Origin: Alphaproteobacteria bacterium
GTDB taxonomy: Bacteria > Pseudomonadota > Alphaproteobacteria > UBA8366 > Aestuariispiraceae
Reading direction: 5' to 3'
Assembly (NCBI GenBank): GCA_030065235.1
Contig: JASJDC010000002.1
Location: 458,001-522,000, forward strand
DNA: 64,000 bases
Under the pieces are notes generated by a model. That model ran no database searches and was not told the origin of the DNA. It saw only the letters and a program-made list of their open reading frames with translations. Shown here one piece after another: positions 1-64,000 of the stretch. Numbering within the stretch: position 1 is the stretch's first letter; the number at the start of each line of letters is the position of its first letter. The position numbers were made by a program, and so were the translations under genes.

Positions 1-140
1 ACCAGCCGGTCGACCTTGCCCTGAAGCTTCGACACTTCATCGGCGATATTGACCTCGCCGGTATCGGCCAGATGCCGCAGTTCCTCGATCTTGCCCTCAA
101 GATCAGCGATCGGTTGCTCGAAATCCAGGAAGTTCCGCAT
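1..140 (-). CDS. accA: acetyl-CoA carboxylase carboxyltransferase subunit alpha (N-terminal fragment)
   Basis: Only the first 46 codons lie in the window; the gene runs off the left edge. The reverse strand from the ATG at 138-140 reads [20 protein letters not shown] followed by a helical stretch, the characteristic AccA N-terminus. AccA is the alpha part of the carboxyltransferase that moves CO2 from carboxybiotin to acetyl-CoA, the first step of fatty-acid synthesis. It lies downstream of, and in the same direction as, xerD and the malyl-CoA lyase gene; a xerD-accA neighbourhood is common in alphaproteobacteria, here with the lyase gene in between. Identification is from the N-terminal motif only. 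Confidence 0.85.
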
Positions 141-259
141 CGGTCGGTGTCGCCGCGCGTCGCGCAAAATGCAACGCTGACAGCCCTTTATCCAGTGTCG
201 CCGCTACCTATGACGCCGCTGCGGCAAAAGCAAGTCCGGCCCCAAAATGGCGGCGGCGC

Positions 260-1237
260 TCAAGCGCCGGTAGCGCGATCAGCCCGGCGCACCAAGCTTT
301 CGGCCTGCCGGATCGAGGCGATATCGATCAATTTGCCGTCGAGTGAGGCGGCGCCCCGCCCTTCCTTCTGCGCTTGCTCCATCGTCTGCAGAATGCGGCG
401 CGCCGCCGCGATGTCTTCCTCCGACGGACTGAACAAGGCGTTGGCCTCGTCGATCTGGCTGGGATGGATCGCCCATTTGCCCTCGCAGCCGAGCGCCGCC
501 GCCCGATTGGCCTGCGCCCGGAACCCGTCCGGGTCTGAGAAATCGCCGAAAGGACCATCGATCGGACGCAGCCCGTTCGCTCGCGCCGCGACCGCCAGCC
601 GCGCGATCGCGTAGTGCCACATGTCGCCCCAATGATAGGCGCGCGTCTCGCCGTCCCTTGGATCGGTCAGAACGCCATAGTCGGGATGCGGGCCGCCGAT
701 CCCCACCGTCCGCGCTTGGATCGAGGCGGCGTAGTCGGCGACGCCGAAATGCAGGCTTTCGTTGCGCGGACTGGCGGCGGCGATGGCGTCGATATTGGCC
801 ATACCCAGCGCCGATTCGATGATCAGTTCGAAACCGACGCGCTTCTTGCGGCCCATGGCCGTCTCGACCTGTGTCGTCAGCATATCGAGCGCGTAGACGT
901 CGGACGCGGCGCCGACCTTGGGGATCATCATCAGGTCCAGCCGCTCGCCGCCCTGCTCGAGTATGTCGATGACGTCGCGATACATGTAGGGCGTGTCCAA
1001 GCCGTTGATCCGCACTGACAGCGTCTTGTCGCCCCAGTCGATGTCGCGCAGGGCCGAGATGATGTTGCGGCGCGCCGGTTCCTTCTCAACCGGCGCGACC
1101 GCGTCCTCGAGATCGAGAAACACGACATCCGCCTGAGACCGCGCCGCCTTCTCGAACAGCTCGGGCCGCCCGCCCGGCACCGCCAATTCGCTGCGATTAA
1201 GGCGCGCCGGCGCCGGGTCAACCGTCGTGAAACTCAT
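260..1237 (-). CDS. mcl1: L-malyl-CoA/beta-methylmalyl-CoA lyase-type CoA ester lyase (HpcH/HpaI family)
   Basis: 325 aa TIM-barrel protein of the citrate-lyase-beta/malyl-CoA lyase family, close in length and motif order to Rhodobacter Mcl1 (reversible cleavage of malyl-CoA to acetyl-CoA and glyoxylate, and of beta-methylmalyl-CoA to propionyl-CoA and glyoxylate). Visible landmarks are the N-terminal PGGRPELFEKAA, VVFLDLEDAVAP, RINGLDTPYMYRDV, MIPKVG, the metal-ligand Glu in FELIIESALGM, the Asp in GVADYAAS, GPFGDFSD and GKWAIHPSQI. A strong Shine-Dalgarno (GGAGGATCGC before ATG) supports the start. It lies 67 bp downstream of xerD on the same strand. An isocitrate lyase and MeaB elsewhere in the window suggest glyoxylate and C3-CoA metabolism; whether it serves the ethylmalonyl-CoA pathway is inference. 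Confidence 0.85.
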   Translation of the reverse strand: MSFTTVDPAPARLNRSELAVPGGRPELFEKAARSQADVVFLDLEDAVAPVEKEPARRNIISALRDIDWGDKTLSVRINGLDTPYMYRDVIDILEQGGERLDLMMIPKVGAASDVYALDMLTTQVETAMGRKKRVGFELIIESALGMANIDAIAAASPRNESLHFGVADYAASIQARTVGIGGPHPDYGVLTDPRDGETRAYHWGDMWHYAIARLAVAARANGLRPIDGPFGDFSDPDGFRAQANRAAALGCEGKWAIHPSQIDEANALFSPSEEDIAAARRILQTMEQAQKEGRGAASLDGKLIDIASIRQAESLVRRADRATGA

Positions 1238-1304
1238 GCGCGATCCTCCGCGAAAGACCCGAGGTCAGCTAGCCTCCTGCCCGCATGCGCCAACCGGTTC
1301 AATA

Positions 1305-2225
1305 TCATTCCACGGCCCGAGCCAAAGGATGCGCATCGGCGACCAAGGCCTTCAACCGCGCATCCAGCACATGGGTGTAGATCTGCGTGGTTGAAATATC
1401 CGCATGCCCGAGCAGCTGCTGGACGGTTCTCAGATCGGCGCCATTCGCGAGCAAATGGCTGGCGAAAGCGTGCCGCAGCACATGCGGGCTGACCCGCTTC
1501 GGATCCAGACCCGCGGCGATGGCCAGATCCTTCAGGGCCTGGCCGAAACGCTGGCGCGTCAAATGCCCCTCTTTGCCGCGGGATGGGAAGAGATAGGGCG
1601 ATTCAATAACCGACTCCCTCGCCGGGTCCCAGGCCAGGAAAGCCTCACGATGGTCGTGATAGGCGGCAAGCGCCGCGCGCGCCGGCAAGCCGATTGGGAC
1701 CAACCGTTCCTTATCGCCCTTGCCGCGCAGGATCAGCACCGGCGCATCGCGCCGACCCGCCGTCGCCGGCAAAGTCACCAGTTCGCTGACCCGCATGCCG
1801 GTCGCATAGAGCAGTTCCAAAAGGCAGGTCAGACGTGCGCCCTCTTTGCCCGGCGTTTCATGGGCGGCCGCCAACAGCGCCTCGACCTCCGTTTCGCTCA
1901 AATATTTCGGCAGGGCCGCGCGCGCGCGGGGCGCATCGACGGTGACCGTCGGATCGTCCGCGCGAATCCCGTCGGCATAGAGAAAACGGTGGAATTGTTT
2001 GATGGCGGATAGCTGACGGGCGGCGCTGCGCGCGGCGAGGCCCTGATCCGCCAAACCCGCCAGAAAGGACCGGATATCATCCGGCCGCGCCGAAAGTGCG
2101 TCTCGCCCGGACTGCGCCAGATGCGCGCCATAGCGGGTCAGATCGCGGCGATAGGCCTCGACCGTATTCTTCGCCGCGCCGCGCTCTGCGATGATCATTT
2201 CCAGAAATGCGTCAAGGAAGCGCAT
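1305..2225 (-). CDS. xerD: site-specific tyrosine recombinase XerD
   Basis: 306 aa, the usual length for XerC/XerD. An N-terminal SAM-like core-binding domain (residues about 1-90) precedes the catalytic domain. The catalytic residues are visible: Arg in ATGMRVSELVTL, the HxxR box in SPHVLRHAFASHLL, His in LLGHADISTTQ and the nucleophile Tyr in TTQIYTHV. Together with XerC it resolves chromosome dimers at dif near the terminus. It begins 16 bp after the secreted 680-aa protein on the same strand and is probably cotranscribed with it. XerD rather than XerC is chosen from the accA/aroK neighbourhood seen in other alphaproteobacteria. Confidence 0.9.
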   Translation of the reverse strand: MRFLDAFLEMIIAERGAAKNTVEAYRRDLTRYGAHLAQSGRDALSARPDDIRSFLAGLADQGLAARSAARQLSAIKQFHRFLYADGIRADDPTVTVDAPRARAALPKYLSETEVEALLAAAHETPGKEGARLTCLLELLYATGMRVSELVTLPATAGRRDAPVLILRGKGDKERLVPIGLPARAALAAYHDHREAFLAWDPARESVIESPYLFPSRGKEGHLTRQRFGQALKDLAIAAGLDPKRVSPHVLRHAFASHLLANGADLRTVQQLLGHADISTTQIYTHVLDARLKALVADAHPLARAVE

Positions 2226-2241
2226 GCGGGCGGCCCGATCC

Positions 2242-4284
2242 TCAGCCCGCCGCCGCGACCGCCTCCAGGGCCAGGGCGCGCGCCTCCCGCGCCAGCCCGA
2301 CGGCGAACAAAGCCCGGGTCACGTCGGAGAGAACCGCCGGCTCCGCCCCGGCCGGGCCAGGCTGTCCTAAAAGGATCAGCGACAGCAGCAACGCCTCGCC
2401 TTGGCGGCGGCCCGCCGCCGCCTCCGTCAACCGCCGGATCAGGATCGGGTTCGGTGTGCGGCCGATGCGCACCGGCGCTTCCAGCAGGATGTCGGTCCAG
2501 GCCTGCTCCGGGATCGCCTGACCCAGCGCCTCCAGCACCAGCAGGACGCGGGTGATGTCCTGTGTCGCGGTTTCCGGCGCGACCCGCCTCACGCGCTCAG
2601 ACCAAGCAGCCAGCGGATCGGTCCAGGCGCGGTCCAAGGCCGAGTCGCCGTAGATTTTCACGATCGGCCAGACATCCAAGGCGGCCGCTTCAGCGGACGG
2701 ATCACGCACCGATTCATCTCGCAGGATACGCGCCCAGGCGCGGATGCGGGCGGCGTCGGCCGGACCCTCGGCGGCGGAATCCGCTTGTGAGGCTAGACCG
2801 GCCGCGAGCGCTGCAATCGCATCGGCGGAGAACCACCACAGGGTCCGCGCCGGGTCGATCTCCCGGACCGCAGGACGCAGCACGCCGAGCATCGCCGCCC
2901 GGCGGCCCGATTGCTCGGCGATGCGCAGCGCCGCCGCGATCAGTTCCGCCCTGACCGCCGGCGAGGTCTCGCGGCCGATGGCCTGAAAGAAGAGCGCACG
3001 GGCCAGCGGGCCGGACATCTCCTGCGCGGCGGTGAAAGCCGCCTCGAACATGTCGTCCGGAAAGGACGCCTCGGCATAGGCGGCCGAAACCCGGTCGGCC
3101 GGCGCCAGGCCGCGCAGGAACAGATCCTCAAGAGCCTCGATACGGATTTCAAGCGGCGCGGACCGATCTGACAGCGCCAGCGACCGGACGGCCGGATCGG
3201 GCGCTTGCAGCGCGTCGGAGGGCCAAGCGATGCTGGCGACCTCGGCCGCGACCCCATCCGCCAGCATCGCCGCCTCCAACGGGCCTAGATCAGCGGCGGA
3301 CGCCGGCGGGCGCGCCGGCCCGCCCAACAGCCGGTCCATCAGGGACAGGAACGCCGCATCCTCCGCCACCGCTTCGTCGGTCAGCAGCGTGACGTTGAAC
3401 TGCGCCCCGGACCGGTCGCCATCCAGATACAGGCAATAGGCCCCGAGCCGCAGCCAGAAACGATCGTCGAAACGGGCCGACCGCGCCAGGGCGCAGGCGT
3501 CCGCGGAACGCCGCGACAACAGCAAGGCCTCGGCGGCCGATTTCTGAACCGCCGCGTCGGCGGCCCGGGACGGCGCCGCCGCGATCAGATCGGCGACGTC
3601 GGAGAGCAGCCCCATGCGCCGCAACAGGTCGAGCCGCGATTGCAACAGCCGCGGGGTCGGATCGGACGCCGCGGCGGCGTCTTGCGCGATCGCGGCATCA
3701 CGGCTTGGGTCGGCGCCGATAATGGACGGCGCTGCGGCCGCCATCCGGTCGGCCGAAAGGCCCGGCGCCGCCGGCAAGGCGGCGCGCGTCAACAACAAGC
3801 GGCGGGTGATATCGAATTGCGCCGCCGACCCGGGCGCCGGCGCCAATTTCGGAACCAGCCCGTCAATCACGCTGCGCTCCGTGCCCGCCCAAAGCCCGAC
3901 CGGAAACCCGCCATTGGCGGCGTCCAGAGTGCCGACCGCCTCAGGATCGACCTGGCGCAGCGTCCGCACGAAAATCCCTTCCGGCGGCGCGTCGAGGACC
4001 GAGGGCGCCGGCGCTTCTTCGGGCAGGTCGGAAAACCCCTGTGGCACCAGGCTGAGCGGCGCAGCCGGGACCAGTGGCTCGGACGCTGCTTCAGCCGCAG
4101 GATCCACGGTCGCCGGGTCGCCCTCGCTGGGCTCCGGATTGAGGATGATGACCCGGCGTTCGACAGGCGCATCCGGAGCAGGAGACTGCGCGGCCAGCGG
4201 GGTCGTCGCCAGCATTCCGACGAGAACCGCACCGCCCGTCATCCGCCCGAGCGCGGCGACGGAATGGGGTCGACGCCGCCTCAT
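2242..4284 (-). CDS. secreted, alanine-rich helical-repeat protein of unknown function
   Basis: 680 aa. The N-terminus has a basic segment, a hydrophobic core (GGAVLVGMLATTPLAAQS) and an AxA-like cleavage site, so export to the periplasm is likely. A Pro/Glu/Ala-rich linker (about 35-110) is followed by some 500 residues of alpha-helical sequence with repeated Ala/Leu/Asp pattern, suggestive of TPR- or HEAT-like solenoid repeats; I see no enzymatic motif. The start codon overlaps the stop of the upstream small membrane protein (ATGA), and xerD follows after 16 bp, so the three genes look like one transcription unit divergent from aroK. Function unknown. Confidence 0.75.
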   Translation of the reverse strand: MRRRRPHSVAALGRMTGGAVLVGMLATTPLAAQSPAPDAPVERRVIILNPEPSEGDPATVDPAAEAASEPLVPAAPLSLVPQGFSDLPEEAPAPSVLDAPPEGIFVRTLRQVDPEAVGTLDAANGGFPVGLWAGTERSVIDGLVPKLAPAPGSAAQFDITRRLLLTRAALPAAPGLSADRMAAAAPSIIGADPSRDAAIAQDAAAASDPTPRLLQSRLDLLRRMGLLSDVADLIAAAPSRAADAAVQKSAAEALLLSRRSADACALARSARFDDRFWLRLGAYCLYLDGDRSGAQFNVTLLTDEAVAEDAAFLSLMDRLLGGPARPPASAADLGPLEAAMLADGVAAEVASIAWPSDALQAPDPAVRSLALSDRSAPLEIRIEALEDLFLRGLAPADRVSAAYAEASFPDDMFEAAFTAAQEMSGPLARALFFQAIGRETSPAVRAELIAAALRIAEQSGRRAAMLGVLRPAVREIDPARTLWWFSADAIAALAAGLASQADSAAEGPADAARIRAWARILRDESVRDPSAEAAALDVWPIVKIYGDSALDRAWTDPLAAWSERVRRVAPETATQDITRVLLVLEALGQAIPEQAWTDILLEAPVRIGRTPNPILIRRLTEAAAGRRQGEALLLSLILLGQPGPAGAEPAVLSDVTRALFAVGLAREARALALEAVAAAG

Positions 4285-4421
4285 CGCGGGAAACGATCGT
4301 CCGGCAATTGCCGCTCCACAGTCGCCGTCGGCGCCGGGATGTCCCAGGTCGCGAGAAAGACGGCCGCGCCGCCGAGCGCGAGACCGATGAAGATAAAGGC
4401 GCCGAAAATGATCTTGCCCAT
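4281..4421 (-). CDS. small single-pass membrane protein with WDIPAP motif
   Basis: 46 aa from the ATG at 4419-4421 (MGKIIFGAFIFIGLALGG...), with one transmembrane segment and a short C-terminal tail ATWDIPAPTATVERQLPDDR. A longer reading from 4472 adds 17 polar residues before the hydrophobic segment and looks less likely. From memory, short proteins ending in a WDIPAP...IPD.RFPR-like tail occur next to aroK/xerD in other alphaproteobacteria, so I regard it as real despite its size. Its stop overlaps the start of the 680-aa secreted protein, implying translational coupling and possibly a joint function at the inner membrane. No function is known to me. Confidence 0.65.
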   Translation of the reverse strand: MGKIIFGAFIFIGLALGGAAVFLATWDIPAPTATVERQLPDDRFPR

Positions 4422-4619
4422 GAAAGCTCTATCGCCGCGACCGTCCCCGGCCGGCCCCCTGTTCCGCGTCACTCATCGTTTTCGACCCTAGGCTTTACCC
4501 TATTCGACGAGTATGGCAATTCTGCGACCGCGATTTCATCAAGATTTGCGCGGTTGTTGCGTTTCGAGCATTGACCGAGACGGCGCGCGCCCTCGGATCA
4601 ACACGGGCCTTCATGATAG

Positions 4620-5159
4620 ATGCTGGATAGACCGCTTCCCGTTCTGCGTCGCCCGCTGGTGCTGATCGGCATGATGGGAGCGGGCAAGACGACGATCGGC
4701 CGCCGCTTGGCCGAGCGTCTGGGCGTCGGGTTCGTGGACGCAGACAGAGAAATCGAGGCGGCGGCGGGCCGATCGATCCCGGAGATTTTCGAGGAGTATG
4801 GCGAGGCGCATTTTCGCGACGGCGAACGGCGCGTGATCGCGCGCCTGCTCGACGCCGAGCCCTTCATCCTCGCGACCGGCGGCGGCGCCTTCATGGATGA
4901 GGAGACCCGCGAGCTGATCGCGACGCGGGCGACCAGCCTGTGGCTGCGCGCGGATCTCGATCTGTTATGGGCGCGGGTGAGCAAACGCGGCCATCGCCCG
5001 CTGCTGCATACGGAAAACCCGCGTCAGACCCTGGCCGATCTTGTCGAGCGCCGCTATCCGGTTTACGCCGAGGCCGATCTGGTCGTGGACAGTCTCGACG
5101 GTCCGAAGGACGACACGGTGAACGCTTGCATCGACGCGTTGCAGGACGCGTCCCTCTAA
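4620..5159 (+). CDS. aroK: shikimate kinase
   Basis: 179 aa P-loop kinase that phosphorylates shikimate at O3 in the aromatic amino acid pathway. Motifs: Walker [12 protein letters not shown] (residues about 17-27), the shikimate-binding DADREIE, the Arg in [16 protein letters not shown], and the lid segment KRGHRPLL. Length is typical. It starts a rightward operon with aroB 13 bp downstream, then the CBS protein and the DUF2889 protein; the divergent small membrane protein starts about 200 bp upstream, so 4422-4619 must hold promoters for both directions. Confidence 0.95.
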
Positions 5160-5172
5160 GGTCACAACCATC

Positions 5173-6321
5173 ATGACGCCTGACAGCAAGAGCGGCGCGC
5201 CGAGAGGCCCGTCCGACCGTGTGGTCCCGGTTTCGCTGGGGGACCGATCCTATGACATCGTCATCGGCGCCGGCCTGCTGTCGATCGCCGGCGCTTTGAT
5301 GACGCCGCATCTGCCGATTCCAAAGGTCTTCATTGTGACCGACGAAACCGTTGCAGCGCTGCATCTATCTACCCTGACCGAGTCTCTGTCCGAGGCGGGC
5401 GTCGCGCATACGGTCATCACCGTTGCGCCCGGCGAGTCGACGAAATCCTTCGCCACGCTCGAAACGGTGCTGGACGCCTTGCTCGAAGGCGGGTTGGAAC
5501 GCAAATCCACAGTCGTGGCGTTGGGCGGCGGGGTGGTCGGCGATCTGGCCGGATTCGCCGCTGCGATCGCCCAGCGCGGCGTGCGCTTCATCCAGATCCC
5601 GACGACCTTGCTGTCCCAGGTCGACAGTTCGGTCGGCGGCAAAACGGCGGTGAACGCCAAGGCCGGGAAGAACTTGATCGGCGCCTTCCACCAACCCAGC
5701 CTGGTCCTGGCCGACACCGATGTCCTGGACAGTCTCCCGCGCCGCGAACTGTTGGCCGGCTATGCGGAAGTGGTGAAATATGGCGCGCTTGGCGATGCGT
5801 CCTTTTTCGAGTGGTTGGAGCGCAACGGCCCCGCTTTGCTCGACGGCGACGCGTCGCTGCGGGCGGAGGCGGTGGCGCGAAGCTGCGAAGCCAAGGCGCG
5901 CATCGTCGCCCGGGACGAACGCGAATCCGGGGTCCGCGCGCTGTTGAATCTGGGGCACACATTCGGCCACGCCCTGGAATCGCGCTGCGAGTATGACGGC
6001 CGGCTGCTGCATGGCGAGGGCGTTGCGATCGGCATGGCGATGGCCTTTGATCTGTCGGTGCGGCTGGGCCTCTGCGCCGGTCAAGACGGCGAACGGTTGA
6101 AAGCGCACTTACGCGCGGTCGGCCTGCCGGTCTCGCCGTCGGACATTCCCGACACGGATTTCAGCGCCGAAGACCTGATCCGGCGCATGGGATCGGACAA
6201 GAAGGTCAGCGCCGGAAAACTGACCTTCATCCTTGCGAAAGGGCTGGGCCGCGCCTTTATTACCCAGGATGTTGACCCGGAAAATCTGAGGGCGAGTGTG
6301 AGCGCGGCGCTGGCCGCCTGA
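5173..6321 (+). CDS. aroB: 3-dehydroquinate synthase
   Basis: 382 aa, NAD- and metal-dependent conversion of DAHP to 3-dehydroquinate, the second step of the shikimate pathway. Landmarks include the nucleotide-binding GGGVVGDLAGFAAA, IPTTLLSQVDSSVGGKTAVN, NLIGAFHQP, EVVKYG and the metal ligands in LNLGHTFGHALE and HGEGVAIGM. A non-conserved 15-residue N-terminal extension precedes the first conserved strand; the start at 5173 is the first ATG after aroK. Linked to aroK with 13 bp between, as in many bacteria. Confidence 0.95.
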   Translation: MTPDSKSGAPRGPSDRVVPVSLGDRSYDIVIGAGLLSIAGALMTPHLPIPKVFIVTDETVAALHLSTLTESLSEAGVAHTVITVAPGESTKSFATLETVLDALLEGGLERKSTVVALGGGVVGDLAGFAAAIAQRGVRFIQIPTTLLSQVDSSVGGKTAVNAKAGKNLIGAFHQPSLVLADTDVLDSLPRRELLAGYAEVVKYGALGDASFFEWLERNGPALLDGDASLRAEAVARSCEAKARIVARDERESGVRALLNLGHTFGHALESRCEYDGRLLHGEGVAIGMAMAFDLSVRLGLCAGQDGERLKAHLRAVGLPVSPSDIPDTDFSAEDLIRRMGSDKKVSAGKLTFILAKGLGRAFITQDVDPENLRASVSAALAA

Positions 6322-6339
6322 CCCGCCAACGACCCATCC

Positions 6340-7767
6340 ATGGAACAGTCTGAAAGCGCCCCCCTGACGAGCGGCGTCGACACGGCCCAGGCGGCGCTCG
6401 ATGCAGCGCAGCAATCCGTCGCGGCCGGTTCGGACGTCACCGCCCTGCTGCTGACCGCCGGTGCGATCGTCGTCTTGTTATTTTTCTCGGCCTTTTTCTC
6501 AGGCTCGGAGACGGCGCTGACCGCCGCCTCGCGCTCGCGCATGCATAGGGCCTCGACCCAGGGAGACCGGCGCGCCGATGTGGTGCTGGCGCTGCATGCG
6601 CAGAAAGACCGGCTGATCGGGGCCATACTGCTTGGCAATAACCTGGTGAATATCCTCGCCTCGGCGCTGGCGACAAGCCTGCTTCTGTCTTTGGTCGGCG
6701 AGGCGGGCGTGGTCTACGCCACCTTGATCATGACCGCCTTGGTGCTGGTCTTCGCCGAGGTTCTGCCGAAGACCTACGCGCTCGCCAATACGGACAAAGC
6801 CGCCCTGTTCGTCGCGCCGGTGATCCGGGTCGTGACTTTCATCTTCGCGCCGATCGTCGCGACAGTGCAATGGATCGTGCAATCGACCATGCGCCCGTTC
6901 GGGATCGAGATCAGCCACGAGACCTCGCCCGAACATCATGAGGAAGAGCTGCGCGGCGCCATCGACCTGCATTCGGGCGAAGATCCGGAAATCCAGCAGG
7001 AACGGGTGATGCTGCGCTCGATCCTGGAACTCGACGAGGTCGAGGTCTCCGAGATCATGACACACCGGCGCAACGTGGTGATGCTCGACCTGAGCGACGA
7101 TGTCGAGACACTGGTCGACGCCGCCTTGGAGAGCCCTTTCACCCGCTTCCCGCTCTATCTCAAAGACAGCGACAATATCGTCGGCGTGCTGCACGCCAAG
7201 GCGCTGCTGCGCGAGGTCCGGGCCCGGCGCGGCAATCTGGCCGACCTGAATTTCGCAGCGCTAGCGTCGGACCCCTGGTTCATCCCCGACACGACCTCGC
7301 TGCTCGACCAGCTGGAGGCGTTTAAGAAACGGCGCGAACATTTCGCGCTGGTGGTCGACGAGTATGGCTCCTTCGAAGGCATCGTGACGCTCGAGGATAT
7401 CCTTGAGGAGATCGTCGGCGATATCGATGACGAGACGGATATCGCCGTGCCGGGCGTGCGCCCGCAGGCGGACGGGTCGCAGATCGTCGACGGCTGGGTG
7501 ACGATCCGGGATTTGAACCGCGACATGGATTGGGACCTGCCGGATGACGACGCGTCGACGGTCGCCGGTCTGGTGCTGCATGAGGCGCGCCTGATCCCCG
7601 ATCCCGGCCAGGTCTTCGCCTTTCACGGCTTCCGGTTCGAGATTTTGCGGCGTCAGCGCAATCAGATCACGGCTATGAAGATCACGCCTCTGGCCGGCGA
7701 CGATACGCACGCGTTGGGCGACTCCAAGGCCTCTGAGCGCAAAGAACCGGCGACCGCCGATTCCTAA
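6340..7767 (+). CDS. hemolysin-like CBS-domain membrane protein (DUF21, CBS pair, CorC/HlyC domain)
   Basis: 475 aa. After about 30 polar residues comes a DUF21/CNNM transmembrane domain (about 35-205, with the FFSGSETALTAASRSR and LGNNLVNILASALATSL motifs), then a CBS pair (about 225-360: IMTHRRNVVMLDL, FVLVVDEYGSFEG-type segment, TLEDILEEIVGDI) and a C-terminal CorC/HlyC FAD-binding-like domain (about 375-455). Family members are called TlyC/CorC and are linked to Mg2+ or cobalt efflux; haemolysis is not established for most. It follows aroB by 18 bp; the aroK-aroB-CBS order recurs in alphaproteobacteria. Confidence 0.88.
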   Translation: MEQSESAPLTSGVDTAQAALDAAQQSVAAGSDVTALLLTAGAIVVLLFFSAFFSGSETALTAASRSRMHRASTQGDRRADVVLALHAQKDRLIGAILLGNNLVNILASALATSLLLSLVGEAGVVYATLIMTALVLVFAEVLPKTYALANTDKAALFVAPVIRVVTFIFAPIVATVQWIVQSTMRPFGIEISHETSPEHHEEELRGAIDLHSGEDPEIQQERVMLRSILELDEVEVSEIMTHRRNVVMLDLSDDVETLVDAALESPFTRFPLYLKDSDNIVGVLHAKALLREVRARRGNLADLNFAALASDPWFIPDTTSLLDQLEAFKKRREHFALVVDEYGSFEGIVTLEDILEEIVGDIDDETDIAVPGVRPQADGSQIVDGWVTIRDLNRDMDWDLPDDDASTVAGLVLHEARLIPDPGQVFAFHGFRFEILRRQRNQITAMKITPLAGDDTHALGDSKASERKEPATADS

Positions 7768-7784
7768 GACCGGACGCCGACCCC

Positions 7785-8357
7785 ATGCCCTTGAGCCCGC
7801 CCGCGCCGCGCAAACATATCCATCGCCGGCAATATGACATGAACGGCTATGTCCGCGAGGACGGCATGTGGGAGATCGAGGGCCGGATCACGGATGTGAA
7901 GACTTATCCATTCGACAATCACGATCGCGGCCGCATTGAGGCGTTCGAGCCAATCCACGATATGTCGATCCGCCTGACCATCGATGACGCGTTTGAAGTC
8001 AAGGCGATCGAGGCGGTGACCGACGGGTCGCCCTACACGATCTGTCCCGGCGCGGCGCCGAATTTCCAACGCATGGTCGGGGCGAAGATCGGCCCGGGCT
8101 GGCGCCGGACGATCCGCGAGCGCTTGGGCGGTGTGCATGGCTGCACCCATCTGGTCGAAATGTTGATCAGCATGGCGACGGTCGCCTATCAGACCGCTTA
8201 CAGCTCGCGCGCCGCTACCGGCAAGGACGACACGCCCGTCTCACGAAAGCCGGGCCGCCGCCCGCCGCTTTTGAACAGCTGCCACGCCTTCCGCGAGGAC
8301 GGGCCGATCGTGAAACGTCAATGGCCGGATTTCTACACCGGCGACGATGCGCCCTAA
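7785..8357 (+). CDS. DUF2889 domain protein
   Basis: 190 aa soluble protein without signal peptide or transmembrane segment. Sequence features typical of DUF2889 are the N-terminal HIHRRQYDMNGYVREDGMWEIEGRITD, shortened here to its start and end in the alignable part, the repeated acidic strand segment around RIEAFEPIHDMSIRLTIDD, and the His/Cys pair in GVHGCTHLVEML followed by NSCHAF near the C-terminus. No function is assigned to the family. Last gene of the aroK operon (17 bp after the CBS protein). A palindromic repeat element separates it from the convergent bolA gene. Confidence 0.75.
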   Translation: MPLSPPAPRKHIHRRQYDMNGYVREDGMWEIEGRITDVKTYPFDNHDRGRIEAFEPIHDMSIRLTIDDAFEVKAIEAVTDGSPYTICPGAAPNFQRMVGAKIGPGWRRTIRERLGGVHGCTHLVEMLISMATVAYQTAYSSRAATGKDDTPVSRKPGRRPPLLNSCHAFREDGPIVKRQWPDFYTGDDAP

Positions 8358-8370
8358 AACGTCGGTTACC

Positions 8371-8505
8371 CGTCATGCCGGCCCCCGAGCCAGTGCTGTC
8401 CGGCGTACAATGCACCAACGAGGCGACAAGACGCAGCGTCGCCCCGGCCCCCGAGCCGGGGCCCAGGGCGCCGTCCGCGGGACGCCGGATCAAGTCCGGC
8501 GTGAC
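8371..8505 (+). repeat. palindromic intergenic repeat element bounded by imperfect inverted ends
   Basis: The spacer between the convergent DUF2889 and bolA genes begins with CGTCATGCCGG and ends with CCGGCGTGACG, which are inverted copies with one mismatch. Inside, CCGGCCCCCGAGCC occurs twice (8378-8391 and 8444-8457), and there are two hairpins: CCCCGGC/GCCGGGG (8442-8461, 6-nt loop) and ACGCCGGA/TCCGGCGT (8482-8502, 5-nt loop). The shape matches the short dispersed palindromes built on a GTCATGCCGG-type end that are frequent between genes in alphaproteobacteria. It could also act as a two-way terminator. Only one copy was noticed in this window. Confidence 0.6.
8482..8502. terminator. hairpin in the DUF2889-bolA spacer
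   Basis: ACGCCGGA and TCCGGCGT form a perfect 8-bp stem with a TCAAG loop, at the bolA side of the palindromic element. It may terminate transcripts from either convergent gene, although no T-tract follows. Confidence 0.4.
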
Positions 8506-8552
8506 GCTGCTAGGCGATGCGCCCAACGGTTCAACTCAGGTCGGATTGCAGA

Positions 8553-8855
8553 TCAAAGGCCGCGTTTCGCCGCTTCCTCCGGGGTCGCCAAGGTCAGGGC
8601 GAGCGCGTGGACCGGCCCGGCGAGTTCGTCTGCGAGCAGTTCATAGACCTGGCGCTGGCGCATCACCCGATCCATCCCGGCGAAAGCGTCCGACACGACG
8701 GTCAGGGCGAAATGCGAGTCGCCGGTGCCAGGCGAGCCGGCATGGCCGTGATGCTTGTGGGACTCGTTTTCGATCTCCAGGCGCGCCGGCGCGAAGGCCT
8801 CGGCGACTTTCTCTCGGATCGTCTGTTCCGTGGCGGTGATCCCTGGTGCGGTCAT
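8553..8855 (-). CDS. bolA: BolA family protein
   Basis: 100 aa. The reading frame continues upstream to 9788 without a stop, but the BolA fold begins at the ATG at 8853-8855 (MTAPGITATEQTIREKVAEAF). Conserved elements are the N-terminal helix, the ESHKHHGHAG segment with its His cluster (putative Fe-S/glutaredoxin ligands), SHFALTVVSDAF and the helix RVMRQRQVYELL with the invariant R.R.V. BolA proteins form [2Fe-2S] complexes with monothiol glutaredoxins and act in iron-sulfur handling and envelope stress. Divergent from the J-domain gene, an arrangement I recall from other alphaproteobacteria. Confidence 0.9.
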   Translation of the reverse strand: MTAPGITATEQTIREKVAEAFAPARLEIENESHKHHGHAGSPGTGDSHFALTVVSDAFAGMDRVMRQRQVYELLADELAGPVHALALTLATPEEAAKRGL

Positions 8856-8987
8856 GGCGGGCTGGGTCCTTTTCTGAGCGCTCTCAGTGTCGGCGCGGCG
8901 CCGGGGCGCGGTCAAGCGGCTCGCGCCGAAGAATGAGGCGAATGTCAAGTCTTGTCGCCGATCCGGCGCCTTCCCATACTCGCACGC

Positions 8988-9632
8988 ATGGATGACGGCG
9001 CGCAGTTTGACGCTTTCGAGCGAGAGCCTCTGGAGACCGGATCGACCCGGTCGCCGGACCTGCGTATGTGCGATCATCCCGAATGCAGCGAAGAAGGATT
9101 GCACCGGGCGCCGATGTCGCCGGATAGGCTGCGCGAGTATTTCTGGTTCTGCCTGGCGCATGTCCGGGAATACAACAAGGCTTGGAACTATTGCGCCGAC
9201 ATGTCGACCGAAGAGGTCGAAGACGCGGTGCGCAACGATGTCACCTGGGGCCGCCCGACCTGGCCCTTGGGCATGATGAGCCGGCAGGATCAGCGCAACG
9301 CCAACCGGGCGCATCCTTTCCAGGAACAGCCGTTCGACGACCCGCTGCGGACGTTCGGAGGTACATTCGGCGGGCCGAGCGGTCGCTCGGATCGCGACAA
9401 GCGCCGAGCTGGCGGAGAAAAACCCCGGGTGCGCGGCGCCATGGCGCGTCATTACCGGGTCTTGCGGCTCCGACCACCGGTCAGCTTGACCGCCCTCAAG
9501 GCCCGCTATAAGGAACTCGCGAAACGTTTGCATCCCGATGTGAACGGCGGCGACAAAGAAGCTGAAGAGCGCCTGAAAGAAATCAACGCAGCCTATGCGG
9601 CGTTGAAGAAAACAGTCCTCCCATCCTCTTGA
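8988..9632 (+). CDS. J-domain (DnaJ-like) protein
   Basis: 214 aa from the ATG at 8988; an earlier TTG at 8952 would add 12 residues and has little support. The N-terminal half has a Cys/His-containing segment ([32 protein letters not shown]) that may bind metal. The C-terminal 60 residues form a J domain with helix II/III and the HPD signature ([20 protein letters not shown]) that stimulates Hsp70 ATPase. The protein lacks the Gly/Phe and zinc-finger regions of DnaJ, so it is a specialised co-chaperone. It sits directly upstream of cobS and cobT, and the bolA-J protein-cobS-cobT order is recurrent in alphaproteobacteria. Confidence 0.82.
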
Positions 9633-9762
9633 CGCAGGTCCGACTCGGCCGTCCGCCCGCCCGCAGTCATCCAGTCGCGGGGCGGCGGTCGTACCCGATA
9701 CGCCCGCGTCGCCGTCGCCGTTCCCGCTTTGCGAAGAGTTTATGTCGATCCGAGGATTACAG

Positions 9763-10764
9763 ATGTCCGCCGAAGCCATGCCCGCCAACGACCCGCTCGT
9801 CCTGACCGAGCCCGATATTCAAGTCTCGGTGCGAGACGCATTCGGGATCGACACCGATATGACGGTTCCGGGATTCAGCCAGTCCTCTGAACATGTGCCG
9901 GATCACGACGCGGATTATCTGTTCGACCGCGAGACGACCTTGGCGATTCTGGCGGGTTTCGCCCATAACCGGCGGGTGATGATCCAGGGCTATCACGGCA
10001 CCGGCAAATCGACGCATGTCGAACAGGTCGCCGCGCGCCTGAATTGGCCCTGCATCCGGGTCAATCTGGACAGCCATATCAGCCGGATCGATCTGGTCGG
10101 CAAAGACGCCATCGTCTTGAAAGACGGTCAGCAGGTGACCGAGTTCAAGGAAGGCATCCTGCCCTGGGCGCTGCAGAACCCGATTGCGATCTGTTTCGAC
10201 GAATATGACGCCGGCCGGCCGGATGTGATGTTCGTGATCCAGCGCATCCTTGAGCGGGACGGCAAGCTGACCCTGCTGGACCAGACCAAGGTGATCCGCC
10301 CGAACAAGTATTTCCGGATGTTCGCGACCGCCAACACGGTCGGGCTCGGCGACACGACCGGCCTGTATCACGGCACCCAGCCGATCAACCAGGGCCAGAT
10401 GGACCGCTGGTCCATCGTCACCACGCTGAATTACCTGCCGCATGACGATGAGGTCGAGATCATGCTGGCCAAAGCCAAGAGCTATGACACGCCGGAAGGG
10501 CGGGATAAGGCCAACGCCATGGTGCAGTTGGCCGACATGACCCGCACCGGCTTTGTCGGCGGCGACATCTCGACGGTGATGAGCCCGCGGACGGTCCTGA
10601 CCTGGGCTGAGAACGCCGAGATTTTCGGCGATCTGGGATTCGCCTTCCGCGTCACCTTCCTGAACAAATGCGATGAGACGGAACGCGCCATTGTCGCGGA
10701 ATATTACCAGCGTTGCTTCGGCGAAGACCTGCCCGACAGCGCCGCGCATATTCACGTCGCCTAA
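9763..10764 (+). CDS. cobS: cobaltochelatase subunit CobS
   Basis: 333 aa AAA+ ATPase. I chose the ATG at 9763 because GAGGA lies 7 nt upstream; an in-frame ATG at 9742 gives 7 more residues. Walker A is [13 protein letters not shown], Walker [13 protein letters not shown], sensor [12 protein letters not shown], and the segment [16 protein letters not shown] is characteristic of CobS. With CobT it drives the CobN subunit in ATP-dependent insertion of cobalt into hydrogenobyrinate a,c-diamide during aerobic cobalamin synthesis; CobN is not in the window. cobT follows after 38 bp. Confidence 0.92.
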
Positions 10765-10802
10765 GCGGGGCTGAAGCCCGCCGGATTTGTCAGGGGACCG
10801 CC

Positions 10803-12680
10803 GTGTCCGACGTCAAGGAACCAGTCGAAGAGTTCAAGCGCGCCAACGCGTGCGCTTTTCGCGCTGTCGCCGAAGAGGCGCATACTGAGGTCGTCTACGG
10901 CGCCGACAGCGCGGCGATCACCGGGGACCGCGCCCGGCTGCCGGCGCCGAGCCGGAAATTCACCGCCGAAGAAATCGCCCGCTGTCGGGGCGAGGCCGAC
11001 GGTCTGGCGATCCGCCAGCGCCATCACGACCCGCTGCAGCACGCCCGCGCCACGCCCGGCGGCGAGGTCGCGCCGGCGCTCTTCAACGCCCTTGAGGAAG
11101 CCCGGATCGAAGCCGTCGGCGGCAAGCATATGGCCGGTCTGCGCGACAACATGGCGGCGGCGCTGGAGGAACATTACCTGCGGCTGGGATTTCATCGGGT
11201 CAACGACCGGACGGAAGCCACCATGCCCGAAGTCGTGCGCCTGATGGCGCGGGAATACATGACCGGCATGCCGCCGCCGCCCGCCGCCAAGAACGCGTTC
11301 GATCAGTGGGCGCCGCATCTTCAACCTCAGATCGGCGACATGTTGGACGCGCTAAAGGCCAATATCGACAGCCAGCAGGATTACGCCGAGGCGGCGCGGC
11401 GTTTGATCCAGCATATGAATATCGACATCGCGCCGGACGACGCATCGGAGTCGGGCGATGAAAGCGACGACGATTCGAGCGCCCATGACGATGAACAGGT
11501 GCGCGGCGAGGAACAGGGCGAGTCCGGCGACGAGCAATCGAGCGCCGAGCAGAATTCGTCCGAAATGTCCGAGGGCGAAGGCGACGCCGAGGATATGGGC
11601 GAGGTCTCCGACGAGGATATCGAGGGCGAAATGCAGCCTTCTTCCGGCAGTGAAGAGCCCGGCGACATGGGCAAACGCTGGCGGCCGGAACACGACCTTA
11701 GCAATGTCCCGCGCGAAGAGTTTTATCACGCCTTCACGCAAGGCTTCGACGAAATCATCGCCGCCGAGGAGCTGTGCGACTCCGAGGAACTGTCGCGCCT
11801 GCGCCAGATGCTGGATCAGCAGCTCACCCATCTTCAAGGCATCATCGGCAAGCTCGCCAACCGGCTGCAACGGCGCTTGATGGCGCAACAGCAGCGGTCG
11901 TGGGATTTCGATTTGGAGGAAGGCTTGCTGGACACCGGGCGGCTGGGGCGCGTCGTCACCAACCCGACCCATCCGTTGTCCTTCAAACAGGAAAGCGACA
12001 CCGAGTTTCGCGATACGGTGGTGACGCTGTTGATCGACAATTCCGGCTCGATGCGCGGACGGCCGATTTCGATCGCGGCGATGAGCGCCGACATCCTCGC
12101 CCGCACCCTTGAACGCTGCGGCGTCAAGGTAGAGATACTCGGCTTCACCACCCGCGCCTGGAAGGGCGGTCAGGCGCGCGAAGCCTGGATCGCCGACGGC
12201 AAGCCGCAAAATCCCGGGCGTCTGAACGACTTGCGCCACATCATCTATAAAGGCGCCGACTTGCCCTATCGACGGGGCCGGAAGAATCTCGGCCTGATGC
12301 TGCGCGAAGGGTTGTTGAAGGAGAATATCGACGGCGAGGCGCTGCTCTGGGCGCATCAGCGTCTGATCGGTCGGTCGGAAGAGCGCCGCATCCTGATGGT
12401 GATCTCGGACGGGGCGCCGGTGGATGATTCCACACTTTCGGTAAATGCCGGCAACTATCTCGAACGCCACCTGCGCGACGTCATCCAATATATCGAGGCC
12501 GTCTCGCCGATCGAACTGGTGGCGATCGGAATCGGCCACGACGTCACCCGCTATTACAAACGTGCTGTAACGATCGTGGATGTCGAGCAGCTCGGCGGTA
12601 CGATGATGGAGCAGCTGGCCGATCTGTTCGACGAGAATCTGGGCGCGCGCCCGAAAGGCAGGCTGCGTCGCGCGAGCTAA
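10803..12680 (+). CDS. cobT: cobaltochelatase subunit CobT
   Basis: 625 aa from a GTG at 10803, preceded by AGGGG (10792-10796); the frame is open further upstream but overlaps cobS there. The N-terminal third is helical (CobT N domain), residues about 220-315 are an extremely acidic Glu/Asp/Ser-rich linker, and the C-terminal 200 residues are a von Willebrand A domain with the MIDAS motif DNSGSMRG (DxSxS). This matches CobT, which forms a two-tiered ring with CobS. Operonic with cobS. Presence of cobS-cobT implies the oxygen-dependent cobalamin route; MeaB at the right end fits a B12-dependent mutase in the same organism (inference). Confidence 0.92.
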
Positions 12681-12692
12681 GTCCGTGCGATG

Positions 12693-13658
12693 TCACTCGC
12701 GTCCGAGCGGGCGAGACAAGAGATCGTCGATCACGGCGTCGATCTCAGCGCCCCGATCGACGATCGCATGGACCGCTTCGCAAATCGGCAGCGAGACGCC
12801 ATACCGTTCGGCTAGGGCGACCGCGGCCTGCGCCGTCCAGACGCCCTCCGCCAAAGCCTTGTCGGACCCGATCAGATCTTGAAGCGCGACGCCCCGTCCC
12901 AATGCATGACCCAGCGCCATGTTGCGCGACTGCAAACTGCCGGCGGTCAGCACCAGATCGCCCAAACCGCTCAAGCCCATCACGGTTTCCATCCGCGCCC
13001 CTCGGGCTGCGGCCAACCGGGCGATTTCGGCAAGCCCGCGCGTGATCAGGGCGGCGCGCGGATTGTCGCCCAGCCCTTTGCCGGCGACGATCCCACAGGC
13101 GATGGCGAGGACGTTCTTCAACGCCCCGCCGACATCGACGCCCATCACATCGTCGCTGGCGTAGGGCCGGAAGGCGCGGCTGGCCAGACTGGTCTGGATA
13201 TAGCGCGCGATCTCAAGATCGGCGCAAGCGGCGACCACAGCCGTCGGGCGTTCGGCGACGACCTCCGCGGCGAAGGACGGTCCGGAGACGACGCCGATCG
13301 GGTGATCCGGCGCGGCCTGCTGTGCGACCTCACTCATCAATTGCAAAGACCCGCGCTCGATCCCCTTGGCGCCGATGGCGATAGGCGCCGCGCGTGGTAT
13401 GGCCGGGCCGCAGGCTTCCAAAACCGACCGGATGGTCTGTGCTGGGGTTGCGACCAAGATCAGATCGGCTTCGGCCGTCGCTTCCACTATGGAAGAAAAG
13501 ACCGGAAAATCCGCTTTGGCCGCTGTTGTCTCAGGGTCGCGCGCCCAAACTTTGACCTCAGCCCCGGCGCGGCGGGCGGAGACGGCCAGCGCGCGGCCCC
13601 AGGCGCCGCCGCCCAAGACGGCCACCCGACGCGCCGCGCTGCGCGTCTTAGACGCCAT
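12693..13658 (-). CDS. gpsA: glycerol-3-phosphate dehydrogenase [NAD(P)+]
   Basis: 321 aa. Reduces dihydroxyacetone phosphate to sn-glycerol-3-phosphate for phospholipid synthesis. Rossmann motif [15 protein letters not shown] at residues about 13-27; [11 protein letters not shown]; catalytic Lys in [39 protein letters not shown]. Its start overlaps the end of tsaD by 11 bp, so the two are cotranscribed (tsaD first), as in many alphaproteobacteria. It converges on cobT with only 12 bp between stops. Confidence 0.94.
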
Positions 13659-14733
13659 GGGCGCCGGCGCCCTTCTTGATCACCGCCTCCGGATCGAGCG
13701 GCCAGCGCGGACGCGGCTTGAAACCCAGATCGTCGATCAACCCTTCGCGCAACCGCTCCAGCCCGGCCCAGGCCACCATCGCCCCGTTGTCGGTGCAGAG
13801 CGCCAGAGGCGGCGCCGCGAAACGCGCGCTCTCGGACCGGCACAGCGTTTCCAGCACGGCGCGGAGATGCGTATTCGCCGCGACGCCGCCGGCGACGACG
13901 AGCGTCGGCGCGGCGTCGGGATTCTCGCTGCGAAACCGCCCTAGCGCCCGTCGGCAGCGATCCAGCAAGACGTCGCCGGCGGCGGCCTGAAACCCGGCGC
14001 TCAAATCGGCCGCCAGTTGGGCGGAGACGGACCCGCCCTGCGTCTCGCGCTCGACCGTCTGCCGAACCGCCGTCTTCAGACCGGCGAAGGAAAAATTCAG
14101 GTCCGTCCGCCCGACCATCGGACGCGGCAGGGCGAAGCGACACGGATCGCCGTTCCGCGCCGCCTGTTCGACGGCGGGGCCGCCCGGATAGCCGAGGCCG
14201 AGCAGTTTGGCGGTCTTGTCGAACGCCTCGCCGATCGCATCATCCAAGGTCGCGCCATAGAGCCGGTACGCGCCGACTCCCTGCACCGACAGCAACTGGC
14301 AATGACCGCCGGAAACCAGCAACAGGAGATAGGGAAAACAGACATCGCCGCTATCGTCGCCAGAAGCCAGCCGCGCCGTCAGCGCATGCGCCTCCAGATG
14401 ATTGACGGCGATGAAGGGCAACTCGGCGCCCAAGGCGATGGTTTTGCCCGCCGTCGCGCCGACGATCACGCCGCCGATCAGGCCCGGACCAGCGGTCGCC
14501 GCGACCGCGTCCAGATCGGCATAGTCCAGGCCGGCCTCGCGCATCGCCTGACCGACGACCGGAGACAAATGGTCCAGATGGCTGCGCGCGGCGATCTCCG
14601 GTACGACGCCGCCGAAAGGCCGATGATCCTCCAACTGCGAGACCACCACATTCGACAGAATCGCCCCGTCCTCGCGCACCACCGCAGCCGCGGTCTCGTC
14701 GCAGGAGGTTTCGATGCCCAGAACCGTCTTCAT
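13648..14733 (-). CDS. tsaD: tRNA N6-adenosine threonylcarbamoyltransferase TsaD
   Basis: 361 aa from the ATG at 14731-14733 ([19 protein letters not shown]); the frame is open 19 codons further but those residues are not conserved. TsaD, with TsaB and TsaE, transfers threonylcarbamoyl to A37 of ANN-decoding tRNAs. Motifs: ASKH/Hsp70-type phosphate-binding IETSCDET, metal-binding His pair in [23 protein letters not shown], and [10 protein letters not shown]. Forms an operon with gpsA and is divergent from hemC with about 200 bp between, a classic alphaproteobacterial order. Confidence 0.94.
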
Positions 14734-14939
14734 ACCGCCGCGGATTTCATCCTTTTCTTCTCGGTTTCTCCGCCGGCGCCGGCTTGCCAAAGCCGGTGCA
14801 ATATCAGCTAGATGCGGAGGCGGTCGCGCAAGGCGCGGCGCGCAGACAAGTACGGGCCGGTCATAGCCTTCGGGACGGGCGGGTTCAAACCTCTTATCGG
14901 CCCGGCGCTCGGCGGCGGCCGCAGCGAAATGCTGGGATC

Positions 14940-15848
14940 ATGAAGACGCTACGCATCGGAACTCGCGGCTCGCCTTTGGCGATGGTCCAGGCTCATGAAA
15001 CGCGCGACCGGTTGATCGCCGCCAATCCCGTACTGACGGTCGAGATCGTCGAGATCAAGACCACCGGCGATCAGGTGCTCGACCGGCGGCTCAGCGAAAT
15101 TGGCGGCAAAGGTCTGTTCACCAAGGAACTCGATGAGGCCTTGCTGGACGGGCGCTGCGATATCGGCGTGCATTCGTTGAAGGATATGGAGACCGAGATC
15201 CATCCGGCGATTGCGATCGGCGCGGTGCTGCCGCGGGAGGATGTGCGCGACGCCTTCATCTGCGCCGAGTTCGACGGGCTGGCGGCTCTGCCGCCCAACT
15301 CCGTCGTCGGCACCTCGTCGCTGCGACGCCAGGCGCAGATCCTGGCGCAACGCCCCGATCTGCGAGTCGAATCCTTCCGCGGTAATGTCCAGACACGGTT
15401 GAAGAAACTGGAAGCGGGCGAGGCAGCGGCGACGATGCTGGCCATGGCCGGGCTGAACCGGCTCTCTCTATCGGACGCCCGGATACACCCGATCGAGCCC
15501 GAAGAGCTCTTGCCCGCAGTCGCCCAAGGCGCCATCGCCATCACGCGCCGCAAGGACGATCCGGAAACAGCTGAGAAGGCCGACGGGCTAAACGATCCGG
15601 ACAGCCATTTGCGCGTCAGAATCGAACGCGCTTTCCTCGCGACGCTCGAAGGCTCGTGCCGAACGCCAATCGCCGGACTCGCCTTGCTGCAGGGCGACAC
15701 GGTCTGGTTTCGCGGCTTGACCGCGCGGCCCGATGGGACGGGCGTCTTGCGCGTCGAGCGCCGGGGCTCCCGCGCCGACGGCGAGGCGATCGGGCGCGAA
15801 GCCGGCCAGGAACTGCTCCCGCATATGGATGAGAGCTATCGCCCATGA
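14940..15848 (+). CDS. hemC: porphobilinogen deaminase (hydroxymethylbilane synthase)
   Basis: 302 aa from the ATG at 14940 (MKTLRIGTRGSPLAMVQAHE); the frame is open upstream without conserved residues. Polymerises four porphobilinogens to hydroxymethylbilane in haem synthesis. Seen: KTTGDQVLDRRLSEIGGKGLFTKE in pieces, DIGVHSLKDME with the catalytic Asp region, GTSSLRRQAQI, FRGNVQTRLKKL, and the dipyrromethane-anchoring Cys in LEGSCRTPIAGLA. Its last codon overlaps the start of the HemD-Mic60 gene (ATGA), indicating coupled translation. Confidence 0.95.
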   Translation: MKTLRIGTRGSPLAMVQAHETRDRLIAANPVLTVEIVEIKTTGDQVLDRRLSEIGGKGLFTKELDEALLDGRCDIGVHSLKDMETEIHPAIAIGAVLPREDVRDAFICAEFDGLAALPPNSVVGTSSLRRQAQILAQRPDLRVESFRGNVQTRLKKLEAGEAAATMLAMAGLNRLSLSDARIHPIEPEELLPAVAQGAIAITRRKDDPETAEKADGLNDPDSHLRVRIERAFLATLEGSCRTPIAGLALLQGDTVWFRGLTARPDGTGVLRVERRGSRADGEAIGREAGQELLPHMDESYRP

Positions 15849-18271
15849 CGTCGGATTCGGGGGGCGATGATGACGGCCCGGCCGTATGGATTCCGCGCCC
15901 GCTCGACGATGCGCGGCCGTTGGCCGAGACTCTCGCCGAACTAGGCTACGCGCCGCTGATCGCGCCGCTGATGGCGATTAAGTTCGAGCCGGCGGAAGTC
16001 GCATTGGCGCCGGGCGACGCCCTGGTCTTCACATCGGCGAATGGCGTGCGCGCCTTCGCCGCCGCCAACCCAACCGAGGCGCATCGCGACAGAACCGTTT
16101 TCGCGGTCGGGGCCGCCACAGCGTCCCAAGCGCATGACGCAGGTTTTTCGGACATTCGCGACGCCGCCGGCGATGTTGAGACCCTGACCGAGCGGATCGC
16201 CGCCGATTGGCGGCCTTATAATGGCGTCTTGCATCACATCGCCGGCGCGACCGTGGCGGGCGACCTGAAGGGAACGCTGGAGCGGCGCGGCTATCGCGTT
16301 GCGCGGCATGTGCTGTATCGCGCCGACCCGGCCGATACCTTGCCCGAAGCGGTCGAAACGGCGCTGAAGGGCGGGACCCTGGCCGCCGCCCTCTTCTATT
16401 CCCCGAGAACCGCGCGCATCGCCGCGGAACTGATCGCCGCGCAAAAGCTGAAATCCGCTTTGACGGACGTTCGACCGCTCTGCTTGAGCGCGGCTGTAGC
16501 GGATGTTTTGGATCAAGCCAATTGGCCGGGCGTCGCCACGGCGGCGGAGCCGACGCAGGCTTCCTTGTTGCAACTGCTTCAATCCACGATAAAACCATTA
16601 GGCGAAGCCCATCATGAGGACACAGGCGAAACGATGACGCCCGGCTCGGACGAGACTGCGGAAAAAGGCGACGAAGCGGCCGAGAGCCCTGGTTCATTGA
16701 CGCCGGCGGATGGCGAAGCGGTCATCGACCGGTTCGGCGGCATACGGCCGATGGCCGCCGCATTGGATATCGCCGTCAGCACGGTTCAAGGCTGGAAATC
16801 GCGCAATCATATTCCGGAGAACCGCTGGGACGACGTGCTGCAGGCGGCGGAGAAGTCCGGCGTCTCGCTGACCGCCGCGCCGCCTTCCGAAGCGCCGTCC
16901 GACGCGCCGTCCGAGGACGCAACGCCTGAAGCGGATGCCGGTCAGGCGGCGGCCGACGCGGACGAAACGTTAGAATCCGAACAGACGCCGCAACAGGCGG
17001 ATGAACCACTTGCCGAACAGGGCGCCGAAGAATCAGACGAGCAGGCCGACGCGCCGCCCCCCGAAAAGACTGAAGCGCCGAAGCGCAGCGGCGGAAATTG
17101 GCTGGCGTTAGCCCTTTCAATCCTGGCCCTGGCGGCGGTTTTGACCAGCGGCTATTGGGGGCCGATTGTCGATCCGATTGCGTCCCAGCATCTGGGGGCC
17201 GCGTTCGGGCGGGCGCCGGCAGCGGAGCTCTTCGAGACGCAGGCCGCGCAAGAGGCTGAGATCACCGCGCTGGAGACCCGGATCGACGAATTGAAGGGGC
17301 AATTGGAGTCGGTCACCGCGGAAAGGGATCAGGCGATCGACGCGTTCGGCGCCGCCCTGAACACACGCTTCGTCGAGCTCGAAAACGCGCTGGCCGCCGC
17401 CGAAGCCCAGGCCGACTCCGCCCGCGCCGGCGGTCCTTCCAGCTTGGATCTGGACGCTGTGGCGGATCGGCTGGCGGCGCTGGAAACCGGTCAGGAAACG
17501 CTGGCCGCCGCCGCCTCGGATGAGGCGATGCGAGAGGCGTTGGACGCGTTCCGGTTGAGGCTCGATGCAATCAGCGAGTCGGTTCGGGACGGTATGGCGC
17601 GGTTCGAACGTTCGGTCGGCGGCGCCGATGACCGCTACGCCGCGGTGACCGCCGGGCTGGATGTGCTGCGCTCGGATATTGACGGCCTGCGCGCCGAGAT
17701 CGAAGCCGTCCGGGCTGAGAAGAGCGGCGCTATCGGCGCCGGGCCTTTGCTGATGACCGTCGCCCAGTTGGAAAGCGTTGTCGCTTCCGGCGGCGACGCG
17801 CGCGGCCTGCTCGCCGTGATGGATTCGCTGGCGGCCGACCGCGCTTCGCTGCACGAGCCGATTGGCGCGCTCAAGGACGCCTTGCAGGCCGCGCCGCCGA
17901 CGCTGGCGGCCCTGCGCCAGGATTTCGACAGGCTGGCGCCCGAGGTCGACAAGGCGGAGCGGTTGCAAGGCGCGGATAATTGGGTCGACGAGACCGTCGC
18001 AACCTTGCGCGGTCTTGTCTCGGTGCGCCGGACCGGCGACGCGCCCGATTTGCCGATCGCCAGCCGCGCGGAAGCCGCCTTGGCGAAAGGGGAACTCGCC
18101 GCCGCGATCGCCTTGGTCGCCCCTTTGGCTGAAGCGAATGACGCAATCGCCGCCTGGATCGCGCGGGCGGAAGCGCGCGTGCGCGCCGACGCCGCGATGA
18201 AAGACCTGCGCGAGGCGAGCCTTCGGATCGCCGCGGCGACCGGACCGGCCAGTCCTGAGGCGACCGAATGA
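15845..18271 (+). CDS. hemD: uroporphyrinogen-III synthase (HemD) fused to a mitofilin/Mic60-like membrane protein
   Basis: One open frame of 808 codons. Residues 1-260 are a HemD-like two-lobed domain (VWIPRPLDDARPLAETLAELG, LVFTSANGVRAFAAANP, FYSPRTARIAAELI), which would close hydroxymethylbilane to uroporphyrinogen III. Residues about 288-338 carry a helix-turn-helix-like segment (RFGGIRPMAAALDIAVSTV, QGWKSRNHIP). An acidic Pro/Ala linker leads to a transmembrane helix (about 418-438), then a long coiled coil (about 450-640) and a C-terminal domain resembling mitofilin. In most alphaproteobacteria known to me hemD and mic60 are separate neighbours. An ATG at 16634 (residue 264), with AGG about 9 nt before it, could also start a free Mic60. 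hemY overlaps the end by 4 bp. Confidence 0.82.
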   Translation: MTSDSGGDDDGPAVWIPRPLDDARPLAETLAELGYAPLIAPLMAIKFEPAEVALAPGDALVFTSANGVRAFAAANPTEAHRDRTVFAVGAATASQAHDAGFSDIRDAAGDVETLTERIAADWRPYNGVLHHIAGATVAGDLKGTLERRGYRVARHVLYRADPADTLPEAVETALKGGTLAAALFYSPRTARIAAELIAAQKLKSALTDVRPLCLSAAVADVLDQANWPGVATAAEPTQASLLQLLQSTIKPLGEAHHEDTGETMTPGSDETAEKGDEAAESPGSLTPADGEAVIDRFGGIRPMAAALDIAVSTVQGWKSRNHIPENRWDDVLQAAEKSGVSLTAAPPSEAPSDAPSEDATPEADAGQAAADADETLESEQTPQQADEPLAEQGAEESDEQADAPPPEKTEAPKRSGGNWLALALSILALAAVLTSGYWGPIVDPIASQHLGAAFGRAPAAELFETQAAQEAEITALETRIDELKGQLESVTAERDQAIDAFGAALNTRFVELENALAAAEAQADSARAGGPSSLDLDAVADRLAALETGQETLAAAASDEAMREALDAFRLRLDAISESVRDGMARFERSVGGADDRYAAVTAGLDVLRSDIDGLRAEIEAVRAEKSGAIGAGPLLMTVAQLESVVASGGDARGLLAVMDSLAADRASLHEPIGALKDALQAAPPTLAALRQDFDRLAPEVDKAERLQGADNWVDETVATLRGLVSVRRTGDAPDLPIASRAEAALAKGELAAAIALVAPLAEANDAIAAWIARAEARVRADAAMKDLREASLRIAAATGPASPEATE

Positions 18272-19464
18272 TCCGGGGGCTCATCCTCTTCATCAAGGTC
18301 GGGCTGATCGTCGCGGCCGCCGTCTATCTGTCGAAATACCCCGGTCAGGTCAGCATCGATTGGCAAGGGTGGCGCATCGACATGTCGCTGGCGCTTCTGG
18401 CCCTGACGGTTCTGGTTGTCACCGTCGTTGTTGTCGTTGTGTTGCGCGCTTGGTTCGGCGCCGTGCACGCGCCTGGCAAGTTCATGACCGCCCGGCGCGG
18501 GGCCCGGCGCGACCGCGGCTATCACGCCTTGACCCAAGGCCTGGCGGCAGTGGCCGCCGGGGACGCTGCGGAAGCCAAGAAACTCGCGCGCAAGGCGGAC
18601 GGATTGCTCAAGGATCCGCCGCTGACACGGTTGCTGGCGGCGCAGGCGGCGCAGTTGGACGGCGACGACCAGGCGGCCGAACGCTATTTCGAAGCCATGC
18701 TGGAAGATAAGGATACAGCCATTCTAGCGCTGCGCGGCCTGATGATGAGAGCGCTCGACGCCGGCGACAGCGCCGAGGCGCGGCGGCTGGCGGAACAGGC
18801 GCATCGAGAACGCCCGGGCGCCGCCTGGGCCGCCGACCATCTGATCGAAGCGATGCGGGCCGACGGCGACTTCGATGGCGCGCTGGCGGTCTTGACGACG
18901 GCGGCGCGGCACAAGGCCTATCCGGCTGCGTCGGTGAAGAAACGGCGCGCCGACCTGATCCTCGGCAAGGCCCGCGCGCTGCAGCGCCAAGAATCCTTCG
19001 CCAAGGCGCTGTCGCTCACGCAAGAGGCGAAGAAGCTCGACCCGGCCAATCCGAACGCGGTGACCATGGCCGCCCGGCTGCTGTATCGCGACGGCAAACC
19101 CGGCAAGGCGGCGCGGGTGATCGAGGACGCTTGGCGCGTCTCTCCGGATCCCGCCCTGGCCAGCGCCTATCGCGACGTGGCCCCGGACCGGACCGATCTC
19201 TTGGCTCAGGTGAAGCGGTTCGAGCGGCTGCTGGCGTTCAATCCCGACCATGAGGAAAGTCACCTCGCGCTCGCTGAGGCGGCGCTGGACGCCAATCTCT
19301 GGGGCGAGGCGCGCACCCATATCGGCAAAGTCATGGCGGAAACCGGCGAAGACCAAGCCGCCCCCCGCGTTTGCCGCCTGATGGCGCGGTTGGAAGAGCA
19401 AGAGCATGGCGATGTCGAAAAAGCCCGCGTCTGGCTCATGCGCGCCTCGGAGAACGCCGCGTAG
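18268..19464 (+). CDS. hemY: HemY-type TPR membrane protein
   Basis: 398 aa. Two N-terminal transmembrane segments (about 5-25 and 40-62) form the HemY_N domain, followed by about 300 residues of TPR-like helices (for instance LAAVAAGDAAEAKKLARKAD, LTQEAKKLDPANPNAVTMA, RLLAFNPDHEESHLALAEAA). This is the proteobacterial HemY encoded next to hemD, not protoporphyrinogen oxidase; its exact role in the late haem pathway is unsettled. Start overlaps the hemD-mic60 stop (ATGA). Neighbourhood with Mic60 and the two membrane anchors suggest action at the inner membrane. Confidence 0.88.
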   Translation: MIRGLILFIKVGLIVAAAVYLSKYPGQVSIDWQGWRIDMSLALLALTVLVVTVVVVVVLRAWFGAVHAPGKFMTARRGARRDRGYHALTQGLAAVAAGDAAEAKKLARKADGLLKDPPLTRLLAAQAAQLDGDDQAAERYFEAMLEDKDTAILALRGLMMRALDAGDSAEARRLAEQAHRERPGAAWAADHLIEAMRADGDFDGALAVLTTAARHKAYPAASVKKRRADLILGKARALQRQESFAKALSLTQEAKKLDPANPNAVTMAARLLYRDGKPGKAARVIEDAWRVSPDPALASAYRDVAPDRTDLLAQVKRFERLLAFNPDHEESHLALAEAALDANLWGEARTHIGKVMAETGEDQAAPRVCRLMARLEEQEHGDVEKARVWLMRASENAA

Positions 19465-19477
19465 AAGAAATTTGGCG

Positions 19478-20608
19478 TTAAGTGCGGACAAGACGGATCA
19501 GCGGCTCGAACGCGTATAACGCCGATCGCCGGCCCGACGCAGGCTCAATCTCCACCAATAATCCGGCATCGAATAGCAAGCGAGAAAGACGCTTCGCAGT
19601 TGGGACCGGTATCCCGCTTCGGCCGGTGAATCGACCGTTTCGGAATACAGGGTTCGTGAAGATGAAGTCCTGAGCGAGCTGCGCCCATTGTGAATTCAGG
19701 GTTTCCCTGAAGACCGCTTTCATGTCTTCGTATAGCGTTGAGATCGCCAGCGCCGTCTCCAAGTTCTGTTCGGCCTGTGTAGACACAGCGCGAAGGAAGA
19801 ACTCGCACCATCCGCTCCAGTCGCCATCCCCCGAGACACGACGCATTCTTTCAATGTACTCCGTCTTGTTCTCTTCAAAGAAGGCGCTGACATAGAAATT
19901 CGGCTCCTCAATAAGTCCCTTCTTCCACAGAGAAAGCGTGATCAACATTCGGCCGATACGACCGTTGCCGTCGTCAAACGGGTGCAAAGCCTCAAATTCG
20001 ACATGGGACAAAGCGGCGTTTAGCAATGGCGGAAATTGGTCGTCATTCATGAAGGCGACGAGGCGTTCCATTGATGGCGCAAGTTGCTCAGGTGAAATCG
20101 GCGTGAATGTTATCTCACGGCTTGCGTCATCTCCGATGTAATTCTGCTGCGTCTTGTATTGTCCTGGGTTTTTGGCGGCGCCGCGTCCAAATCTCAGAAG
20201 GTTGGCGTGAGCCGACCGAATCAGATGTTCGCTGATTTCGTAGCCTGCAAGTAGGCTGTTTTGCGCCTTCTTGAGCGCCGTTCCATAAAGCCAAACTTCA
20301 AGCGTTTCGAGCCGAACCTCTGATGGTCCCGCGTCATCGGCGTCAGCCTCATAACGCAGGACTTCGTCAATTGTCGACAGCGTCCCTTCCATTCGGGACG
20401 ACACAACCGCTTCCTGGCTCCTGAGAGGGGTTATGAGCAAGTCGCTGTTGTGGAGGCTCTTCAGAGTCTGATCATATCTGGCCAAAGCGGCCTGCGCGTC
20501 AGCCATCGGCATGAGCAACAGCTCGTAATCCAACTTGCCTGGCGGAAATTGACCATAGTGATAATCAGTATTCTTGTCGAAACTGTAGCGTTCTATGGGG
20601 AATCGCAT
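19478..20608 (-). CDS. Fic-domain protein (probable AMPylase, class II autoinhibited)
   Basis: 376 aa. The catalytic Fic motif HPFDDGNGRIGR is intact (HxFx[D/E]GNGRxxR) at about residue 205. Upstream, SSRMEG at about residue 70 fits the class II inhibitory motif (S/T)xxxE(G/N), whose Glu blocks ATP binding. A C-terminal segment with TAKRLSRLLFDAG looks like a winged helix. Such proteins usually transfer AMP to a protein Thr or Tyr. Base composition is low for the window: two 60-nt stretches counted by hand give 47 and 53 percent GC against about 70 percent in hemY next door, pointing to horizontal acquisition. Dyad operators lie just upstream (20617-20635). No separate antitoxin is seen. Confidence 0.9.
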   Translation of the reverse strand: MRFPIERYSFDKNTDYHYGQFPPGKLDYELLLMPMADAQAALARYDQTLKSLHNSDLLITPLRSQEAVVSSRMEGTLSTIDEVLRYEADADDAGPSEVRLETLEVWLYGTALKKAQNSLLAGYEISEHLIRSAHANLLRFGRGAAKNPGQYKTQQNYIGDDASREITFTPISPEQLAPSMERLVAFMNDDQFPPLLNAALSHVEFEALHPFDDGNGRIGRMLITLSLWKKGLIEEPNFYVSAFFEENKTEYIERMRRVSGDGDWSGWCEFFLRAVSTQAEQNLETALAISTLYEDMKAVFRETLNSQWAQLAQDFIFTNPVFRNGRFTGRSGIPVPTAKRLSRLLFDAGLLVEIEPASGRRSALYAFEPLIRLVRT

Positions 20609-20616
20609 ACCGCATC

Positions 20617-20635
20617 TTGATTAGTGTCTAATCAA
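20617..20635. promoter_or_regulatory. perfect dyad operator candidate upstream of fic
   Basis: TTGATTAGTGTCTAATCAA is a perfect 8-bp inverted repeat around a 3-nt centre. It lies 8 nt in front of the fic start codon, and a matching half-site CTAATCAA recurs at 20723-20730 (with TTGATTAGTGT and ACACTAATCAA forming an 11-bp inverted pair over 114 bp). The spacing suggests repressor binding at the leader or transcription start, possibly with looping. The regulator is not identified. Confidence 0.55.
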
Positions 20636-20728
20636 CCTTCTCATTTGAACAACAAAGTATCTTGGCTCTGATTTATGCTACACAAACCACTTTTTAAATC
20701 ACATTGGGAGAAAAATGATACACTAATC

Positions 20729-20772
20729 AATTTGTGACTCACTTCTTCGACTCTAGGGAATTTGTGAATCAC
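20729..20772. repeat. direct repeats with GTGA-N-TCAC cores upstream of fic
   Basis: AATTTGTGACTCAC (20729-20742) and AATTTGTGAATCAC (20759-20772) differ at one base and start 30 bp apart, close to three helical turns. Each contains the palindrome GTGA-N-TCAC. They may be a second set of operator sites for the divergent or leftward fic promoter. Confidence 0.45.
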
Positions 20773-21215
20773 ATGCCGTGATCTTCGATTTACAAAGGGT
20801 CGCCGTCTCGACGGAGACTGAGGACGTCACGATTTCAGGCGTCGAGGTATCCCTGCCGTCTGGGTCGTTTTGATCATTTGCGATCATAATCAACGAAGTA
20901 TCTCGACAGAGAGAATCGCAATTTGCAACGCAACTTGCACTGAGGCAGCGGTGGTGCGCTGGTCAGAAGAACGCCCAGCCGAGGGGTGGCCGGGCGTGAG
21001 AGGTTTGGACATAAAAAGGGAGACCCAGGCGGCTTGGGAGGCAGGATCGGCCTGGGGCGCTCTGACACTGTTATTGTTATATACCGATGCGCCTCGGCGC
21101 GCGGTGACGGTCGTCACGCCACCCGCCGGCTTGATTTTGGTCGGAAACCTCACTAGGTTCCGCGCCGCTCCAAAAGGGCGCTCGGCGTGACGCCGGGTCG
21201 GTCTCAGACGGGGAC

Positions 21216-21291
21216 GCCGCAGTAGCTCAGTCGGTAGAGCAACGCATTCGTAATGCGTGGGTCGGGGGTTCAAATCCCTCCTGCGGCACCA
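21216..21291 (+). tRNA. tRNA-Thr (anticodon CGT)
   Basis: 76 nt including the encoded CCA. Acceptor stem GCCGCAG pairs with CTGCGGC; D-arm GCTC..GAGC; anticodon stem ACGCA/TGCGT encloses the loop TTCGTAA, so the anticodon is CGT, reading ACG codons; T-arm GGGGGTTCAAATCCCTC-like with the TTCAAAT loop. Transcribed rightward. It reads frequent ACG codons of this high-GC genome. Confidence 0.97.
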
Positions 21292-21326
21292 GCGCTCCGC
21301 GGTCCATACCGGCGCAGCTCCGGCCA

Positions 21327-22229
21327 TCAGCCAATCAGTTTCCTCTCGGTCAACGCGGCGCCTGTTTTCTGGACCAACACCGTCAAACCGCCGGCGACCT
21401 GTTGCGCCGAGTCCAGCGCTCGGACGCGATAGGCGGTCTCTAGCTGCGCTGCGGCGTCAGCCAAAGCGGTGGCGCCGAAAGCGGCGGCGCTGCTCTTTAA
21501 GGAATGCGACAGCCGCGCCCGATCATCATAGTCGTCGGTCTCCGGCGCGGCCAGGGCGTCCGCGATTTCCCGCGCTTCGCTCAAAAACTCGGCGATCAAT
21601 CGGCGCAGCGCGGCGAGCCCGGCATCGCGTTCAAGCTGGGCGAGAATATCATTGGACACGATCGGCGCCGCCCCACCGTTCGCCTCGCATGCGGATTCAG
21701 CATATGAGTCTTGTGGACTGGAATCAGCGCCTATTGCGCCATCCCTCTCCTTGACCAGCCGGCTCAGCGTCTCCAGCAACCGGTCATAGCGCAAGGGCTT
21801 CGGCAGGTAGTCGTCCATGCCCGCCTCGGCGCAGCGCATCCGGTCTCGATGGGAATCATGCGCGGTCAGGGCGACGATCGGCGTTTTCGACATCGGCGCC
21901 GGCAATTGGCGGATCGACAGGGTGGCCTCGACGCCGTCCATCACCGGCATCGCCAGATCCATGAAGACGGCCGCGTAATCTCCGGTCAGGACCATGGTCA
22001 CGGCCTCGGCCCCGTCATAGGCGCAGTCGACCGAGTATCCGGCGCGCTGCAGCATCGCTTGTGCGATCATCCGGTTGGTGTCGCCGTCCTCAACCACCAG
22101 GACGCGGGCGCACGCAGGGGATCGGACGCCCGCTTCCCGCGAAGACTCGTCTTCGGCGGGTCCGGTCGATTTAGCGTCGCCGTCTATGCGGCCCCGCGAA
22201 CACGGGTCGGAATTGATGTCTGTTTGCAA
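21327..22229 (-). CDS. receiver-HPt two-domain signalling protein
   Basis: 300 aa. Residues about 42-160 form a response-regulator receiver domain: VLVVEDGDTNR acidic pocket, phospho-acceptor Asp in FMDLAMPVMDG, ALTAHDS and the Lys in YLPKPLR. Residues about 190-290 are a histidine phosphotransfer domain with the site LSHSLKSSAAAFGA. No DNA-binding or kinase domain is present, so it is probably an intermediate in a phosphorelay with kinases encoded elsewhere. The start is uncertain: no ATG precedes the receiver domain and the frame begins with TTG at 22229, without a clear ribosome-binding site; the frame stays open upstream. Confidence 0.82.
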   Translation of the reverse strand: MQTDINSDPCSRGRIDGDAKSTGPAEDESSREAGVRSPACARVLVVEDGDTNRMIAQAMLQRAGYSVDCAYDGAEAVTMVLTGDYAAVFMDLAMPVMDGVEATLSIRQLPAPMSKTPIVALTAHDSHRDRMRCAEAGMDDYLPKPLRYDRLLETLSRLVKERDGAIGADSSPQDSYAESACEANGGAAPIVSNDILAQLERDAGLAALRRLIAEFLSEAREIADALAAPETDDYDDRARLSHSLKSSAAAFGATALADAAAQLETAYRVRALDSAQQVAGGLTVLVQKTGAALTERKLIG

Positions 22230-22339
22230 AATGCGGATTCCAGCTGCCTCCCGCCCGAACGAGCACGAATCGCGCCAAAATCCCGCCAGACCGATGGGCC
22301 ATGCCCGTTTGAACCGACGGCAGCCAGAGTACGGGTGAG

Positions 22340-23152
22340 ATGATCGTCTTTTTCACGGATTTCGGCGCGTCCGGCCCCTATGTCGGCGCGCTGCATATGG
22401 CGGCGGCGCGGGTCGCGCCGGATGTGTCTCGCGTCGACCTGCTGCATGAGGCCCCAGCCTTCCTTGTGCGGGAATCGGCCTATCTGCTGGCGGCGCTGTC
22501 GGTTGATCTGCCGCCTGGCGCGGTCTGTGTCGCGGTGGTCGATCCCGGCGTCGGCAATGAAGCGCCGGAGGATGTCGCAAATCCGGAAAACCAAGCCATG
22601 GCGCGGCAGCCGGTCGTGCTGGAGGCGGATGAGCGCATCTTTGTCGGTCCGGGCAATGGGTTGCTGGAGATCATGGCCCGGCGCGCCAAGCAAGCGGTCT
22701 GGCGGCGCCTGACCTATAAGCCCAAGACACCGCCATCCGCGACCTTTCACGGAAGGGACATATTCGCCCCGGCGGGCGCCGCAATCGCCGCCGCGCTGGC
22801 CGAGGGGCGGCCCTGGCGCGACCAGCTCTGCGCGCCGATTGAGGGCGTCGAACCGGCGCTCGTGCGCGGCGCGGCGGCGGCCTGGCCGGACGATCTCGCC
22901 GCGGTGATCACTTGCGACGGGTTCGGCAACGCGATGACAGGGTTGCGCGCCGAGACGCTCAACCCGGCGGCGCGGCTTCGTATCGGCGGCGCCGTTCTGC
23001 ACAGAGCCCGCAGCTTCGCCGATATGGAGCGCGGCGCGCCTTTCTGGTACGAAAACGCCTATGGGCTGGTCGAGATCGCCGCCAATCAAGGCGACGCGGC
23101 CGCATTGCTCGGACTTTCGGTCGGCGATCCGGTCAGCGTCGTGACGGCATAG
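22340..23152 (+). CDS. SAM hydrolase/SAM hydroxide adenosyltransferase family protein (DUF62)
   Basis: 270 aa. Motifs of the family are FFTDFG and GPYVGALHM at the N-terminus, VAVVDPGVG, VGPGNGLLEIM, TFHGRDIFAPAGA and the C-terminal-domain CDGFGNAMTG. Members hydrolyse S-adenosylmethionine to adenosine and methionine and are related to fluorinase and chlorinase; halide use is unlikely here but not excluded. The physiological role is poorly defined. It stands alone, divergent from the receiver-HPt gene and convergent with the chemoreceptor gene (10 bp between stops). Confidence 0.85.
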   Translation: MIVFFTDFGASGPYVGALHMAAARVAPDVSRVDLLHEAPAFLVRESAYLLAALSVDLPPGAVCVAVVDPGVGNEAPEDVANPENQAMARQPVVLEADERIFVGPGNGLLEIMARRAKQAVWRRLTYKPKTPPSATFHGRDIFAPAGAAIAAALAEGRPWRDQLCAPIEGVEPALVRGAAAAWPDDLAAVITCDGFGNAMTGLRAETLNPAARLRIGGAVLHRARSFADMERGAPFWYENAYGLVEIAANQGDAAALLGLSVGDPVSVVTA

Positions 23153-23162
23153 CGCCTGCAGC

Positions 23163-24620
23163 TTACGCCGCTCGCAATGTTTGCAGAAAGCCTTCGATCC
23201 GTTGCTTCAGTTCCTCGGAACGTTCGGACAGGGTCGAAGCCACGGCCTTCACCTCGTCGGTCGCCGCGCCGCTGTCGGTCGCGCTGGCCTGGACATTGGC
23301 GACGCCTTTGGCGGCCGCCCGGCTGCGGACCGAAACGTCATTCACCGTTTCCGAAATGGCGTTTGTCGAGTCGCGTTGCGCGTCGACCGCGCCTTCAATC
23401 GCGCCGACCGTCTCGCTAACGTCATGAATGGTCTGACCGATCTTCTGAATCGCACTGACGGCCGAGCCGGACGCGCCCTGCATCGCCGCGATGAGAGCGC
23501 TGATACTCTCGGTCGCGGATGCGGTCTGCGAGGCCAGCGCCTTCACCTCGTTGGCGACGACGGCAAAGCCTTTGCCGGTTTCGCCGGCGCGCGCCGCCTC
23601 GATGGTCGCGTTCAGCGCCAGAAGGTTGGTCTGTTCGGCGATATCTTGGATCAAGGCGACCACTTCCTCGATCTTGGCGCCAGCCTGGGCCAGGTCGGTC
23701 ACCGCCGCATCGGTGCGTTGCGCCTCCTCGACCGCCTGACGCGCGATCTGCACGCTGTTCGAGGCGAGCCGCGCGATTTCCTCGGTCGAGCCGACCAGCT
23801 CCTCGATCGCGGCGGCCGTGCGCTCGACATCGTCGCCCGCGTCCTTGCTCGACCGGGCGGATTTCTCCGCCTCGCTCAACATGGCGTTGGTGCGGGAGCG
23901 GAAACCGTCCGCGACCGATCCAAGCTCGGCGGAGGCGGCGGTGACAGATTGCACGATCTCGCCGATCTCCGTCTCGATCGAGCCGGCGACGGCCTCCAGG
24001 GATTGCCGCCGCGCCGCTTCGGCGGCCTGCTGCTCCGCCTCGCGCTCGGACTGGATCGCCTTTAGCGCGGTCTGGGCTTCGCGCGCGTCATCGACCGCCC
24101 GCTCGCCCTGAACCAAAGCGCGGGCGATGCCTTCTGCGAGCGCAATCAGGACCGCCGTCTCCAGCACGACGATGACCGCGTGCATGACGACCCGAAAGAA
24201 ACTCGCGCCGTCGGGGAAAACGAAAGCCGGGATCAGATAGTTCAGGCTCAGATGATGCACCGCCGCGACCGCAGCGGCGACCACAAGCGCCCGCCAGTCG
24301 CACAGCGCGGCCAGGGCTGCGAGCGTGGCGAAGAAATACATATGCATGTCGATCTGCCAGGGATGGTTCTGCAGCGCGAAGACCAGCGCGGCGGGAACGC
24401 CCATCAGGGCCGCGGCCAGGACATAACGGGTCTCTTGCGCGCCGCCGCGCAGCTTCCAGGACGCGGCGGCGACGCAAGCCAAGAGCGCGGTGACCAGCGT
24501 GGCCTCGATCCAGGGGACGCCGAATAGCAGGCAGATGACCGCGGTGGCCGGCACATGCGCGGCCAAGTAGATCACCATATATTTCACAGCCCGTTCCCGC
24601 AGGGCGTTCAGCGCGTTCAT
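23163..24620 (-). CDS. methyl-accepting chemotaxis protein with multi-pass membrane sensor domain
   Basis: 485 aa. The N-terminal 170 residues are strongly hydrophobic with about six transmembrane segments and no periplasmic ligand domain ([15 protein letters not shown] within it). A coiled coil (about 175-210) follows, then the cytoplasmic signalling domain with the conserved hairpin ([35 protein letters not shown]). There is no obvious HAMP domain. It likely signals membrane or redox state to CheA-CheW; no che genes are in the window. The start overlaps the stop of the upstream small membrane-protein gene, implying joint translation. RBS AAAGGGATGG precedes the ATG. Confidence 0.88.
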
Positions 24621-25024
24621 GAATCCATCCCTTTCATATTTTGCGCCTTGTCGCCCGCAGCCGGGTCGAAACCGCAGGCGGCCGCGATCAACGCGTCGAA
24701 GACCAGCAATGCGCCGCTTGCCGACAGACTGTCGGCCAGATCCCCGTCCGGCCTCGGACGGTCAAAGACGGCGATCACCAAATTATCCCAGCGGCCGGTG
24801 CGGATCGGCGTGCCGTTCGCCGCGGCGATGGCGCGCACCGATTGGGCCAGCGGCTGGCCAGGTGGAAACAGGATCGCCACCGGTTGGCCCGGCTCGATGG
24901 GAGCGCGGAGCGTGAAGATTCCGAGAAGGAGCAGACTGACGAGCGTAAGACCCGCCGCCGGCAGCAGAGATTTGATCGTTGAGATCACCGTACCCATCCA
25001 TGCAAAAGGGCCAAGGCCATGCAT
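24617..25024 (-). CDS. small membrane-anchored protein coupled to the chemoreceptor gene
   Basis: 135 aa from the ATG at 25022-25024, preceded by GAGG; a TTG at 25042 would add 6 residues. One transmembrane helix ([19 protein letters not shown]) is followed by a soluble domain of about 90 residues with a [20 protein letters not shown] segment and a [12 protein letters not shown] strand. I recognise no family. The 4-bp overlap with the chemoreceptor gene suggests a partner or ligand-sensing subunit; this is inference. AT-rich DNA at 25050-25080 (with TTAATTAA) probably holds the promoter. Confidence 0.6.
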
Positions 25025-25108
25025 GCGCCTCAACAGAAACAATATATTCTAATGTAATAGATTGTTTAATTAATAGTTAAAATCGGCGCGGCGATTGGGT
25101 TAGCGGCT

Positions 25109-26581
25109 TTACCGTGTCGGCAACATACGCGGCGCCGCTTTCTGGTCGGCGAAGGTGAAGGGGGAGAGGCCCTTGATATTCTCGTCGAGCGGGGTGCGCA
25201 GATGCACCGGCGGTTGCGCCCGTTGGGCGCAGTCGAGCCGGTCGCAGATGCGGCAGTTCACGCCGATCGGCGCCGGCTTGGCGGCGGCGCCCAGCACCGT
25301 CGCGTCGGCATAGACGATCCGGGAGGCGTATTTCTCCTCGCAGCCGAGCCCGATGGCCAGCGTATGCTCGCCCCGTCCGAAACCGCCGCCCGCCTTGCGC
25401 ACCGTCCGGGCGATGCAGAAATAGCGCGCGCCGTCCGGCAGTTCCGAGAGCTGCGCCTGAATATCGCCCGGCCGCAGGAAGGACGCGTAGACATTCCAGC
25501 GCGCGCAAGCCTCGCCATGGCGTGGGATCGGCAGGCCGGACAGCGAGAACCGTTTCGAGATATTGCCGGCCATATCGACCCGCAGCATATGCAGCGGTAC
25601 GCCGGATCGGCCGGGCCGGTTCAGGCTGGTCAGGCGATGGCATACCTGTTCGAACCCCGCCCCGAACCGGTGCCGCAACAGGTCGATGTCGTAGCGCGCC
25701 TCTTCGGCGCTTTCGAGAAACCGATCATAGGGCATCAGCAAAGCGGCGGCGAAATAGTTGGCCAGCGCCGACCGGCCGAGCGCGCGTGTGTCGCCGTCCC
25801 GCACCCGCCCCTCGGTCAGCAGCATCTCGATCACCGGCCGCGCCGCCAACAGGCCGATCTGATAAGCGGTCTGAAACCGGCGGCTGCGCTGCGACAGGCG
25901 CTCGGACAAGAAGAGCGTCTTGCGCTCCGGGTCATAGCGGCGCTGAAACGGCGCGTCCTGGTCCGGGCGGACGACGACTGTCTCGACGCCATGGGCGCGG
26001 CGCAGAAAGTCGGTGAGGGTCTCGCGCGTCCGGTGATCGGTGTCGGCGATCTCACGGCCCAGCCGTTCCGCCTCCACTTCGAGATCCTCGAAATAATTCT
26101 GCTTGTCCTGGATGAAATCCGAGATCGCCTCGGCCGGCGCGACCCGGCTGAGATAGGGGCCGTTTTCGCCGTTCGCCGCACTGGCCGAGCGCACGGCCAT
26201 GGTGCGGATATCGGACTGCGCCTTGCGATAGGCGCCGTGCAAATGAAGCATGGCCCGCGCCGCGTTGGGGCTGGCCTCGATCAGGGCGCGGGCGTCGCTG
26301 GTGGCGATGTCCATATCTTCGAAAAGATCGTCGCCGAGCACATCCATGACATCGGCCAGCAGACGCCCCTCGCCGTCTTCCGCCAGATGCGCCGCCTCGA
26401 TCTCGAACACATCCGCCAGACGCAGCAGAACCGCGGCGGTCAACCGGCGCTTGTTGTGCTCGATCAGGTTCAGATAGCTGGCGCTGACATCCAACTGCTC
26501 GGCCAGGGCCGCCTGGCTCAACCCCGCCTCGCGCCGCAACTTCCGGATCTTGCCGCCGATCCTGATTTCTGAGTCCGCCAT
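25109..26581 (-). CDS. ScfR/RamB-type transcriptional regulator (XRE HTH + degenerate IrrE-like + C-terminal DUF2083)
   Basis: 490 aa. N-terminal XRE helix-turn-helix at residues about 10-65 (LRREAGLSQAALAEQLDVSA then YLNLIEHNKRRL). The middle region aligns in layout with the ImmA/IrrE peptidase fold, but at the expected HExxH position the sequence reads QTAYQIGLLAARP, so it is unlikely to be a protease. The C-terminal domain carries a Cys cluster (GVNCRICDRLDCAQR) and LSPFTFADQ, typical of regulators of acetate and propionate metabolism. It is divergent from isocitrate lyase with 182 bp between, which strongly suggests it controls aceA. Confidence 0.87.
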   Translation of the reverse strand: MADSEIRIGGKIRKLRREAGLSQAALAEQLDVSASYLNLIEHNKRRLTAAVLLRLADVFEIEAAHLAEDGEGRLLADVMDVLGDDLFEDMDIATSDARALIEASPNAARAMLHLHGAYRKAQSDIRTMAVRSASAANGENGPYLSRVAPAEAISDFIQDKQNYFEDLEVEAERLGREIADTDHRTRETLTDFLRRAHGVETVVVRPDQDAPFQRRYDPERKTLFLSERLSQRSRRFQTAYQIGLLAARPVIEMLLTEGRVRDGDTRALGRSALANYFAAALLMPYDRFLESAEEARYDIDLLRHRFGAGFEQVCHRLTSLNRPGRSGVPLHMLRVDMAGNISKRFSLSGLPIPRHGEACARWNVYASFLRPGDIQAQLSELPDGARYFCIARTVRKAGGGFGRGEHTLAIGLGCEEKYASRIVYADATVLGAAAKPAPIGVNCRICDRLDCAQRAQPPVHLRTPLDENIKGLSPFTFADQKAAPRMLPTR

Positions 26582-26763
26582 CGCCTCGCGCCGTCATGAT
26601 TTACAAAATTACAATCGGTAAAGAATTCACAGCTTCTTCGTGACAAGACAAGCGTTCTGAAAATGTTGCGGCGCGAAAAGCGCTGTGAGACCTTATTTTC
26701 AAGCGCAGAGGCGGTTTGCGCATTTCACAGACACATATGTCAATATTGTAAAGGATTAGAGCG
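26582..26763. promoter_or_regulatory. aceA: divergent control region of the ScfR-type regulator and aceA
   Basis: This 182-bp AT-richer spacer contains TTTACAAA (26600-26607), ATTACAAT (26608-26615) and an inverted counterpart ATTGTAAA (26745-26752) 9 nt before the aceA start codon. RamB/ScfR-type regulators bind AT-rich sites around acetate-metabolism promoters, so these motifs are candidate operators for autoregulation and aceA control. The assignment is by position only. Confidence 0.5.
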
Positions 26764-28092
26764 ATGGACAGCATGAACCGAGGGTTTGAATGGGATGGCG
26801 CGGGCGACGGCGGCAGCGATGGCGAGCAGTTCCCGGCCCCGGACTACGCGCCGGATCGCTGGGCGACCACGACGCGCAATTTCACAATGCAGGATGTGGC
26901 GCGGCTGCGCGGTTCGGTTCAGATCCGCCACACGCTGGCCGAGATGGGCGCCAAGAAGCTTTGGAAGCTGATCAATGAAGAACCCTATGTGAACACGCTG
27001 GGCGCTTATACCGGCTGCCAGGCGACGCAACATGTGCGCGCTGGCTTGAAGGCGATCTATCTCTCGGGCTGGCAGGTCGCGGCCGACGCCAACAACGCCG
27101 GTCAGATGTATCCGGACCAGAGTCTCTATCCGGTCAGCTCGGTGCCGCAGGTCGTCGAGCGGATCAACAACGCCTTCATCCGCCAGGATCAGATCCAGAA
27201 CCAAGAGCGGCTGGAAGGCAAAGACGCCGAGAATTTCGATTGGTTCGCGCCGATTGTCGCCGATGCGGAGGCCGGTTTCGGCGGACCGCTCAACTCCTTC
27301 GAGCTGATGAAGGCGATGATCAAGGCCGGCGCGGCGGGCGTGCATTTCGAGGACCAGCTGGCGTCTGAGAAGAAATGCGGCCATCTGGGCGGCAAGGTTC
27401 TGGTCCCGACCAAGACGATGATCCGCAATCTGACCGCGGCGCGTCTGGCGGCGGACACAATGGGCGTGCCGACGATCATCATGGCCCGGACCGATGCGGA
27501 ATCGGCGCGACTGATTACGTCGGATATCGACGAGCGCGACCGGCCGTTCCTGACCGGCGAGCGGACAGAAGAAGGCTTCTTCCGGATCACCGGCGAGATG
27601 GAGATGTGCATCGCCCGCGGCCTGGCCTATGCGCCTTACGCCGATCTGCTCTGGATGGAGACTTCGACCCCCAGCATCGAACAGGCGAAACAATTCGCCG
27701 ACGCGATCCATAAGGAATTCCCGGATCAGTTGCTGGCCTATAACTGCTCGCCGTCCTTCAACTGGGCGAAACATCTGACGGTCGATGAAATGGCGACCTT
27801 CCAGAAGGAACTCGGCGACCTAGGCTACAAGTTCCAGTTCATCACGCTGGCCGGCTTCCACAGCCTGAACCTCGCCACCTTCAACCTCGCGAAGTCCTAC
27901 AAGGAGCGGGGCATGGCCGGGTACTCAGAACTGCAACAGGCGGAATTCGCCGCAGTCGAGGAAGGGTTCTCGGCGGTGAAACACCAGCGCGAGGTCGGCG
28001 TCGGCTATTTTGACGGCGTCAACAATGCGACCGCTGGCGGGGTCGCCTCGACCGCCGCCCTGGCGCACTCCACAGAAGCGGCTCAATTCTAA
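26764..28092 (+). CDS. aceA: isocitrate lyase
   Basis: 442 aa. Cleaves isocitrate to glyoxylate and succinate, the first step of the glyoxylate shunt. The active-site loop [11 protein letters not shown] (about residue 205) with catalytic Cys is intact; other landmarks are [32 protein letters not shown] with Mg-binding Asp, ARTDAESA, and [15 protein letters not shown]. Regulated most probably by the divergent ScfR-type protein. A hairpin at 28175-28198 lies between it and the convergent moeB gene. Confidence 0.95.
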
Positions 28093-28174
28093 AGAAGCCG
28101 CCGCCGCGCGTGGGATCGAAATATCGGCCCAAGTGACGGGAGGACCCGGCGCCAAATCAGCCGGGAAACGAGAC

Positions 28175-28198
28175 GGCCGTCCGCGCATGCGGGCGGCC
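28175..28198. terminator. hairpin between convergent aceA and moeB
   Basis: GGCCGTCCGC and GCGGGCGGCC form a 10-bp stem with one T-G wobble around a GCAT loop. No T-tract follows on the aceA side, so it is a weak intrinsic terminator candidate or a two-way transcription barrier. Confidence 0.4.
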
Positions 28199-28200
28199 GC

Positions 28201-29001
28201 TCACTTTGCGGATGCTGTGTCGGCTGGTTCTGCTGACGGCGCGCCCGCGCCGCAGACCGGACAATCCGGGTCGCGGCGGGTCTTATAGACGCGCATCGAC
28301 GGATCCTGCGCGTCGACCATCAGCATCCTGCCGACCAGATGGCCCGGCAGGTCCAGCAGGACCTTGATCGCCTCGACCGCTTGCAGCGTGCCGATGACAC
28401 CGGCGACCGGGCCGAGCACGCCGGCCGTGTCGCAACGCGGTGCGGCGCCGGGACCCAACTCCCGGTCGAACAGACAGCGATAGCAGGGTCCGGTCTCATA
28501 GGCCTTGAAGGTTGCGACCTGGCCTTCGAACCGCACGACCGAGCCGCTGACCAGGGGGATGCGCTGGCGGTAACAGGCGTCATTCACGACCTGACGCACG
28601 GCGAAATCGTCGGTCCCGTCCACCACCAGATCGTAGGCGCCCAGGATCGATCCGGCATTGTCCGCGTCGAGCCTGAGATTGTGGGTCCGCACATCGATGG
28701 TCGGGTTCAAGGCGGCGATTCGCTCAGCCGCGCTCTCGACCTTCGGCCGGCCGATCGCATCATCGGTATGGGCGACCTGGCGCTGGAGGTTTGTCCGGTC
28801 GACCGTATCGAAATCGACGATCCCGAGCGTGCCGACCCCGGCCGCCGCCAGATAGAGCAGAACCGGGGAGCCGAGACCGCCGGCGCCGATCACGCAGATC
28901 CGCGACCTGAGAAGCCGCGCCTGACCTTCTTCGCCAATCTCATCGAGGATGGCGTGCCGGGCGTAGCGTTCCAGATCCGCATCGTCGAGTTCATCAGTCA
29001 T
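28201..29001 (-). CDS. moeB: MoeB/ThiF family adenylyltransferase (molybdopterin-synthase sulfurylase type)
   Basis: 266 aa from the ATG at 28999-29001, preceded by GGGGAGG at 7 nt; an upstream start adds 8 residues without support. E1-like fold: RYARHAILDEIGEEGQ, ATP-binding GAGGLGSPVLLYLAAAG, IVDFDTVDRTNLQRQ, DGTDDFAVRQ, zinc Cys pairs in GPCYRCLF and DCPVCGAG. It adenylates the C-terminal Gly of a ubiquitin-like sulfur carrier (MoaD or ThiS). First upstream gene in the leftward run is the tyrA-like gene, 37 bp away. Confidence 0.85.
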   Translation of the reverse strand: MTDELDDADLERYARHAILDEIGEEGQARLLRSRICVIGAGGLGSPVLLYLAAAGVGTLGIVDFDTVDRTNLQRQVAHTDDAIGRPKVESAAERIAALNPTIDVRTHNLRLDADNAGSILGAYDLVVDGTDDFAVRQVVNDACYRQRIPLVSGSVVRFEGQVATFKAYETGPCYRCLFDRELGPGAAPRCDTAGVLGPVAGVIGTLQAVEAIKVLLDLPGHLVGRMLMVDAQDPSMRVYKTRRDPDCPVCGAGAPSAEPADTASAK

Positions 29002-29038
29002 GGCGCGCCTCCCCGTCACCCCCAACCATCGCCCTGGC

Positions 29039-29791
29039 TCAGTCCGGGTCGGCCATAGGCCTGCTGAGCTGTTCCTCGATCACCCGGGCCGCATCGAAAA
29101 ACCGGCCGCGCGCGTCGCGCACGAAGCGGTTGCGGTTCTCGATCGCCCGGAACAGCTCGTCGCTGTCGTACCGCACCGACTCGACCATTTTCATCATCAT
29201 GTCGAAGGTCTCGGTCGTGTGGTCCAGCATCGGCATGTCCATTTCGACGATGATGCGGGACAGAAGGTGGGTCAGGCCCTGGACCAGCGCCAATTGACGA
29301 TCATGCTCTTCGGCCGTGGTCACCAGGGTCGTCAGTTTCAATTGCTGCGACAGAAAGGCGTCGACGCAGTCCAACCGACCGCCGCGACCCTCACAAATCG
29401 CGACCCGCAGCCCGGAGACGCCGTCCGCGCCGGTCTGGGGGCCGAACAGCGGATGGGTCCCGACGATCGCGGCATGGTCCGGCAGTTCCTCCAGCATCGC
29501 CGCCATCGGCTCTTCCTTGACCGAGCAGACATCCAGCACCAGCGCGCCGGGCTTCACATAAGGCGCGATCCGGCGGCAGGTCTCGCGGATCCGCTGAACC
29601 GGCATGGCCAGGATCACCACATCCTTGGCGGCGACCGCCTCCAGGCTTTCGGCCACGACCGCCCAGGTCTCGGTCAGCGCCGACAGGTCGCGATGCGGGT
29701 CATAGGCCCCGACCCGGCAATGCGGCAGAAGATGCGGCAGGGCGAATTCGCCGAAGGCGCCCACCCCGATCAGACCGACAGATTGATGCAT
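29039..29791 (-). CDS. prephenate/arogenate dehydrogenase-like protein
   Basis: 250 aa. N-terminal NAD(P)-binding motif VGLIGVGAFGEFALPHL, then VLDVCSVKEEPM and the substrate-region HP motif in VGTHPLFGPQTG, as in TyrA enzymes, which oxidise prephenate or arogenate on the way to tyrosine. It lacks a chorismate-mutase or ACT domain and is shorter than many TyrA proteins, so specificity is open. RBS-like GAGAGA precedes the ATG. Together with aroK and aroB it hints at aromatic amino acid synthesis genes spread along the segment. Confidence 0.75.
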   Translation of the reverse strand: MHQSVGLIGVGAFGEFALPHLLPHCRVGAYDPHRDLSALTETWAVVAESLEAVAAKDVVILAMPVQRIRETCRRIAPYVKPGALVLDVCSVKEEPMAAMLEELPDHAAIVGTHPLFGPQTGADGVSGLRVAICEGRGGRLDCVDAFLSQQLKLTTLVTTAEEHDRQLALVQGLTHLLSRIIVEMDMPMLDHTTETFDMMMKMVESVRYDSDELFRAIENRNRFVRDARGRFFDAARVIEEQLSRPMADPD

Positions 29792-29888
29792 GGCATTCTC
29801 TCAAAAAAGCGCGCGCGGCGTGGCCGGGTTGTCCGCCAAACCGCCGCAAGAATCAAACCGCAATCATGGTGCGAGGCTGAGGGCCGAT

Positions 29889-30368
29889 CTAAACCCCGGT
29901 CGAGCCGAACCCGTTGGCGCCGCGCGCGCTGTGCGGCAACGTAACCTCCGGCCGCCAGCGGATCTGGGTCACCGGCGCGGCGACCAATTGCGCGATCCGC
30001 ATGCCCCGCGTGACGGTGAAAGCGTCTTGCCCGAGATTGATTAGGATGACGCCGATCTCGCCGCGGTAATCCGCATCGATGGTGCCCGGCGTGTTCAGGC
30101 AGGTGACGCCATGTTTCAGCGCCAAGCCGGAGCGCGGCCGCACCTGCGCCTCATATCCCGAGGGGAGGGCGATGGTCAGGCCGGTCGGAACCAGGGCGCG
30201 CGCGCCCGGCGCCAGGGTCAAATCGGCCTCGACCGCCGCCGAAAGATCGCAGCCGGCGCTGTCCAGAGTCTTATAGTCCGGCAGATCCAGTCCTTTGGCG
30301 TGAGGCAGCGGGACCACAGGAACTTCGATGGTAGTTAAATCAGGCGCCAAGGCAGCGGGCTCGGGCAT
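29889..30368 (-). CDS. dut: dUTP diphosphatase
   Basis: 159 aa, the usual length of trimeric dUTPases, which hydrolyse dUTP to dUMP and keep uracil out of DNA. The five motifs are visible: [13 protein letters not shown] (1), [13 protein letters not shown] (2-3 start), [17 protein letters not shown] (3), RGMRIAQLV (4) and the C-terminal [12 protein letters not shown]-loop-like arm (5). Lies 17 bp downstream of coaBC on the same strand, a pairing widespread in bacteria. Confidence 0.94.
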
Positions 30369-30385
30369 GGGCTAAGGCTCGACGG

Positions 30386-31645
30386 TTAAGGATTTGTTAA
30401 CTTTATTTCAGGGGCGAAATGCGCGGTTATTCGGGCGGTCAGTTTTTCCGCCACGTCATATTTGGAAAGACGCGGCCACGCCTCGGCCCCCGTCTCATCG
30501 ATGATATGGACCTGATTCTCGCCGCCGCCGAAGACGCCCGCCTCGGCGGACACATCATTGGCGACAATCCAGTCGCAGCCCTTGCGAAGCCGTTTCTCGG
30601 ACGCCTGCGCGACCACCGCTTCCGTTTCGGCGGCGAAACCGATCACGAGTTCCGGGCGCCGATCAGGGTGTTTCGACAAGGTCGCTAATATGTCAGGATT
30701 CTCCGCCAGCGAAAGGCTCGGCAGCGCGCCGGACGTCTTCTTGATTTTTTGGTCGCCGGCCTCCGCCACACGCCAATCCGCCACCGCCGCCGCGCAGATC
30801 GCGACATCGACCGGCAAGTTGTTTTCGCAGGCGGCCAGCATCTCGCGCGCGCTCTCAATATGGGTCGTTTCGACCCCCAGCGGGTCCGGCAAAGCCACCG
30901 GCCCGGTAACCAGCCGCACGCGCGCGCCGGCGGCCGCCAACGCCGCGGCGATGGCGTGTCCCTGACGGCCGGACGAGCGGTTGGCGATATAGCGCACCGG
31001 GTCGATCGGCTCATGGGTCGGGCCGGAGGTCACCAGCACGGACTTGCCCGCTAGTGCCAGGCTTTCCAACGCTTGTTCTGAGATCGTATCGAGTTTCAGA
31101 TGGGCCAGAATCGCTGTCTCTATCGCCTCCGGCTCGGCCATCCGGCCATAGCCATATTCGCCGCAGGCCATGTCGCCTTCGACCGGTCCGATCAGCGTCA
31201 CGCCGCGCTGATGTAGGAGGGCGATATTGGCCTGTGTCGCCGGATGCTCCCACATCCGGACATTCATCGCCGGCGCCGCCATGACCGGCTTGTCGGTGGC
31301 GAGCAGAACAGTCGTTGCAAGATCGTTCGCGACGCCCGCGGCCATGCGCGCCAATATGTCGGCGCTGGCCGGCGCGACGACCACCAAGTCGGCCTGGCGC
31401 GACAATTCGATATGTCCCATTTCCGACTCGTCGGTCAGCGAGAACAGATCGCTATAGACCTTGTCTTCGCTCAGCGCCGCGACGCTCAGCGGCGTAACGA
31501 ATTCCTGCGCCGCTTGGGTCAGAACGCAGCGCACATCCAGGCCCCGCTTCTTCAAACGGCGGATCAGGTCGAGGCATTTATAGGCGGCGATCCCGCCCGA
31601 CAGGATCAGCAGGACGCGGTGTCGCGTGGAATTCGCATTCTGCAT
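30386..31645 (-). CDS. coaBC: bifunctional phosphopantothenoylcysteine decarboxylase/phosphopantothenate-cysteine ligase
   Basis: 419 aa. The N-terminal CoaC half (FMN-dependent decarboxylase, about 1-190) has GGIAAYKCLDLIRRL, VVAPASADILARMA, APAMNVRMW and the catalytic-Cys loop DMACGEYGYGRM. The C-terminal CoaB half (about 200-410) shows VTSGPTHEPIDPVRYI, NRSSGRQGHAIA and CAAAVADWR. It carries out two successive steps of coenzyme A synthesis. The usual PASAN motif reads PASAD here, a minor deviation. It precedes dut; 185 bp separate it from ubiB upstream. Confidence 0.94.
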   Translation of the reverse strand: MQNANSTRHRVLLILSGGIAAYKCLDLIRRLKKRGLDVRCVLTQAAQEFVTPLSVAALSEDKVYSDLFSLTDESEMGHIELSRQADLVVVAPASADILARMAAGVANDLATTVLLATDKPVMAAPAMNVRMWEHPATQANIALLHQRGVTLIGPVEGDMACGEYGYGRMAEPEAIETAILAHLKLDTISEQALESLALAGKSVLVTSGPTHEPIDPVRYIANRSSGRQGHAIAAALAAAGARVRLVTGPVALPDPLGVETTHIESAREMLAACENNLPVDVAICAAAVADWRVAEAGDQKIKKTSGALPSLSLAENPDILATLSKHPDRRPELVIGFAAETEAVVAQASEKRLRKGCDWIVANDVSAEAGVFGGGENQVHIIDETGAEAWPRLSKYDVAEKLTARITAHFAPEIKLTNP

Positions 31646-31830
31646 TCTTGCCGTCTCTTCATCAATGGTCGGGCCGTCGCCGCCGGAAAGACCCTAATTT
31701 CCGGCGCCCGGTCCCGCAACCGGTCGGTTTGACGCCGATTCTCGGGGTCGAACGATACGCCGACAGAATGGAAGCGCCTTGTGATCGGCCGCTTTGACTA
31801 ACGCTGTAGTTAGCGGGTCCCGCCGCCTTC

Positions 31831-33432
31831 CTACCCAAGCAGGATCAGCGCGGCCAGCAGGATCACGATGACAGAGACGATCACGGGGCTGACGCCCTGC
31901 CGGTTGGCCTCTTTCAGCAATCGGCGCGACCCCATAGGACCGTCCGGTTCGCGCCCACGCCCGCCATTCTTAAGGGACTCCGGGTCGAGCTCCGACAGCC
32001 GGGCCAGAACCGTCTCCGCATCGCTGAGCGTCTTGGGCAGGCGCCGCAGTGAGTCGACAGTCTCTTCGACCGCGTCGCGCAACCGCGCCTCCGGTCCGCG
32101 ATTGGCGATCATCCAATCCTCGATCAGAGGCTGCGCCAGGATCCACATATTGACTGACGGGTTCAATTTCCGCCCGACCCCTTCAGCCACCAGCATGGTT
32201 TTCTGCAGGAGCAACAGGTCGGGCTGGGTCTCCATGTCGAAATCTTCGGTGACCTTGAACAGTTGCGCCAGCAACCGGCCGACGGAGATCTCGTTCAAAG
32301 GCTTGCCCAGCACCGGCTCGCCGATCGCTCGAATCGCCTGGGTGAAAGCTTCTTTCGACTTGTAGGGCGGCACCACGCCGAAATCGAAATGCACCTGAGC
32401 GACCTGCGCATAGTCCCGACTGAGAAACCCGACCAACAGATCCGCGAGGAAGATCCGGGTGCGTTTGTCGACCCGGCCCATGATGCCGAAATCGACCGGC
32501 GCCAGAACGCCGTCTTGATCGACGAACATATTGCCCGGATGCATGTCGGCGTGGAAGAAACCGTCGCGGAAGACCTGCAGGAAAAAGATCTCCGCCGATC
32601 GCTCCAAAATCGCGTCAATGTCGAAGCCCGCCGCCGTCAGCCCCTCGACATCGTCGATCGACAGGCCGCGGATGCGTTCCGTGGTCAGGGTGCGGCGCGC
32701 GGTGCGGTCCCAATCGACAGCGACGACGCGAAAGCCGTCGTCATGCCGGGAGTTCGCCGCCAGTTCCGCCGCCGCCGCGCCTTCGAGCCGAAGGTCCAAT
32801 TCGACCGAGATCCACTCCTCGAATTTCTGCACCACATCGACGGGACGCAAGCGGCGCAGCGGCTTCAACCAACGCTCGCCCAACTCGGCCAGCCAGTAGA
32901 ACAGCGCGACATCGCGGTCCAGGACCGCCTCGACGCCTGGCCGCAAAACCTTCACCGCAACGTCGCGCCCATCGCTGGTGACCGCGAAATGGACCTGGGC
33001 GATCGACGCGGCGGCAACCGGCTCTTCTTCAATTGACTCGAAGAGCGTTTCGACGGACGCCTCAAGCTCAGTCTCGATCGCCGTCCGCGCCGCGTCCCAG
33101 GAGAAAGGCGGCAGATCGTCCTGCAGGCGGCTCAGATCTTCCGCCGCCGAATCCCCGATCAGGTCGGAGCGGACCGACAGCGCCTGACCCAGTTTGATGA
33201 AGCTCGGACCCAATTCGGTGAGCGCGTCAGCGAGCCGTTCGCCGGGGCGCAGGGCGGCGCTGCGGCGCTTGGCGGCGCCGGACGGTCCCCAGAGCGCGCG
33301 GGCGATCCGAACGGCGGTGCGCGCCGAGCCCGGCGTCTGCGGCGCGGTCTCGACCAGCGTTAGCGCGTCATGCCGCGCCAGGACGCGCACGAGGCGGAGC
33401 AGGCGGACGCTGTTGGCCAAGCCGTTGATCAT
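31831..33432 (-). CDS. ubiB: ubiquinone biosynthesis atypical kinase UbiB
   Basis: 533 aa of the ABC1/ADCK/UbiB family. The defining KxGQ motif is present in PSFIKLGQALSVRSDL, with the Ala-rich loop AAASIAQVH, catalytic-loop GFFHADMHPGNMF and the metal-binding DFG in VDFGIMGRV. Two hydrophobic C-terminal helices (ending VIVSVIVILLAALILLG) anchor it to the inner membrane. It is an ATPase needed for ubiquinone synthesis. Translation starts 30 bp after ubiE with a GGGGATC site, so they form one operon. Confidence 0.94.
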   Translation of the reverse strand: MINGLANSVRLLRLVRVLARHDALTLVETAPQTPGSARTAVRIARALWGPSGAAKRRSAALRPGERLADALTELGPSFIKLGQALSVRSDLIGDSAAEDLSRLQDDLPPFSWDAARTAIETELEASVETLFESIEEEPVAAASIAQVHFAVTSDGRDVAVKVLRPGVEAVLDRDVALFYWLAELGERWLKPLRRLRPVDVVQKFEEWISVELDLRLEGAAAAELAANSRHDDGFRVVAVDWDRTARRTLTTERIRGLSIDDVEGLTAAGFDIDAILERSAEIFFLQVFRDGFFHADMHPGNMFVDQDGVLAPVDFGIMGRVDKRTRIFLADLLVGFLSRDYAQVAQVHFDFGVVPPYKSKEAFTQAIRAIGEPVLGKPLNEISVGRLLAQLFKVTEDFDMETQPDLLLLQKTMLVAEGVGRKLNPSVNMWILAQPLIEDWMIANRGPEARLRDAVEETVDSLRRLPKTLSDAETVLARLSELDPESLKNGGRGREPDGPMGSRRLLKEANRQGVSPVIVSVIVILLAALILLG

Positions 33433-33462
33433 GATCCCCGGTCCGTTGCGCCGACAGCCGCG

Positions 33463-34260
33463 CTAGATACGCCAGCCGCTGTGAATCGCCGCCACGCCGC
33501 CGGTCAGGTTGCGCCAATCGGCCTGCGCCAGCCCCGCCGCCGTTATCCGCGCCGCCAGGTCTTCCTGTTTCGGGAATTTACGAATGCTCTCGACCAAATA
33601 CTGGTAGGACTCCCGGTCGTTGGCGACGGCCTGACCCAAGGCCGGCAGAATATTGAAAGAATAGAGATCGTAGAGCCGGTCCAGAACCGGCAGGATCACA
33701 GTGCTGAATTCGAGACAGAGGAACCGACCGCCCGGACGCAGCACGCGCCGCGCCTCGCTCAGCGCCCGATCGATGTCGGTGACGTTCCTCAAGCCAAAAG
33801 CAATCGTGTAGGCGTCGACGCTGCGGTCCGCCAGCGGCAGGGCCTGGGCGTCGCCGACCAGCCAGGTCACGCCGCGCGTATCTTTAGCCCCGGAAAGCAG
33901 ACCCTTGTCGACAGCGCGGTCACGCCCGACCCGCACCATGCTCTCAGTCAGGTCGCAAACCGTCACCGCGCCGCCGCCGGCCTCAAGGAACCGAAAGGCG
34001 ATATCGCCGGTGCCGCCCGCCACATCCAGCAGATGCATGTCATGACGCGGGCGCAGCAGATCGATCAGGGCGCGCTTCCACAGCCGATGCACGCCGCCAG
34101 ACATCAGATCGTTCATCAGGTCGTAACGACCGGCGACTGAGGTGAAGACGTCCTGGACCAGACCCCGCTTTTCCGATGCGCCGACACGGCGATAGCCGAA
34201 ATCCACCGTGCCGGCGGGGTCGGACGGATCGATCGGGTGGTTCGGATCGGGTGACTGCAT
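33463..34260 (-). CDS. ubiE: demethylmenaquinone/demethylubiquinone C-methyltransferase UbiE
   Basis: 265 aa from the ATG at 34258-34260; the open frame extends 23 codons upstream without conserved residues. SAM-dependent methyltransferase of quinone synthesis (C-methylation of the benzoquinol ring). Motifs: VFTSVAGRYDLMNDLMS, SAM motif I LLDVAGGTGDIAFR, VCDLTESMVRVG, DAYTIAFGLRNVTD, and RVLRPGGRFLCLEFS. Divergent from mutM with about 160 bp between; operonic with ubiB. Confidence 0.94.
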   Translation of the reverse strand: MQSPDPNHPIDPSDPAGTVDFGYRRVGASEKRGLVQDVFTSVAGRYDLMNDLMSGGVHRLWKRALIDLLRPRHDMHLLDVAGGTGDIAFRFLEAGGGAVTVCDLTESMVRVGRDRAVDKGLLSGAKDTRGVTWLVGDAQALPLADRSVDAYTIAFGLRNVTDIDRALSEARRVLRPGGRFLCLEFSTVILPVLDRLYDLYSFNILPALGQAVANDRESYQYLVESIRKFPKQEDLAARITAAGLAQADWRNLTGGVAAIHSGWRI

Positions 34261-34422
34261 AGGGCTCGCCGGTGAGGTTTGAAGCTTTGAAAACGGTCGG
34301 CGCGGAAGATACTGAATGCCGCCCGGCAAAACCAGCGACGGATCGGCGCGCCAACCCGCGCAATTGCGGAGAAGGAACCTGGCGCCATTTCACCCCCGTG
34401 CGAAACGGGGTACACCGGCGCC

Positions 34423-35304
34423 ATGCCCGAACTTCCCGAAGTCGAAACCGTCCGGCGCGGTCTGGCCCCGCATGTCGAAGCCCGGCGCGTGCTGCGCCTG
34501 GATCAACGCCGCCCCGACCTGCGCTTCCCGTTCCCGGATCGCTTTGCAGACCGGATCGAAGGCCGGCGGATCGTCGCGGCGGCGCGACGGGCGAAATATC
34601 TGCTGCTTCGGCTCGATGACGGCTGGACCTGGCTCGTGCATCTCGGCATGTCCGGCCGCTTCACAATCGCCGACCCGGGCGGCAAAGGGCCGGCCAAAGC
34701 GCGGTCCGCTCAAGCCGGCCATAATTCGGGCTGGGCCCTGATCGACAAGCATGATCATGTCCTGGTCGAACTCGAAGGCGGCGTCCGGCTCGTCTATAAC
34801 GATGTCCGCCGCTTCGGCTTCATGGATCTGATTGAGACGGCGCGGGAGGATGACTCCCCGCATCTGGCGCGCTTGGGCCCGGAACCGCTGGACCCGGCCT
34901 TCGACGGCGCGGCGCTGTCCGCCGCGCTGCGCGGCAAGAACACCCCCATCAAGGCGGCGCTGTTGGACCAGGCCGTCGTCGCCGGGCTCGGCAACATCTA
35001 TGTCTGCGAAGCGCTGTGGCGCGCCGGCATAAGCCCGAAACGCCGCGCCGCAAGCGTGCCGGGGCTCCGGGCCCAACGCCTGACCGAGGCGGTGCGCGCC
35101 GTGATCGCCGAAGCGATCGAGGCGGGCGGCTCTTCCCTGCGGGACTATGTTCAGGCCGACGGCGAATTGGGTTACTTCCAACATGCGTTCGACGCCTATG
35201 ACCGAGAAGGGACGCCCTGCCGACGCCCTGGGTGTGGCGGAACCATCCGCCGGATCGTACAATCCGGTCGCTCGACCTTCTATTGCCCGGACCATCAACG
35301 ATGA
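34423..35304 (+). CDS. mutM: formamidopyrimidine-DNA glycosylase
   Basis: 293 aa. Removes oxidised purines such as 8-oxoguanine. Begins MPELPEVETVRRGL with the catalytic Pro2 and Glu3; Lys in ARRAKYLLLRL; LGNIYVCEALWRAGISP helix-two-turn-helix. The C-terminal zinc finger is slightly unusual: PCRRPGCGG (CxxxxC instead of CxxC) and a final CPDH where Cys is usual, giving a probable C3H site. The downstream secreted-protein gene overlaps its stop codon (ATGA). Confidence 0.93.
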   Translation: MPELPEVETVRRGLAPHVEARRVLRLDQRRPDLRFPFPDRFADRIEGRRIVAAARRAKYLLLRLDDGWTWLVHLGMSGRFTIADPGGKGPAKARSAQAGHNSGWALIDKHDHVLVELEGGVRLVYNDVRRFGFMDLIETAREDDSPHLARLGPEPLDPAFDGAALSAALRGKNTPIKAALLDQAVVAGLGNIYVCEALWRAGISPKRRAASVPGLRAQRLTEAVRAVIAEAIEAGGSSLRDYVQADGELGYFQHAFDAYDREGTPCRRPGCGGTIRRIVQSGRSTFYCPDHQR

Positions 35305-35723
35305 CGCTTCGCCTGCTCGGCTTTCTGGCCGCCCTCTTTGCTGCGGCCCCTGTCGCCCTAGTTCCCGAACGCGTGGCCGCGCAGGACGGCCAGGGCCAGC
35401 AGGCGGAAGGCCCGGCCTTCCTCGCCGGCTTCGAGGATGTGCCGTTGATGGCGGGTCTGACCGTCGATCCGGACGCGGTCCTGGTCTTCGATTCGCCGGC
35501 CGGCCGTATCGCCGAGGCCTATGCGGTCGGCCCGGTCTCGTGGGACGCCTTCGCAACCTTCTACACGACAGCCCTGACCCAGCTTGGTTGGGCGCCGAGC
35601 GCCGCCGGCGCGCCCGGTCAGAGCCTGTCCTTCACCCGCGAGGGCGAAGGCTTAACGCTTGACCGGTTCGGGGCGAATGGCGCATTGACGGTGCGGTTCA
35701 CCTTGGCGCCGCGGACGCAATGA
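35301..35723 (+). CDS. small secreted protein of unknown function
   Basis: 140 aa from the ATG at 35301, which overlaps the mutM stop. A signal peptide is evident (MTLRLLGFLAALFAAAPVAL then VPERVAAQD with an AxA-type cleavage site). The mature 110 residues have FLAGFEDVPLMAGL, DSPAGRIAEAYAVG and a segment about computing a difference, WDAFATFYTTALTQLGW, resembling small periplasmic proteins with alternating strands and helices. No catalytic motif seen. Coupled to mutM by translation, but a functional link is not obvious. Confidence 0.7.
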   Translation: MTLRLLGFLAALFAAAPVALVPERVAAQDGQGQQAEGPAFLAGFEDVPLMAGLTVDPDAVLVFDSPAGRIAEAYAVGPVSWDAFATFYTTALTQLGWAPSAAGAPGQSLSFTREGEGLTLDRFGANGALTVRFTLAPRTQ

Positions 35724-35796
35724 CCGACGGAAGATTGGCGAAAGATTGGCGCGGCGGACCCACCATAAAGATTGAAAATCTGAACAGAGAGAGATC

Positions 35797-36573
35797 ATGG
35801 CTTACGAGAACATCATCGTCGAATTGCGCGGCCCGGTCGGGCTGATCACCCTGAACCGACCCAAGGCGCTGAACGCGCTGTGCGCCGCCTTGATCGACGA
35901 ATTGGGCGCGGCGCTGGACGATATGGAGGCGAATGAGGAAATCGGGGCGGTCGTTCTGACGGGCTCGGAAAAGGCGTTCGCCGCCGGCGCCGACATCAAG
36001 GAAATGGCCGACAAGAGCTTCATGGACGTCTATCTGCATGATTTCATCACTAAAGGCTGGGAGCGCGTGACGGTGTGCCGCAAGCCGATCGTCGCGGCGG
36101 TCGGCGGCTACGCCTTGGGCGGCGGCTGCGAACTGGCGATGATGTGCGACTTCATTATCGCCGGCGATACGGCGAAATTCGGCCAGCCGGAGATCACCAT
36201 CGGCACGATCCCCGGCGCCGGCGGCACCCAGCGCCTGACCCGCTTCGTCGGTAAGTCGAAGGCGATGGAAATGTGCCTGACCGGCCGGCTGATGGATGCG
36301 CAAGAGGCCGAGCGGGCGGGTCTGGTCAGCCGCATCGTTCCGGCCGCCGATCTGGTCGAAGACGCGGTGAAGACGGCGGAGAAGATCGCCGGCCTGTCCC
36401 GTCCAATCGTGCTGATGGCGAAGGAAGCGGTCGACAAGGCCTATGAAACGACCCTCGGCGAAGGCGTGAAGTTTGAACGCCGGCTGTTCCACGCGACCTT
36501 CGCAACGTCGGACCAGAAGGAGGGCATGGCCGCCTTTATCGAGAAACGCGCGCCGAAGTTCGAAAATCGCTAG
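35797..36573 (+). CDS. enoyl-CoA hydratase (crotonase family)
   Basis: 258 aa. Hydrates 2-enoyl-CoA to 3-hydroxyacyl-CoA in beta-oxidation. Both catalytic glutamates are in place: [17 protein letters not shown] and [20 protein letters not shown]. The oxyanion-hole segment [12 protein letters not shown] is intact. From memory the sequence is strikingly like mitochondrial short-chain enoyl-CoA hydratase (ECHS1) around residues 95-190, fitting the alphaproteobacterial origin of that enzyme. Preceded by an AGAGAGAG ribosome-binding region. Stands between the mutM pair and rpsT. Confidence 0.92.
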
Positions 36574-36848
36574 CCGTGTCAAGCGTCCGGTACGCGTCGG
36601 ATTCTGGGCTCTGCACCGTTGGACCGGGTGCTTGACTGGCGACGGCGCGGTCCCTATAAGCCCTCGGTTCGCGCGCCGGCGGCTTGTAGCCGCACGATGA
36701 CGGGTGAACTGGACGACGATGGGATCGACCGCCAGGCGGTCGCCTTGGTCGCAAGAATACGATCGACATGGCGCCAAGCCTCGGGCGCGGTTCGTTTCGG
36801 CGGACCCTCGCGGGGCGCGACGCGGATAAGGTGAAACGGTAAGAAACG

Positions 36849-37109
36849 ATGGCGAATTCTCCGCAAGCTAAGAAGCGCGTTCGACAGGCGGCCAAGCGCA
36901 CGCTGCGCAATAAGAGCCGGATCAGCCGCATTCGCACCATGGTGCGGGCGGTCGAAGAGGCGATCGGCGCCGGCGACAAGGACGCGGCTCAGGCGGCGTT
37001 CAAGTCAGCGATGCCCGAGCTGCATCGCGGCGTCTCGAAAGGCGTGCTGCATCGGAACACGGCCGCGCGTAAATTGTCGCGCATGAACGCCCGGATCCGC
37101 GCGCTTTAG
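36849..37109 (+). CDS. rpsT: 30S ribosomal protein S20
   Basis: 86 aa, basic and helical, with the S20 pattern [39 protein letters not shown], and [20 protein letters not shown]. Binds 16S rRNA early in 30S assembly. A spacer of 275 bp before it probably contains its promoter and leader. A strong intrinsic terminator follows at 37180. Location just upstream of dnaA is common in alphaproteobacteria. Confidence 0.96.
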
Positions 37110-37179
37110 GTCGAGAAATCGGATCGCGTCGCGGCGTCGCGTCACCGGCGCAATTTTCCTGTTCAGGTCGGACGGCATC

Positions 37180-37205
37180 AGCCCGGCGTCGCGCCGGGCT
37201 TTTTG
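37180..37205 (+). terminator. rho-independent terminator after rpsT
   Basis: AGCCCGGCG and CGCCGGGCT form a perfect 9-bp stem with a TCG loop, ending in a run of five T. It is 70 bp downstream of the rpsT stop and would insulate the dnaA control region. Confidence 0.88.
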
Positions 37206-38035
37206 TGTCGGGCGTGTTTCCCGGCGCCTCGTCTGTGCGCCTCGGGGAATACGCCGCCGCACTGCACCCTAAGAGTCATACATCGACAATTCGAGGCAAA
37301 ACCCCCATAAACTCGTGCGTTTTTCGGCAATGTCGCCATCATTATTTTATTTGTGGAATGCGGGATTTTTTTCGAATTCGATTCGGCAAAGATTCCAACC
37401 TCTTACTAATTCACGGGTCTGTGAGCCGAACACAGACGGCGATTGTCAACGGAATTTTTTACCGGAATCGGCCTTTTGATTCCTTGTCACAAAAATGCCT
37501 CGCCGATAGAGTTTGCAAATCGCACCGTCTGTGGGGCGGCGGGTCGATAGACCGCACTGACGCATCAACCGAACACCGGGAGAAGATGACAGCGTCGGGG
37601 CTGGTCGCAGGAAGAAAATGAATCGGTCGGTCAGGTCGACTCGGGGGCTTCTTCCGTCCTGTAAAAGTGAGCGTATTAAACGGTATTTCGCCTTTCACGG
37701 GTGAAGCGGCATGACAAACTCGCGTGTCGTAAGGGTCGATTTGCGACTAATCCCAAGCTGGCGATCCGTGTCGAAGCAAAGTCTGCTGACCGCTCCGGTC
37801 TGCTGGCGCCAACCGATATGGATCAAATGTCAAACGGATAGGTTGCATGGAAATAAGCCATGGCGCGGCGGCTGTCATGGCGGGTCGGATCCACCGAAGC
37901 CGAACGCAAACTCAATGGGACGGAGCGGCGTCAGACGTCGCCCAAAACGGGCTTTCCGCGCGAAATGGGACGTGCGGGATCGCCGCCGCGAAGGGCGCGG
38001 TCGGCGGTAGCAGCGTTAGTGGTTTGGGTGTGGGC
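37206..38035. other. 830-bp gene-free region upstream of dnaA
   Basis: The stretch 37260-37500 is clearly AT-richer than the surroundings (runs such as TTATTTTATTTG and GGGATTTTTTTCG). It holds seven GANTC sites (listed separately) and a TTCGAATTCGA palindrome (37371-37381). I found no perfect DnaA box (TTATCCACA); the nearest are weak, at about 37351 and 37887, so an origin is not claimed. The dnaA promoter must lie here. Possible short frames (for example from 37711) show no coding signs I trust. Confidence 0.6.
37273..37642. promoter_or_regulatory. cluster of seven GANTC (CcrM-type) sites upstream of dnaA
   Basis: GANTC occurs at 37273, 37380, 37391, 37465, 37478, 37620 and 37638. At the base composition of this genome about one would be expected in 370 bp. 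CcrM methylates GANTC in most alphaproteobacteria, and in Caulobacter methylation of the dnaA promoter affects its expression, so the cluster may couple dnaA expression to the cell cycle. Confidence 0.55.
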
Positions 38036-39499
38036 ATGGATCAAAGAGTGTCGGCGCAATGGGCCAGAATCAGAGCCCGAATGCGCGCTGAATTTGGCGA
38101 GGCGGCGTTTCGCAGTTGGTTGAAGCCGCTGGTCTGCCGGTCGGGCGACGCGGACATTGTCGAGTTGGTGGCGCCCACCCGCTTCCTGCGAAACTGGATA
38201 GAATCGCAATATGCAGATCGGCTGTTGGAGCTTTGGCGCGGCGAGAACCCGCGACTTCAAACATTGATCATTGCGCATGGCGCCGGCGACGAACCGGGAT
38301 CCGTGCGGCGGGGCCCTCCCGCGTCGGGCGGTTCGGCGGCGGGGCTTGACGCCAGGGATCGCGGTGTAGCTGCGGGGACAGCGCAGGGTGCACCTGTGTC
38401 GACCGGGCCGGCCGGCGGCGGCCAAGCGCCGAGCGCGACATCCGATAAACCAGCTGGCGATGGTTCGATGGACGGCTTAAGCGCACGGCTGGACGACCGC
38501 TTTCGCTTCGACAATTTCATCGTCGGCAAACCGAACGAGCTCGCCTTCGCCGCCGCGCGTCGTGTCGCCGAGGCGGACAATGTCCCGTTCAACCCCCTGT
38601 TCCTGTTCGGCGGCGTCGGGCTCGGCAAGACGCATCTGATGCATGCGATCGCCAGCCACATCCGCGCCTACCGACCCGACAAGAAGATCCTCTACCTGTC
38701 GGCCGAAAAGTTCATGTATCAGTTCATTCGCGCCTTGCGCTATAAGGACACGGTCGCCTTCAAGGAGGCTTTCCGGTCGGTCGATGTCCTGATGGTCGAT
38801 GACGTGCAATTCATCGCCGGCAAAGAAAACACTCAAGAAGAATTCTTTCACACCTTTAACGCGTTGGTCGATCAAAACCGGCAGGTGGTGATTTCGGCGG
38901 ACAAATCGCCGGCCGAATTGGAGGGGATCGAAGACCGAATGAAGTCCCGGCTCGGCTGGGGGCTGGTCGCTGAAATCCATGCGACAACCTACGAACTGCG
39001 TCTCGGCATCCTGCAGTCCAAAGCCGAGCAGTTGAACGCAGAGGCGCCGCCGCGGGTCCTCGAGTTCCTGGCGCACAAGATCACATCGAACGTGCGCGAC
39101 TTAGAGGGCGCCCTGAACCGGTTGGTCGCCTACTCGAACCTAGTCGGCCGCGACATCACGCTGGAGAGTACGCAAGAGGTCCTGCACGATCTGCTCCGGG
39201 CCAATGATCGGCGCGTGACGATCGAGGAGATCCAGAAACGCGTCGCCGAGCATTTCAACATCAAACTGAGCGAGATGCACTCGCCGCGCCGCAGCCGGGC
39301 CATCGCGCGGCCGCGGCAGGTCGCGATGTATTTGTCCAAGCAACTGACCTCACGCTCATTGCCGGAGATCGGCCGCAAATTCGGCGGCCGCGACCACACG
39401 ACCGTCATGCATGCGGTGCGCAAGGTGGATGAGTTGAAGCAGGGGGACAGCAGTTTCGCCGAGGATGTCGAGCTGCTGCGGCGTATGCTGGAAGGCTGA
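38036..39499 (+). CDS. dnaA: chromosomal replication initiator protein DnaA
   Basis: 487 aa from the ATG at 38036; the frame is open 63 codons further but that part is not DnaA-like. Domain I (about 1-80: WARIRARMRAEFGEAAFRSW, FLRNWIESQYADRLLELW), a Gly/Ala/Pro-rich linker II (about 85-150), AAA+ domain III with Walker A LFGGVGLGKTHLMHAIA (about 190) and Walker B VLMVDDVQFIAGKE, and DNA-binding domain IV ending with the signature GRDHTTVMHAVRKVDEL. Opens the origin by binding DnaA boxes. Likely controlled by the AT-rich upstream region with GANTC sites. Confidence 0.95.
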   Translation: MDQRVSAQWARIRARMRAEFGEAAFRSWLKPLVCRSGDADIVELVAPTRFLRNWIESQYADRLLELWRGENPRLQTLIIAHGAGDEPGSVRRGPPASGGSAAGLDARDRGVAAGTAQGAPVSTGPAGGGQAPSATSDKPAGDGSMDGLSARLDDRFRFDNFIVGKPNELAFAAARRVAEADNVPFNPLFLFGGVGLGKTHLMHAIASHIRAYRPDKKILYLSAEKFMYQFIRALRYKDTVAFKEAFRSVDVLMVDDVQFIAGKENTQEEFFHTFNALVDQNRQVVISADKSPAELEGIEDRMKSRLGWGLVAEIHATTYELRLGILQSKAEQLNAEAPPRVLEFLAHKITSNVRDLEGALNRLVAYSNLVGRDITLESTQEVLHDLLRANDRRVTIEEIQKRVAEHFNIKLSEMHSPRRSRAIARPRQVAMYLSKQLTSRSLPEIGRKFGGRDHTTVMHAVRKVDELKQGDSSFAEDVELLRRMLEG

Positions 39500-39855
39500 A
39501 ACACTCGTCGAGACCGACCTCCGAAATCGGGCCGATTCGCGGTTTTTTGCGGTTTCGCCGCCGGGTTTCGGATTGAGTTTTTCAAACGCGCCGTTCGGCC
39601 GTCGGCGCGCCACGGTTTAGACTCGCTGATTCACGAGTAAATTCAAAGCCTTGCCGCCTCAAACCCGACGCCGCTTCGAGATGGCGGGCGGCGTGGGCTG
39701 CGAGAGTTGCGAGGGCTGGGAAAAGGGTTCATTTTTCAAGTCTATCGGGGTGGCTTTCAGCCGCCTTTGCGCCCTCTTCCAGTCGGGCGACGCTGGGCGC
39801 CCGTCCCGAGCGGTAGACAATACAAGATATGGACCAATTCAGGCGAAGCTTACCC
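39500..39855. other. 356-bp spacer between dnaA and dnaN
   Basis: Contains a terminator-like hairpin (39521-39548), three GANTC sites (39534, 39620, 39628) and probably a dnaN promoter. No gene is seen. The length suggests dnaN has its own promoter rather than simple cotranscription with dnaA. Confidence 0.5.
39521..39548 (+). terminator. weak terminator candidate after dnaA
   Basis: CCGAAATCGG and CCGATTCGCGG can pair with one bulge and are followed by six T (GGTTTTTTG). Position 20 nt after the dnaA stop supports a terminator, but the loop is tight and the pairing imperfect. Confidence 0.35.
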
Positions 39856-40952
39856 ATGAAACTGACCATTGAACGCGCCGCGCTTCTTCGTACGCTTAGC
39901 CATGTCCAAAGCGTGGTCGAACGGCGCACCACCATTCCGATCCTCTCGAATGTCCTGATGCAGGCGGAAGGCTCGACCCTCAGCCTGACGGCGACCGATA
40001 TGGATATCGCGATCAACGAGTCGACGCCCGCCTCGATCGGGGCTGAGGGCGCGACCACGGCGCCGGCGCACACGCTCTACGACATCGTTCGGAAACTGCC
40101 GGACGGGGCCCAGGTCGAGCTTGGCAAGGAAGGCGACCGGTTGGAGCTCAGGGCCGGCCGCTCGCGCTTCACCCTGCAGACGCTGCCGAACGAGGATTTT
40201 CCGGTGATGACCGGGGGAGAAATGCCGCATAGTTTCGCGATGTCCGGCGAGGCGATGCGGCGGATCATAGACAGCACGCGTTTCGCCATCTCGACCGAGG
40301 AGACGCGCTATTATCTGAACGGCGTCTATCTGCACGCGGCCGACGACAAGATTCGGGCTGTGGCGACCGACGGCCATCGCCTGGCCAAGGTGGAGTCGCC
40401 GCTGCCCGACGGGGCTGCCGGCATGCCGGGCGTGATCGTCCCACGCAAAACGGTGGGCGAGCTGCGCAAGCTGGCGGAAGAGACCGAGGGCGACATCCAG
40501 ATTTCGCTGTCAGACACCAAAATCCGCTTCGCTTTCGACGGCGTCGTCCTGACGTCCAAGCTGATCGACGGGACCTTCCCCGATTATGAACGGGTGATCC
40601 CCAGCGGCAACGACAAGATGATGCAAGTCGATTGCCGCTCTTTCGCGGACGCGGTCGACCGGGTCTCGACCATCGCGACGGAAAAGATGCGGGCGGTGAA
40701 GATGGCGGTCAACGGCTCCGCCCTGACGCTGTCCGCTTCGAGCCAGGATAGCGGCTCGGCCGTCGAGGAGATCGAGGTCGGCTATGACAATGACGCGATC
40801 GAGATCGGCTTCAACAGCCGCTATCTCCTGGACATCGCCAATCAGATCGAGAGCGGCCAGGCGCAGTTCGAGATGGCCGACGCCGCTTCGCCGACCATCG
40901 TTCGGGATATCGACGACGCAGCCGCGCTCTATGTCCTGATGCCGATGCGGGT

Positions 40953-40956
<4 letters not shown>
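39856..40956 (+). CDS. dnaN: DNA polymerase III subunit beta (sliding clamp)
   Basis: 366 aa from the ATG at 39856 (MKLTIERAALLRTLSHVQSV). Three clamp domains of about 120 residues; typical stretches are ERRTTIPILSNVLM, GRSRFTLQTLPNEDFPVM, DSTRFAISTEETRYYLNGVY, ATDGHRLAKVE, PRKTVGELRKL, LIDGTFPDYERVIP, and the C-terminal YVLMPMRV. Forms the ring that holds polymerase III on DNA. recF starts within its stop codon. Confidence 0.96.
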
Positions 40957-44716
<3,760 letters not shown>

Positions 44717-44752
44717 GGCGCTTTCGGGGTTGCGGGCGGGACGCGCGTTGAG

Positions 44753-45184
44753 ATGACGGACACGCTGACCCCGCAGCAACGCAGCCACGCCATGCGTCGG
44801 GTCAAGGCGACGGACACCAGCCCGGAACTGGCCGTCCGGCGCGCCCTACACGCCAAGGGCTATCGCTTCCGCCTCCACCGTAAAGACCTGCCCGGCAAGC
44901 CGGACCTGGCCTTCCCATCGCGCCGCGCCGTCCTCTTCGTGCATGGCTGTTTCTGGCACGGCCATGACTGCAAGCGCGGCGCGCGCACGCCCAAGACCAA
45001 TACCGACTATTGGCTGGCGAAAATCGCCCGGAACAAGGCGCGCGACGCGCGGAATATCGAGGCGCTGAACGAACTCGGCTGGCGCAACTTGACGGTCTGG
45101 GAATGCGAACTGGCCGACAAAGCGGCGGCGATCGCGCGCATCGAGCGGTTTCTGGACGCGCCCGGGAGGGGAACAAGCCCATGA
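44753..45184 (+). CDS. vsr: very short patch repair endonuclease
   Basis: 143 aa. Nicks 5' of the T in T:G mismatches left by deamination of 5-methylcytosine. Conserved: SHAMRRVKATDTSPELAVRR, catalytic Asp in DLPGKPDLAF, the FVHGCFWHGHDC segment with zinc and catalytic His residues, WLAKIARNKARDARN and the second zinc region LTVWECEL. Its stop codon overlaps the start of the DNA cytosine methyltransferase gene (ATGA), the classic vsr/dcm partnership, in opposite order to E. coli. Lies 36 bp after gyrB; no restriction endonuclease gene is nearby. Confidence 0.93.
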   Translation: MTDTLTPQQRSHAMRRVKATDTSPELAVRRALHAKGYRFRLHRKDLPGKPDLAFPSRRAVLFVHGCFWHGHDCKRGARTPKTNTDYWLAKIARNKARDARNIEALNELGWRNLTVWECELADKAAAIARIERFLDAPGRGTSP

Positions 45185-46314
45185 AGCGACCCGCTTTCTA
45201 TGAGTTCTTCGCCGGCGGCGGCATGGCGCGCTTAGGGCTGGGACCGCACTGGACCTGTCTGCGCGCCAATGAGTGGGACGCGAAAAAAGCCGAGTCCTAT
45301 CGCCGCAACTTCGATCCCGCCGATGACTTGCTGGTCGGCGATGTGAACGACCTGACCGAGCGCGACCTGCCCGGCCAGGCCGATCTCGCCTGGGCCAGTT
45401 TCCCCTGTCAGGACCTCTCGCTGGCGGGCGGCGGCGCAGGCTTGAAAGGCGCGCGCAGCAGCGCCTTTTTCGGATTCTGGCGCTTGATGAAGGGCCTCGC
45501 GGCGCAAGGCCGCGCGCCCAGGACCATCGTCTTGGAAAATGTAACCGGCCTCTTGAGTTCTCATGGCGGGCACGACTTCCGGGCGATCCTGGAATTGCTC
45601 GCGGGCGCCGGCTACCGCACGGGCGCGGTGATCGGCGACGCCGTTCATTTCCTGCCGCAGAGCCGGCCGCGCCTGTTCATCATCGCGACACGGGCCGATC
45701 CCAGCCCCGTTCAGACCGACGGGCCGATCGCACCCTGGCATCCGCCGCGCCTGGCGGCGGCGGTCGATCGTCTATCCCCGGACCTGCGCCGGGACTGGGT
45801 CTGGTGGGACATGCCGCAACCGGCGCCCGCGCGGACAACCGATCTCAGCGACATCCTGATCGACCGGCCGAACGACGCGCCGTTTCATACGCCAGAGGAG
45901 ACAGATCGGCTGGTTTCCATGATGGACGCGGCCAACCGGCGGAGATTGGCGGCGGCCCTGGCGGAGAAGCGTCCAATCGCCGGAACGCTCTACCGGCGCA
46001 CGCGACGCGGATCGGACGGGACGCCTGAGCAGCGGGCCGAGCTAAGGCTGGATGGTGTCGCCGGTTGCCTGCGCACCCCTGCGGGCGGGTCGAGCCGCCA
46101 GACAGTGATGCTGATCCATGGGGGCGTCAAGCTGGCCGTGCGCAGTCGATTGCTGTCGGCGCGGGAAGGGGCGCGGCTGATGGGCGTGCCGGACGCGTAT
46201 GTTCTGCCGGAGCGCTACAACGCCGCCTATCATCTTATCGGAGACGGCGTCGCGGCGCCGGTGGTGCGGGCGCTCGAACGCGCGGTGCTACGGCCGCTGG
46301 CGTCGCAGGGATAG
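45181..46314 (+). CDS. dcm: DNA (cytosine-5-)-methyltransferase
   Basis: 377 aa from the ATG at 45181. Motif I YEFFAGGGMARLGLG, motif II acidic ANEWD, motif IV with catalytic Cys in SFPCQDLSLAGGG, motif VI VLENVTGLL, motif VIII QSRPRLFIIA, and motif X DGVAAPVVRAL. The variable target-recognition region lies at about residues 190-300 (WVWWDMPQPAPARTTDLSDI); specificity cannot be read from sequence by eye. Coupled to vsr. The absence of a cognate nuclease suggests an orphan methylase or the remains of a restriction system. Convergent with the EVE-domain gene, with 3 bp between stops. Confidence 0.92.
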   Translation: MKRPAFYEFFAGGGMARLGLGPHWTCLRANEWDAKKAESYRRNFDPADDLLVGDVNDLTERDLPGQADLAWASFPCQDLSLAGGGAGLKGARSSAFFGFWRLMKGLAAQGRAPRTIVLENVTGLLSSHGGHDFRAILELLAGAGYRTGAVIGDAVHFLPQSRPRLFIIATRADPSPVQTDGPIAPWHPPRLAAAVDRLSPDLRRDWVWWDMPQPAPARTTDLSDILIDRPNDAPFHTPEETDRLVSMMDAANRRRLAAALAEKRPIAGTLYRRTRRGSDGTPEQRAELRLDGVAGCLRTPAGGSSRQTVMLIHGGVKLAVRSRLLSAREGARLMGVPDAYVLPERYNAAYHLIGDGVAAPVVRALERAVLRPLASQG

Positions 46315-46317
46315 CAC

Positions 46318-46737
46318 TCAGCCCTTATAGCCGCCCATTGTGCAGATCAGTTTCCAACTCGCCGCGTCGATCGGCATGACCGAGAGGCGGGACTGTTTGA
46401 TCAGCGGCAGGTCTGCGAGCCGCTCTTCCGCCTTGATGTCGGCCAGGGTCACGGGCGTCGGGAACGGGTCCAAGGCGCGGACATCGACCATGCCGAAACG
46501 GCCCTTCGGATCGGTCGGGTCGGGATAATACTCCTTACAGACCTCGACCACGCCGACGACCTGCTTCTCGTTGACCGAATGATAGAAGAAGGCGAGATCG
46601 CCGACCTGCATCGCTTTCATATTGTTCGAGGCCTGATAGTTCCGGACGCCGTCCCATTCCGCGCCGGCCGCGCCGCACTTCACCTGATCGTCCCAGGACC
46701 AGGTTCCGGGTTCGGATTTCATCAACCAATATTGCAT
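46318..46737 (-). CDS. EVE-domain protein (PUA-like, possible modified-base reader)
   Basis: 139 aa from the ATG at 46735-46737, preceded by an excellent GAGGAG site; the frame extends upstream over the neighbouring gene without sense. EVE hallmarks: MQYWLMKSEPGTWSWDDQ, WDGVRNYQASNNMKAM, VGDLAFFYHSVNEKQVVGVV, and LPLIKQSRLSVMPI. The EVE pocket in relatives binds modified bases such as 5-methylcytosine or 5-hydroxymethylcytosine; the protein is a homologue of human THYN1. Convergent with dcm. May belong to the vsr-dcm module or may be an independent housekeeping protein. Confidence 0.88.
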   Translation of the reverse strand: MQYWLMKSEPGTWSWDDQVKCGAAGAEWDGVRNYQASNNMKAMQVGDLAFFYHSVNEKQVVGVVEVCKEYYPDPTDPKGRFGMVDVRALDPFPTPVTLADIKAEERLADLPLIKQSRLSVMPIDAASWKLICTMGGYKG

Positions 46738-46775
46738 CGCGATAGCTCCTCGGACGGCGCGTCTATGCCGCTTGT

Positions 46776-48041
46776 TTAGGCGGGCGGCGGGACGGGAACA
46801 AGATAGCGGCGCATCGCGATCACACTCAACGCCATGCCGATCAGAGCATAAAGCAGCAACAACGCGGCGACGGCGTTGACCCCCCAGCCCCAATCGAACA
46901 ACAGCCCCATGACGACCGGCGAGGCGGCGCTGGAGAACACCATCGCCGCAGTATAGGCGGACCGGATCGCGCCAAGATGCCGGCGGCCATAAAGCTCCGG
47001 CGCCAGAGCGCCCAGCATCGTGTGGGTGATCCCGACGCTGAGCCCCGTCAGGAACATATAGGGCCAAAGCAGCCAGGGCGCGTCGCTGACCATCAAAACG
47101 ACGACGGCGAGCATCTGCGGCGGCAGGAACCAGGGCAACAATCGCACCGCGCCGAACCGGTCGATGGCGAGGCCCGCCGCCAGCGAGGTCAGGACGACAG
47201 TCCCGGCATAGAGCGGATAGGAGGCGGCGAGCGCCGTGCGCGACCAACCTTTCATCTCGACCAGGATCGGGATCTGATGAAAGAACAAGCCGGTGAAGAT
47301 GAAGGACGGCGCCAGGATCGCGGGCAGCAGGATATAGAGCCTGGGATCGCGCAGCATCTGGGCGCGCGTCCAGGAAAAATCCCCCAAACGATCGGCCGAC
47401 GCATGCTCCGGACCGCTCGCCGATCGGTTAAGGTCCGCCAGATAGGCCGCGTGCCGGTCGCCATGCCCGACCAGAAAGAACAGCGTCGCCGGCGCCGCGA
47501 TCAGGCTCAACAAGACAGCGAAACTGAGCCAGGCCTCGCGCCAGCCCAATAAGGCGACCATCGCCACGGCGACGATCGGCAACAGCGCCTCGCCCAATGG
47601 ATAGCCCAAGCTGACCAGGCTGATCGCCTTACCCCGGCCTTCGCCGAAATAGCGCCCCATCGCCGTGATCGCGGTGTGACCCGGCAAGGCCTGGCCGAAC
47701 TGGCGCAGCATGAAAATGACGAGGATCAACAGCGCGGCGCTCTCGGCCCCGGCCAGCAGCACCGCCGCGCCTGATAGGCCAAGCAGCGCCAGCGTGGCGT
47801 AGAGCCGCAGATCCAACCGGTCGATCAGCGGACCGGTGATCAGCAAGACGCCGGCGCTGAGCAGGGTGCCCAGCGAATAGATCGCGCCGAACGCGCCGTC
47901 GCTGAGCCCGAACTCGGCGCGGATTTCGCTTGAGAACAGGCTGATGAAGAAAGTCTGCCCGAAACTGGAGGCGAAGGTCAGGGTCGCGCCGAAGCCGAGC
48001 AGACGCCAATGGCGCAGGGCGAAGTCAGCGTAGCGGCGCAT
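46776..48041 (-). CDS. major facilitator superfamily transporter
   Basis: 421 aa with about 12 transmembrane helices in two halves separated by a polar loop at about residues 190-235 (GHGDRHAAYLADLNRSASGP). N-terminal motifs include FGQTFFISLFSSEIRAEFG, GPLIDRLDLR (motif A-like DRxDxR) and FMLRQFGQALPGHTAITA. Substrate unknown. It is 49 bp downstream of the DksA-like gene and 38 bp upstream of the EVE gene on the same strand, so part of a loosely packed leftward run. Confidence 0.82.
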   Translation of the reverse strand: MRRYADFALRHWRLLGFGATLTFASSFGQTFFISLFSSEIRAEFGLSDGAFGAIYSLGTLLSAGVLLITGPLIDRLDLRLYATLALLGLSGAAVLLAGAESAALLILVIFMLRQFGQALPGHTAITAMGRYFGEGRGKAISLVSLGYPLGEALLPIVAVAMVALLGWREAWLSFAVLLSLIAAPATLFFLVGHGDRHAAYLADLNRSASGPEHASADRLGDFSWTRAQMLRDPRLYILLPAILAPSFIFTGLFFHQIPILVEMKGWSRTALAASYPLYAGTVVLTSLAAGLAIDRFGAVRLLPWFLPPQMLAVVVLMVSDAPWLLWPYMFLTGLSVGITHTMLGALAPELYGRRHLGAIRSAYTAAMVFSSAASPVVMGLLFDWGWGVNAVAALLLLYALIGMALSVIAMRRYLVPVPPPA

Positions 48042-48090
48042 CAGAGACGATGGGACACAGAGGTTTCAGACGAAAGGCGCGGCGCCGCCG

Positions 48091-48438
48091 TCACACAGAG
48101 GCGCAATCGACGCACACCGGATTGGCCGGGTCGAGCATCAGGCGCCGCTGCGAGATCGGCTCGTCGCAGGACAGGCAATAGCCGAAATCGCCGCTCTCGA
48201 TCCGCGCCAAGGCGGCGTCGATCCGCACGATGCTTTCCTCCCGCCGGCGGTCCTGCTCCAACGCCATGGCTTGGCCCTGCAACGCGTCCATCCGGCTGAG
48301 CCGCCCGACCGATTGTTGATCCAGGGTAACGGGCGCGCGCGAGTCCTTGCTGCCAGCGCGCAACGCGGCCAGTTCGGCGCGCTGTTCCCGCAGCAGCCTC
48401 TCGAATGTCGGCAAGTCGAAATCGGCGTCATCGCTCAT
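48091..48438 (-). CDS. DksA/TraR family zinc-finger protein
   Basis: 115 aa. N-terminal helical coiled coil (residues about 8-80) and a C4 zinc finger GYCLSCDEPISQRRL followed by CVDCASV at the C-terminus. DksA-like proteins bind in the RNA polymerase secondary channel and alter stringent-response promoters. This short version lacks the long coiled coil of DksA and resembles the TraR/YbiI group. Encoded between two MFS genes on the same strand with 40-50 bp gaps; a functional link is not evident. Confidence 0.85.
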   Translation of the reverse strand: MSDDADFDLPTFERLLREQRAELAALRAGSKDSRAPVTLDQQSVGRLSRMDALQGQAMALEQDRRREESIVRIDAALARIESGDFGYCLSCDEPISQRRLMLDPANPVCVDCASV

Positions 48439-48478
48439 CGCATAAGTATGAGAGTCCGCGCAGGGCCCGTCGAGAGGA

Positions 48479-49933
48479 TCACGGCTTAGGCGGTTTTTCC
48501 TCCCGCTCGCGCGGCTCGGCCGGTTCCTGCTTCAGATCGACCGGCTTCGCCTCGAATCTGGACAGTTCTTCCTCCGGGTCCGACGGCTCAGCCGGGTCGG
48601 GCTCGCTGTCCGGGTCCCTGGCGGGGTCGTCCGCCGGTTCGTCGTCGGGCGCCCACACTTCCTCGTCCGCTACCGTCTCTTCCGCATCCTCCGGGCTTTC
48701 CTCAATTGGCTCCGATTCCGGATTCAGACTTGCGGCGACGGGCGTCATCGTTTCCGACATCGCCACGAAGGCGCCCTGCTCTTCGATCGTTTTGCCGGGA
48801 CGTTGCAGCATACGCCAGGCGGCGAACAGCGCGATCGCCGCCATCGCGCTGGCTAGGGTCAGGGGCAAACCCGGCGCGCCGATCGTATCCAGGCCATAGC
48901 CGGCGATATTCGGGCCGGCCACCGCGCCGATGCCGTTCGCCATGATCATGCTGCTGCTGGCCGCCACCATCTGTTTTTGGGTCAGGAAATCATTCGTGTG
49001 CGCGATGCAGAGCGAATAGAGCGGCAGAGCGAACCCACCGGTCAGACACGCCAGCGCATAGAGCGCCGCCTCTTGGTCGCCGCCGAAGAAGGCCATCGAT
49101 CCCGATGCGACCGCGCCGGCGGCGGCGACGATTAGGATCACCGTGCGGCGGTCCATCGCGTCGGACAATTTGCCGATCGGCACGGTGAAGATGAAGCCGC
49201 CGATGAAGATCGCGCTCATCAGGCTGGAGGTTTCAGAGACGGACATGTCCAACTCGTAGGTGTAGGCCGGCCCCATGCCGAGGAACGCGCCGCTCGTCAC
49301 CCCGACAAGAATCATCGCGCTGAAGCCGAGCGGCGAAGCGCGATAGACCTGGATCGGGTTCATGCGTTCCGGCGCTTCGAATTCCGGCGTCTTCGCCGCC
49401 GAGATCAGAACCGGCACCACGGCGAGCGAGATCAGCACCGAGACGACGGTGAAAAGCTGGAAATCCGCCGGGCTGTAGAGGTTAAGCAGCGATTGCCCGG
49501 CCGCCATGCCCAACAGGCTGATCGCCATATAAATCGCCAGCATCTGACCGCGGGTCTCGTTGGTCGCGCGGTCGTTCAACCAACTCTCGCACACGATATA
49601 GAGGCCCGCATAGGCCATGCCGGTCACGATCCGCATGGCCAGCCAGACCAGCGGATCGATGAAGACGGGGAAAACCAGGATCGCGAGCGAAGAGAGGGAC
49701 GCGAGAGCGCCAAAGACCCGGACATGGCCGACCCGGGCGACGAGGGAGGGAACGATCAGGGAGCCGATGAAAAAGCCGGCGAAATAGCCGGCCATGATAT
49801 AGCCGGTCGTCGTATTGTCGAAGATCTCAAACTGCGCGCGGATCGCCACCAAAGAGCCTTGCAGCCCATTGCCGAGCATGATGAAGGCGAGCCCCACAAA
49901 CAGCGCCCAGGCGGACTTAAACGCCTCGAACAT
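48479..49933 (-). CDS. YcaD-like MFS transporter with long acidic C-terminal tail
   Basis: 484 aa. Twelve transmembrane helices (residues about 1-395), with FIMLGNGLQGSLVAIRA, GYFAGFFIGSLIVPSLVARV, GLYIVCESWLNDRATNETRG and GKLSDAMDRRTV typical of the YcaD-type MFS group. Distinctive is a cytoplasmic tail of about 85 residues dominated by Glu, Asp and Pro (PESEPIEESPEDAEETVADE and similar), which is not part of the transporter fold and may be disordered. Substrate unknown. Divergent from rpe. Confidence 0.85.
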   Translation of the reverse strand: MFEAFKSAWALFVGLAFIMLGNGLQGSLVAIRAQFEIFDNTTTGYIMAGYFAGFFIGSLIVPSLVARVGHVRVFGALASLSSLAILVFPVFIDPLVWLAMRIVTGMAYAGLYIVCESWLNDRATNETRGQMLAIYMAISLLGMAAGQSLLNLYSPADFQLFTVVSVLISLAVVPVLISAAKTPEFEAPERMNPIQVYRASPLGFSAMILVGVTSGAFLGMGPAYTYELDMSVSETSSLMSAIFIGGFIFTVPIGKLSDAMDRRTVILIVAAAGAVASGSMAFFGGDQEAALYALACLTGGFALPLYSLCIAHTNDFLTQKQMVAASSSMIMANGIGAVAGPNIAGYGLDTIGAPGLPLTLASAMAAIALFAAWRMLQRPGKTIEEQGAFVAMSETMTPVAASLNPESEPIEESPEDAEETVADEEVWAPDDEPADDPARDPDSEPDPAEPSDPEEELSRFEAKPVDLKQEPAEPREREEKPPKP

Positions 49934-50174
49934 TTCCGGCCTCCCTCGGCTTGTCCGGCCCGCGTCGCTTCGGACCGCCCTGTTGTGGCGCTATCGGCCC
50001 GAATCGATCTCCGCGCCTGCGAAAATAACCTAGAGCCCGGCGTATGTTTTTCACCCGGAAAACGCCGCGGCCGCGCCGGTTCTGATCGGGCGCTTGCGCC
50101 GCATGCGGCCAAGGATTACCTAGCTGACCGAAAGAGGACGGCAACCGGTCGTTCTGGACGTTTCGGAGAAACCC

Positions 50175-50858
50175 ATGGCCGATGGCGACGCCCCCGGACG
50201 AGGGGTGAAAATCGCGCCCAGCATACTGGCGGCCGACTTCGCGCGGCTCGGCGAGGAATTGGCCGCGATCGAGGCCGCCGGCGCGGACCTTGTCCATATC
50301 GATGTGATGGACGGCCACTATGTGCCGAACATCACCATCGGGCCTGCGGTGGTGAAGGCGCTGCGACCGCATACCGATCTGGCCTTTGACGTGCATTTGA
50401 TGATTTCGCCCGTCGATCCGTATTTGGCCGATTTCGCGGAAGCGGGCGCCGACATCATCACGGTGCATCCGGAAGCCGGACCTCATATTCATTCCACGCT
50501 TCAGAAGATCCGGGGTATGGGCAAAAAGGCCGGCGTCTCGCTCAATCCCGGGACACCCGCCAAGATGCTCGACTATCTGATGGATTCGGTCGATCTCATC
50601 CTGGTGATGACCGTCAATCCGGGTTTCGGCGGGCAAAGCTTCATCCATAGTCAGATCGATAAGATCGCCGCCATCCGAAACCGCATCGACAAATCCGGGC
50701 GCGATATCCTGCTGGAAGTCGATGGCGGCGTGAATCCGGAGACGGCGGCCCTGGCGCGCGACGCCGGTGCCGATGTGCTGGTCGCAGGCACAGGGGTTTT
50801 TGGGGCCGGCCGCGGACGCTACCAAGAGGCGATCGACGCCTTGCGCGCAAGCGCCTGA
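50175..50858 (+). CDS. rpe: ribulose-phosphate 3-epimerase
   Basis: 227 aa TIM barrel that interconverts ribulose 5-phosphate and xylulose 5-phosphate. Motifs: [18 protein letters not shown], metal ligands in [39 protein letters not shown] and [12 protein letters not shown]. Followed after 25 bp by the heparinase-like gene; a rpe-heparinase-purH neighbourhood recurs in alphaproteobacteria, which supports vertical inheritance of this part. Confidence 0.95.
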
Positions 50859-50883
50859 CGCCGTACCGCCAAACGCAAACAGA

Positions 50884-52545
50884 ATGACAGCCAAACACAA
50901 TTCTGAAACTCCCGGCGTCGGCGGCGCGCTGCGCTATCAATTTGCGCGTTTCGGGGCCGGGCTGCCGGGCTATGGCGCCAGTCTCGGCGACGACGACCCC
51001 GGACCGCTTGCGCTCGCCTTGACGCCTCTCTGGCGCGGCGACATCGAGCGCGGCGCCGCGATTCGTGACGGCGTCTTCCCTTTCGCGGGGCAAGTCATCC
51101 GGCAATCCAGCAATCCATGGTCCGCCGCCGGCGCCGGCGACGCCTGGCTCGCCGCCTTGAACGGGTTTTCCTGGCTCGCCGATCTGGCGGCGGAAGGCGG
51201 CGACGCGTCCCGCCGGCGCGGAATCGGCCTGATCATGGATTGGATCGACTACAATCGCGACTGGGCGCCGCTCTCCTGGAACGCGCCGGTGCTCGGCGCG
51301 CGCGTCTCGGCCTGGCTGTCGCATTTCACGGTGTTTCTCGGCGGCGCTGATGAGATGGCGCAGCGCCGGGTGCGCAAGAACCTGTTACGGCAATCCCGCC
51401 ATCTCGACCGGGTCGCGGGACTGGAAGGCGCCGGCGCGGCGCGGGTCGCCGCCTTGAAAGGCTTAATCCATGCCTGCCTTTGCCTGACGCCCATGCGCAA
51501 ACGCCTGCCTCAGGCCTGGGGGCGGTTGAGCGCGGAGCTGGGACGGCAAATCTTACCAGACGGCGGTCATATCGAGCGCAGCCCGAGCGTGCATCTAAGC
51601 GTCCTGCGCGACTTGGTGGAAATCAAGCAAGCCTTTCTCGCCGCGTCACTGACGCCGCCGGCCGGTCTGATCGCCGCTTTGAAATCGATGGCGCCGATGC
51701 TGCGTTTCTATCGTCATGGCGATGGCGGCTTGGCCCTGTTCAACGACACCGCGGAAGGCTCGGCGTCCGATATTGACGCGGTGCTGGGGCTCTGCGAAGC
51801 CGCCGGCAAAGCGCCGGCCAGCGCGCCGAATACCGGCTTTGAACGCGTCTCGGCCGGCCGCAGCCTGATCTTGATGGATCTCGGAACCGCGCCGCCGCCG
51901 GGGTTGGATCGACACGCGCACGCCGGCGCCCTGTCTTTCGAATTCAGCATCGGCAAAGAGCGGCTGATCGTGAATTGCGGCGCGGCGGTCAGCGACGACG
52001 AGAATTGGCGTGACGCCCAGCGGTCGACCGCGGCCCATTCGACCCTGTCCCTGTCGCTCACCAATTCCAGCGCCTTGACCCGCGACGGCGTCGGACAGCG
52101 GCGCAGCGTGGTCGCCTATGACCGGACCGAGGCGGACGGCGCGGTCCTGATCGACGCCGTGCAAGACGGTTTTGTCGGTCCTTTGAATTTCCGCCACGCG
52201 CGGCGGCTCTATCTCAGCGCCGACGGCGGCGATCTGCGCGCGGAGGACCGGCTCGAGCGGGCCGACCCGGCGCTACCGGTGGCGCCGAGGCGGTTCGAAA
52301 TCCGCTTTCACCTGTTTCCCGGCGTCCAGGCCTCGCTGCTCGCCAATCACGGCGCGGCCTTGCTGCGCACGCCGTCCGGCGCCGGATGGCGTTTCCGCTC
52401 CGATGGCGCGGCGATCCGGCTTGAGGACAGCGTCTATATGGGCCAACGCGGCGAGGCGCGCCGGTCTCAGCAGCTTGTCTTATCTGGAGAGACGCGCGCG
52501 GAGGACAAATCGGTCAAATGGGCGTTGCAGCGCGAAAGCCGCTAA
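50884..52545 (+). CDS. heparinase II/III-like polysaccharide lyase family protein
   Basis: 553 aa from the ATG at 50884; an earlier start would overlap rpe. N-terminal alpha-toroid (residues about 1-310, including WLSHFTVFLGGADEMAQRR and HIERSPSVHLSVLRDL), then a C-terminal beta-sheet domain with DRHAHAGALSFEFSIGKERL, the hallmark His-containing strand of heparinase II/III proteins. Family members cleave or bind acidic polysaccharides; the real substrate in alphaproteobacteria is not established. No signal peptide is visible. Polysaccharide genes follow. Confidence 0.82.
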   Translation: MTAKHNSETPGVGGALRYQFARFGAGLPGYGASLGDDDPGPLALALTPLWRGDIERGAAIRDGVFPFAGQVIRQSSNPWSAAGAGDAWLAALNGFSWLADLAAEGGDASRRRGIGLIMDWIDYNRDWAPLSWNAPVLGARVSAWLSHFTVFLGGADEMAQRRVRKNLLRQSRHLDRVAGLEGAGAARVAALKGLIHACLCLTPMRKRLPQAWGRLSAELGRQILPDGGHIERSPSVHLSVLRDLVEIKQAFLAASLTPPAGLIAALKSMAPMLRFYRHGDGGLALFNDTAEGSASDIDAVLGLCEAAGKAPASAPNTGFERVSAGRSLILMDLGTAPPPGLDRHAHAGALSFEFSIGKERLIVNCGAAVSDDENWRDAQRSTAAHSTLSLSLTNSSALTRDGVGQRRSVVAYDRTEADGAVLIDAVQDGFVGPLNFRHARRLYLSADGGDLRAEDRLERADPALPVAPRRFEIRFHLFPGVQASLLANHGAALLRTPSGAGWRFRSDGAAIRLEDSVYMGQRGEARRSQQLVLSGETRAEDKSVKWALQRESR

Positions 52546-52575
52546 AAGGTTGCTGAGCAGGCGGCGCTTCACCAC

Positions 52576-53889
52576 TCAGAGCGACCAATAGCGAAGACCG
52601 GGAAAAGACGGCCGATCGCGCCAGATCCCTTTGATGTCCGCGACGAGCCCGCCCGGGCGGATGACAGCCGTCAGATCAAAATCGGCGAATGCGGCGTGAT
52701 TCACCGCGCCAACCACACAATCGAAACGCCCATGCGGCGCGCGCACTGGCGCGACGCCGTATTCGGCGGCGGCTTCTTCCGCGTCGGCGATCGGATCGCA
52801 GACCGAAACCCGATGGCCTTGGGACTCAAGCGCCCGGATCACATCGATCACCCTTGAGTTTCGGATATCGGGCACGTCTTCCTTGAAAGTAATTCCCAGG
52901 ACCAGCACCGAGGAGGCGGGATCGATCATGGCGCCGATCCTGTCGGCGATCGTCGCGCCCATCGCGTCGTTGATCCGTCGACCCGACAGAATAACGCGCG
53001 GTTCGCAGCCGGCTTCCTTTGCCGCATGGGCGAGATAGTACGGATCGACCCCGATACAGTGGCCGCCGACCAAGCCCGGGCGGAAATCCAGAAAGTTCCA
53101 CTTGCTGCGGGCCGCCTCCAAGACGTCATGGACGGACAGGCCCATTCGTTCGAAAATCACGGCGATCTCGTTGACGAAGGCGATGTTGATGTCGCGTTGG
53201 GCGTTCTCGATGACCTTGCTGGCCTCGGCTGTGCGGATATCCTTGGCCAGGAATATTTGGTCGCCATTCATTGCGCCATAGAGGCCGGCCAAAAGCTGTG
53301 CGGCTTCCGGCGTTTGCGCGGCGACGACCTTGTTGATCTTGTCGACCGTGTGAACTTTGTCGCCTGGATTGATCCGTTCCGGCGAATACCCGAGAATGAT
53401 GTCGGTTCCGATCTCCCGGCCGCTTTCGGCGGCGATGATCGGGCCGCAGATATCCTCCGTGACGCCCGGATAGACAGTACTCTCGAACACCACGATGGCG
53501 CCCTTTTTGACGACGGCGCCGACGGTCTGGCTCGCCCGCCGGACCGGACCCAGATCGGGTTGCTTTGCGTCATCCACCGGGGTCGGCACCGTGACGATCA
53601 GAATATCCCGATCGCGCAGGGCGTCGACCTCGCTCGTCAGCCGCACAGAAGACGCCGTAAGACGGGAGGCTTCGACTTCGTTTGTGCGGTCTCGGCCATT
53701 GTGCAACTCCTCGACCCGACCGCCGTCAATGTCATAGCCGACCACGTCGAAATGCGCGGACAGGGCGACGGCGAGCGGCAATCCGACATAGCCGAGCCCG
53801 ACGATCCCAACGCGCGTCGAAGCGGGCGGGCGGTGGATGCCAGTCGGACTCGACATCGTCGGCTTTGAATCAGCGTGGGAATCGGCCAT
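52576..53889 (-). CDS. UDP-N-acetylhexosamine dehydrogenase (nucleotide sugar dehydrogenase, TviB/WbpO-like)
   Basis: 437 aa from the ATG at 53887-53889 (AGGCGA before it); an in-frame ATG at 53856 is possible. Rossmann motif VGIVGLGYVGLPLAVALS, VTVPTPVDDAKQPDL, ESTVYPGVTEDICGP, GYSPERINPGD, NAQRDINIAFVNEIA, catalytic Cys in VGGHCIGVDPYYLAH, and GITFKEDVPDIRNS. Oxidises a UDP-HexNAc to the uronic acid for surface polysaccharide. The Gln in NAQRD is typical of the HexNAc group rather than UDP-glucose dehydrogenase. Divergent from the WecA-like gene with 120 bp between; convergent with the heparinase gene. Confidence 0.88.
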   Translation of the reverse strand: MADSHADSKPTMSSPTGIHRPPASTRVGIVGLGYVGLPLAVALSAHFDVVGYDIDGGRVEELHNGRDRTNEVEASRLTASSVRLTSEVDALRDRDILIVTVPTPVDDAKQPDLGPVRRASQTVGAVVKKGAIVVFESTVYPGVTEDICGPIIAAESGREIGTDIILGYSPERINPGDKVHTVDKINKVVAAQTPEAAQLLAGLYGAMNGDQIFLAKDIRTAEASKVIENAQRDINIAFVNEIAVIFERMGLSVHDVLEAARSKWNFLDFRPGLVGGHCIGVDPYYLAHAAKEAGCEPRVILSGRRINDAMGATIADRIGAMIDPASSVLVLGITFKEDVPDIRNSRVIDVIRALESQGHRVSVCDPIADAEEAAAEYGVAPVRAPHGRFDCVVGAVNHAAFADFDLTAVIRPGGLVADIKGIWRDRPSFPGLRYWSL

Positions 53890-54009
53890 GCGGTCGCCTA
53901 TCAGTACGTGCCTATCGATTTTTGCGCCTGTTCCGGTCGGGCGGTCTGCGCCGCCGAGGCGGCCGCGCGCCGCTCTTTTAGGACGCGGCGACGCAGGATA
54001 AAAGGCGAT

Positions 54010-55026
54010 ATGGCGTTTTCCATCTTCGGTCTGGCGTTTTTGGCGGTCGCGGTGTTTGTCGCGTCCTGCATCGGCGTGCGGCTGATCGAGGCCTATCTGC
54101 ACCGGCGCGCCATCCTCGACGTGCCCGGCGACCGCTCAAGCCACGACGAACCAACGCCGCGCGGCGGCGGCCTAGTCGTCATCGCCGTGGTCCTGCTGGC
54201 TTGGACGGGCCTGTACAGTCAGGGGTTTGCGGTCGGCGTCTGGGCCCTGATCATCGGCGGCGCGATCTGCGCGGCGATCTCGTGGCTGGACGATCTAAGC
54301 CATTTGTCCCCGCTGATCCGCTTGCCCGTTCATTTCGGCGCGGTGGCGGTCGGCCTGTTCTGGTTGTCGGGTCAAGGGTTGGTGTTTCAGGGCTTGCTGC
54401 CGCCTTGGATCGATTTGGCCCTCGCCGGACTGGGCTGGGTCGCGTTTTTGAACTTCTTCAACTTCATGGACGGGATCGACGGCATCTCGGCGGTCGAGAG
54501 CGTGACGATCTCAATTGGTTTGGCTCTGATGGCGTGGCTCGTCGGCGGTCCTGACTGGCAGGAGACAGCAGCCTTCCCCACCGTCATCGCCGGCGCTATG
54601 GCCGGCTTCGCCGTCTGGAACTGGTCGCCTGCGCGCATTTTCCTGGGCGATGTCGGCAGCGTGACGCTCGGATATCTTCTCGGCGCGCTGCTCCTGGCCG
54701 CCGCGGCTCAAGGCTATTGGGTTCAAGCGATTATCCTGCCGCTCTACTATCTGGCTGACGCCGGCTTGACCCTGATGCGACGCGCGCTTCGGCGAGAGAA
54801 GATCTGGCATGCCCATCGCGAGCACTTTTTCCAGAAGGCGGTGCAACGCAGGCTTGGTCATGCGCGCGTCAGCGCCGCCGTCCTGCTGGCCAATCTGGTT
54901 CTTGTCGGACTGGCGCTTTGGACGTTGGTGCAGCCGCAATTCGCACTCTGGGCGCTGCTCGCCGCCGCTGCTGCGGTCGCCGCTTTGATGGCCTGGATGA
55001 CTGGGCGGCTTGCGCGGTCCCTGTAA
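54010..55026 (+). CDS. WecA/WbpL-like undecaprenyl-phosphate glycosyl-1-phosphate transferase
   Basis: 338 aa from the ATG at 54010, with AAAGG just upstream. About ten transmembrane helices and the family motifs: DVPGDRSSHDEPTPRGGG, the catalytic NFFNFMDGIDGISAVES, ARIFLGDVGSVTLGYLLG and the cytoplasmic HREHFFQKAVQRRLG. Transfers a HexNAc-1-phosphate to the lipid carrier to start O-antigen or capsule repeat units. Its partner, the divergent UDP-HexNAc dehydrogenase, supplies uronic-acid precursors; the two genes interrupt the heparinase-purH neighbourhood. Confidence 0.88.
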   Translation: MAFSIFGLAFLAVAVFVASCIGVRLIEAYLHRRAILDVPGDRSSHDEPTPRGGGLVVIAVVLLAWTGLYSQGFAVGVWALIIGGAICAAISWLDDLSHLSPLIRLPVHFGAVAVGLFWLSGQGLVFQGLLPPWIDLALAGLGWVAFLNFFNFMDGIDGISAVESVTISIGLALMAWLVGGPDWQETAAFPTVIAGAMAGFAVWNWSPARIFLGDVGSVTLGYLLGALLLAAAAQGYWVQAIILPLYYLADAGLTLMRRALRREKIWHAHREHFFQKAVQRRLGHARVSAAVLLANLVLVGLALWTLVQPQFALWALLAAAAAVAALMAWMTGRLARSL

Positions 55027-55188
55027 CGTTGGCGCCAGGACGCCGGGCGCCGGCCGATATCTTTTGACATACCGGAAGACCGACGGCATGGGGAGAGCCG
55101 CAGCGGGTTGGACCGCGCGCCGATAAAGGCCCGGTTCAACCCAACCTTCGAATTCCGCCGCCGCCGCCTCGGGCCACGGGAGAATCAT

Positions 55189-56742
55189 ATGAGTGAAACG
55201 CCCATCGCGCGGGCCCTGATATCAGTGTCCGACAAGACGGGTCTGGTCCCGTTCGCCCGGGAACTGGCGCGCCATAAGGTGCGCCTGTTATCGACCGGCG
55301 GCACCGCGAAGGCGCTGAAAGAGGCTGGTCTCGCCGTCACCGAGGTCTCTGCATATACCGGCTTCCCGGAAATCATGGACGGGCGCGTCAAGACGCTGCA
55401 CCCGACCATCCATGGCGGCGTCTTGGCCGATCGGGAGGATCCGAAACACCGCACGGCGATGGAAGGCCACGATATCGCGCCGATCGATCTTGTCGTCGTG
55501 AATCTCTATCCGTTCGTTGAAACCATCCAGTCAGGCGCGGACTATCAAACCTGCATTGAGAATATCGATATCGGCGGGCCGGCCATGATCCGCGCCGCCG
55601 CCAAGAACCATCGCTATGTCACGGTCGTTACCGACCCAGCAGAATATGACTCGGTCATTCGAGACATGGATGACAATGACGGCGCAACCAGCGTGTCCCT
55701 GCGATCTTTCCTGGCGCTTGAGGCCTATGCGCGAACGTCATCCTACGACTCCACCATCAGCGCCTGGCTGGCGGAACAGCAAGGCCGCGCCTGGCCGAAA
55801 CGAATGACGGTGGCCGGCCGGGTCGAGCATGTGCTGCGGTATGGCGAAAACCCGCATCAGGAAGCGGCGGTCTACCGTTCGACGCCCGCTGCGCCCGGCG
55901 TCGCGACGGCCGCGCGCCTGCAAGGCAAGGAACTCAGCTTCAACAATTACAACGACGCGGACGCCGCCCTAATGACGGTCGCCGAGTTCGACGCGCCCGC
56001 CGTCGCAATCGTCAAACACGCCAATCCCTGCGGCGTCGCGCAGCATGACCACCCCACAATCGCCTGGGACAAGGCGGTGTCCTGCGATCCGGTCTCCGCC
56101 TATGGCGGTGTGGTCGCGGTCAACCGCCGGATCGAGGCCGATCTGGCGCGCAAACTGACCGACCTGTTCCTGGAGGTGGTGATCGCGCCCGGGGTCAGCG
56201 AGGCGGCGGCGGAGGCGCTCGCCAAAAAGCCCAATCTTCGGGTCCTGACGACCGATATCCCCGATCCGGCGGCGATGGGGACTCGCATGGTTAAATCGAT
56301 CTCCGGCGGCATGTTGCTGCAATCGGCGGACGCGCAAACCGTGACGCGCGAGGCCTGTTCGGTTGTCACGCAGCGCCAGCCGACCGAAGCGGAATGGCGC
56401 GATCTGCTGTTCGCCTGGCGGGTCGCCAAACATGTCAAAAGCAATGCGATCGTCTACGCGCGCAACCTCACCACCGTCGGCGTCGGGGCCGGCCAGATGA
56501 GCCGGATCGACTCGTCGCGCATCGCTGCGTTGAAAGCCGGCGAGCATCTCGGCGCGGAAGGCTCGGTAGTCGCGTCCGACGCGTTCTTTCCTTTCCCCGA
56601 CGGACTGCTCGCGGCGGTCGGGGCGGGCGCCACAGCCGCCATTCAACCAGGCGGATCGATTCGCGACGACGCGGTGATCCAGGCCGCCGACGCGGCGGGA
56701 ATCGCCATGGTCTTCACGGGCGAGCGTCATTTTCTACACTGA
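55189..56742 (+). CDS. purH: bifunctional AICAR transformylase/IMP cyclohydrolase
   Basis: 517 aa from the ATG at 55189 with GGGAG upstream; an open frame continues leftward but is unconserved. N-terminal IMP cyclohydrolase (about 1-195: [41 protein letters not shown]) and C-terminal transformylase (about 200-517: [24 protein letters not shown], catalytic [29 protein letters not shown]). Completes the last two steps of IMP synthesis. Confidence 0.95.
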
Positions 56743-56895
56743 TTTCCTGACTTGCCGACAAGGTGGAACAACCGTTACACCTTAGAGCGCGCGACGCTAA
56801 CGGACGCCGAAAGGCGCATGGCAGACACGTCGGCGCCGCGCCGACCGAACCCGCAGCGACCCAACCCACAAAGATCGGGGCGATAGGAGACTGGA

Positions 56896-57234
56896 ATGAC
56901 CTATGTGGTGACCGAGGCCTGCATCAAATGCAAATACCAGGATTGTATCGAAGTATGCCCGGTGGATTGCTTTTATGAAGGGGAGAATATGCTCGTCATT
57001 CACCCGGACGAGTGTATCGATTGCGGGGTCTGCGAACCGGAATGCCCGGCCGAAGCGATCCTACCGGACACCGAGGCCGAAGCTGAGAAATGGCTGGAAT
57101 TGAACCGGGAATATTCGGAGAAATGGCCGAATATCGTGGCCATGGGCCAGCCGCCGGAAGACGCCGACGCCTATCTGAATGTCGAAGGCAAGTTCGAGAA
57201 GCATTTCAGTCCGAATCCCGGCCAGGGGTCTTAG
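56896..57234 (+). CDS. fdxA: 7Fe ferredoxin FdxA
   Basis: 112 aa. Begins [20 protein letters not shown] and carries the Cys pattern of Azotobacter-type ferredoxin [10 protein letters not shown] with CPVDC for one 3Fe-4S and one 4Fe-4S cluster, then [12 protein letters not shown]. The C-terminal 55 residues are the acidic extension of this subfamily. Strong RBS AGGAG. The gene precedes carD by 548 bp; a fdxA-carD pair is common in alphaproteobacteria. Electron partner unknown. Confidence 0.93.
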
Positions 57235-57782
57235 CGTCCAGGCCTCGCGCGCCCAGGCCTCGCGCGCCCGGACTTTGCGCGCCCTCGCGACAGGATGACC
57301 AGAGCGCTCGGCGCCGGCGCGTCGAGCGTCTTTTCCGCCGGGTATGGGAATCACCCATATTTTGTGCTATAAGAATCGTCTGAAGACATGAAGAGGCTTG
57401 GAGCCAGGGCGCGGAAACGTGTGCTGACGTTGTCTATGACTGTCATTCGGCAATGATAAGAAATTCCTGGCGTGCTGGCGTCTGCCAGCCCAGATATGTC
57501 GGGACAAGGCCGCGCCGCGGCCGGTTGAGCGGTCCAAGGAACGGGGACCGCCGATATGACGCCGCCGCCCTAGGTGAAGGCAAGGCGGCGAGAACGTTCT
57601 CGGACGTTTTCGCCCATTGAGCAGGCGGCGGACACCGTCCAACAGGGGGCGCGTTCGATTGATTGGCCGCAACCGGCCGACAATCGGCGCAGAGACGTTG
57701 AGCTGACGGCGTAGAAACCGCGCCGCCTGTTTGTGAATGGCGCGCCTTGCCTAGGGCCAGGCGCTGAAAGACTGAGGATGTT
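57235..57782. other. 548-bp spacer between fdxA and carD
   Basis: Starts with two perfect and one degenerate 15-bp tandem repeats (57238-57282). Further on are a TATGGG/CCCATA hairpin (57343-57359) followed by an AT-rich run with a TATAAG element (57369 region), and a perfect 12-bp palindrome GAGAACGTTCTC (57590-57601). These could be the fdxA terminator and the carD promoter with an operator. No coding region is convincing. Confidence 0.5.
57238..57282. repeat. 15-bp tandem repeat, two perfect and one diverged copy
   Basis: CCAGGCCTCGCGCGC occurs at 57238-57252 and 57253-57267, followed by CCGGACTTTGCGCGC at 57268-57282. It begins 3 bp after the fdxA stop. Probably a slippage-derived microsatellite; no function evident. 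Confidence 0.75.
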
Positions 57783-58283
57783 ATGGCGAAAGCGAAGTAC
57801 AAATCCGGCGATCATGTTGTCTATCCGACCCATGGCGTGGGCAAAGTTCAAGGTGTTGAAACCAAGGAAATCGCCGGCGCCACCTTGGACCTGATCGTGA
57901 TTGAGTTCGACAAGGACCGCATGATCCTGCGGGTGCCGGTCGCAAAGGCGGATGAATCCGGATTGCGCAAACTCTCCTCGCCGGATCAGATGAAGACGGC
58001 GCTGAAGACGCTCAAGGGCAAGAGTCGCGTGCGCCGCACCATGTGGTCGCGCCGGGCCCAGGAATACGAAGCCAAGATCAATTCAGGGGACCCGGTGGCG
58101 ATCGCCGAGGTTGTGCGCGACCTGTTCCGCAATACCAATCAACCCGATCAGTCCTACAGCGAAAGGCAGCTCTATCAGGCGGCGCTCGACCGCTTGGCGC
58201 GGGAATTCGCCGCCGTCGAAGAAATCGAAGAAGAAGAGGCGGCGACGAAACTGGAGGAAATGCTGCAAAAGGCGGCGGCCTGA
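57783..58283 (+). CDS. carD: CarD family transcriptional regulator (CdnL-type)
   Basis: 166 aa. N-terminal RNA polymerase-interacting Tudor-like domain (about 1-65: YKSGDHVVYPTHGVGKVQGV, DKDRMILRVPVAKADESGL) and a C-terminal helical DNA-binding domain (about 70-165: RRTMWSRRAQEYEAKINSG, SYSERQLYQAALDRLAREFA). CarD/CdnL stabilises the open complex at housekeeping promoters by contacting RpoB. A strong terminator follows. Cotranscription with fdxA is unlikely because of the 548-bp spacer. Confidence 0.92.
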   Translation: MAKAKYKSGDHVVYPTHGVGKVQGVETKEIAGATLDLIVIEFDKDRMILRVPVAKADESGLRKLSSPDQMKTALKTLKGKSRVRRTMWSRRAQEYEAKINSGDPVAIAEVVRDLFRNTNQPDQSYSERQLYQAALDRLAREFAAVEEIEEEEAATKLEEMLQKAAA

Positions 58284-58314
58284 GCTTTTCAACCTCCCAA
58301 TGCCGGATCTTGCG

Positions 58315-58350
58315 ACCCAGTCCCCGCGCGCCGGGGGCTGGGTTTTGCTT
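58315..58350 (+). terminator. rho-independent terminator after carD
   Basis: A 12-bp stem (ACCCAGTCCCCG with CGGGGGCTGGGT, one T-G wobble) around a CGCGC loop, ending in TTTT and a second T run (TTTTGCTTTT). It separates carD from the phosphatase-like gene. Confidence 0.85.
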
Positions 58351-58445
58351 TTGCCGCGGCGCGCTGTAATTCTTAAGGTCGAACCCATAGCCTGGTTCTC
58401 GGCTGCACGCGGCGGGCCCAGGCGTCGAGGATGGCGGCCCTAAAC

Positions 58446-59303
58446 ATGACGGATCACCCCGATACGGCGCGCGGCGACGGCGCGGAGCTCCCGGCGACGA
58501 CGCGCGCCATTGGCATGTATCCCAGCATGAGGGCGGCCGGCCGGAATTGGGCGATTGGGGCCATCCATGGCGACGTCGAGAAGCTCGAGGCGCTGCACGA
58601 CGCCCTGGCCCCCTTGCTGCGGGCCGGGGATACGGTGGTCTACCTTGGCAACTATCTCGGATACGGGACCGGCGCCGCAGAGGTGGTGGACGAATTGCTG
58701 CGGTTCCGAAGCTGGTTTCTCGCCTTGAAACCCTTCGTGCATCCCGCCGACATCGTGCATCTGCGCGGGGCGCAAGAGGAGATGTTCGACCGGCTGCTGC
58801 AGATTCAATTCGCAACCGATCCGAAGGAGACCCTGACCTGGATGCTGGATCGGGGGCTTGAAGCCACGATCGTCGGGTATGGGTCGGACGTGCAGTCGGC
58901 CTTTCAAGCGGCGGGCGGCGGCGCCTTGGCGATGACCTATTGGACGTCGGCGCTGCGCAAGGCGATGCAGGCGAAGGACGGCCACGCCGCTTTCTTCTCG
59001 CACTTGCGGCGGGCGGCCTATCTGGACAATGGCGCGGCGTTGTTCGTGAGCGCCGGGTTGGATGTCGATAAACCGTTGCGGCTTCAGACAGACGCACTGT
59101 GGTGGGCGTCGCGCAGTTTTGAGGATATCGAAGAACCGTATCGCGGCTACGCTCGGATCGTTCGCGGCTACGACCCGGAACAGAGAGGGTTCGCCGAGAC
59201 CGGATGTACGATTTCTATCGACGCCGGCAGCGGTCGCGGCGGCGACCTGTTGGCGGTTTGCCTCGATCAAGCAGGCGCGGTCGAGCAGTTCCTGACCGCC
59301 TGA
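58446..59303 (+). CDS. calcineurin-like phosphatase-fold protein with degenerate active site (pseudophosphatase)
   Basis: 285 aa from the ATG at 58446 (a GGCGG lies about 7 nt upstream); an ATG at 58431 adds 5 residues. The order of strands and motifs matches PPP-type metallophosphoesterases, but the ligand motifs are altered: GDIHG reads GAIHG (about 38-43, His kept, Asp lost), GDYVDRG reads GNYLGYG (about 68-74), GNHE reads GAQE (about 108-111), the HAGL segment reads SAGL (about 202-205), and GHTP reads GYDP (about 241-244). Catalysis by the usual two-metal mechanism therefore seems impossible. Lies between carD and rpoH, so a regulatory or binding role is plausible. The assignment is from motif comparison by eye. 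Confidence 0.7.
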   Translation: MTDHPDTARGDGAELPATTRAIGMYPSMRAAGRNWAIGAIHGDVEKLEALHDALAPLLRAGDTVVYLGNYLGYGTGAAEVVDELLRFRSWFLALKPFVHPADIVHLRGAQEEMFDRLLQIQFATDPKETLTWMLDRGLEATIVGYGSDVQSAFQAAGGGALAMTYWTSALRKAMQAKDGHAAFFSHLRRAAYLDNGAALFVSAGLDVDKPLRLQTDALWWASRSFEDIEEPYRGYARIVRGYDPEQRGFAETGCTISIDAGSGRGGDLLAVCLDQAGAVEQFLTA

Positions 59304-59510
59304 AAACGCTCTCGGCGGGGATCTCCGAATATTTTCAGGCAGCCTTTGCCCCAAATCCCACTTTAGACTTAGGGATAATTGCTCAACTTTGCCGTTGAAT
59401 ATCAAACGGCTAAGAATTCGAGTGCGATAAACCCCAAAGAAAAGTAAGGAATTAACGTTTAGCGAACGAAGCGCGTGATCCGCATCATTCAGAATATCGT
59501 AACGCTTTCT

Positions 59511-59525
59511 ACACATAGTTTGTGT
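59511..59525. promoter_or_regulatory. ACACA-TGTGT dyad upstream of rpoH
   Basis: ACACATAGTTTGTGT is a 5-bp inverted repeat with a 5-nt spacer, followed by GGATTATAAAG and the rpoH ribosome-binding site. It lies in a 247-bp AT-rich spacer (59304-59550) that probably contains the rpoH promoter. The dyad is close to the RBS and might be an operator; no regulator is known. Confidence 0.35.
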
Positions 59526-59550
59526 GGATTATAAAGCAAGGAGAGGCTGA

Positions 59551-60435
59551 ATGGCACATGTCGACGATCCGCAAACGCAACGCGCCAATCTCTCTTTCAT
59601 CAAAGCCTCGATGCGCGAGCCGCTTCTCTCGCGGGAAGACGAACAGGATTATGCGCGGCGCTGGCGCTCTGACGGCGACGAGGAAGCCCTGCATCGGTTG
59701 GTGCGCGCCTATACGCGGCTGGTCGTCAGCACCGCCGGCAAATTCCGAAATTACGGGCTGCCGATGGGCGATCTGGTGCAGGAAGGCAATGTCGGCCTGA
59801 TGCAGGCGGCCGCCCGGTTCGAGCCCGAGCGCGACGTGCGCTTCTCGACCTACGCCTCCTGGTGGATCCGCTCGGCGATGCAGGATTACGTGCTGCGCAA
59901 TTGGTCGATCGTACGCACCGGCACGACCGCGGCGCAGAAATCCCTGTTCTTCAATCTCCGGCGTCTACGGGCCAAAATCAGCGACTCGCCGAACGGCCGC
60001 ATGACCCATTCCGGCCGGCAGTTCGTCTCAACCGAATTGCGGGTCGCCGTCGAGGAGGTCGAGGCCATGGAAATGCGCCTCGCCGCATCGGATCAGAGCC
60101 TGAACGCCACGATCTCGGACGGCTCGGAGGACAATTGGCAGGATTTCCTGGCCGACAGCCGTCCCGATCCTGAATCGGTCGTCGGCGACGCCCATGACTC
60201 CGATACGCGGGCGCGCTGGCTGCATGAGTCGATCAGCCAACTGTCCGACCGGGAACAGATCATCATCAATGAGCGCCGCATGGTCGATGACGGCGCGACG
60301 CTGGAAGAATTGGGCAAGAAGCTGGGCGTCAGCAAGGAACGGGTGCGCCAGTTAGAGCACCGGGCGCTGGGCAAGCTGCGCACGGCCCTGTTGGCGCGGA
60401 CCGATACGCCAGGCGACCTGATGCTCGAATCCTGA
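59551..60435 (+). CDS. rpoH: RNA polymerase sigma factor RpoH (heat-shock sigma-32)
   Basis: 294 aa with AAGGAG before the ATG. Sigma-70 regions: 1.2 (LLSREDEQDYARRW), 2 (LVVSTAGKFRNYGLPMGDLV, RFSTYASWWIRSAMQDYVL), the RpoH box QKSLFFNLRRLRAKI (compare QRKLFFNLR in E. coli), region 3, and 4.2 (TLEELGKKLGVSKERVRQLE). Directs transcription of chaperone and protease genes after heat shock. Convergent with the SNase-like gene. Its 5' region has no obvious RNA thermometer that I could fold by eye. Confidence 0.95.
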   Translation: MAHVDDPQTQRANLSFIKASMREPLLSREDEQDYARRWRSDGDEEALHRLVRAYTRLVVSTAGKFRNYGLPMGDLVQEGNVGLMQAAARFEPERDVRFSTYASWWIRSAMQDYVLRNWSIVRTGTTAAQKSLFFNLRRLRAKISDSPNGRMTHSGRQFVSTELRVAVEEVEAMEMRLAASDQSLNATISDGSEDNWQDFLADSRPDPESVVGDAHDSDTRARWLHESISQLSDREQIIINERRMVDDGATLEELGKKLGVSKERVRQLEHRALGKLRTALLARTDTPGDLMLES

Positions 60436-60454
60436 CGCCGGACGAATCGGCGGA

Positions 60455-61348
60455 TCATTTCTCGTCGGCCTCGCGCAGCCGAATCTGAGCGGGTTCCGTT
60501 ATCTCCATAAAGGGTCCGTTATAGAACCGCACCGAACCGCGGGCCTCGACGGTCTGTCCGATCAGCGCCTCGAAGGACGGGATTCCGAGAGACCGCCGAA
60601 TGGGTCCGCGCGGGCCGGTCAGACCCAGCGTGACATCGCTGCGCCAATCTACGCCGAAATTCACGAAAATTGCGCCGCCGACCCGTGCGACGTCGCGCAC
60701 TGCGCCAGCCAGCACCGCGAATCCCGTCGGATCGATATCGGGATCATCCGCCGGCAGCACCCGAAAGCGCCCGTCGCCCCACAGGCCGCGTCCCGCCATC
60801 CGGGCCGCGTACTCGAAAACGCGAAACGCCTCGGCGGCGTCGGGCCGGTCCGCCCGGCCGGAAAACCGCGCCGCGCCGGCGCGCAACAGACGCTCCTGCA
60901 ACCAGACCCCGTCAATCGAGACGAAGGGCGACCGGAGCCGGCCATAACGGTCCCGACTCGCCGCGCAGAGGGTCAGGGAACGGCCGAGACCGGACGCCAG
61001 CAGCGCCCGCGCCAAGCCCGACGGTCTTTCCGTGAGTTCGAAATCAAGCCCGCCGAGAATAATGCTGTCGCCGGCGCGAGTCTTCGCCAGGCCGGCATTG
61101 GAAATCTCTTGCAAAACAAACGCGCCCCCGCCATCCGGCCGCGACGGATGCTCGCAAAGGAACAGTGGGCCGTCCGTCTCGGCGGCGCCGAGCGCAGGAC
61201 CTGCGAGAAACCCGCCGATCATGGCCAATGCCGCGAGCGCCGAATGAACGATTGATCGGGCGGTTGACCGGAACCCCGCGCCGACTAGGCTCTGTCTCCA
61301 ACCGTCGCGCCGCGGCGTGGATTTGGAGGCGCCCACATGTCCGCTCAT
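60455..61348 (-). CDS. secreted SNase/OB-fold-like protein lacking typical catalytic residues
   Basis: About 297 aa; the start is uncertain (ATG at 61348, GTG at 61336), both within or next to the divergent peptidase start. A signal peptide follows (SALAALAMIGGFLAGPALGA). The middle part resembles staphylococcal-nuclease-like domains: SLTLCAASRDRYGRLRSPFV, WLQERLLRAGAARF, AARMAGRGLWGDGRF. The canonical RLxGIDxPE segment reads ILGGLDFELTERP, so the active-site Arg and Glu appear absent, while the DRYGR Arg is kept. A C-terminal OB-fold-like segment (GQTVEARGSVRFYNGPFMEI) follows. Probably a non-catalytic envelope protein. Confidence 0.72.
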   Translation of the reverse strand: MSGHVGASKSTPRRDGWRQSLVGAGFRSTARSIVHSALAALAMIGGFLAGPALGAAETDGPLFLCEHPSRPDGGGAFVLQEISNAGLAKTRAGDSIILGGLDFELTERPSGLARALLASGLGRSLTLCAASRDRYGRLRSPFVSIDGVWLQERLLRAGAARFSGRADRPDAAEAFRVFEYAARMAGRGLWGDGRFRVLPADDPDIDPTGFAVLAGAVRDVARVGGAIFVNFGVDWRSDVTLGLTGPRGPIRRSLGIPSFEALIGQTVEARGSVRFYNGPFMEITEPAQIRLREADEK

Positions 61349-62287
61349 TCTCTCTATGCTCCCATCGAGGCGCATAGAAGCGGTTTCCTGCGCGTCGATC
61401 CTCTGCACTCCCTCTATTGGGAGGAAAGCGGCGCCCGGACCGGTGCGCCGATCCTGTTCCTACATGGCGGTCCGGGCGGCGGATGTTCGCCGGGCCATCG
61501 CCGGTTCTTCGATCCCAAACACTACCGCATCGTGATGTTCGACCAGCGCGGCGCAGGCCAGTCGAAGCCGAATGCTGAAATCCGCGGCAACGACACACCG
61601 AGCTTGATTGAGGATATCGAAACCTTGCGGGCCCATTTGGGGATCGAGCGTTGGATCCTGTTCGGCGGTTCTTGGGGCTCCACTCTCGCATTGGCCTACG
61701 CTCAGGCGCATCCGCACAGAACGGTCGGATTGATCCTGCGGGGGGTTTTCTTGGGGCGCCGGTCGGAGGTGGACTGGTTCTTCGAAGGCATGCGGGTGTT
61801 TCACCCGGAAGCGTCGCAGGATTTCATCGCGTTCCTGCCGTCCGACGAGCGCGCCAAGCCGATGTGGTCCTACTATCGGCGCCTTTGCGACCCCGATCCG
61901 GCCGTGCATCGCCCCGCCGCGTCCGCCTGGGCCCGCTATGAGGCGCGCTGCGCCACGCTGAAGCCGAATCCGAAATTGGTGGCGGAATTGGGCGAGGCCG
62001 ACAGCGCCTTGGCTCTGGCGCGGCTCGAGGCGCATTATTTCGTCAACGATTTGTTCCTGGCCCCGGATCAGTTGCTGCGCGACGCCGACCGGCTGGCGCG
62101 CACGCCCGGGCGCATCGTCCAGGGCCGGTATGATTCGGTCTGCCCGCCTGTTTCCGCTTTCGACCTGGCGCAAGCCTGGCCGGCAGCCGATCTGGACATG
62201 GTCGACGACGCCGGCCACTCGGCCAATGAACCGACGATCACCGCGGCCCTGGTGCGGGCGGCCAACGATTTCCGCGAGCTTGGCTGA
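61337..62287 (+). CDS. pip: proline iminopeptidase
   Basis: 316 aa alpha/beta hydrolase that releases N-terminal proline. HGGPGGGCSPGHRRFFDP oxyanion region, DQRGAGQSKPNAE, nucleophile elbow GGSWGSTLALAYAQ (about residue 110), acid Asp in VQGRYDSVCPP and His in VDDAGHSANEP. The full motif set of the prolyl aminopeptidase family is present and length is normal. Start overlaps the divergent SNase-like gene, and a downstream ATG is not needed. Confidence 0.92.
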   Translation: MSAHSLYAPIEAHRSGFLRVDPLHSLYWEESGARTGAPILFLHGGPGGGCSPGHRRFFDPKHYRIVMFDQRGAGQSKPNAEIRGNDTPSLIEDIETLRAHLGIERWILFGGSWGSTLALAYAQAHPHRTVGLILRGVFLGRRSEVDWFFEGMRVFHPEASQDFIAFLPSDERAKPMWSYYRRLCDPDPAVHRPAASAWARYEARCATLKPNPKLVAELGEADSALALARLEAHYFVNDLFLAPDQLLRDADRLARTPGRIVQGRYDSVCPPVSAFDLAQAWPAADLDMVDDAGHSANEPTITAALVRAANDFRELG

Positions 62288-62311
62288 TCGCGGCGGACGC
62301 AGGTTCGCCAC

Positions 62312-63334
62312 TCAATCCTCGGTCTGAAATACGGCTTGAACGATGCGCCGCGCCGCGACGGCCGGCGGCAGGACGCCGTCGCGCACCTCCGCCTGGGCCG
62401 CTTCGAGCAGCGGCCGGGCGCGCGGCGCCGAGCGGACGGCCTCGATCAGCCCTTCGCCGAGTTCGGACCAGAGCCAGTCGAGCGCTTGAGCACGGCGCCG
62501 TGCGGCCCAATCGCCGCTTTCTCTCAAGGCCGCGCGATAGGCCTCGATCCGATCCCAGATCGCCGCCATCCCGTCGCCCGCGAGGGCCGAGCAGGTCAGC
62601 ACTTGCGGCGTCCAGGCGGCGACCGACGGACGCAGCAGGGCCAGGGCGTTTCGGTAGTCGCCGGCGGTGCGATCGGCCTGCTCCCGCAAGGCGCCGTCCG
62701 CTTTGTTGACCAGCAGCAGGTCGGCTAGTTCGACGATGCCGCGCTTCACGCCCTGCAATTCATCGCCGCCGCCGGGCGCCAGCAGCAACAGGAACATATC
62801 GGTCATTTCCGCGACGGCGGTTTCCGATTGGCCGACGCCGACCGTCTCGACCAGGATCACGTCGAAACCCGCCGCCTCGCATAGCAGCCCCGCCTCCCGC
62901 GTCCGGCGCGCGACCCCGCCCAATGTGGCGCCGGCGGGCGAGGGGCGGATGAAGGCGTTAGGGTTTCGGGCCAAGGTCTCCATCCGCGTCTTATCGCCGA
63001 GAATAGAGCCGCCGCTGCGCCGCGAGGACGGGTCGACCGCCAAAACGGCGAGCCGGCGGCCGCGCGTAACGATGCTGTTCCCGAAACACTCGATGAAGGT
63101 CGACTTCCCGACGCCGGGCGCGCCGCTGACGCCCAGCCGGATGGCGGCGCCCGTATGCGGCATCACCGCTTCCAGCAGCGCGTCCGCCGCGCGCCGGTGA
63201 TCGGGCCGTGTGGATTCGACGAGCGTGATCGCCTGCGCTAGCGCCCGTCGGTCCCCGCCAAGCACTCGGTCGGCCAGCGCCGGCGCGCGGTCCGCACTCT
63301 TGGAAACAGCAGGGCGCCGCACGGATGCTGTCAT
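62312..63334 (-). CDS. meaB: methylmalonyl-CoA mutase-associated GTPase MeaB
   Basis: 340 aa. G3E-type GTPase (ArgK/MeaB family): Walker A GVSGAPGVGKSTFIECFG, DPSSRRSGGSILGDKTRM, ETVGVGQSE (Walker B region), LVNKADGAL (NKxD). Guards the B12 cofactor of methylmalonyl-CoA mutase. Fits a genome that makes cobalamin (cobS-cobT) and handles propionyl-CoA. The start overlaps the stop of the upstream hypothetical gene (ATGA). Mutase genes are not in the window. Confidence 0.92.
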   Translation of the reverse strand: MTASVRRPAVSKSADRAPALADRVLGGDRRALAQAITLVESTRPDHRRAADALLEAVMPHTGAAIRLGVSGAPGVGKSTFIECFGNSIVTRGRRLAVLAVDPSSRRSGGSILGDKTRMETLARNPNAFIRPSPAGATLGGVARRTREAGLLCEAAGFDVILVETVGVGQSETAVAEMTDMFLLLLAPGGGDELQGVKRGIVELADLLLVNKADGALREQADRTAGDYRNALALLRPSVAAWTPQVLTCSALAGDGMAAIWDRIEAYRAALRESGDWAARRRAQALDWLWSELGEGLIEAVRSAPRARPLLEAAQAEVRDGVLPPAVAARRIVQAVFQTED

Positions 63335-63828
63335 GGTCCGTCTTTGACGCCGAACACGGCCTTCGCCATCAAGCGCAGCTTCTTCCGCGCGTCGGGATCG
63401 AGCTCGTTCAGCACTTTTTGTTTATTGCGATAGATCGTCATCGCCGTCTGCACCAACGACTCACGGTCCGCCCGCGCGCCCGCCGCCGCCATCGCCGGCG
63501 CGGTGAGACCCGCGGGCCTGCTCTGCGTCTGGGTGAGCGTTTCGGCTTGCGTCCCGGCAGGATGGCTCGCCATGATTTCCCGATGCGCCGCCGCCAGCGC
63601 CTCGCGGATTGTCTCCCGATCCAGATCGGTGGCGTTCGCCTTGTGGCGCAGGTCCGAGTCCGACCCCGCCGCATCAGCCGTCGCGTGCGCGGCCTCCCGC
63701 GCCAGATCCTCGGCTGCGCCCGACGGCGTCGTTTCACCGGCGATCCGCGCCTCGGCGCGGCGCGTCTTTTCAAGAGCGGCGCGGCCCTCCCTAGTGAGGA
63801 ATACGGACTGCATCAGACGCTGAAACAT
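63331..63828 (-). CDS. conserved hypothetical protein coupled to meaB
   Basis: 165 aa, soluble, with N-terminal helix MFQRLMQSVFLTREGRAALE and a C-terminal helical stretch IYRNKQKVLNELDPDARKKL and AKAVFGVKDG. The middle is Ala/Thr-rich and low in complexity. No family recognised. The stop overlaps the meaB start; the upstream GNAT gene ends 9 bp before it, so the three form one unit. Confidence 0.6.
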   Translation of the reverse strand: MFQRLMQSVFLTREGRAALEKTRRAEARIAGETTPSGAAEDLAREAAHATADAAGSDSDLRHKANATDLDRETIREALAAAHREIMASHPAGTQAETLTQTQSRPAGLTAPAMAAAGARADRESLVQTAMTIYRNKQKVLNELDPDARKKLRLMAKAVFGVKDGP

Positions 63829-63837
63829 CGGATCAAC

Positions 63838-64000
63838 CTAGCCCGACTCGCCATTCTGCGCCAATTCCGAAAGCGCGAGACACTTGGCCATGACAAACTC
63901 GTCCTTAAGCGCGCCGTCAATCAGCACCGAGCCTGATTTGCGCCCCTCGACCGCATATCCGAGCGATTTGTACAGGCCAAGCGCCGGTGCGTTATCGACC
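63838..64000 (-). CDS. GNAT-family N-acetyltransferase (C-terminal part only)
   Basis: The gene enters from the right edge; 53 residues plus the stop are visible. The end reads VDNAPALGLYKSLGYAVEGR, then KDEFVMAKCLAL and a stop at 63838-63840. The N.A..LY.s.GY...G pattern is the C-terminal GNAT signature that closes the acetyl-CoA site. Substrate cannot be judged. Confidence 0.75.
   Translation of the reverse strand, partial: VDNAPALGLYKSLGYAVEGRKSGSVLIDGALKDEFVMAKCLALSELAQNGESG

Follow-up and report, generated by a model that had tools for sequence, protein, structure and literature searches.

In PPP enzymes, the residues of the GDxHG, GDxxDRG and GNHE motifs and of two later His-containing motifs are ligands of metal and phosphate, and the usual phosphate clamp consists of the Arg of the DRG motif together with the Arg of an MWIR motif. 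According to its own paper, PfPPP8 of Plasmodium is the first PPP-type pseudophosphatase, and the same source describes the Asp residues of GDxxDRG as ligands in PPP enzymes (PMC10317984). The pseudophosphatase literature that we found concerns eukaryotes, judging by titles and abstracts; the work joining pseudophosphatase, bacteria and metallophosphoesterase is, by its title and abstract, a trypanosomatid study, and no description of a bacterial PPP pseudophosphatase family like the one considered here was found in the open-access literature searched. CarD/CdnL is described as a general RNA polymerase factor (PMC5324124). In Caulobacter, CdnL is reported to be cleared by ClpXP on starvation, with a trigger that the report leaves unexplained and for which a (p)ppGpp-sensitive adaptor is suggested (PMC11034885). 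In the open-access literature searched, no paper was found that ties CdnL or a CarD family regulator to a metallophosphoesterase.

The window (the whole stretch of 64,000 nucleotides that was analysed) encodes a PPP-like protein, here called X, downstream of carD in the following arrangement.

56896..57234, + strand: fdxA, ferredoxin (NCBIfam FdxA_Protbact), the start of a recurrent fdxA-carD-X order
57783..58283, + strand: carD, CdnL type (Pfam PF02559, CarD_TRCF_RID, and PF21095, CarD_C); protein C-terminus LQKAAA
58314..58344, + strand: terminator-like hairpin between carD and X (stricter hairpin scan; also present in the looser scan)
58431..59303, + strand: X, putative PPP-like pseudophosphatase gene (open reading frame, homology to canonical PPP proteins, orthologue alignments)
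59551..60435, + strand: rpoH-type sigma factor, RpoH2-like (NCBIfam PRK07500, E 2.5e-117)

The reading frame of X is open throughout in the window and encodes up to 290 amino acids. There are three candidate starts: 58431, 58446 (the second ATG, which was the start in the initial annotation) and 58515 (M29), the last of which agrees with the start of many homologues; the conserved domain starts around residues 30–36. When searched alone, the window protein matched neither Pfam nor NCBIfam at E values up to 1, nor did it give a credible match in the PDB; a profile of its relatives was needed to place it. Among 59 genomes searched, one of them the source genome, 46 gave a match; 38 of the 59 hold a strong orthologue, at E 5e-48 or lower, two of these 38 being split over contigs, and the remaining matches are weak. 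The source genome has a Metallophos domain at five other places.

The X profile, built from an alignment of 30 X proteins, was compared with a profile of canonical PPP proteins, for which 14 weak matches were fetched and 13 aligned, one short protein being left out. The 13 canonical proteins carry motifs of the GDIHG, GDYVDRG, GNHE, VHAG and VHGHTP type, with invariant Asp, His, Asn and Arg residues; the set matches NCBIfam PRK11439/PRK09968, and its profile matches RLPH2 (5vjv), a bacterial metallophosphoesterase (4j6o), lambda phosphatase (1g5b) and an ApaH-like protein (2qjc). The two profiles align over 221 columns with an hhalign probability of 99.8% (E 3.8e-29), and 26 residues are conserved in both sets. 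At the level of sequence profiles, this shows that X shares ancestry with bacterial PPP phosphatases, the resemblance being beyond chance, and by profile homology it supports retention of the PPP fold. X has its order of motifs in common with the bacterial PPP phosphatases and their kin (PRK11439/PRK09968, 1g5b, 5vjv, 4j6o); whereas the canonical bacterial proteins keep the GDxHG, GDxxDRG, GNHE and His motifs, X has lost them. The best PDB match of the X profile is 2qjc (E 3.3e-5), a likeness to the ApaH and ApaH-like diadenosine tetraphosphatases, and the ApaH model PRK00166 is the NCBIfam model touched by most X members (14 of 30, best E 1.2e-6); however, these matches are weak, X is without the catalytic residues, and the window protein itself matches neither this nor any other NCBIfam model at the cut-off given above.

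The former catalytic motifs of the window protein are as follows.

58557..58571, + strand: former motif I, GAIHG (residues 43–47; canonical GDIHG), Asp lost, His (H46) kept
58647..58667, + strand: former motif II, GNYLGYG (residues 73–79; canonical GDYVDRG), both Asp and the Arg lost in the window protein
58767..58778, + strand: former motif III, GAQE (residues 113–116; canonical GNHE), Asn and His lost, Glu kept
59046..59063, + strand: former motif IV, VSAGLD (residues 206–211; canonical VHAG), His lost in the window protein
59160..59177, + strand: former motif V, VRGYDP (residues 244–249; canonical VHGHTP), both His lost, Arg near-invariant at the first His site

These losses were followed in 150 distinct X sequences, obtained as the best match under E 1e-40 from each of 176 loci (36 from relatives, 80 named loci that are the best 80 of at least 530 relatives, and 60 from a wider sample, some genomes being present twice). 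The Asp of motif I is found in none of the 150, so that GDxHG is absent, and its His is found in 135. At motif II, the first Asp occurs in four sequences, with Asn at residue 74 in 143, and the second Asp in none, residue 77 being Gly in 149 and Ser in one; no sequence has GDxxDRG, and the Arg of the DRG motif (residue 78) is present in 44. GNHE is likewise not retained as a motif, with Asn in five and His in two of the 150, Gln at residue 115 in 140, and E116 in all 150. The His of motif IV is kept in 62 sequences and the last His of motif V (residue 247) in none, and the window protein is without both; R245 is present in 145 and Tyr or Phe occupies residue 247 in 129. Nearly all catalytic-motif residues are therefore lost throughout the X clade. 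Two distinct X sequences (L020 and L023), which are among the four with a motif II Asp, read GDFLGHG; in all four, the motif I and motif V ligands are still lost.

The altered state is itself conserved. In a quick tree (LG+G4), 92 X rows all lie on one side of a branch from 13 canonical PPP rows, with SH-aLRT support of 100. For 32 close X pairs, dN/dS ranges from 0.010 to 0.296 with a median of 0.106 (the same genomes recur in four of the pairs, and dS is saturated in some), and X is under strong purifying selection. Forty-one columns are at least 93% identical across the 150 relatives, and at 25 positions X is at least 90% conserved yet departs from the canonical majority, including N74, G77, Q115, R245, W40, R93, W171 and W224. 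As a set, the ten former catalytic columns have a conservation of 0.704 vs 0.600 for random columns, a difference that is not significant, 10% of draws being as high. The old active site has partly settled into a new state (N74, G77, Q115 and R245) and partly drifted (residues 78, 114 and 207). By its sequence, X is thus a phosphatase homologue with lost catalytic residues and a conserved altered state, the features by which a pseudophosphatase is recognised.

Of the 385 genomes sampled from the window's class, 134 have a strong X match. In this search the strong matches stop at E 9.8e-46 and the next match listed is at 1.8e-18; intact or intermediate X orthologues were sought below this gap among the 16 matches listed, and all 15 that were fetched have intact motifs I–III, the sixteenth (G049, L040) being already a member of the canonical set. 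Across a phylum-wide sample, an X match at E 1e-25 or better was found in 13 of 398 genomes, all 13 of them in the window's class. Among the named loci (the best 80 of at least 530 relatives), 70 titles are of Alphaproteobacteria, 44 of these Rhodospirillales; eight titles do not resolve the class, and two name other classes, both being metagenome bins. Species of Magnetospirillum and Kiloniella occur among the named matches. Plasmid records gave a single weak X match, with 26.7% identity.

The initial annotation had read PPP motif order with replaced residues (GAIHG, GNYLGYG, GAQE, SAGL and GYDP), and the sequence reads as it described, with the profile alignment in agreement. Its statement that the motif I Asp is replaced holds throughout the relatives, with the added detail that H46 of the same motif is kept. 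Its proposal of a PPP relative that has lost its catalytic residues is supported, and the selection analysis and the single clade show this state to be conserved; the check that it suggested, on the altered residues across orthologues, found the losses to be common to the 150 distinct relatives. Orthologues with intact ligand residues, which it had named as evidence against this reading, were not found among the matches examined.

On the same strand and no more than 900 bp upstream of X, carD was found in 34 of the 36 loci of relatives, the window being one of them, and in 50 of 60 wider loci, the latter taken from 60 of the 134 X genomes, mostly one per family; the other 10 wider loci are without carD within 900 bp. 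For 12 X genomes in which carD is not beside X or the contig ends, a carD match is present in 11. In the class sample, 336 of 385 genomes have a carD match, comprising 132 of the 134 with X vs 204 of the 251 without it (Fisher p 9e-8, ignoring kinship and genome size). In 46 loci, pairwise distances of X are correlated with those of CarD at r 0.61 and with those of FdxA at 0.27, the 95% range of the difference being 0.03–0.47; this is a weak test because FdxA is short.

An rpoH match lies no more than 900 bp downstream of X in 31 of the 36 loci of relatives, again counting the window, and in 20 of 60 wider loci (19 by script and one overlapping frame below its cut-off, L139); contig ends cut three misses among the 36 relatives' loci and one rpoH miss among the 60. 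The nearness of X to rpoH is much less constant than its nearness to carD. The placement of X between carD and rpoH in the initial annotation stands, with the rpoH gene corrected to a second, RpoH2-like sigma factor, which falls below the rpoH_proteo cut-off, the stronger RpoH match of the source genome being on another contig (C12). The source genome has two strong RpoH-type matches, and the copy in the window fits PRK07500 best. Beside it, a 317-aa open reading frame (60455-61408, - strand) has no NCBIfam match at E 1e-10 and by eye is thermonuclease-like. X loci without an rpoH match have no constant downstream neighbour. Eleven loci without an rpoH match after X (L035, L138, L140, L145, L152, L161, L169, L181, L182, L185 and L190) have in common an ORF cluster close to X, which on inspection by eye looks like an M48 lipoprotein peptidase.

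Taken together, X is very probably a non-catalytic PPP-like protein. The residues of the usual PPP chemistry are absent and the gene is kept by selection, which makes binding the natural alternative, and X would probably work by binding rather than by dephosphorylation. We propose that X is no longer a metal-dependent phosphatase and would have been retained as a binding protein, in which the emptied pocket, with Asn74, Gly77, Gln115 and Arg245 nearly fixed, could hold a small ligand without metal or pack against a partner. X may then modulate the adjacent transcription machinery, with CarD on RNA polymerase as the most plausible target. A role as a CarD-side regulator is plausible, and the chance that X targets CarD or RNA polymerase is put at not far short of even; for the joint reading, a non-catalytic PPP-like binding protein that plausibly regulates CarD or RNA polymerase, we estimate a probability of roughly 0.4. 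The role of regulatory adaptor suggested in the initial annotation is one that we infer in the same conditional sense, part of the gene order being independent of X. The alternatives considered below overlap with one another, and their odds need not sum to 1.

The alternative that survives best is that X has a housekeeping role unrelated to CarD and that its place beside carD is inherited gene order, a serious contender although the odds lean against it. Among 20 carD loci of genomes that have no strong X match (taken near the top of the carD match list, several sharing a genus, and one, L202, ending at a contig end just past carD), fdxA precedes carD in 16; the fdxA-carD order thus persists without X, and the gene order is partly independent of it. 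Of 84 loci, 30 (the window among them) have a terminator-like hairpin between carD and X, vs 0.4 expected from base-composition shuffles, and the two genes are therefore often not one transcription unit. A carD-X operon is spoken against by these hairpins, as judged by base-composition shuffles only; the looser hairpin scan, with two matches in 2.2 kb, is without excess over its shuffles (mean 2.5). Against a purely inherited order stand the position of X directly downstream of carD in distant families, in the 50 of 60 wider loci, and the presence of carD in all but two of the 134 X genomes.

It is improbable that X is still an enzyme, with another chemistry in the pocket or with displaced ligands. 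Candidate ligands are available in H46, H185, E116, D211, D221 and D264, which are strongly conserved (134–150 of the 150 X sequences); however, H46, H185, E116 and D264 need no new role in X because they are conserved in canonical PPPs too. Nearly all X sequences lack both Asp residues of motif II, the Asn and His of motif III and the final His; nor does X conserve the canonical MWIR-motif Arg, the residue aligned with an Arg in lambda phosphatase.

Control of the sigma factor encoded downstream, with RpoH2 as the partner of X, is slightly less probable still. The close downstream position of rpoH in most relatives' loci, the window among them, favours such a partnership; in the wider sample rpoH is near X in only a third of the loci vs five-sixths for carD, which weakens RpoH as the main partner of X. 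The carD gene is also followed by rpoH in 4 of the 20 loci without X. These are the loci L200, L209, L217 and L218 (the last two from the same genus), in which the order fdxA-carD-rpoH is found with X absent, and this suggests that X was lost from, or inserted at, one conserved place.

X might also bind phosphorylated residues without cleaving them, as some eukaryotic pseudophosphatases do, a role that we regard as a long shot. Among the roles described for pseudophosphatases is the sequestration of phosphoprotein substrates (PMC10317984). However, with the Arg of the DRG motif in fewer than a third of the X sequences and that of the MWIR motif not conserved, both are mostly absent in X, and the usual phosphate clamp is therefore mostly gone; R245 could be a substitute for a lost clamp Arg.

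That X is a decaying phosphatase copy on its way out is scarcely credible: although the catalytic residues have mostly disappeared and no family model recognises the window protein, gene decay of the X family is ruled out by the identical losses and the 41 highly conserved columns in 150 distinct relatives and by dN/dS far below 1, and it is further opposed by strong X matches even in genomes of 1.2–1.6 Mb and by the open frame in the window.

A more specific version of the preferred CarD-side reading is that X represents a bacterial PPP pseudophosphatase family serving as a dedicated CarD partner, in which a metal-free pocket would sense a small molecule (for example an alarmone) and relay the signal either to CarD on RNA polymerase or to the turnover of CarD; as a whole we consider this version unlikely. 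X touches the question, raised for Caulobacter, of what directs CdnL to ClpXP when cells starve (PMC11034885). As a direct answer to that question X is spoken against by the AA tail of CarD, which occurs at a similar frequency in loci without X (16 of 20) and with it (75 of 86).

A conserved, emptied PPP clade beside carD would, if the reading is right, bring pseudoenzyme regulation into bacterial transcription. Among described systems, CarG of Myxococcus resembles the reading proposed for X as a separate protein needed with a CarD-family RNA polymerase factor (PMC4374960). CarG differs from X in being a 170-residue, zinc-associated protein reported from myxobacteria only, and it is described as binding CarD, not CdnL (PMC4374960). 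PfPPP8 of Plasmodium is comparable to X in having a PPP-type domain with a broken GDxxDRG motif (GNLINRG in PfPPP8), and it is presented as the founding member of a family (PMC10317984). Unlike X, PfPPP8 is eukaryotic and located in the basal complex of the parasite, and the change reported for it is in motif II (PMC10317984).
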